A stretch of 36,640 nucleotides of DNA from Burkholderiales bacterium. GTDB taxonomy: Bacteria; Pseudomonadota; Gammaproteobacteria; Burkholderiales; Burkholderiaceae_C. Positions within the stretch are counted from its first letter, which is position 1, and the number at the start of each line of letters is the position of its first letter. Positions 1-36,640 of the stretch are shown piece after piece. The notes under the pieces were generated by a model. The model ran no database searches. It saw only the letters and a program-made list of their open reading frames with translations, and had not been told where the DNA came from. The stretch is taken from NCBI GenBank assembly GCA_019510465.1, contig JAEKKH010000155.1:1-36640 (forward strand), given 5' to 3'. The translations under genes and the position numbers were made by a program.

Positions 1-2
1 GC

Positions 3-185
3 GAGGCGCAGGTGCTCGAGCGCATCGTCGCCGGCCGCCTGAACAAGCAGATCGCCGACGACCTGGGCATCAGCATCAAGACGGTGGAGGCGCACCGCGC
101 CAACATCATGGAGAAGCTCAACGCCAACACGGTGGCCGATCTCCTGAAGATCGCACTCGGCGCCCCGTCCAACAAGCAAGCCTGA
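3..185 (+). CDS. C-terminal fragment of a LuxR/FixJ-family response regulator (HTH_LuxR domain), truncated by window start
   Basis: Frame 3 reads ...EAQVLERIVAGRLNKQIADDLGISIKTVEAHRANIMEKLNANTVADLLKIALGAPSNKQA*, a typical LuxR-type HTH. Confidence 0.85.
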   Translation, partial: EAQVLERIVAGRLNKQIADDLGISIKTVEAHRANIMEKLNANTVADLLKIALGAPSNKQA

Positions 186-270
186 ACCGCACCGCTCGAC
201 GAGAGGCCGCTGACCCAGCGGCCTCTTTCGTTTCCGAAACGCCTTCCGAACCGACTCCAGGAGCCCGCCC

Positions 271-1122
271 ATGACCGCACAACTGATCGACGGCGTCGCG
301 CTGTCGCGCAAGATCCGCGAAGAAGTCGCGCAACGCGCCGCCGCCCTCACCGCCCGCGGCCACCAGCCGGGCCTGGCGGTCATCCTCGTCGGCGAAGACC
401 CTGCGTCGGCCACCTACGTGAAGAACAAGGTCAAGGCCTGCGCCGACGCGGGCGTGCGCTCCGTGCTCGAGAAGTACGACGCCACGCTCGGGGAGGCCGA
501 GCTGATGGCCCGCCTGGACGCGCTCAACGCCGACCCGACGATCCACGGCATCCTGGTGCAGATGCCGCTCCCGAAGCACATCGACCCGCAGAAGGTGATC
601 GAGCGCATCTCCACCGCCAAGGACGTCGATGGCTACTCGGTGCAGAGCGCCGGCGACCTGATGGCGGGCCTGCCGGGCTTTCGTCCCTGCACGCCCTACG
701 GCTGCATGAAACTGATCGAGAGCACCGGCGTGCCCATCAAGGGCAAGCACGCGGTCGTGATCGGCCGCAGCAACACCGTGGGCAAGCCGATGGCCCTGCT
801 GCTGCTGCAGGCCAACGCCACCGTGACCATCTGCCACAGCGCCACGGCCGACATCGGCGCCCACACCCGCCAGGCCGACATCGTCGTCGTGGCCACCGGC
901 CGCCGCGACACGCTGCGCGGCGACATGATCAAGCCGGGCGCGATCGTCATCGACGTGGGCATCAACCGCAACGACGAAGGCAAGCTGTGCGGCGACGTCG
1001 ACTTCGCGTCGGTCGCGCCGCTGGCGTCGTTCATCACGCCGGTGCCCGGCGGCGTCGGGCCCATGACCATCACGATGCTGCTGATGAATACCATCGAGTC
1101 GGCGGAGCGCGTGGCGCGCTGA
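271..1122 (+). CDS. folD: Bifunctional methylenetetrahydrofolate dehydrogenase / methenyltetrahydrofolate cyclohydrolase FolD
   Basis: 283 aa ORF with FolD signatures ([59 protein letters not shown]). Confidence 0.97.
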
Positions 1123-1157
1123 ACGCCGGCGGCGCGCGAGGCCCGTCCCGGGGCGCC

Positions 1158-1182
1158 GCCGGCCGCTCCCGCGGCGGCCGGC
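1158..1182 (+). terminator. GC-rich inverted repeat downstream of folD, candidate terminator
   Basis: GCCGGCCGC (1158-1166) TCCCGCG GCGGCCGGC (1174-1182): 9-bp perfect stem; only a short T run (TTT) downstream, so weak as an intrinsic terminator. Confidence 0.35.
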
Positions 1183-1345
1183 CGCGCTGTCTTTCCGCGC
1201 CGCGCGGATCCGGCGATTTCCCCCCGCTGTTTCCCGCCGAGTCCCCGGCCGCGAGGGGTACATTCGAGGCAGACACCCATCCCTTCAGGCTTGCAACGCC
1301 CGGCACGGACACCCTCCGTGGCGGATGTTCCCGCCACCCGAGACC

Positions 1346-3382
1346 ATGACGAACCCCTTGCTCGACAGCCCCGGCCTGCCCGCCTTCGACGACATCCGCC
1401 CGGAAACCGTCACCCCGGCGATGGACGTGCTGCTCCGGCAGGCCGACGCGGCGCTGGAGCGGGTCGTCGGCCCCGACGTGCCACCCGACTTCGACGCGAT
1501 GTCGTCGGTCTTCACCGTGGCCACCGAGCGGCTGTCGCGCGCCTGGCGGGCCGTGGAGCACCTGACCGGCGTGGCCGACACGCCCGAGCTGCGCGCCGCG
1601 CACGCCGAGAACCTGCCGCGCATCACCGAGTTCTTCACGCGCCAGGGCGCCGACGAACGGCTGTATGCCAAGTACCGCGCCGTCGCGGCCCGGGCCGACG
1701 CCGACCAGCTGGGCCCGGTGCGGCGCAAGGCGCTGGCCAACTGGCTGCGCGACTTCAAGCTGGGCGGCGCCGATCTCCGCGGCGCGGCCAAGGCGCGCTA
1801 CGCCGCCATCCAGGAACGGCTGGCCGAGCTGTCGCGCCAGTTCTCCGAGCACGTGCTCGACGCCACCGACGGCTACGCGCTGTACGTGCCCGAGGCCGAC
1901 CTCGCCGGCGTGCCCGCCGACGCGATCGCGGCCGCGCGCGCGGGCGCGGAGGCCGACGGCCGTGCGGGCAGCTGCAAGCTCACGCTGCACTTCCCGAGCT
2001 ACCTGCCCGTCATGCAGATGGCGCGCAACCGCCCGCTGCGCGAGAAGCTCTACACCGCCTACGTCACGCGCGCGAGCGAAGCCGGCCCGGCCGAGCGCGA
2101 CAACACGCCGGTCATCCGCGAACTGCTGACGCTGCGCCAGGAAGAAGCCGAGCTGCTGGGCTATCGCAACTTCGCCGAGCTGTCGCTGGTGCCCAAGATG
2201 GCCGGCTCGCCGGCGGAAGTCATCGCCTTCCTGCGCGACCTCGGGCACCGCGCGCGCCCCAGCGCCGAGGGCGATCTCGACGAGCTGCGCGAGTTCGCGG
2301 CACAGGAGCTGGGCATCGAGCAGCTGCAGGCCTGGGACGTCCCGTTCACCAGCGAGCGCCTGAAGGAAGCCCGCTACGCGTTCAGCGACGAGGAGGTGCG
2401 CCAGTTCTTCACGCTGCCCAAGGTGCTGGACGGCCTGTTCCGCATCATCGAGACGCTGTTCGAGGTGAAGATCGTCAAGTCGGCGGCGCCGGCCTGGCAC
2501 GAGAGCGTCACCTTCTACCGCATCGAGCGCGACGGCGCGCTGGTCGGCGAGTTCTTCCTCGACCTGTACGCGCGCGCCGGCAAGCGCCCGGGCGCCTGGA
2601 TGGACGACGCCCGCCAGCGCTGGCGGCGCGCCGATGGCCAGGGACTGCAGACGCCCGTCGCCCATCTCGTGTGCAACTTCGCCGCGCCGGTCAACGGCCG
2701 CCCCGCCCTGCTCACGCACGACAACGTCATCACGCTGTTCCACGAGTTCGGCCATGGCCTGCACCACATGCTCACGCGGGTCGAGGAGCTGGGCGTGTCG
2801 GGCATCTCGGGCGTCGAATGGGACGCCGTGGAGCTGCCCAGCCAGTTCATGGAGAACTTCTGCTGGGAGTGGGACGTCCTGCAGCAGCTGACCGAGCACG
2901 TGGATACCGGCGCCCCGCTGGCACGTCCGCTGTTCGACAAGATGCTGGCCGCCAAGAACTTCCAGAGCGGCATGCAGACGTTGCGGCAGGTGGAGTTCGC
3001 GCTGTTCGACATGCGCATCCATTCGGAGCCCGGTTCGGCCGATCGCGTCCAGGCCATCCTCGACGAGGTGCGTGCCGAGATCGCCGTGCTGGTGCCGCCG
3101 CCGTTCAACCGGTTTCAGCACAGCTTTTCACACATTTTCGGGGGCGGTTACGCGGCCGGGTACTACAGCTACACCTGGGCCGAGGTATTGTCCGCGGATG
3201 CGTTCAGCGCGTTCGAGGAGTCGGGCGTGCTGGACCTGGATACCGGGCGCCGCTATCGCCGCGAGATCCTCGAGGTCGGCGGCAGCCGCGACGCGCTCGA
3301 CAGCTTCAAGGCCTTCCGCGGCCGGGCGCCCAACATCGACGCGATGCTGCGCCACCTGGGGATCGCCAGGCCGGCGGCCTGA
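1346..3382 (+). CDS. prlC: M3 family zinc metallopeptidase (oligopeptidase A / PrlC-like)
   Basis: ORF 1325-3382 with HEFGHGLHHML zinc motif and ELPSQFMENFCWEWDVL; start likely ATG at 1346 (MTNPLLDSPGLPAFDDIRPE). Confidence 0.93.
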   Translation: MTNPLLDSPGLPAFDDIRPETVTPAMDVLLRQADAALERVVGPDVPPDFDAMSSVFTVATERLSRAWRAVEHLTGVADTPELRAAHAENLPRITEFFTRQGADERLYAKYRAVAARADADQLGPVRRKALANWLRDFKLGGADLRGAAKARYAAIQERLAELSRQFSEHVLDATDGYALYVPEADLAGVPADAIAAARAGAEADGRAGSCKLTLHFPSYLPVMQMARNRPLREKLYTAYVTRASEAGPAERDNTPVIRELLTLRQEEAELLGYRNFAELSLVPKMAGSPAEVIAFLRDLGHRARPSAEGDLDELREFAAQELGIEQLQAWDVPFTSERLKEARYAFSDEEVRQFFTLPKVLDGLFRIIETLFEVKIVKSAAPAWHESVTFYRIERDGALVGEFFLDLYARAGKRPGAWMDDARQRWRRADGQGLQTPVAHLVCNFAAPVNGRPALLTHDNVITLFHEFGHGLHHMLTRVEELGVSGISGVEWDAVELPSQFMENFCWEWDVLQQLTEHVDTGAPLARPLFDKMLAAKNFQSGMQTLRQVEFALFDMRIHSEPGSADRVQAILDEVRAEIAVLVPPPFNRFQHSFSHIFGGGYAAGYYSYTWAEVLSADAFSAFEESGVLDLDTGRRYRREILEVGGSRDALDSFKAFRGRAPNIDAMLRHLGIARPAA

Positions 3383-3487
3383 CGGCGTTCACGGCGGTGC
3401 CGGCGCGCGTGGGTCGTCCCGGTGGGCGGCTGGTGCGTTGAACCGGCTCCGGCCGCCACTTGCGACTCCTTCCTGACCTTTCGTACG

Positions 3488-4162
3488 ATGCCCACGATGA
3501 ACACCCTGCACCCTTCTTCCTCCGCAAGCACGCACCCGTCCCGTCTCGCGCACCTGGCCACGGTGGCGCTGCTGCTCGGCGGCTTCGCGGCCGGCGCGAT
3601 GGCGCAGACGTACAAGGTCGTCGGGCCGGACGGCAAGGTCACCTACACCGACAAGCCGCCGACCGCCTCGGCCATCAAGGCCCCGGGCCCCGGCGGCGAC
3701 ACCTCGTCGGCCGCCAACGGCATTCCGTACGAGACGCGCCAGGCCATGGCCAAGTATCCGGTGACGCTGTACAGCACGAAGAACTGCGCGGCCTGCGACA
3801 ACGCCCGCCAGGCCTTGCGTCGCCGCGGCATCCCGTTCAACGAATACACGATCAGCGACGACACCGATTTCGCCGCCTACCGGTCGCGCCTGAACGCCAC
3901 CACGTTCCCGGGCATTTCCGTGGGCAGCAAGAACCTCGCGGGCTTCTCCCCGACCGACCTGTCGGGCTACCTCGACGCCGCGGGCTACCCCGCGCAGACG
4001 CGCCTGAGCGGCTACGCCTGGCCGCCGGCCGCGCCGATGGTGCCGGCCAGCGCGAAGCAGGCCGCCGCCGCGGAGGACGCCGGGCAGGCGCCCGCCCCGG
4101 TCGCCGCCCCGGCGCCAGCACCGGTGCAGCCGCCGCCCAGCAAGAGCGGCATCCAGTTCTAG
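3488..4162 (+). CDS. DUF4124 and glutaredoxin-domain protein (exported)
   Basis: Signal peptide-like N-terminus, [17 protein letters not shown] (DUF4124), then [28 protein letters not shown]...TTFPGISVG (glutaredoxin CxxC fold); start at ATG 3488 within ORF 3422-4162. Confidence 0.85.
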
Positions 4163-4370
4163 CCTCCATGCCCGGCGCCGTGCCGGCACGCACGCGACGC
4201 CGGGGGCGTGCGCGCGCGCCGCCGCGGACCTGCCCACCGGGGCGCGCAACGAGGCACGCCGACGGCTCGGCGTCGACGGCGTCGACGGCGGCGGCAGCGA
4301 CTGCACGAGGTGCCGCACGAAGCACCGCATGCGCGTCCGCATCCCGTTCGCGCGACGTATCCTTGGTCCC

Positions 4371-5156
4371 ATGGCGATCCCCTGGCTGCTAGCTGACTCC
4401 CCGCTGCCACCCACCTCCACTGCGCTGGACGATCGTTCCGAGGCCCCGGGCCTGCTCGCGGCCGGCGGCGGCCTGTCCATCGCCCGCCTGCGCGACGCCT
4501 ATGCGCACGGCGTCTTTCCCTGGTACAGCCCGGGCCAGCCGGTGCTCTGGTGGTCGCCCGACCCGCGCATGCTGCTGCGGACGGCCGACTTCAGGCTGTC
4601 GCGCTCACTGCGCAAGACGCTGCGCCGCTTCCTGCGCACGCCGGGCTGCGAAGTCCGCTTCGACCACGACGTCGCGCGGGTGATGGCCCATTGCGCCGAC
4701 ACGCCGCGCGACGGCCAGGACGGCACCTGGATCGTGCCGGAGATGCAGGCGGCCTACACCGCCTGGGCGCGCACGGGCGACGTGCACAGCGTGGAGACCT
4801 GGATCGACGGCGAGCTGGTCGGTGGCCTGTACGGCGTCAACCTCGGCCGGATGATGTTCGGCGAATCGATGTTCTCGCACCGCACCGACGCGTCCAAGAT
4901 CGCGCTGGCCGCGCTGGTGGCCTTCTGCCGGGTGCACGACATGCCCGCCATCGACTGCCAGCAGGCCACCGGCCACCTGGCCACCCTGGGGGCGTCGCCG
5001 GTGCCGCGCGCGGCCTTCGAACGGGAGGTGCATGCGCTGGTTTCCCGGGCACCGGCGCCGGTCTGGGCCTATGATTTCCGATTGTGGGATGCGCTGGACC
5101 TCGGCTCGCCCGTCCCCGCGTCGACCGCCGCCCCCTCCGCCGACCTCTCGCCGTGA
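4371..5156 (+). CDS. aat: Leucyl/phenylalanyl-tRNA--protein transferase
   Basis: [54 protein letters not shown] motifs; likely start ATG 4371 (MAIPWLLAD). Confidence 0.95.
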
Positions 5157-5908
5157 CCCATCCGAAGGAAGCCCCGTTCGCGTCGCTGCAGTTCTATGCG
5201 ACCGCGCCCTACCCGTGCAGCTACCTGCCCGGGCGGATGGCGCGCTCCCAGGTCGCCACGCCCGGGCACCTGATCCACGCGGAGGCCTACTCGGCGCTCG
5301 TGGCCATGGGCTTTCGCCGCAGCGGGGTGTTCACCTACCGCCCGTACTGCGACCGCTGCCGCGCCTGCGTGCCGATGCGGGTGCCCGTGGCCGGCTTCAA
5401 GCCCACGCGCAGCCAGCGCCGCGCCTGGGCGGCGCACTCCGGCCTGAACGTCCGCGTGATGCGGCTGGCCTTCGTGCCCGAGCACTACGAGCTGTACCTG
5501 CGCTACCAGGCCGGCCGCCACGCCGGTGGCGGCATGGACCATGACAGCGTCGACCAGTACACCCAGTTCCTGCTGCAAAGCAGGGTCAACACCCGTCTGG
5601 TCGAGTTCCGCGAGCCGGACGAGGGCGCGAACCTGGGCGCGCTGCGCATGGTGGCCATCGCCGACATCCTCAGCGACGGCCTGTCCGCCGTCTACACCTT
5701 CTACGATCCCGACCTGCGCGCCAGCTTCGGCACGTACGCCGTCCTGTGGCAGATCGAACAGGCGCGCTCGCTGAAGCTGCCCTACCTGTATCTGGGCTAC
5801 TGGATCGCCGAGAGCCCGAAGATGGCCTACAAGGTGCAGTTCAGGCCCTACGAGACCCTGGTCGAAGGCCGCTGGCGGCCCAGCCAGGACGCGCCCGACG
5901 CCGCCTGA
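5153..5908 (+). CDS. bpt: Aspartate/glutamate leucyltransferase / arginyltransferase-like (Bpt/Ate family)
   Basis: [73 protein letters not shown] start at 5153 overlaps the aat stop (GTGA). Confidence 0.93.
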
Positions 5909-6072
5909 GCGCCGAGCGCCGCCGCAAGGGGCGCGCCGTCGCGCGCATTTCGTCGCGCCGACCGGCGTTTGATCGCCTCCAGGGGCCAGCACGTCGCCTG
6001 CCGCGCGACGCGGCCGTGGCGGCAGCCTACAGTGCCTCCATCGATTCAACAACGAACTCCTGGAGAGCCGAC

Positions 6073-6855
6073 ATGCGCAAGTTCACCACCAACGCCACCC
6101 ATGCCGTCGCCACCCTGGCCGTCACCGCCGCGGCCGTGTTCACCGCCTTCGCGCTGCCGCTGCCCGCGCACGCCATCACGATCAACATCGGCGGCGACTC
6201 CAACACGGTCAAGGGCTCGGGCAAGGAAGTCGCCGTGGCGCGACAGGTGGCGGCCTTCTCGGCGCTGCGCCTGGACAGCTCGGTCGACGTCCAGGCCCAC
6301 CAGGGCTCGGCGCCGTCCGTGACGGTCCACGCCGACGACAACATCGAGCCGCTCATCGAGACCGTCGTCGACGGCGACACGCTCGTCGTGCGCACCAGGA
6401 AGGGCACCGGCTACTACAGCCACCACAAGGTCATGGTCGACGTCGTGTTCACGTCGCTGACCGCCGTGCAGCAGCGCGGCAGCGGCGACCTGCACATCGA
6501 CAGGATCAGCGGCCCGAAGTTCGAATCGTCGATCGCCGGCTCGGGCGACCTGCAGATCGACAACGCGCAGGTCGGCGCCTTCGCGCTGAGCATCGCCGGC
6601 TCGGGCGACGTCGTCATCGCGGGCACGGCCGACGAGGCCCGCTTCGGCATCGCCGGCTCGGGCGACATCAACGCACGCAACTTCGCGGCCAGGAAGGTCA
6701 ACGTCAGCATCAGCGGCTCGGGCGATGCGCACGTCAACGCGACCGAGGCCATCGAGGCCCGGGTCGCCGGGTCGGGCGACGTCACCTACTCGGGCCACCC
6801 GCACGACGTCTCGCGCCGCGTCTCGGGCTCGGGGTCGATCGAATCGGCCCATTGA
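6073..6855 (+). CDS. DUF2807 (head-GIN-domain) putative auto-transporter adhesin-like exported protein
   Basis: Signal peptide MRKFTTNATHAVATLAVTAAAVFTAFALPLPAHA and repeated [IV][AS]GSGD turns typical of DUF2807 beta-solenoids; ATG 6073 within ORF 5746-6855. Confidence 0.85.
   Translation: MRKFTTNATHAVATLAVTAAAVFTAFALPLPAHAITINIGGDSNTVKGSGKEVAVARQVAAFSALRLDSSVDVQAHQGSAPSVTVHADDNIEPLIETVVDGDTLVVRTRKGTGYYSHHKVMVDVVFTSLTAVQQRGSGDLHIDRISGPKFESSIAGSGDLQIDNAQVGAFALSIAGSGDVVIAGTADEARFGIAGSGDINARNFAARKVNVSISGSGDAHVNATEAIEARVAGSGDVTYSGHPHDVSRRVSGSGSIESAH
6532..6780 (+). repeat. In-frame imperfect approx. 54-60 nt coding repeat ('IAGSGD' coils)
   Basis: ATCGCCGGCTCGGGCGAC-type motif recurring at about 6532, 6592, 6649, 6709 and 6763. 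Confidence 0.8.
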
Positions 6856-6873
6856 ACGGCCGAACCGCCGGCA

Positions 6874-6890
6874 GGCTCATGCCATGAGCC
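6874..6890 (+). terminator. Inverted repeat after the DUF2807 gene, candidate terminator or attenuator before recC
   Basis: GGCTCAT GCC ATGAGCC perfect 7-bp arms, extendable by GGC/GCC across one mismatch; no T tract. Confidence 0.3.
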
Positions 6891-6978
6891 CGCCAGCGGG
6901 CAGGATAAGTGGTCGAGAAGCCGCGGGCAGGCGCCCGCGCAGCCGTCACAATCGGCGTGATCGATCTTCCTGCCCGGC

Positions 6979-9900
6979 ATGCTCCATCTTCACTTCGCCA
7001 ACCGCTTCGAGACCCTCGCCGACCGGCTCGCGGCGCGCCTGGGCCATCCGGCGCCGGGGCGCTCGCCGTTCGAGGCCGACGAGGTCGTCGTGCCGAGCGC
7101 GGCCATCACGCGGCGCCTGATCATCGAGCTCGCGCGACGCCACGGCGTGTGCGCCAACGTCGAATTCTCCTATCTCGCGCACTGGCTGTGGCAGCAGACG
7201 GCGCAGCTGCTGCCCGACCTACCGGAGTCGGCCAGGTTCGACGCCGACGTGTTCGGCTGGCGCATCCTCGCGGCGTTCGAGGACGGTGCCTGGAGCGGGC
7301 GGCAGCCGCGGCTGGCGGCCTGGCTGGACAACGCCGACGCGGTGATGCGCCATGAGCTGGCGCGCCGCGTCGCGGGGCTGTTCGAGCAGTACCTCGTCTA
7401 CCGGCCCGAGTGGCTGGAGGCCTGGTTCCGCGAGGAGGCCGTCGCCCTGCCCGGCGCGGACGCGAGCGCCGCGCTCGACCAGGCCTGGCAGGCCGCCCTG
7501 TGGCGCCGAGTCGCCCACGAGACGGCCAGCGACGGCCGCCATCCCATCCTGGCGCTGCTCGACATGCTGGACGCGCGCGGCATCGGCCTGGCCGGCACGG
7601 GCCGGCTGCCCGCCAGCGCGCACGTGTTCTGCCTGCCGACGATGCCGCCCGTGCACCTCGAGCTGCTGCAGCGCCTGGCCCGCCACGTCGAGCTGCATGT
7701 CTACGCGCTGAACCCGTGCCGGGAGTTCTGGTTCGACGTCGTCGATCCGCGCCGGCTCGCCTGGCTGGCCGCGCTCGGCGAACTGCAGCTCCACGAGCAG
7801 GGCAACCGGCTGCTGGCCGCCTGGGGCCGGCAGACGCAGTCGGCGCTGAGCCTGCTGGTCGACGCCGCGGCCGAAGGCGCGGTCGAGGACGCGGTGTTCA
7901 CGCCCGCCACGCGTCGCAGCGTGCTGGGGGCGCTGCAGGACGCCGTCCTCGAGCTGACCGAGCTCGCGCCCGGCTCGCTGGCCGATGTCGCGGGCGACCG
8001 CAGCATCGAAGTGCACGTGTGCCATTCGCTCACGCGCGAGCTCGAGGTGCTGCACGATCGCCTTCTCGGCCTGATGGCCGGCGACGACGCGCCGCAGCCC
8101 GGCGACATCCTCGTCGTCACGCCCGACCTCGATGCCGCGGCGCCGCTGATCGACGCCGTCTTCGGCACGGCGCCACGCGAGCGCCACCTGCCCTATGCCA
8201 TCAGCGGGCGCGCCCGTGCCCAGGTCAATGCGCCGGCGCGCGCGCTGCTCGAACTGCTGGCGCTGGTCGCGTCGCGCCTGCCCGTCAACGACGTCTTCGG
8301 CCTGTTGCAGCAGCGGGTGGTCGCGCGCCGCTTCGGGCTGGCCGAGGACGACCTGGACCAGGTGCGCGACTGGCTCGTCGACGCCGGCATCCATTGGGCG
8401 CTCGACGCCGAGCACCGCGGCAGCTTCGACGTTCCCGCGCACGAGCGCCACAGCTTTGCCGACGGCCTGGACCGCCTGTTCCTCGGCTACGCGCTGCCTT
8501 CTCACCTCGCCTCGCCGTTCCAGGGCCGCCTGCCCGCCGGCGACGCCGAAGGCTCGGGCGCGCTGACGCTGGGCGCGTTCTGGCGCTTCGTCGACGCGCT
8601 CAAGGCGCTGCGCGAGCGCGTGGCCGCGCCGCGCGCGCCGTCCGACTGGCCGGCGATCCTCGGCGACGCGCTGCGCGACTTCGTCGCGCCCGCCGACGCC
8701 GACCTGGAAGACCTGCGCGAGCTCGACGAGGAGATCGCCCGGCTGGGCGACCAGTGGCGGCGCAGCGGGCTGGCCACGCCGCTGTCGCTCGACGTCGTGC
8801 GCGCGGCGCTGGAGGAGGCGCTGGCCGATCCGGCGCGCGGCGGCGTGCCCACCGGGATGATCACGTTCGCCGCGATGAGCAGCCTGCGCAACGTGCCGTT
8901 CCGCGTGGTGTGCGCCATCGGCCTGGACGACGGCGCCTTCCCGACCACCGCGCGGCCGGCCGAGTTCGACCTGATGAACCTCGCGCCGCGCGCGGGAGAT
9001 CGCCAGCGCCGGCACGACGAGCGCAATGTGTTCCTCGACCTGATCCTGGCCGCCCGCGACCGCGTCCACCTGAGCCACGCGGGCCGCAGCGTGCGCGACA
9101 ACTCGGTGCGCCCGGCCTCGGTGCTGGTGGCCGAGCTGCTGGAGACGCTCGTGCCGGCGCTGGCGCGCGCGCCCGCGGACGCCGCGTCACGCGCGGCCGC
9201 GCGCGCCGCGCTGGTGGTCGAGCACCCGTTGCAGCCGTTCGCGCTGCAGGCCTTCGACGTCGCCACCCGCGAGCCGCGCCTGCGCAGCTTCCAGGCCGAC
9301 TATGCGCAGGCGCTGCGCCAGAGCCTGGCCGCGGCCCCGTCGGCCGCGAGCAGCCCGGGCTTCGACGACGAAGGCGACGCTGAAGACGACGCGACGGCCG
9401 CCGCGGCCGCGCCCTTCTTCGCCCGGCCCCTGCCGCCGGCCGACGCGGCGTGGCGCGATGTCCCGCTCGCGCGACTGTCGGCCTTCCTGCGCAACCCGTG
9501 CCGCTTCCTGCTCGAACAACGCCTGGGCATCGCGCTGCGGCGCGACGACGAGGCGCTGCAGGACGACGAGCCCTTCGTCCCCGACAACGGCGGCCGCGCG
9601 CCGCTGGTGCAACTGCTGCTGCCCGCCCTGCTCGCGGGCCTGTCGCCCGAGGCCGCGCGCACGCTCGCGCTGGCCGGCACCGCCCTGCCCGCGGGCGGCT
9701 TCGGCCTGCGCTTCCTGGAACGCGAGCTGAACGGCCTGCGCGACTTCGCCGCGCAGGTGCGCGAGCACACCGCGCAGCCCGCGTTGGCGCCGCACCTGGC
9801 CGAACTCGTCGTCGAGATCGACGACCAGCGCTGGCGCCTGCACGGCGAGTTCGCCGACCTGCGCCCGCGCGGCCTGCTGCGCCATCGCTACGCGAAACAA

Positions 9901-10326
9901 TCGCCCATCGACTACCTCGACGCCTGGCTCCCGCACCTGCTGCTGTGCCACGACGCCCCGGCCGGCGTGCTGCCCGTCACCACCGGGATCGCGCGCGACG
10001 GCCGTTTCTTCCTGACCGAATGCGAGGCCCCGCAGGCCGCGCTCGAGGCGCTCCTGCGCCTGTACGCCAAGGGCCTGCGCGAACCGCTCGCCTTCTTCCC
10101 GCGCTCGGCCTGGGCCTGGATCGAGGGCGACCGCGACGGCCCGGCCAAGGCGGCCGCCGTCTTCAGGCCCGGCGGCTTCAACGAGTTCGCCGAAGGCGAG
10201 GACGCGGGCATCCGCCTCGCGCTGCGCGGCCGCCCGGATCCCTTCTCGCCCGAGGTCGTCGGCGAGTTCTACGCCAACGCGATGGCCGTGTTCGAGCCGT
10301 TGCGCGCCTGCCTGGAGGTCGAATGA
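6979..10326 (+). CDS. recC: Exodeoxyribonuclease V subunit gamma (RecC)
   Basis: 1115 aa ORF; N-terminal LHFANRFETLADRLAARL..., CHSLTRELEVLHDRLLGLMA, MSSLRNVPFRVVCAIGLDDGAFP; followed by recB and recD. Confidence 0.95.
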   Translation: MLHLHFANRFETLADRLAARLGHPAPGRSPFEADEVVVPSAAITRRLIIELARRHGVCANVEFSYLAHWLWQQTAQLLPDLPESARFDADVFGWRILAAFEDGAWSGRQPRLAAWLDNADAVMRHELARRVAGLFEQYLVYRPEWLEAWFREEAVALPGADASAALDQAWQAALWRRVAHETASDGRHPILALLDMLDARGIGLAGTGRLPASAHVFCLPTMPPVHLELLQRLARHVELHVYALNPCREFWFDVVDPRRLAWLAALGELQLHEQGNRLLAAWGRQTQSALSLLVDAAAEGAVEDAVFTPATRRSVLGALQDAVLELTELAPGSLADVAGDRSIEVHVCHSLTRELEVLHDRLLGLMAGDDAPQPGDILVVTPDLDAAAPLIDAVFGTAPRERHLPYAISGRARAQVNAPARALLELLALVASRLPVNDVFGLLQQRVVARRFGLAEDDLDQVRDWLVDAGIHWALDAEHRGSFDVPAHERHSFADGLDRLFLGYALPSHLASPFQGRLPAGDAEGSGALTLGAFWRFVDALKALRERVAAPRAPSDWPAILGDALRDFVAPADADLEDLRELDEEIARLGDQWRRSGLATPLSLDVVRAALEEALADPARGGVPTGMITFAAMSSLRNVPFRVVCAIGLDDGAFPTTARPAEFDLMNLAPRAGDRQRRHDERNVFLDLILAARDRVHLSHAGRSVRDNSVRPASVLVAELLETLVPALARAPADAASRAAARAALVVEHPLQPFALQAFDVATREPRLRSFQADYAQALRQSLAAAPSAASSPGFDDEGDAEDDATAAAAAPFFARPLPPADAAWRDVPLARLSAFLRNPCRFLLEQRLGIALRRDDEALQDDEPFVPDNGGRAPLVQLLLPALLAGLSPEAARTLALAGTALPAGGFGLRFLERELNGLRDFAAQVREHTAQPALAPHLAELVVEIDDQRWRLHGEFADLRPRGLLRHRYAKQSPIDYLDAWLPHLLLCHDAPAGVLPVTTGIARDGRFFLTECEAPQAALEALLRLYAKGLREPLAFFPRSAWAWIEGDRDGPAKAAAVFRPGGFNEFAEGEDAGIRLALRGRPDPFSPEVVGEFYANAMAVFEPLRACLEVE

Positions 10327-10384
10327 ACGTGCGGCGGGCTCCTCGCAACGCGTGGGCGCCGGCGCCGGCCCCGGAGGCCAGGCG

Positions 10385-13300
10385 ATGACGGCCCTGCCGG
10401 AGTTCCAGCCGCTGGACGTGTTCGCCTGCCCGCTGGACGGCATCCGCCAGATCGAGGCCTCGGCCGGCACCGGCAAGACCTGGAACATCTGCGGCCTGTA
10501 CCTGCGCCTGCTGCTGGAAAAGCGCCTGGAGGTGCAGCGCATCCTCGTCGTCACGTTCACGAACGCGGCCACCGCCGAACTGCGCGAGCGCATCCGCCAG
10601 CGCATCGTCGACACGCTCGCCTGGCTGCGCGCCGAGCAGGGCGGCGAGGCGCCCGCCGCCGGCGACCAGTTCGTCGAGCGCCTGGTGCGCGGCGCACGCG
10701 AACGGCACGGCCTGGATTCCTCCGACATGATTGCGCGCCTGGCCCTGGCGCAGGCCACCTTCGACGAGGCGTCGATCTTCACGATCCACGGCTTCTGCCA
10801 GCGCGCGCTGGCCGACACGCCCTTCACCGCCCGGATGCCGCTGCAGATGGCGCTGGTGCAGGACGACGCCGACTGGGTGGCCGAGGCGGCCAACGATTTC
10901 TGGCGCCGCCGCATCGCGGCCGACGACCTCGACACCGCGCTGGCGGGGCACCTGGTGGCAAGCAAGGATTCGCCCGCCGGCTTCGCGGCGCTGCTCAAGC
11001 GCCACCTGTCCAAGCCGCTGGCGCGCGCCGACTGGCCGGAAGACCTCGACGCCGCGCGCGCCCTGCCCATCGACGACCTCGCCACCGCCCACGATATCGC
11101 CCGCGGCCTGTGGCTGTCGCAGCGCGAGGCCATCGAGGAACTGGTGCTGCGCTCGCTGGGTGGCGTGCTCAACGCGGTCAGCTACAAGGAAGACAGCGTG
11201 CGCACGGCCGTGGCCAGCTGGGACGAGCTGCTGCACGACGACGACGCGCTCGCGGCGCTCGCGGTCGACGGGCCCAAGCTCGACCTGCTGGGCGCCGCGC
11301 GGCTCGCCAAGGGCACCAAGAGCAAGCAGGCGACGCCACTGCACGAGTTCTTCGACGTCGCCCAGCAGCTGCTGAACCTGCGCGCGCAGGCGGGCAAGGC
11401 GCTGGCCTACGGCCGCCTCGCGCTGCTTCGCGAGCTGCTCGACGAAGGCTCGCGGGCCCAGCGCGAGGCCAAGCGACGCCAGCGCGTGATCGCGTTCGAC
11501 GACATGCTGTTCAACCTGCACGACCGGCTGATGAACGGCGACCCGCAGCTCGCGGGCGAGCTCAAGAAGCGCTTCCCCGCCGCCCTGATCGACGAGTTCC
11601 AGGACACCGACCCGCTGCAGTTCGCCATCTTCCGGACGATCTACACGGCCACCACGGACGACACGGTGTCGGCGGCGCCGCTGTTCTTCGTCGGCGATCC
11701 CAAGCAGGCCATCTACAGCTTTCGCAACGCCGACCTGCACACCTACCTCGAGGCCGGCGCGCACGCCGTGGCACGCTACTCGCTCGGCGAGAACCAGCGC
11801 TCGACCGAACCGCTGATCCGCGCGCTCAATGCGCTGTTCACGGCCAATCCGCGCGCCTTCATGATGGACGGGCTGGCCTACCAGACCGTCGCGTTCGGCG
11901 CGAAGCCGCGCCAGGCGTTGACCGACACCAGCGCGCCGCGCGCACCGCTGCAGGTCTGGACGCTGCCGCCAGCCGACGACGGCGAGCCGATGTTCCTGCG
12001 CGAGGCGACGCAGGCCGTCGTCGCGGCCACCGCCGACGAGATCGCCCGCCTGCTCGCGGCGGCCCAGCGCGGCGAGGTCGCGCTCGGCGAGGGGGCCCGG
12101 GCGCGTCCGCTCGCCGCGGGCGACATCGCGGTGCTCGTGCGCAGCAACCGGCAAGGCTCGCAGATCCGCCAGGCGCTGACCGCGCGCGGCGTGGGCAGCG
12201 TCGAGCTGTCGCAGGCCAGCGTGTTCCGCAGCGACGACGCCGAGGAACTCGATCGCGTGCTCACCGCCATCCTCGAGCCGGCGCGCGAGCGCACGCTCAA
12301 GGCGGCGCTGGCCACCGGCCTGATGGGCGGCGATGCCGCGGCGATCCTCGCGCTGGCCGGCGACGAGTCCGCGCTGCTGGCCGCCGTGCAGCGCTTCGCC
12401 GGCTGGCGCGAGATCTGGCTCCAGCGCGGCGTCGGCTTCATGCTGCGCCAGTGGCTGGCCGCGGAACAGGTGGCCGGCCGGCTGCTGGCGCGTCCCGACG
12501 GGGAGCGCCGCCTGACCAACCTGCTGCACCTGGTCGAATGCCTGCACGAGGCCGGCGAGCGCCACGCCGCCCCCGACACCCTGCTGCGCTGGTTCCAGCA
12601 GCAGCGCGTCTCGCCCGAGGCCGGCGACGCGACGCAGCTGCGGCTGGAGTCCGACCAGAACCTGGTGCAGATCGTGACCATCCACAAGTCCAAGGGTCTC
12701 GAGTACCCGGTGGTGTTCTGCCCCTTCCTCTGGAACGCCGCGCGCGTCGGCCGCCCGGACGGCCTCACCGGCCACGCGTACCACGACGAGCACGGCGGCA
12801 CCGTCATCGACTACGGCCACGACTTCCGCGACGAGGCGCACCAGAAGGCCGTCAAGCTTCGCCAGAGGCTGGAGGAATCGGCGGAGTCCTTGCGACTGGT
12901 CTACGTCGCGTTGACGCGCGCGGTGCACCGCTGCGTGCTCGTGGCCGGGTGCTATCGCAGCAAGGTGGGCCGCAATGTCAGCAGCACCGCCAGCACGCGC
13001 AGCCTGCTGAACTGGCTGGTGGCCGGCGCGGACCTGTCCCCGGAGGACTGGTTCGAGCACAAGAACGGCGTGGCCGCCGTCGAATCGGCCTGGCTGGCGT
13101 TGGCGCAGCGCGCCGCCGGCGCGATCGCCGTCGAGCCGCTGCCCCGGGGGGCGCCCGTCGCGCTGCAGGCGCCGCGACCGTCGCCCGACACGCTCGCCGC
13201 CCTGCCCGCCCCGGCCAGCCTGCCGGCGGGCTGGCGCATCGGCAGCTTCAGCGCCATCGCGCACGGCGCCGCGCACGATCGCTCGGGCGTCGACCACGAC

Positions 13301-14137
13301 CTGCGCGCCGCCGACGTCGCCGCGGCGGTGCCCGCGGCGGCCGACGACGCCCCGAGCTGGCGCGCGGACGAAGACGACCCGCTCGGCTTTCCTCGCGGCC
13401 CCGCCGCCGGCGAGGCCATCCACCACGCGTTCGAGCACATCGACTTCACCGCCCCCTCCGGCTGGCCCCAGGCGATCGAGCAGGCGCTGCACCTGCTGCG
13501 CGCGATGGGCGAGCCCGAGCCCGCGGGCGACGCCGCGCTGCGCGCCCGCATGCTGGCGCGCCTGCTCGAAGGCACGCTCACGACGCCGCTGCCGCTGGGC
13601 ACCGCGCAGCCGTTGCGGCTGGCCGAGCTGCCGCGGTCGCGGCGCCTGGTCGAACTCGAGTTCCACCTGCCCTCGCACCGCTTCGACGCGGCGGCGCTCA
13701 ACGCGCTGCTCGAGTCGCACGGCTACCCGATGCCGCGGCTGTCGTTTCCGACGCTGCGCGGCTTCCTCAAGGGCTTCATCGACCTCGTGTTCGAGCATGA
13801 AGGGCGCTTCTTCATCCTCGACTGGAAGTCCAACCACCTGGGCGATTCGCCGGCCCGCTACGGCCAGGAGGCCATGGCGGCGGCGATGCGCGACCAGGGC
13901 TACCACCTGCAGTACCTGCTGTACCTCGTGGCGCTCCACCGCTACCTGCGGGTGCGGCTGCCGGACTACGAGCCCGGCCGCCACCTGGGCGGCGCCGTCT
14001 ACCTGTTCGTCCGCGGCGTGCGGCCGGACTGGCGCGACGCCTCCGGCAAACCCACGGGCATGTTCTTCCACCGGCCGTCCCCGGCCACCATTCAGGCGCT
14101 GTCGGCGCTGTTCGACGAGACGGAGGCTTCCGCATGA
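10385..14137 (+). CDS. recB: Exodeoxyribonuclease V subunit beta (RecB)
   Basis: IEASAGTGKTWNI Walker A, ALIDEFQDTDPLQFAIF, TIHKSKGLEYPVVFCPF, nuclease motif FFILDWKSNHLG; likely start ATG 10385. Confidence 0.97.
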   Translation: MTALPEFQPLDVFACPLDGIRQIEASAGTGKTWNICGLYLRLLLEKRLEVQRILVVTFTNAATAELRERIRQRIVDTLAWLRAEQGGEAPAAGDQFVERLVRGARERHGLDSSDMIARLALAQATFDEASIFTIHGFCQRALADTPFTARMPLQMALVQDDADWVAEAANDFWRRRIAADDLDTALAGHLVASKDSPAGFAALLKRHLSKPLARADWPEDLDAARALPIDDLATAHDIARGLWLSQREAIEELVLRSLGGVLNAVSYKEDSVRTAVASWDELLHDDDALAALAVDGPKLDLLGAARLAKGTKSKQATPLHEFFDVAQQLLNLRAQAGKALAYGRLALLRELLDEGSRAQREAKRRQRVIAFDDMLFNLHDRLMNGDPQLAGELKKRFPAALIDEFQDTDPLQFAIFRTIYTATTDDTVSAAPLFFVGDPKQAIYSFRNADLHTYLEAGAHAVARYSLGENQRSTEPLIRALNALFTANPRAFMMDGLAYQTVAFGAKPRQALTDTSAPRAPLQVWTLPPADDGEPMFLREATQAVVAATADEIARLLAAAQRGEVALGEGARARPLAAGDIAVLVRSNRQGSQIRQALTARGVGSVELSQASVFRSDDAEELDRVLTAILEPARERTLKAALATGLMGGDAAAILALAGDESALLAAVQRFAGWREIWLQRGVGFMLRQWLAAEQVAGRLLARPDGERRLTNLLHLVECLHEAGERHAAPDTLLRWFQQQRVSPEAGDATQLRLESDQNLVQIVTIHKSKGLEYPVVFCPFLWNAARVGRPDGLTGHAYHDEHGGTVIDYGHDFRDEAHQKAVKLRQRLEESAESLRLVYVALTRAVHRCVLVAGCYRSKVGRNVSSTASTRSLLNWLVAGADLSPEDWFEHKNGVAAVESAWLALAQRAAGAIAVEPLPRGAPVALQAPRPSPDTLAALPAPASLPAGWRIGSFSAIAHGAAHDRSGVDHDLRAADVAAAVPAAADDAPSWRADEDDPLGFPRGPAAGEAIHHAFEHIDFTAPSGWPQAIEQALHLLRAMGEPEPAGDAALRARMLARLLEGTLTTPLPLGTAQPLRLAELPRSRRLVELEFHLPSHRFDAAALNALLESHGYPMPRLSFPTLRGFLKGFIDLVFEHEGRFFILDWKSNHLGDSPARYGQEAMAAAMRDQGYHLQYLLYLVALHRYLRVRLPDYEPGRHLGGAVYLFVRGVRPDWRDASGKPTGMFFHRPSPATIQALSALFDETEASA

Positions 14138-14475
14138 GCGCACGCACGGCCGCCCCGAAGGGCGCTCGCACCGCAGCCCGCAGGGCGGAGGTTGCCAATG
14201 AGCGCACGCCCGGCCGCTCCGAAGGGCGCTGGCTCCGCAGCCCGCAGGGCGGAGGTTTCCACATGAGCGCTCGCCCGGCCGCTCCGAAGGGCGCTCGCTC
14301 CGCAGCCCGCAGGGCGGAGGTTTCCACATGAGCGCTCGCACGGCCGCTCCGAAGGGCGCTCGCTCCGCGGCCCGCAGGGCGGAGGTTTCCACATGAGCGC
14401 ACGCACGGCCGCTCCGAAGGGCGCTCGCACCGCAGGCCGCTGGGCAGAGGTTGCCAAATGAACTCACGCACGGCC
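14134..14475 (+). repeat. Tandem 65-bp direct repeat array (5 full copies + 18-bp partial 6th) between recB and recD
   Basis: Copies start at ATGs 14134 (64 bp), 14198, 14263, 14328, 14393 (65 bp each) and 14458 (partial, the recD start); consensus ATGAGCGCACGCACGGCCGCTCCGAAGGGCGCTCGCTCCGCAGCCCGCAGGGCGGAGGTTTCCAC. Confidence 0.97.
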
Positions 14476-16443
14476 ATGAGCGCCGCCCCCGGCGGCCGCG
14501 GGGCTCGCCCGCGCAGCGCGGCGCGGCCAGGCGCCGGCTCCGGCGCCGAGCGCGACGAGCACTGGCTCGCCGAAGGCTTCGCGCGCCATGCCGCGCGCTG
14601 GGCCGCCGCCGGGGCGAACGCGGTCGGCGTCGCGGCGATCACGCGCGCGGCCGCGGCGTTGAGCCGCGCCGTCAGCGACGGACACGTCTGCCTGGTGCTG
14701 GCGTCGCTCGCGGCCGACGCGGTGGACGACGAGGGCGGATCGCCGCGCCTGGACATCGCGGGGTGGCGCGCGCAGCTGCTGGCGTCCGGCATCGTGGGCA
14801 CGCCCGACGCACCCGGCGTGCTGCCGCTGATCCTCGACGACGAGGACCGCCTGTACCTGCACCGCTACTTCGACTTCGAGCGCCGTCTCGCGCGCCGGCT
14901 GGTGCAGGCGCGTCACGCGGGCGCACGCGAGGCCGCCGGCTCGCCGCCGCTGCGCGCGCAGCTGGCCGAGCTGTTCGCCGCCAACGCCGCCCGCCTCGGC
15001 GGCGCGGCCGACTGGCAGCAGCTCGCCGCGGCGCTGGCGCTGCGCGGACGCTTGACGGTGATCAGCGGCGGCCCGGGCACCGGCAAGACCACCACCGTCG
15101 TCAACCTGCTCGCCTGCCTGCTTGCGCTGGACCCCGATTGCCGCATCGCGCTGGCCGCGCCCACGGGCAAGGCCGCGGCGCGCATGACGGACGCGATCCG
15201 CCAGCGCGCGCAGCACCTGCCCGCGGCGCTGCGCGACAGGATGCCGACGGCGTCGTCCACCGTGCACCGGCTGCTGGGGGCCACCCCGGACGGCTTCACG
15301 CACGACGCGAGCCACCCGCTGGCCATCGACGCCCTCGTCGTCGACGAGGCGTCGATGCTGGACCTGGCGCTCGCCACCCGCCTGCTCGACGCCGTGCCGC
15401 CCGCCGCGCGCATCATCCTGCTGGGCGACAAGGATCAACTGGCCGCCGTGGAATCCGGCGCGGTGTTCGCGGAGCTGAGCGTCGACCCGACGCTGACCCC
15501 GGCCTGCGTGAGCGACCTCGCCGCGATGACCGGCACGTCCGCCGCCGCCATCGTGGCGCCGCCGCCCGCGCGCCCCAGCGCGCTCCAGGACTGCGCGGTC
15601 TGGTTCACCCAGACCTACCGATTCTCGGTCGACTCGGGCGTCGGCCGACTGGCGCACGACGTCAACGCCGGCCGGGCGGGCGCGGCGGCCGACTGGCTGC
15701 GCGAGGGCGCCGACCCCGACGTCCGCTGGCTGGACGCCCTCGATCCCGCCGCCGCCGGCCACGCATCGGTCGACGCCGCCGCGCTCGCCGACATGGACGC
15801 CGGCTACGCCGCCTGGCGCGAGACGCTGGTCGCCGATTCGCGCGACGTCGCGGCCATCACCGAGGCCTTCGGCCGCTTCCGCGTGCTGTGCGCGCTGCGC
15901 GACGGCCCGCGCGGCGTCACGGCGCTGAACGCGGCGATGACGCGGCGCGTTCGCACGGCCCTCGCCCCGACCGGGCCGGCGGGCACCGGCAGCGCGCTGG
16001 AGGGCCCGGGGGCCTCGCCCTGGTTCCCCGGCCGACCGGTGCTGGTGCTGGCCAACGACTACGTGCTGCGACTGTTCAACGGCGACATCGGCATCGCGCT
16101 GCCCGGCGCCGACGGCGAGCTGCTCGTCCACTTCCCCGATGCCACCGCCCCCGGCGGCTTCCGCGCCATCGCGCCGGTGCGGCTGCCCCGGCACGAGACG
16201 GCTTTCGCGATGACCGTCCACAAGTCGCAGGGCTCCGAGTTCGACGCCGTGCTGGTGATGCTGCCGCAGCAGCGCAGCCGCGTCCTGACGCGCGAGCTGC
16301 TCTACACCGCCGTCACGCGCGCCCGCCGCGGCGTGGCCCTGGTGGCCGATCCGTCCGTGCTCGAACAGGCCATCGCCACGCCCACCGTGCGGCATTCGGG
16401 CCTGCTGGCGCGCCTGGCCGAGGAGGAAGCCGCCCGGAGTTAG
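14458..16443 (+). CDS. recD: Exodeoxyribonuclease V subunit alpha (RecD)
   Basis: 661 aa ORF with GGPGTGKTTTVVNLLACL Walker A, VVDEASMLDLALATRLLDAV, LLGDKDQLAAVESGAVFAEL, FAMTVHKSQGSEFDAVLVMLP; alternative start at ATG 14476 (MSAAPGGRG). Confidence 0.96.
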   Translation: MNSRTAMSAAPGGRGARPRSAARPGAGSGAERDEHWLAEGFARHAARWAAAGANAVGVAAITRAAAALSRAVSDGHVCLVLASLAADAVDDEGGSPRLDIAGWRAQLLASGIVGTPDAPGVLPLILDDEDRLYLHRYFDFERRLARRLVQARHAGAREAAGSPPLRAQLAELFAANAARLGGAADWQQLAAALALRGRLTVISGGPGTGKTTTVVNLLACLLALDPDCRIALAAPTGKAAARMTDAIRQRAQHLPAALRDRMPTASSTVHRLLGATPDGFTHDASHPLAIDALVVDEASMLDLALATRLLDAVPPAARIILLGDKDQLAAVESGAVFAELSVDPTLTPACVSDLAAMTGTSAAAIVAPPPARPSALQDCAVWFTQTYRFSVDSGVGRLAHDVNAGRAGAAADWLREGADPDVRWLDALDPAAAGHASVDAAALADMDAGYAAWRETLVADSRDVAAITEAFGRFRVLCALRDGPRGVTALNAAMTRRVRTALAPTGPAGTGSALEGPGASPWFPGRPVLVLANDYVLRLFNGDIGIALPGADGELLVHFPDATAPGGFRAIAPVRLPRHETAFAMTVHKSQGSEFDAVLVMLPQQRSRVLTRELLYTAVTRARRGVALVADPSVLEQAIATPTVRHSGLLARLAEEEAARS

Positions 16444-16585
16444 CTCGGGTCGTTCGATCCCCGCCGTGCCGGTTGAACCCGCCGCCGTCGTCGTCCAGGA
16501 CGCTCGGCCGATCGAGGCTCGCATGAGGGCGAACGCCACGCCCTGCACGCATCGCCTGGCGCCCGCGCCCGCGCCGCGCATCGCA

Positions 16586-16634
16586 AATCACGCATCACGC
16601 ATCACGCATCACGCATCACGCATCGCGCATCGCG
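16586..16634 (+). repeat. Heptanucleotide tandem repeat (CATCACG/CATCGCG)
   Basis: AATCACG-(CATCACG)x4-(CATCGCG)x2: seven 7-bp units in the recD-GNAT intergenic region. Confidence 0.95.
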
Positions 16635-16705
16635 CGGCGAACGCGTGCGCGCCTCGGCGGCGTTCGAGTACGATTCCTTGCCGCTCGCCCGTCCTCACCC
16701 CATCG

Positions 16706-17158
16706 ATGAACATCTCGCTCGAGACCCCGGACCAACCCGAGGTCATCGCCCTGATCGCCGACCTCGACGCCTACCAGGACACGCTGTACCCGCCCGAGAG
16801 CCGGCATGCCCTCGACCTGGCGTCGCTCAAGCGCGACAACGTGCGCTTCTTCGTCGCGCGCGACGGCCAAGGACGCGCGGTCGGCTGCTGCGCGGTCGTG
16901 CTCCGGGCCGACCATGGCGAGATCAAGCGCATGTACGTGCGGCCCGACTGCCGGGGCCAGGGCATCGCGGGCGGCCTGCTGCGCGCGGTCGAGGCCGCGT
17001 CCGCGGAAGCGCGTTGCCCGCGCCTCATGCTCGAGACCGGGCCGTACCAGCCCGAGGCGCTGGGCCTGTACGCGTCGTTCGGCTATGCGCGGCGCGGGCC
17101 CTATGCCGGCTACCGCGACGATCCGCTGAGCGTGTTCATGGAGAAGCCGCTGGCCTGA
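16706..17158 (+). CDS. GNAT family N-acetyltransferase
   Basis: MNISLETPDQPEVIALIADLDAYQDTLYPPES...IKRMYVRPDCRGQGIAGGLLRAVEAAS; likely ATG 16706. Confidence 0.9.
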   Translation: MNISLETPDQPEVIALIADLDAYQDTLYPPESRHALDLASLKRDNVRFFVARDGQGRAVGCCAVVLRADHGEIKRMYVRPDCRGQGIAGGLLRAVEAASAEARCPRLMLETGPYQPEALGLYASFGYARRGPYAGYRDDPLSVFMEKPLA

Positions 17159-17192
17159 GGGCGCCGAGCAGGCCTCGCGACGCGGCGGCACG

Positions 17193-17215
17193 CGCGAGCG
17201 CGGCCCCCGCTCGCG
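17193..17215. terminator. Candidate bidirectional terminator hairpin between convergent GNAT and amidohydrolase genes
   Basis: CGCGAGCG (17193-17200) CGGCCCC CGCTCGCG (17208-17215) in a convergent intergenic region. Confidence 0.4.
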
Positions 17216-17216
17216 T

Positions 17217-18503
17217 TCACTTCACCCGCTCGCCGCCCTTGATGACCGCGCTCGGGTGTTCCAGCAGGCGCACATCCTGCAGCGGATTGCCCTGGACGGC
17301 CACGAAGTCGCCGTAGCGACCGACCTCGATCGCGCCGACATCGCCTTCGCGCGCGAGCGCCTGCGCCGCGTTGCGCGTGGCGGCGCGGATGGCCTCCAGC
17401 GGCGGCATGCCCCACTCGACCATCTTCGCGAACTGCAGCGCATTCTGGCCCGCGGGGAACACGGCGCCGTTGTCGGTGCCGAAGATCATCTTCACGCCGG
17501 CCTGCCAGGCCGCGCGGAAGGTCTGGCGCTGCTTCAGGCCGATGGCGCGCTCCTTGGCGAGCGAGGCCTCGTACATGCCGTTCTTCGCGCCCTCGGCCAG
17601 GATGTAGTCGTCGTCGTAGATGTCCATCGAGAACCACGCGCCATGCTCCTTGGCCAGGCGGAACGACTCCGCATCGGCCAGGCTGGCGTGCTCGATCGTG
17701 TCCACGCCCGCGCGCAGCGCGTCGTTGATGCCCGACGTGCCGTGCGCGTGCGCGGCCACCTTCAACCCGAGGCGGTGGGCCTCGTCGGTGACGGCCTTGA
17801 TCTCCTCGAGCGACATCTGCTGCGCGCCGGCCGCGTCGGTGCGCGACAGCACGCCGCCCGTGGCGCAGATCTTGATCACCTCGGCGCCGTACTTGTGCAC
17901 GCGGCGCACCAGCGCGCGAAAGCCGTCGGGGCTGTCGGCAACCGACGGCGTCGGCACCGGGGAGAAGCTCGGCGGCAGGCCTTCGGTGTCGTCGCAGTGG
18001 CCGCCCGTGGTGCCCAGCGCATACGTCGCCGGCACGATGCGCGGGCCCGGCACGTAGCCGCCCTCGACGGCCTGCTTGATGCCGACGTCGGCGTAGTCGG
18101 GGGCGCCGACGTCGCGCACGGTGGTGAAGCCGGCCTCGAGCATGGCCCTGGCGTTGGCCACGCCCACGGCGACCCAGAAGCTGTCGGTGTAGTCGAGGGT
18201 GCGGTTGCCGTCGATGCGGGCGTCGGCGGCCAGGTGCACGTGCATGTCGATCAGGCCCGGCAGCAGCGTCTGGCCCGGCAGCTCGATGCGCGCCGCGTCC
18301 TGGGGGATCGCCGCGGCGCCCTGCGACAGCACCGCGCGGATGCGACCGTCGACGACCACGATCGCGGGCCGTTCCATCATCTTGCCGGACAGCACGTCCA
18401 GCATGCGATCGGCCGTGACGACGGTGGCCGCCGCCTGCACGCCGGCGCCGGCACAGGCCGCCAGTGCGGCCGCCAGGATGGTCCTCGTTGCCCTGCCCCT
18501 CAT
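17217..18503 (-). CDS. Exported metal-dependent amidohydrolase (imidazolonepropionase / Xaa-Pro dipeptidase-like)
   Basis: Signal peptide MRGRATRTILAAALAACAGAGVQA, LLPGLIDMHVHLAAD, GLKVAAHAHGTSGINDALRAGVDTIEHAS, KMIFGTDNGAVFPAGQNA; start at 18503 within ORF to 18527. Confidence 0.9.
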   Translation of the reverse strand: MRGRATRTILAAALAACAGAGVQAAATVVTADRMLDVLSGKMMERPAIVVVDGRIRAVLSQGAAAIPQDAARIELPGQTLLPGLIDMHVHLAADARIDGNRTLDYTDSFWVAVGVANARAMLEAGFTTVRDVGAPDYADVGIKQAVEGGYVPGPRIVPATYALGTTGGHCDDTEGLPPSFSPVPTPSVADSPDGFRALVRRVHKYGAEVIKICATGGVLSRTDAAGAQQMSLEEIKAVTDEAHRLGLKVAAHAHGTSGINDALRAGVDTIEHASLADAESFRLAKEHGAWFSMDIYDDDYILAEGAKNGMYEASLAKERAIGLKQRQTFRAAWQAGVKMIFGTDNGAVFPAGQNALQFAKMVEWGMPPLEAIRAATRNAAQALAREGDVGAIEVGRYGDFVAVQGNPLQDVRLLEHPSAVIKGGERVK

Positions 18504-18542
18504 GTCCGCTCCTTGTAGAACGGACACTTTACCCGCAGGACG

Positions 18543-20273
18543 TCAGAACGATTCCCAGTCGTCGCCGGCCAACGCCAGCGCCTTCCCGCGCACGGGCGCC
18601 GCGACCGCTGGGACCCGCGCGGCGGGTGCGCCCGTCGCGGCCTTGGCGGCCACCTGCGCGGGCCGGCGCGCCGGCACCGCGGCGCGGGACGCCGGCTTGG
18701 GCGCGACCATCGAGGCCGCGGCGACGCGGAAACCTTCCGCGGGCCGGCCTTCGAGCTTGAACACCGACACCGCCTGCACCAGCTGGTGCGCCTGGCCCTT
18801 CAGGCTCTCGGCGGCCGCGGCGCTTTCCTCGACCAGCGCGGCGTTCTGCTGCGTGGCCTGGTCCATCTGCGCGATGGCGTCGCCGATCTGGCCGACGCCC
18901 GAGCTCTGCTCCGTGCTGGCGGCGCTGATCTCGCCCATGATGTCGGTGACGCGCGCGATCGAGCTCACGATCTCGGTCATCGTCTCGCCGGCGCGGTCGA
19001 CCAGCGCGCTGCCGTGCTCGACGCGTTCGACGCTGGCCGAGATGAGCGCCTTGATCTCCTTGGCGGCGTCCGACGAACGTTGCGCCAGCGAGCGCACCTC
19101 GCCCGCCACCACCGCGAAGCCGCGGCCCTGCTCGCCCGCCCGCGCGGCCTCGACCGCGGCGTTCAGCGCGAGGATATTGGTCTGGAACGCGATGCCGTCG
19201 ATCACGCCGATGATGTCGACGATGCGCTTGGAGCTGTCGTCGATGCCCTTCATCGTCTCGACGACCTCGCCCACCACGTCGCCGCCCTTGCGCGCCACCG
19301 CGCTGGCGCCGAGCGCGAGCTGGTTGGCCGACTGGGCGTTGTCGGCGTTCTGGCGCACCGTGGAGGACAGCTGCTCCATCGACGCCGCGGCCTGCTGCAG
19401 CGCCGAGGCCTGCTCCTCGGTGCGCGCGCTCAGGTCGTTGGCGCCCTGCGAGATCTGCGACGACGCCGTCGCCACGCTCTCCGAGTTGCTGCGCACGTTG
19501 CTCACCACGCCGGCCAGGCTGCCCTGCATGGTCGCGAGCGCCTTGAGCAGCTGCGCGATCTCGTCGCGGCCGGCCACGCGCACCTCACTGGTCAGGTCGC
19601 CGCCGGCGATCGCCTCGGCCACCGTCACGGCGTCGTCCACCGGACGGGTGATCTTGCGGCTGAACAGCACGCCCACCCCGATGCCCGCGGCGCCGGCCAC
19701 CAGCATCAGCACGATGCTGACCAGCGACGCGCGATGCGCCTGCGTGGCGGCGTCGGCGGACACGGCGGCGCTGTCGGCGGCGATCTTCTTGCCGGCTTCG
19801 GCCAGCAGTCGCGCCGGCTCGCGATCCATGCCGGCCACGGCGCCGTCGCCGGCCGACGGATCGAAGCCTGCGTTCTTGAACGCCTCGAAGCCCTTGCGGT
19901 AGTCGACGCCCATCTTCGCGTGCGCCTGGCTGAACTGCTCGACCAGCGTGCGGCTCTCGCCTGGTGGCAGCGTCGCGAGCAAGGCCCTGGCCTTGTCGTC
20001 GACGGCGGACTCGCGCTTGGCGAACGCACCCCAGTGCTTCTCGAGCTTGTCCGGGTCCTTGCCGCGCAGCAGCGTGTCCTTCCACTCCTGCACCTGGGTC
20101 TTGAAGTTCACCAGCACGTCGGCGACGTCGCGCTCGTGCGCGTTCTGGGCACCGACCTCCACCTCGTAGATGGCGACGGAATCGTTGAGGCTGTGGATGC
20201 CGATGAGCGCGGCGCCCATCAGCGCGGCGAGGACGCCGGTGAATGCCAGCGGCAGTTTCAGCTTGAGGTTCAT
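18543..20273 (-). CDS. Methyl-accepting chemotaxis protein (two TM segments, periplasmic 4-helix-bundle-like sensor, HAMP, MA domain)
   Basis: [29 protein letters not shown]..., [77 protein letters not shown]-terminus ...DDWESF. Confidence 0.95.
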
Positions 20274-20430
20274 TTCGGTCGGAGGCTCGGTATGGCGGGC
20301 TCGCCGAGCGTGCGCGAAACGAACAGCGCTGGCGGTGACTGCAGGAGGCGCCGGGTGCGAGCGGATCGCGGACGCGGCTTCATGTCCTGTTTTCGGCGCC
20401 CGCCGCCCGAACTTGAGTCGGGACATGACC

Positions 20431-23940
<3,510 letters not shown>

Positions 23941-24019
23941 GTGCTCTTTCTCCGGCACGTTCGGACGGCCAGAGTGTATGCCGCACGGCGGCAGCGAACG
24001 GGCGCGTGCAGCGCACGTC

Positions 24020-25363
24020 CTACTGCAGCAGCAGCCGCAACGCGTGCAGCGCGAGTCCTGCGAGGCCTCCCACGACGGTGCCGTTGATGCGGATGAACTG
24101 CAGGTCGCGGCCGACGCTCAGCTCCAGCTGTTCGACCAGTTGTCGATCGTCCCAGTCCTTGATCGTCTGCGCGATGTGCGTGGTGACGCCGGCGCGCAGG
24201 TTGGCGGCGATGGTGCCGGCCGCCGACAACAGGTGCTCGTTGAGCGATGCGCGCAGGCTGGCGTCCTCGCGCAGCCGGTCGCCGACGTCGCGCATCGCCT
24301 GCGCCACGTGCTCCGCGAGCGCCGAGCGCTCGTCGGCGAGGTCGGCCTGCAGCAGGCGCTTGATGTCGTTCCAGACGCCGCCGGCATAGTCGATCACGGC
24401 CGGGTCGGTGATCGCGCGCTCCTTGACGCGGTCGAACGCGGCGATCAACGATTCGTCGTCGCGCAGCCGCTCGATGAACTCGGCCAGCCACTTGTCGTAG
24501 CGCTGGCGCACCGGATGATGGGGCTGCGACAGCACGTCGCGCAGCTCGCCCAGCACCGAGGCGCTCAGCCGGGACGCCAGGCCGTCGGCCATGCGCGCCA
24601 CCGGCGTCACCAGCTCCACCATGCCCACCACCTTGGGCCACTCCTTGCGGGCGTGGCGCACCATCAGCTCGGAGACGCGCTGCTTGACCTCGTCCTCGGC
24701 CAGGAAGCCGCCGATCTTCTCGAGGCCCGCGTCCAGCAGCTCGTGGTGGCGGCCCCCTTGCGTCAGCAGCGTCAGCACCTCGGCCGCGGTGGCGGCGCTG
24801 TTCCAGCGGCGCGCCTGCGCCACGATCAGCTCCAGCGTCGCGCGCCGCATGCGCTCGTCGTCGAACAACCCGACCGCCTTGAGCGCCCAGCGCCGGCCTT
24901 CGGCGACCCAGTCGTGCACCCGGGCCGGGTCCGCCAGCCAGTCGCCGAGGCGGCGTGCCGGATCCAGCTCGGCCAGGCGCAGCACGAGCGAGGTCGGCTC
25001 GAGGAAATGGTCGCGCACGAAATGCGCCAGGCCGTCGGCCACGCGCGCCTTGCTGCGCGGCAGGATGGCCGTGTGCGGCAGCGGCAGGCCCAGCGGGCGG
25101 CGGAACAGCGCGACCACGGCGAACCAGTCGGCGATCGCGCCCACGGCGGAGGCCTCGCAGAACGATTGCAGCCAGCCCCAGCCGCCCTCGCCGCCCTGCC
25201 ACGACGCGAGCGCGAGCCCGGCGAGCGCCGCGGCCAGGAGCCCCGCGGCGACCCACTTCATGCGACTGAGCGCTCCGACGCGAGCGTCCTCGACGTCGCG
25301 CATCGCGATTTCCAGGCGATCCATCGTCGGCAGTGTGCCCTGTCCGATGTGTCCAGCAGTCAT
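24020..25363 (-). CDS. DUF445 domain-containing membrane protein
   Basis: [58 protein letters not shown] typical of DUF445 (YjiN-like); start 25363 or 25324. Confidence 0.88.
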
Positions 25364-25386
25364 ACTGTCGGTTTTCCTCCGAATAC

Positions 25387-25412
25387 GCACCCGGCGCGTG
25401 ACGCGCCCGTGC
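25387..25412. promoter_or_regulatory. Extended palindrome in the DUF445 / Suv3-like divergent intergenic region
   Basis: GCAC cc GGCGCGT g ACGCGCC c GTGC; 7-bp perfect arms plus a 4-bp outer stem, ending 6 nt before ATG 25419. Confidence 0.5.
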
Positions 25413-25418
25413 ACCCGA

Positions 25419-27668
25419 ATGAGCTCCGAACCCGCGAACCCACCGACCTCCCCGCCCGCCGCCGCGCCGCGCGCGTTCAAGTTGCCCAACGCCCGGCACG
25501 CCAGCCGCGTGCCCGAGGACGTCAACCCGGCCGACATCGCCCGCATCCAGCAGGCGGCGTACCAGCTGCCCCAAGTCGTCAAGCCCGCCGACTACATCGA
25601 CGAGCACGCGCCGCATTTCGAGCAGCACCTGGACGGCCTGGGCCTGATCCTGCTGCAGAAGGCGGTGGCCGGCGGCCGGCCGAGCCGCTGGATCGCGCCC
25701 GGGCACGTCGCCGCCGCGCTGCGCCATCTCGATACCGTCGGCAACGGCCCGCAGGTGCGCGCGCAGATGCTGGAGCGCACGGCGGAGCTCGAGGCGCTGG
25801 GCATCACCCGCGAGGCGGGCCGCTTCGACCGCTTCCTGCAGCACGAGCTGCGCCTGCCCACCAGCGGCGTGCAGTTGCGCATGGCCTGGCGCCAGCCGAT
25901 CGCCGATGCGCCGGTGTGGGAGTTCCATCGCACGGGCGACATCGAGGCCCTCGTGGCCGCCATCGGCGAACCGCCGCCCTATCCGGACGCCGCTGAAGTC
26001 GTCGACCACGTCGAGCGCCTGCTGGCGCGCGCCGAGTCCGGCCACCCGGAACAGCTGGGCTCGCTCGTCCAGCGCCTGCAGGCCGAGGCCGCGCGGCCGC
26101 AGCCGCTCGCCGACCTCAAGGCCTCGCTCGTGCGCGCCCAGGACCGCTGGGAGCGCCACGTCGCCGAGCTCAACGCGCTGGCCGGCCTGAACTCCGAGCT
26201 GGCGTTCCAGGGCTACCCCGACAGCTTCGAGCTGGCGCGCCGGCTGCAGCGCAGCGTCACGCTGTACGTGGGGCCGCCCAACAGCGGCAAGACGCACGCG
26301 GCGTTCGAGCAGCTGGCCGCCGCGCACGACGGCTGCTACCTGGCGCCGCTGCGCCTGCTGGCACTCGAGGGACGCGACCGCCTCGTCGCGCGCGGCGTGC
26401 CCACGTCGCTGCTGACCGGCGAGGAGAACGACCCCGCGCCGCAAGCGCGCGTCGTCTCCAGCACCATCGAGATGGTCAACACGTCCAGGCCGATCGACGT
26501 GGCCGTCATCGACGAGGCCCAGATGCTGTTCGACGCCTCGCGCGGCTGGGCTTGGACGCAGGCCATCGTGGGCGTGCCGGCCAACGAGGTCATCGTCATC
26601 TGCTCGGCGTACGCGGCGCCGGCCATCGAGAACCTGCTCAAGCTGTGCGGCGAGACCTGCAAGCTGCGCACGTTCGAGCGCAAGCAGCACGTCGAGCTGC
26701 TGCCGGGGCCGGTGCCGATCTCCGCGCTGAAGAAGGGCGACGCCGTCGTCGCCTTCAGTCGCAAGGAGGTGTTGATGCTGCGCGACCAGGTCGCCGCCAA
26801 TGGCCATCCGGTCTCGGTGATCTACGGCGCGCTGCCGCCCGAGGTCCGGCGCCGCGAGGCCGAGCGCTTCGCCCACGGTCATGCGCACATCCTGGTGGCC
26901 ACCGACGCGATCGGCATGGGCCTGAACCTGCCGATCCGTCGCGTCCTGTTCTCGACGCTGAAGAAGTTCGACGGCGTCGGCGACCGGCTGCTGGACGAAT
27001 CCGAGGTGCACCAGATCGCCGGCCGCGCCGGCCGCTACGGCCTGCACGAGGAAGGCTTCGCCGGCGTGCTGCGCGAGGCCGAGCCCTCCGCGCTGCGCAC
27101 GCTGAAGGAACTGCTGCCCCGGCAGCCGCGCGCGCCGCGCGACTTCAAGGCCTTCGTCGCGCCCAACTGGTGGCACGTGGACACCATCGCCACGCGCCTG
27201 GGCCTGGCCAGGCTGCGCGCGGTGCTGGACGTGTTCGTCGACCAGCTCCGGCTGGACGACGCCCACTTCGCCGTCGCCGAGCTCGACCAGATGCTCGAAC
27301 TCGCCGAGCAGCTCGATCACAACGCCGGCAAGCTCACGCTCAAGCAGCGCTTCATCTACGCCCAGGCGCCGGTGGACACGCGCACCGAGACGCAGGTCCA
27401 GGCCTTCCTCGAATGGGCCTGGAACCACGCCAACGCCGGCCAGGCCGGCACGCCGTGGTTCCTGTCCGAGGTCGACGAGCACAGCCGCCTCGACAACATG
27501 GAGAAGGCACTGCGCTCGTGCACGCTGTGGCTCTGGCTCGATCTCCGTTTCCCCGGCAGCTACGGCCAGATCGAGGAAGTGATCGACCTGCGCACGCGGC
27601 TCAACGAAGGCATCGAGCGGCACCTGAAGGGCAAGAAGCCGCTCTGGCAGCAGCGCGCACGGCGATAG
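25419..27668 (+). CDS. Suv3-like DExH RNA helicase (bacterial homologue of the mitochondrial degradosome helicase)
   Basis: LYVGPPNSGKTHAA (motif I), VAVIDEAQML (motif II), ATDAIGMGLNLPIRRVLFSTLKKFDG (motif V), QIAGRAGRYG (motif VI); N-terminal extension MSSEPANPPTSPP. Confidence 0.88.
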   Translation: MSSEPANPPTSPPAAAPRAFKLPNARHASRVPEDVNPADIARIQQAAYQLPQVVKPADYIDEHAPHFEQHLDGLGLILLQKAVAGGRPSRWIAPGHVAAALRHLDTVGNGPQVRAQMLERTAELEALGITREAGRFDRFLQHELRLPTSGVQLRMAWRQPIADAPVWEFHRTGDIEALVAAIGEPPPYPDAAEVVDHVERLLARAESGHPEQLGSLVQRLQAEAARPQPLADLKASLVRAQDRWERHVAELNALAGLNSELAFQGYPDSFELARRLQRSVTLYVGPPNSGKTHAAFEQLAAAHDGCYLAPLRLLALEGRDRLVARGVPTSLLTGEENDPAPQARVVSSTIEMVNTSRPIDVAVIDEAQMLFDASRGWAWTQAIVGVPANEVIVICSAYAAPAIENLLKLCGETCKLRTFERKQHVELLPGPVPISALKKGDAVVAFSRKEVLMLRDQVAANGHPVSVIYGALPPEVRRREAERFAHGHAHILVATDAIGMGLNLPIRRVLFSTLKKFDGVGDRLLDESEVHQIAGRAGRYGLHEEGFAGVLREAEPSALRTLKELLPRQPRAPRDFKAFVAPNWWHVDTIATRLGLARLRAVLDVFVDQLRLDDAHFAVAELDQMLELAEQLDHNAGKLTLKQRFIYAQAPVDTRTETQVQAFLEWAWNHANAGQAGTPWFLSEVDEHSRLDNMEKALRSCTLWLWLDLRFPGSYGQIEEVIDLRTRLNEGIERHLKGKKPLWQQRARR

Positions 27669-27671
27669 CCG

Positions 27672-27717
27672 GCGTCGGCGGGCCGCTCCCCCGAGCGAGC
27701 GCCCCGGCGGCCGACGC
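27672..27717. terminator. Possible stem (GCGTCGGC...GCCGACGC) between convergent helicase and cupin genes
   Basis: 8-bp inverted repeat at 27672-27679 / 27710-27717 with long GC-rich loop. Confidence 0.25.
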
Positions 27718-27728
27718 GGCGGTCGACC

Positions 27729-28013
27729 TCAGACCGGCACGCGCCGCGCCACCCAGTACGTGGCGCCTTCGGGGCCGTAGCGCTCCGAGTGCGGCGTGTG
27801 CGCCGGCAGGTGGAACTCGCCGCCGGGCAGCAGGTGGCGCGTCTCGTTGCCGCAGGTGAGCCACATCTCGCCCTGCGTCACGATCGCCTGGGCCTCGAAC
27901 GGGTGCGAGTGGATCTCGACCACCTGGTGGGGGTTCCAGCGGCGCTCCTGCACGTCCGCGGCGCCATGCGCCCGGGCGAGGGAATGGAATTCGTCGAAGG
28001 TGGGCGGCGTCAT
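27729..28013 (-). CDS. Cupin domain protein
   Basis: MTPPTFDEFHSLARAHGAADVQERRWNPHQVVEIHSHPFEAQAIVTQGEMWLTCGNETRHLLPGGEFHLPAHTPHSERYGPEGATYWVARRVPV; start at 28013 inside ORF 27729-28289. Confidence 0.85.
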   Translation of the reverse strand: MTPPTFDEFHSLARAHGAADVQERRWNPHQVVEIHSHPFEAQAIVTQGEMWLTCGNETRHLLPGGEFHLPAHTPHSERYGPEGATYWVARRVPV

Positions 28014-28027
28014 CGTGCTGCTCCCGT

Positions 28028-28714
28028 TCAAAGGGCCGGCGCGCCGACCTGCAGCGCCGGCGCGGCGGCGGCGAAGGCCGGCAGGCGTTCGCACTCGCCC
28101 ACGATGCGCGTGGACACCGGGATGCCGCCGACGTCGATCTTGAGCACGCCGGTGACCATGAACAGGCTGGCCAGGCAGATGTCGGCGATCGTCGGCTGGT
28201 CGCCGTGGCAGAAGCGACCGGTGCCGGGCTCGGCGGCCAGCCGTTGTTCGACGGCGCGCAGGCCGGTGCCCAGCCAGTGCACGAGCCACGCCCGCGACGC
28301 GTCCGCGTCGAAGCCGCCTAGCGTGGACAGGTACTGGCGCACGCGCGGCGTGATCAGCGGGTGCGTGTCGGCCGCCAGCATCTGCGCGATCGAGCGCACG
28401 CGGGCGCGGCCGTGCGCGTCGGCGGGCAGCAGCGGGGGCTGCGGGTAGAGCTCATCGAGGAATTCGAGGATGGCCAGCGACTGCGTCAACGGCACGGGCG
28501 GCTGGCCGGGGCCGTGGTCGACGAGCGCCGGCAGCCCGCCCAGCGGGTTGATGCGGCGGTAGGCCTCGCCGTTCTGCTCGCCGCCGTCCATGTCGACGAA
28601 GGTCTCGCGCGGCTTGACGCCCTTCAGGTGGAATGCCACGCGCACCCGGTACGTGGCGGACGTGCGCCAGAAGCCGTACAGCTCGAAGCGATCGTCGTCG
28701 GTGGGGCGGTTCAT
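28028..28714 (-). CDS. maiA: Maleylacetoacetate isomerase (zeta-class glutathione S-transferase)
   Basis: FELYGFWRTSATYRVRVAFHLKGV, RINPLGGLPALVD, LTQSLAILEFLDE, FCHGDQPTIADICLASL. Confidence 0.82.
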   Translation of the reverse strand: MNRPTDDDRFELYGFWRTSATYRVRVAFHLKGVKPRETFVDMDGGEQNGEAYRRINPLGGLPALVDHGPGQPPVPLTQSLAILEFLDELYPQPPLLPADAHGRARVRSIAQMLAADTHPLITPRVRQYLSTLGGFDADASRAWLVHWLGTGLRAVEQRLAAEPGTGRFCHGDQPTIADICLASLFMVTGVLKIDVGGIPVSTRIVGECERLPAFAAAAPALQVGAPAL

Positions 28715-28760
28715 GCGCGGTCCTCCTGCGTGGCCAGCCGTCGACGATACCGCAGCGCCG

Positions 28761-29666
28761 TCAACCCTGCTCACAGAAGTCGACGAAGGCCGCCAAGCCG
28801 CGCGAGAACTGCTTGCGCCGATGGTGCACGAGCCAGAAGCGCCGTGCCAGGCGCGGCAGCGTCGTGCGCACGCGCACCAGGCGCCCCAGCGCGATCAGGT
28901 CGCGCACCGCGAACAGCGACAGGCACGTCAGGCCCAGGCCCTCGACCGCCGCCTGCTTGATGGCCTCGGTGCCGCCGAAGCGCAGCCCCTCGCGCAGCTG
29001 GTGCAGGTGCGGCTGCAGCGCCTGCTCGACGGCCTCGCGCGTGCCCGAGCCCGGCTCGCGCAGCAACCACGCGGCCTGGCGCAGCGCGGCGACGTCGAGC
29101 TTGCGGGCGGGGTCGCCGGCCAGCAGCGGGTGCGACGGCGCAGCACAGATCACGAGCTCCTCCTCGCGCCACGGCCGCGCGAGCAGCTCGGGTTCGTGGC
29201 ACGGGCCCTCGATCAGGCCGATGTCGACCTCCATGCGCGCCACGGCCGCGGCCACGGCCGCGGTGTTGGCGATGGCCACGTCGACCTGCGCGTCGGGCCG
29301 CGCCCGGCGCCAGTCGGCGATCAGCGTGGGCAGCAGGTAGTTGCCGATGGTCGTGCTCGCGCCCACGCGCAGCAGCGACGGCGCGGCGGCGTCGCGCGCG
29401 TCCACGGCGATGCCGAAGTCGCGCTCGATGCCCGCCGCGCCGTCGAGCACCGCGCGCGCCTGTGGCAGCAGGCCGCGGCCGGTGTCGTTCAGGACCAGGC
29501 GCGTGCCGACGCGGTCGAACAGCCGGGCCTCGAGCACCGCCTCGAGCTCGTTGAGCGCCGCGCTGGTGGCCGACTGCGACAGCGCGACACGGCCCGCGGC
29601 GGCCGTCGTGCTGCCGGCGTCCGCGACGGCGATGAAGACGGCCAGCTGGCGCAAGGTGATTCGCAT
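28761..29666 (-). CDS. LysR family transcriptional regulator
   Basis: MRITLRQLAVFIAVADAGSTTAAAGRVALSQSATSAALNELEAVLEARLFDRVGTRLVLND HTH; divergent from the YeiH-family gene. Confidence 0.93.
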   Translation of the reverse strand: MRITLRQLAVFIAVADAGSTTAAAGRVALSQSATSAALNELEAVLEARLFDRVGTRLVLNDTGRGLLPQARAVLDGAAGIERDFGIAVDARDAAAPSLLRVGASTTIGNYLLPTLIADWRRARPDAQVDVAIANTAAVAAAVARMEVDIGLIEGPCHEPELLARPWREEELVICAAPSHPLLAGDPARKLDVAALRQAAWLLREPGSGTREAVEQALQPHLHQLREGLRFGGTEAIKQAAVEGLGLTCLSLFAVRDLIALGRLVRVRTTLPRLARRFWLVHHRRKQFSRGLAAFVDFCEQG

Positions 29667-29691
29667 GCGCGCAGTCTACTCACCGATCAGG

Positions 29692-29727
29692 TAGATACAA
29701 CGATATCTATTCGTTTTACAGATAGAT
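29692..29727. promoter_or_regulatory. Overlapping AT-rich inverted repeats, candidate LysR-type operator
   Basis: TAGATA-N6-TATCTA (29692-29709) and ATCTAT-N11-ATAGAT (29705-29727, giving T-N11-A) between divergent LysR and transporter genes. Confidence 0.75.
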
Positions 29728-29773
29728 TCCGGCTGGGCACAGTGCGGCCACCGTCCCGCCTCGAATCGCCGAC

Positions 29774-30844
29774 ATGACCGCCGCCTCCCGAACCTTTGCC
29801 ACGCCTGCAGCCCCGATCACGGCGGCGCGCCTGCTGCCCGGCCTGCTGCTGGCCGCCGCCGTCGCGACGGCCGCGACCACCTTCGCGCGGGCCGACTGGC
29901 TGCAGTCGCACGGGCTGTCCGCGCTGACCCTGGCCATCGCGCTGGGCCTCGTGGCGGGCAACCTGCTGCCGGCGCCGGCGCTCGCGGCATCCGCCGAAGG
30001 CCTGAACCTGGCCAGGCAGCGCCTGCTGCGCGCCGGCATCGTGCTGTACGGCCTGCGGCTCACCGTCCAGGACATCGGGCATGTCGGACTGGCCGGCATC
30101 GCGATCGACGCCGCCGTGATCGCCAGCACCTTCGCGCTCGCCTGCACGCTGGGCCCGCGCGTGTTCGGGCTCGATCGCACGACCTCCATCCTGATCGGCG
30201 CCGGCAGCTCGATCTGCGGCGCGGCGGCGGTGCTGGCGACCGAGCCGGTGGTGCGCGGCCGGCCCGAGCAGGTCGCGGTGGCCGTGGCCACCGTCGTCGG
30301 CTTCGGCAGCGTCGCCATCTTCCTGTACCCGGCGCTGTACCACCTCGCCGCGGCGGTCCATCCGGTGTCGCCGACCGCGTACGGCCTGTGGGCCGGCTCG
30401 ACGATCCACGAGGTCGCGCAAGTGGTGGCCGCGGGCCATGCCGCGGGCGACGCCGCGGCCGACACCGCCGTCATCGCGAAGATGGTGCGCGTGATGATGC
30501 TGGCGCCCTTCCTCGTGGCGCTGTCGGCCTGGGTCGCGCGCCGGCGTCCGACGGCGCCAGCCCCCTTGCGCCCGCCCATCACGATCCCGTGGTTCGCCCT
30601 CGGCTTCGTCGCGCTGGCGGGACTGCGCTCGCTCGACGTGCTGCCGCGGGCCGCCCTCGCGATCGCCGGCGACGTCGACCTCGCCCTGCTCGCGGTGGCG
30701 ATGGCCGCGCTGGGCCTGACGACGCGCATCGCCGCGATGAAGGCGGCCGGCCTGGCCCCGCTGGGACTGGGCGCGGCGCTGGCCGCCTGGCTGGTGGCCG
30801 GCGGCGCGGCCATCAACGCCGTGGTGACCGCGCTCGCCGGCTGA
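29774..30844 (+). CDS. YeiH/UPF0324 family putative sulfate exporter membrane protein
   Basis: LTLAIALGLVAGNLLP, RAGIVLYGLRLTVQDIG, LIGAGSSICGAAAVLATEPV, YGLWAGSTIHEVAQVVAAG; polytopic. Confidence 0.92.
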   Translation: MTAASRTFATPAAPITAARLLPGLLLAAAVATAATTFARADWLQSHGLSALTLAIALGLVAGNLLPAPALAASAEGLNLARQRLLRAGIVLYGLRLTVQDIGHVGLAGIAIDAAVIASTFALACTLGPRVFGLDRTTSILIGAGSSICGAAAVLATEPVVRGRPEQVAVAVATVVGFGSVAIFLYPALYHLAAAVHPVSPTAYGLWAGSTIHEVAQVVAAGHAAGDAAADTAVIAKMVRVMMLAPFLVALSAWVARRRPTAPAPLRPPITIPWFALGFVALAGLRSLDVLPRAALAIAGDVDLALLAVAMAALGLTTRIAAMKAAGLAPLGLGAALAAWLVAGGAAINAVVTALAG

Positions 30845-30849
30845 GGCCG

Positions 30850-31974
30850 CTAGCGCGGGTTCGACCGCCGCCCGGCACGCCACGCGAACATGGCGAGACC
30901 GGCCAGCAGCATCGCCACCGTGTTGGTCTCCGGCACCGCCTGCATCACGCCGAACAGGCCGTGCGACTCGTCGCCCGGACCGGCGGTGAAGTACAGCGAC
31001 TGGCTGCTGCCCGCGCCGCCGTCGTTGCCCACGCCGAGCGCCCACAACCCGTCGATGGCCACCGCCTGGCCGTTGGTGCCCGACAGCTGTCCCATGAACG
31101 AGTCGGTGGCCAGGTCGTACGCGCTGATGTGGCCGTCGCCGAAATTGCCCACCAGCAGGTCGCCGGCGAGCGCGCCGAACGACGCCGGCGCGATCGCGAG
31201 GCCCCACGGCGCGTCGAGCATGCCACCGCTGGCGACGCGGCCCAGCAGGTTGCCCTGCAGGTCGTAGCGGTCGACGAAGCCGAAGCCGGCGCCGGCGGTC
31301 TCGTCGGTGCTGCTGCCTTCGCGCAGGGCGTAGGTGACGAACAGCGAGCCGGCCAGGTTCTGCACGTTGAACGGCACGTAGCCCGAGGGCAGGGTCGGGT
31401 CGGTGAACGCGCCGCTCAGGTTGGCGGCGCCGGCGTTGCCCTTGAAGACGTCGATCGTGCCGCGGCCGAAGTCGGCGCCGTACAGGTAGCTGTTGCCGCC
31501 GATGGTGGCCAGCGCCGCGCCCTTGTAGATGCCGCCGACCGAGACCAGCGCCTCGGCGCTCGTGCCGAGCGCGCCGCGCCAGCCCGAGACGGTGCCGTCC
31601 TCGCTGACGAACAGGAACGCGTCGCCGTTGAACTGGCCGGCGCCGCCCGGGTTGAACACCTGGCCCGTGACGCTGCCGGCGCCGGGGATGGCCACCGTCA
31701 AGCCCAGCTTGGTGGTGGCCTGCGTGGCCGGATCGACGCGGTACAGCGTGGACGTGCCCGCGCCGTTGGACGACACCCAGAACGGGCTCGTGGGCGAATA
31801 GGACAGGCCCCAGCCGTTGACGAGGCCGGGGTCGGTGATCTTCGCCGGGTTCGCGGCCTGGTCGTCGGTGACCAGGTTGGTGACCGACACCGGCGTCGCC
31901 TGGCTCGACGGCGCCGCCGCGGCCAGCACGGCGGCCACCGCGAGGGCAGTCAGGGATAGCGGATGCTTTCTCAT
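30850..31974 (-). CDS. TIGR03118-like family protein with PEP-CTERM-type sorting signal
   Basis: Signal peptide; NLVTDDQAANPAKITDPGLVNGWGLSYSPTSPFWVSSNGAGTSTLY; C-terminus VPETNTVAMLLAGLAMFAWRAGRRSNPR. Confidence 0.85.
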   Translation of the reverse strand: MRKHPLSLTALAVAAVLAAAAPSSQATPVSVTNLVTDDQAANPAKITDPGLVNGWGLSYSPTSPFWVSSNGAGTSTLYRVDPATQATTKLGLTVAIPGAGSVTGQVFNPGGAGQFNGDAFLFVSEDGTVSGWRGALGTSAEALVSVGGIYKGAALATIGGNSYLYGADFGRGTIDVFKGNAGAANLSGAFTDPTLPSGYVPFNVQNLAGSLFVTYALREGSSTDETAGAGFGFVDRYDLQGNLLGRVASGGMLDAPWGLAIAPASFGALAGDLLVGNFGDGHISAYDLATDSFMGQLSGTNGQAVAIDGLWALGVGNDGGAGSSQSLYFTAGPGDESHGLFGVMQAVPETNTVAMLLAGLAMFAWRAGRRSNPR

Positions 31975-32380
31975 CGGGATCTCCTCTGGTTTGGGAAGCG
32001 CGTGCGCCGCGCCCTTCCGGACGCGACGCGCAAGGCGGACGCAGGGGCCCGCCGATCCGTGCATGGCCGCGGCGCGACCAAGCGTTCACTCGACCGCGCG
32101 TAACAGTCGCGGCGGCTGTCGGCCGGCTGACGCCGCGCTGTCGACGCCATGCCTCCCCCGGGTATCCGGCCCGCGAATTGGTCGCGATTTGCAAGTCGGC
32201 TGTCTCCGCGAGCCAAGTGCTTGTCCGCGCGTTCCGGCAGCGTCGCCCGGACCGGGTTCATCCGAATCTCGCGGACAGGCCGCGTGTCCAGACTCGCGTC
32301 ACGCCGACTCCGGGCCCACGAGGCATCGCCGGACTCGGGCGTTCTGTTCCCCCCTCCAAGCACAAATCCAGGAGAACCAG

Positions 32381-33490
32381 ATGAGCACACGAGTCCCCAC
32401 CCTCCCCGCACGCATCGCACGCGCGCTCGCCCGCCTGGCGCCCGCGCTCGTTCTGGCCGGCCTGGCCGCGCAGGCCGGCGCCAACACGCTGACGCAGAAC
32501 GTCTCGTGGACGATCGACCGCGCCGGCACGTCCACCAAGTACCGCCTGGTGGCCTACGGCGATTCGATCTATGCCGGCTACAACACGTCCATCACCAGCG
32601 CCGCCAGGTACTCGGCGCCGACGGTGGACGCGGAGTACCTGTCCGCGCTGTGGAACGCCGACATCGAGAGCGTGCGCCGCGCCAAGTCCGGCGCGGTCGC
32701 CTCCGACGTGTACAACAACAAGATCGTCGCCGAGAAGTCCTACATGCAGGCGAGCTCGACGCGCGTCGTCACCTTCGAGATGTGCGGCAACGACGGCCTG
32801 CAGGCGCGTTCGTCGTTCAAGAGCCAGACCGGCACCTGCGACTATTCGGGCATGGACAGCGCGGTCAACACCTGCAGGCAGTACGTGGCCGCCGCGATGG
32901 ACTACATCAACGCCAATGCGTACGCCGGCGTCAAGGTCAAGGTGGTCTCCAACCTGCACTATCCCGGCTATGCGGCGGACAACACGCCGAGCTCGTGCAG
33001 GGACGCCGGCACCGGCGCCAGCGTCAACCTGCAGCAGACCTTCCTGCCGCGTCTGGCCAGGATGAACTACTGGATGTGCGAATACGCGCGCCAGAAGGGC
33101 TTCACCTGCGCCGACAACTTCGCGCAGTACATGGGCGCCGACTACGACAGCAACGGCGACGGCATCGTCGACTCCGTGGCCTTGCAGTACCAGGCCGGCG
33201 AGAGCGAATCGGGATACGTCACGCGCATCTCGTCGACGCTGCGCTCGACGCTGCGCGACGCCAACACGCACTTCGTGTCGTCCGGCACCAGCTACGACTA
33301 CATCCAGTCCGACGACACGCACCCGACCTACACGGGCGGCACGGTCACCGCCGGCCTGTTCGGCGGCACCACGGGCTCGGGCGCGCCGCGCTACACCGCG
33401 TTCGCGAACGGCAAGAGCCCGATCTGGAACCAGTACGGCCACGAGCGCATGGGCTGGGCGGTCTCGACGTCCAACACCGCGGCGCCCTGA
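32381..33490 (+). CDS. Secreted SGNH/GDSL-family hydrolase
   Basis: GGAG RBS upstream of ATG 32381, signal peptide, LVAYGDSIYAGYN (Ser block), FEMCGNDG (block III), DDTHPTYTGG (Asp-x-x-His block). Confidence 0.85.
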   Translation: MSTRVPTLPARIARALARLAPALVLAGLAAQAGANTLTQNVSWTIDRAGTSTKYRLVAYGDSIYAGYNTSITSAARYSAPTVDAEYLSALWNADIESVRRAKSGAVASDVYNNKIVAEKSYMQASSTRVVTFEMCGNDGLQARSSFKSQTGTCDYSGMDSAVNTCRQYVAAAMDYINANAYAGVKVKVVSNLHYPGYAADNTPSSCRDAGTGASVNLQQTFLPRLARMNYWMCEYARQKGFTCADNFAQYMGADYDSNGDGIVDSVALQYQAGESESGYVTRISSTLRSTLRDANTHFVSSGTSYDYIQSDDTHPTYTGGTVTAGLFGGTTGSGAPRYTAFANGKSPIWNQYGHERMGWAVSTSNTAAP

Positions 33491-33502
33491 GGCGCGAGCC
33501 GG

Positions 33503-34180
33503 GTGGGCCGCATGGCCAGGAGTCGCCGCAGCGATCGCTGGGGCCCGTCGATCGGGTACCTGGTGATCGCGCTCGGCCTCGCGGCCGGCGCGGTGGCGGG
33601 TTGGTGGCCGGCGACGGGCACGCCGCCGCCGCAGGCAGGCGCCGCCGCGTCCGCCGCCTCGTCCGCCGCCCCCCGGATCGCGGACACCTCGCCCGGCGCG
33701 TCGGCGCCCGCGCCCGCGCGCGCGGCCGCCGCGCGTGACGCATCCGGGCCCGTGCCCGCGAGCGCGAGCCCGCGCATCCCGCGCGTGCGCCCGCCCGGCA
33801 CCGACCAGACGCCCGACATCACCGCCTACATCAACGACGGCGAGAAGCCGACGATGAAGGAGGTCATCGATCGCCTGCACGCCGCGGGCGTGCATGGCGG
33901 ACTGGGCGCGTTCAACCCGCCCGGCACGAAGCCGCCGCTCGTGGGCCTGGCCGTGCCGGAGGATTTCGTGCTGCCGCCCGGCTACGTGCGCCACTACCAG
34001 GCGACCGACGACGGCCAGCGCATCGAGCCGATCCTGATGTTCGCGCCCGACTTCCAGCCGACGGCCGCCGACGGCCGCCCCGTGGCGGTGCCCAGGGATC
34101 GCGTCGTGCCGCCCGAGCTCGCGCCGCCCGGCCTGCCGATCCGCCGCATCGTCATCCCCACCCCCATCGAAGGCCGATGA
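33503..34180 (+). CDS. Uncharacterised membrane-anchored protein with Ala/Pro-rich linker
   Basis: GTG 33503 (or ATG 33512); one N-terminal TM segment, Ala/Pro-rich linker, C-terminal domain TPDITAYINDGEKPTMKEVIDRLHAAGVHGGLGAFNPPGTKPPLVGLAVPEDFVLPPGYVRHYQ; not assigned to a family. Confidence 0.7.
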   Translation: MGRMARSRRSDRWGPSIGYLVIALGLAAGAVAGWWPATGTPPPQAGAAASAASSAAPRIADTSPGASAPAPARAAAARDASGPVPASASPRIPRVRPPGTDQTPDITAYINDGEKPTMKEVIDRLHAAGVHGGLGAFNPPGTKPPLVGLAVPEDFVLPPGYVRHYQATDDGQRIEPILMFAPDFQPTAADGRPVAVPRDRVVPPELAPPGLPIRRIVIPTPIEGR

Positions 34181-34184
34181 CCCC

Positions 34185-36640
34185 ATGACCTGGTCCACCG
34201 AACTGCTGTCGGCGCATCCGCGCGCCCGCGACGCGGCCGCCGTCACCGTCAGCGCGCTGCTGGCGTTCGCCTATGCGCGCGGCGGCGCCGGCTGGGTGCT
34301 GGGCTTCGTGGCGCTGGTGCCCTGGCTGCGGGCGCTCGACATGCCCGGCTCGCTCGCCCGCACGCTGCTGCTGGCCTGGTCGATGACCGTCGCGTACACG
34401 CTCGCGGTGTTCGGCTGGTTCGGCGGCGCGATCGGCGAATTCACGCAGTGGGGCGAGCCGGCCGGGCTGGCGCTGCTGCTCGTCGCGGCGCCGCTGTTCC
34501 AGCCGCAGATCCTCGCGTTCGCGTTCGCGCGCCGGCTGGCCGCGCGCCGCCAGGGGCGTGCGCTCGCGGCCGTCGTCGCGGCCGCCGCCTGGGTCGCCAC
34601 CGAATGGGCGGTGCCGCGCCTGCTCGGCGACACGCTGGGCCATGGCCTGTACCCCTCGCGCCTGCTGCGCCAGGCCGCCGACCTCGGCGGCGCCACCGGC
34701 CTGACGCTGGCGCTGCTGCTCGCCAACGAGGGGATCGCCGCGGCGCACGCGCGGCGTCGCCGCGGACGCCGCGCGCTCCTGCGCCCGCTGGCCCTCGCCG
34801 CGGCCGTGCCGGCGCTGCTGGCGTCGTACGGCGCCATCGCGTTGTCGAGCTTGCCCGCGCCCGCCGGCAAGCCGCTGCGCGTCGGGCTCGTGCAATCGAA
34901 CATCGTCGACTACGAACGCCTGCGCCGGGAGATCGGCGCCGCGAACGTGGTGCGCCAGGTGCTCGACACGCACTTCGCGATGTCGTACGACGCCGTCGAA
35001 CGGCAGCACGCGGACGCGGTGCTCTGGTCGGAGACGGTCTATCCCACCCCCTTCGGCCACCCCAAGAGCGCGGCCGGCGCGGCGCTCGACCAGGAGATCC
35101 GGTCCATCGTCGACGCCGCCGGCGTCCCCTTCGTGTTCGGCAGCTACGACGTGGACGACGCCGGCGAGTACAACGCCGCGGCCTTCGTCGAGCCGAACCG
35201 CGGCCTGCTGGGCTTCTATCGCAAGACGCGCCTGTTCCCGCTCACGGAATACGTGCCGCCGTGGCTGGACGGCCCGGCGCTGCGGCGCTGGCTGCCGTGG
35301 GCGGGCACCTGGAAGCCGGGCAACGGCGCGCGCCTGCTGCCCCTGCGGCTGGCCGACGGCCGCGAGATCCCGGTCCTGCCGCTGATCTGCCTGGACGACG
35401 TCGACCCGGACCTCGCGATCGCCGGCGCGCGGCTCGGCGGGCAGGTGATCCTGACGATGTCCAACGACGCCTGGTTCAGCGCGCACCCACGGGGCGCCGC
35501 GCTGCACGAGGCGGTGGCCGCGTTCCGCAGCATCGAGACGCGGCTGCCGCAGTTCCGCGCGACCACCAACGGCTACAGCGCGGTGATCGACGCCACGGGC
35601 CGCGTGCTGGCCGGCACGCCCATGGGCGCGCAGGCCCTGGCGGTCGGCGACCTGCCGGTGCGCACGCCGCCCCGCACGCTGATGGTGGCCTGGGGCGACT
35701 GGGTGGGCCGCGTCGCCGCGGCGTCCCTCGCGCTGCTGGCCGCGCTCGCACTGCTGCGCCGTCGAGGCTGGACGAACCTGGGCGCGCCCACGCCGGCCGC
35801 GGACACCCCTGCGCTGCCCGCCGACGTCGCGCTGCTGCCGGGCCCCGCGCGCATGGCCGCCGGCGCGCTGCGCGTGCTCGCGCGCGGGGGCCTGCTTTGG
35901 ATGATCGGCGCCGTCGCGCTGCAGTCGAACACGCTGGCGCAGATCCGTGCGTTCGGCGGCCTGTTCCTCGCGCCCGAGGCCGCCGCCTGGTGCGTGCTGC
36001 GGGCCTTCACCGCGCGCGCCGACGTCGTCGAGGGCGCGCTCGTGTTCACGCGCGGCGCACGCCGGCTCGCGCTGCCGCTGGCCGACATCGCGGCCATCGA
36101 ACCCTGGTCGCTGCCGATTCCAGGCTCCGGCGTCGCACTGCGCCTGCGCAGCGGCGAGCGCTGGCGCCTTGGCCTCGCGCTGGCGCGCCCCGGCGGCCTG
36201 GCACGCGCGCTGTCGGCCGCCGCCGGCACGCCGATCGCCACCGTGGCGCCGCCGCACGCAGGCCGCTACGCGCAGGCCAGCGCGGCGCTCGCGCGCGGCC
36301 GCCTCGCGCATCCGCTGCTGAAGTTCGGGCTGTTCCCGCTGCTGCTGGCCATCCCCGCCTTCCGGCTACACCAGCACATCGCGTACGGCGGCGCCTTCGG
36401 CGAGTACGAGACATTCGGCCTGAAGGCCTACCTGACGACGTTCGCGCTGTGGTGGGCCGCCTGGGCCATCGCGGTGGTGCTGTGCGCGGCGGCCGTGCGC
36501 GCGCTGATCGAGGCCGGCACCCTGGCCGGCGTCGTCGTCGCCCCGGCGCGAGCGATCGCGGCACGGCGCGAGCTGGAGCGCCTGGGCCTCGCGGCGCTGT
36601 ACCTCGGCCTGCCCGCGTGGCTGCTGCTGCGCACGTTGGG
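34185..36640 (+). CDS. Apolipoprotein N-acyltransferase (Lnt)-like nitrilase-superfamily membrane protein with extra C-terminal membrane region; truncated by window end
   Basis: Open from ATG 34185 to window end (818 codons, no stop). Polytopic N-terminus, then QSNIV, LWSETVYP (Glu), YRKTRLFPLTEYVP (Lys), LPLICLDDVD (Cys 35388-35390), SNDAWF; further TM segments after the CN-hydrolase domain. Confidence 0.85.
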   Translation, partial: MTWSTELLSAHPRARDAAAVTVSALLAFAYARGGAGWVLGFVALVPWLRALDMPGSLARTLLLAWSMTVAYTLAVFGWFGGAIGEFTQWGEPAGLALLLVAAPLFQPQILAFAFARRLAARRQGRALAAVVAAAAWVATEWAVPRLLGDTLGHGLYPSRLLRQAADLGGATGLTLALLLANEGIAAAHARRRRGRRALLRPLALAAAVPALLASYGAIALSSLPAPAGKPLRVGLVQSNIVDYERLRREIGAANVVRQVLDTHFAMSYDAVERQHADAVLWSETVYPTPFGHPKSAAGAALDQEIRSIVDAAGVPFVFGSYDVDDAGEYNAAAFVEPNRGLLGFYRKTRLFPLTEYVPPWLDGPALRRWLPWAGTWKPGNGARLLPLRLADGREIPVLPLICLDDVDPDLAIAGARLGGQVILTMSNDAWFSAHPRGAALHEAVAAFRSIETRLPQFRATTNGYSAVIDATGRVLAGTPMGAQALAVGDLPVRTPPRTLMVAWGDWVGRVAAASLALLAALALLRRRGWTNLGAPTPAADTPALPADVALLPGPARMAAGALRVLARGGLLWMIGAVALQSNTLAQIRAFGGLFLAPEAAAWCVLRAFTARADVVEGALVFTRGARRLALPLADIAAIEPWSLPIPGSGVALRLRSGERWRLGLALARPGGLARALSAAAGTPIATVAPPHAGRYAQASAALARGRLAHPLLKFGLFPLLLAIPAFRLHQHIAYGGAFGEYETFGLKAYLTTFALWWAAWAIAVVLCAAAVRALIEAGTLAGVVVAPARAIAARRELERLGLAALYLGLPAWLLLRTL

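Follow-up and report, generated by a model that had tools for sequence, protein, structure and literature searches.

The tandem array between recB and recD in a Burkholderiales genome is very probably an amplified copy of a dispersed MIRU-type element

In a 36,640-nt stretch of Burkholderiales DNA (the window), recB and recD are separated by five tandem units in which short open reading frames (ORFs) pass from one start/stop overlap to the next, raising the question of whether the array was built for these two genes or came to them from elsewhere. The original prediction was of a relay that exists to set RecD:RecBC stoichiometry. Here, we describe a dispersed, junction-specific unit with filled and empty sites, local duplication, covarying hairpins and a kept reading frame. 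The array is very probably a locally amplified copy of a mobile intercistronic element, of the type of the mycobacterial interspersed repetitive units (MIRUs), that preserves translation coupling. The host itself belongs to the Sphaerotilaceae (Burkholderiales), in the genus of Scleromatobacter, and not to Mycobacterium.

The units stand head to tail (64, 65, 65, 65 and 65 bp; Table 1), all opening ATGAGCGC, and TRF assigns the array a period of 65 with 5.5 copies, 91% matches and a score of 570, far above chance. As predicted, recB terminates within an ATGA, the array runs from that point to the recD ATG and an 18-bp partial sixth copy forms the recD start. Five direct repeats of about 65 bp are indeed present, with the correction that the first two starts lie only 64 bp apart. 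The base missing from unit 1 lengthens its ORF to 65 codons; this ORF reads unit 2 in another frame, comes back into frame at unit 3 and stops at 14329-14331 inside the ATGA of unit 4, so that the starts of units 2 and 3 are bypassed. The 4-nt overlap that had been claimed for every step therefore holds for copies 2-5, whose 22-residue mini-ORFs each stop inside the following ATGA as described, and is broken between units 1 and 2. Similarly, the Shine-Dalgarno (SD) sequence GGAGG was placed 7 nt before each next ATG, which is correct for copies 2-4, but in copy 1 the distance is 6 nt. The description of each copy as a module of SD, start, mini-ORF and stop is supported. The genome is a 5.3-Mb draft in 516 contigs, 89% complete, and copy number at recB-recD is thus uncertain.

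Table 1. Features at the recB-recD junction (positions in the window)
Feature	Positions	Strand	Description
recB, upstream gene	10388..14137	+	ORF list; Pfam UvrD-helicase and UvrD_C; stop TGA 14135-14137 in the ATGA of unit 1
Unit 1	14134..14197	+	64 bp, short by one base; ORF 14134-14331, 65 aa
Unit 2	14198..14262	+	65 bp; mini-ORF 14198-14266, 22 aa; SD GGAGG 14251-14255
Unit 3	14263..14327	+	65 bp; mini-ORF 14263-14331, 22 aa; SD GGAGG 14316-14320
Hairpin H1, shown for unit 3	14265..14296	+	14265-14271 pairs with 14290-14296; covariation
Hairpin H2, shown for unit 3	14305..14315	+	GCCC 14305-14308 with GGGC 14312-14315; covariation
Unit 4	14328..14392	+	65 bp; mini-ORF 14328-14396, 22 aa; SD GGAGG 14381-14385
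Unit 5	14393..14457	+	65 bp; mini-ORF 14393-14461, 22 aa, ends in the recD ATGA; SD AGAGG 14446-14450
Partial sixth copy making the recD start	14458..14475	+	nhmmer
Probable degenerate 62-type unit, in-frame fusion to the recD N terminus	14476..14530 (end approximate)	+	Alignment against shuffles and window background
recD, downstream gene	14458..16443	+	ORF list; Pfam RecD_N, AAA_19 and UvrD_C_2

Further genomic copies of the unit, for which the original prediction had suggested a search, are abundant. A DNA search of the same genome placed the unit at no fewer than 40 sites, and a pattern drawn from its interior matched 64 times, compared with none for the reversed control pattern. A sequence model built from 55 units gave 137 matches in the 5.3-Mb draft, and at a stricter score 70 arrays were obtained, of which 46 are single, 13 double and 11 contain 3-5 units; these counts are lower bounds, since many arrays sit at contig ends. 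The end of locus L038 and the start of locus L037 (G000 contigs C38 and C123) share one diverged pair of units that contains an internal stop (VSVRPAVP*), and the two contigs are probably chromosomal neighbours split by the array.

The unit is also found in many independent genomes, isolates among them. Matches number 29-48 per genome in the same genus, including Scleromatobacter humisilvae (JAJLJH01; G003) and the MAG JABCYW01 (G002), and 0-27 in other genera of the family, with only a few genomes in the rest of the order holding 1-2 apiece. Named carriers include Scleromatobacter, Variovorax, Hydrogenophaga, Ramlibacter, Xenophilus, Aquabacterium, Albitalea, Methylibium, Leptothrix and Zoogloea. 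Two large Variovorax plasmids bear units next to an alpha/beta hydrolase gene (NZ_LR594669.1, 316337-316407; NZ_LR594673.1, 296192-296276), and such plasmids are a possible path of spread among species; a search of phages for unit carriers returned no match. An Rfam search with the unit found no curated family at E<=5, and the open-licence literature yielded no earlier report of the repeat family in Burkholderiales.

Placement is precise. With upstream coding frames in this genome and its relatives located by GC3 periodicity, and gene starts inferred from GC3 and overlap, the upstream frame of nearly every array in the genome first stops at the TGA of the first RTGA, and in nearly all cases here and in relatives the last RTGA provides the start of the downstream gene. 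An independent set of 129 copies from named Burkholderiales genomes, retrieved with a search pattern that contains neither end of the unit, has RTGA at the expected start in 123. Of the 87 copies for which the upstream frame is clear, 76 have the stop of the upstream gene exactly in that RTGA, against a background of 85 in 899 unit-free gene ends at the same loci that overlap the next gene by a -4 RTGA. The flanking genes are functionally mixed, among them FtsW-MurG, CheR, a DAO oxidase, COX3, an acyltransferase, an alanine-racemase-like protein and a LytTR regulator. The few exceptions include units in apparently intergenic, non-junction places (L035, 96-160; L015, 1-44). A Zoogloea MAG from a different genus group has two unit-like cores 60 bp apart, the second without an RTGA start (L171, 1825-1909); they may represent a relative that lies in frame or away from junctions.

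Comparison of orthologous junctions shows that the unit inserts cleanly. The recB-recD junctions of related genomes, another check proposed at the outset, are free of the repeat in three same-genus genomes. There the two genes meet in a bare [A/G]TGA overlap, as they do in nearly every other family member examined. Across 14 sites compared between this genome and the same three relatives, most are not common to different species. At ftsW-murG, all three relatives have a 4-nt overlap and this genome has one 65-bp unit with both flanks intact; the acyltransferase site is empty in G002, with a diverged unit in G001 and a single 62-bp unit in G003; and the site before the DAO gene, also empty in G002, holds three 65-bp units here and a single 62-bp unit in G003. 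Copy number ranges from 1 to 5 among loci and differs at orthologous sites between species. Copies are more alike within an array than between arrays (identity 0.92 versus 0.78), and arrays therefore grew by local duplication.

What the unit preserves is its frame and its structure. Most units are 62 or 65 bp long, both 2 modulo 3, and the two forms are three separate single-base indels apart. Unit length modulo 3, which the prediction had singled out for checking, is 2 in 92 of 107 cases in the independent set, and the frame-keeping 4-nt overlap is general across the family, with 98 of 123 unit ORFs in named genomes ending in RTGA and 7 more in TGATG when exact start codons are used. The rule is broken in some arrays, such as the 66-bp units of L012, the 63-bp units of L022 and copy 1 at recB-recD; a strict relay is therefore not essential. 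In L022 and L024 (G000 contigs C417 and C183) the gene ends are nearly identical and lead into arrays of four units, in which the inner units are about 63 bp and meet at GTGATG junctions. Codon positions 1, 2 and 3 are about equally variable across units, which led us to reject peptide conservation as the main constraint; together with the covarying stems described below, this argues that structure and frame are conserved rather than the peptide.

Two hairpins recur across the family. In H1, positions 3-9 pair with 25-31 (62-bp form) or 28-34 (65-bp form), the stem opening at the G and A of ATGA, and H2 is a 4-bp stem immediately 5' of the SD. Explicit, ungapped pair counts over 79 units of 65 bp and 88 of 62 bp gave 22 and 32 double compensatory changes in H1 for the 62-bp and 65-bp forms (shuffle maxima, 9 and 17) and 55 and 65 in H2 (maxima, 32 and 36), bearing in mind that the units are related sequences and these shuffle figures are not probabilities. 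Shifting the partner abolishes the pairing, with far lower counts in the slid controls, and each hairpin takes several pair types in different genera. G-U exceeds A-C by 30 to 19 in a comparison of RNA with DNA pairing, a margin compatible with stems that act in RNA or in single-stranded DNA. RNAalifold on the units of this genome alone returned weak structure and no covariation, and single-sequence folds of units are no more stable than shuffles. An SD-sequestering hairpin (CCGC/GCGG) was also considered and rejected, its covariation not exceeding the control.

Immediately beyond the array, recD itself appears to have absorbed a unit. The stretch following the partial sixth copy aligns to the 62-bp form with a score of 42, above the best of 500 shuffles (33) and the 99% background of the window (35), and we therefore read the N-terminal extension of RecD as a decayed unit: about 30 residues, missing from the RecD of same-genus G001 and G002, probably represent a 62-type copy. 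In-frame fusion of this kind may be one way in which the element contributes sequence to proteins. Separately, about 140 bp past the recD stop, the heptamer ATCACGC is repeated seven times head to tail (16577-16635; 97% match, also with a period of 21).

We propose that the unit goes into, or persists only in, the 4-nt RTGA of an overlapping stop and start, which would yield the order gene A-RTGA-unit-RTGA-gene B. Each unit brings a mini-ORF of 20-22 codons, starting in the stop of the upstream gene and stopping in the start of the downstream gene. It also carries two small hairpins and, some 7 nt upstream of the outgoing start, a GGAGG. After finishing gene A, ribosomes could then re-initiate on the mini-ORF and subsequently on gene B, so that insertion would remain nearly harmless. 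Inserted units duplicate in tandem, as in the five at recB-recD. Translational hand-over is the natural reading of these overlap modules; from their layout, the mini-ORFs are presumably translated and coupling would be preserved through the units. Termination-reinitiation at overlapping codons is established biology, and in one published screen structure just after the stop codon lowered coupling (PMC12548453). Each unit may therefore slightly reduce expression of the downstream gene, and at recB-recD each additional unit would be expected to lower RecD somewhat.

A relay or attenuator dedicated to recB-recD, evolved to tune RecD:RecBC stoichiometry, fits the anatomy, including the exact overlap in copies 2-5, and every added termination and re-initiation step should indeed cut downstream output. 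The same unit, however, lies at about 70 sites between unrelated genes and is absent from the recB-recD junctions of the relatives described above; the conservation at the target gene expected of a leader peptide or dedicated attenuator is not what these genomes display. We consider this explanation very unlikely, and an origin of the unit dedicated to recB-recD is already largely refuted. The claim that the array exists to set stoichiometry is not supported: nothing shows selection for RecD tuning at recB-recD, and the array looks like a mobile element that came to this site by chance and multiplied in place. The strongly covarying H1 and H2 stems, free in their primary sequence, and the retention of the unit across many genera would also suit a post-transcriptional regulon, in which a protein, RNA or metabolite binds the two-hairpin RNA and gates ribosome passage at many junctions. 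Yet the gene pairs are functionally mixed, most compared sites are not common to species, Rfam offers no match and the structure could instead serve mobility or SD accessibility, making a regulon an unlikely account. In another, speculative reading, which has perhaps a slender chance of being right, the conserved two-hairpin RNA, with its first stem opening at the stop/start codon itself, would be a general device for ribosome handover that a trans-acting factor recognises, and copy number would set shared post-transcriptional control of the junctions.

The manner of movement invites a comparison with REP/RAYT systems, in which a Y1 (IS200/IS605-like) transposase would mobilise a palindromic repeat in single-stranded form, here with ATGA as the target. 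Hairpins, a fixed tetranucleotide at the insertion point and the lack of visible terminal inverted repeats agree with this, as does the presence of Y1 genes in all genomes tested. Those genes are nevertheless equally present in the unit-free genomes G005, G006 and G022, no unit adjoins any Y1 gene examined, and, compared with a REP, the unit has a greater length and occupies coding junctions rather than extragenic space, all of which renders the scenario highly improbable. No transposase or other candidate mover was identified, and Y1 genes do not track the units. As for an unconstrained satellite or an assembly artefact, the 516-contig draft and the many arrays at contig ends do leave copy numbers uncertain, but recurrence of the same unit in many independent genomes, with precise junction placement and covarying hairpins, makes this hardly credible. 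The reading that we favour is that of a dispersed mobile element amplified in place.

In mycobacteria, from which MIRUs are known, neither their movement nor their effect is well understood. The Burkholderiales unit represents a second, apparently independent family built along the same lines, and its carriers include genera that grow easily, Variovorax and Hydrogenophaga among them. This suggests that concealment in a start/stop overlap is a strategy that mobile DNA can adopt more than once. With sites both filled and empty, and a natural series of 0-5 copies, both the movement of the unit and the downstream cost of each step become testable. Gene finders and operon models call for caution, as such junctions hold many unannotated mini-ORFs and, as probably in recD, N-terminal extensions derived from the element. 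If the handover-device reading were true, the units would not be merely tolerated passengers, and insertion would put operon junctions under shared control.

Several known systems share parts of this design. Like REP and BIME sequences, the units are small, dispersed, hairpin-bearing repeats; REPs are 20-40-bp extragenic palindromes (PMC3733652). The unit, in contrast, is longer, carries an ORF and a ribosome site, lies in start/stop overlaps and shows no association with a RAYT/Y1 transposase gene. Rickettsia palindromic elements (RPEs) are small mobile DNAs whose reading frame makes their insertion tolerable, and the unit resembles them in this respect. RPEs insert inside ORFs and lengthen proteins, whereas the units enter between genes and leave the two ORFs distinct; once decayed, however, a unit can turn into an N-terminal extension, as probably in recD here.

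MIRUs (Supply et al. 1997, as described in PMC12548453, PMC2734929 and PMC4128351) are short mobile mycobacterial repeats that insert at start codons with an internal ORF coupled at -4 nt, an insertion thought to minimise harm (PMC12548453). They measure 40-100 bp and occupy 41 locations in M. tuberculosis H37Rv, and the rnc-fpg junction, filled with a MIRU in the tuberculosis complex, mostly consists of a few bases in other species (PMC2734929); a 77-nt MIRU forms an entire 5' UTR (PMC4128351). The Burkholderiales unit is likewise dispersed and within that size range, with an internal ORF that overlaps the flanking stop and start at -4 nt, mobile insertion at junctions whose orthologues elsewhere are empty, and tandem copy-number variation among loci and between species. 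DTGA target sites were reportedly proposed for MIRUs by Supply et al. in 1997. The two differ in host, Mycobacterium as opposed to a beta-proteobacterial family, in number, with 137 matches in some 70 or more arrays compared with 41 locations in H37Rv, and in the 62/65-bp length of the unit with its two-hairpin structure. The unit would thus work like a MIRU but in another phylum, and since the likeness is one of design, we do not classify it as a MIRU.
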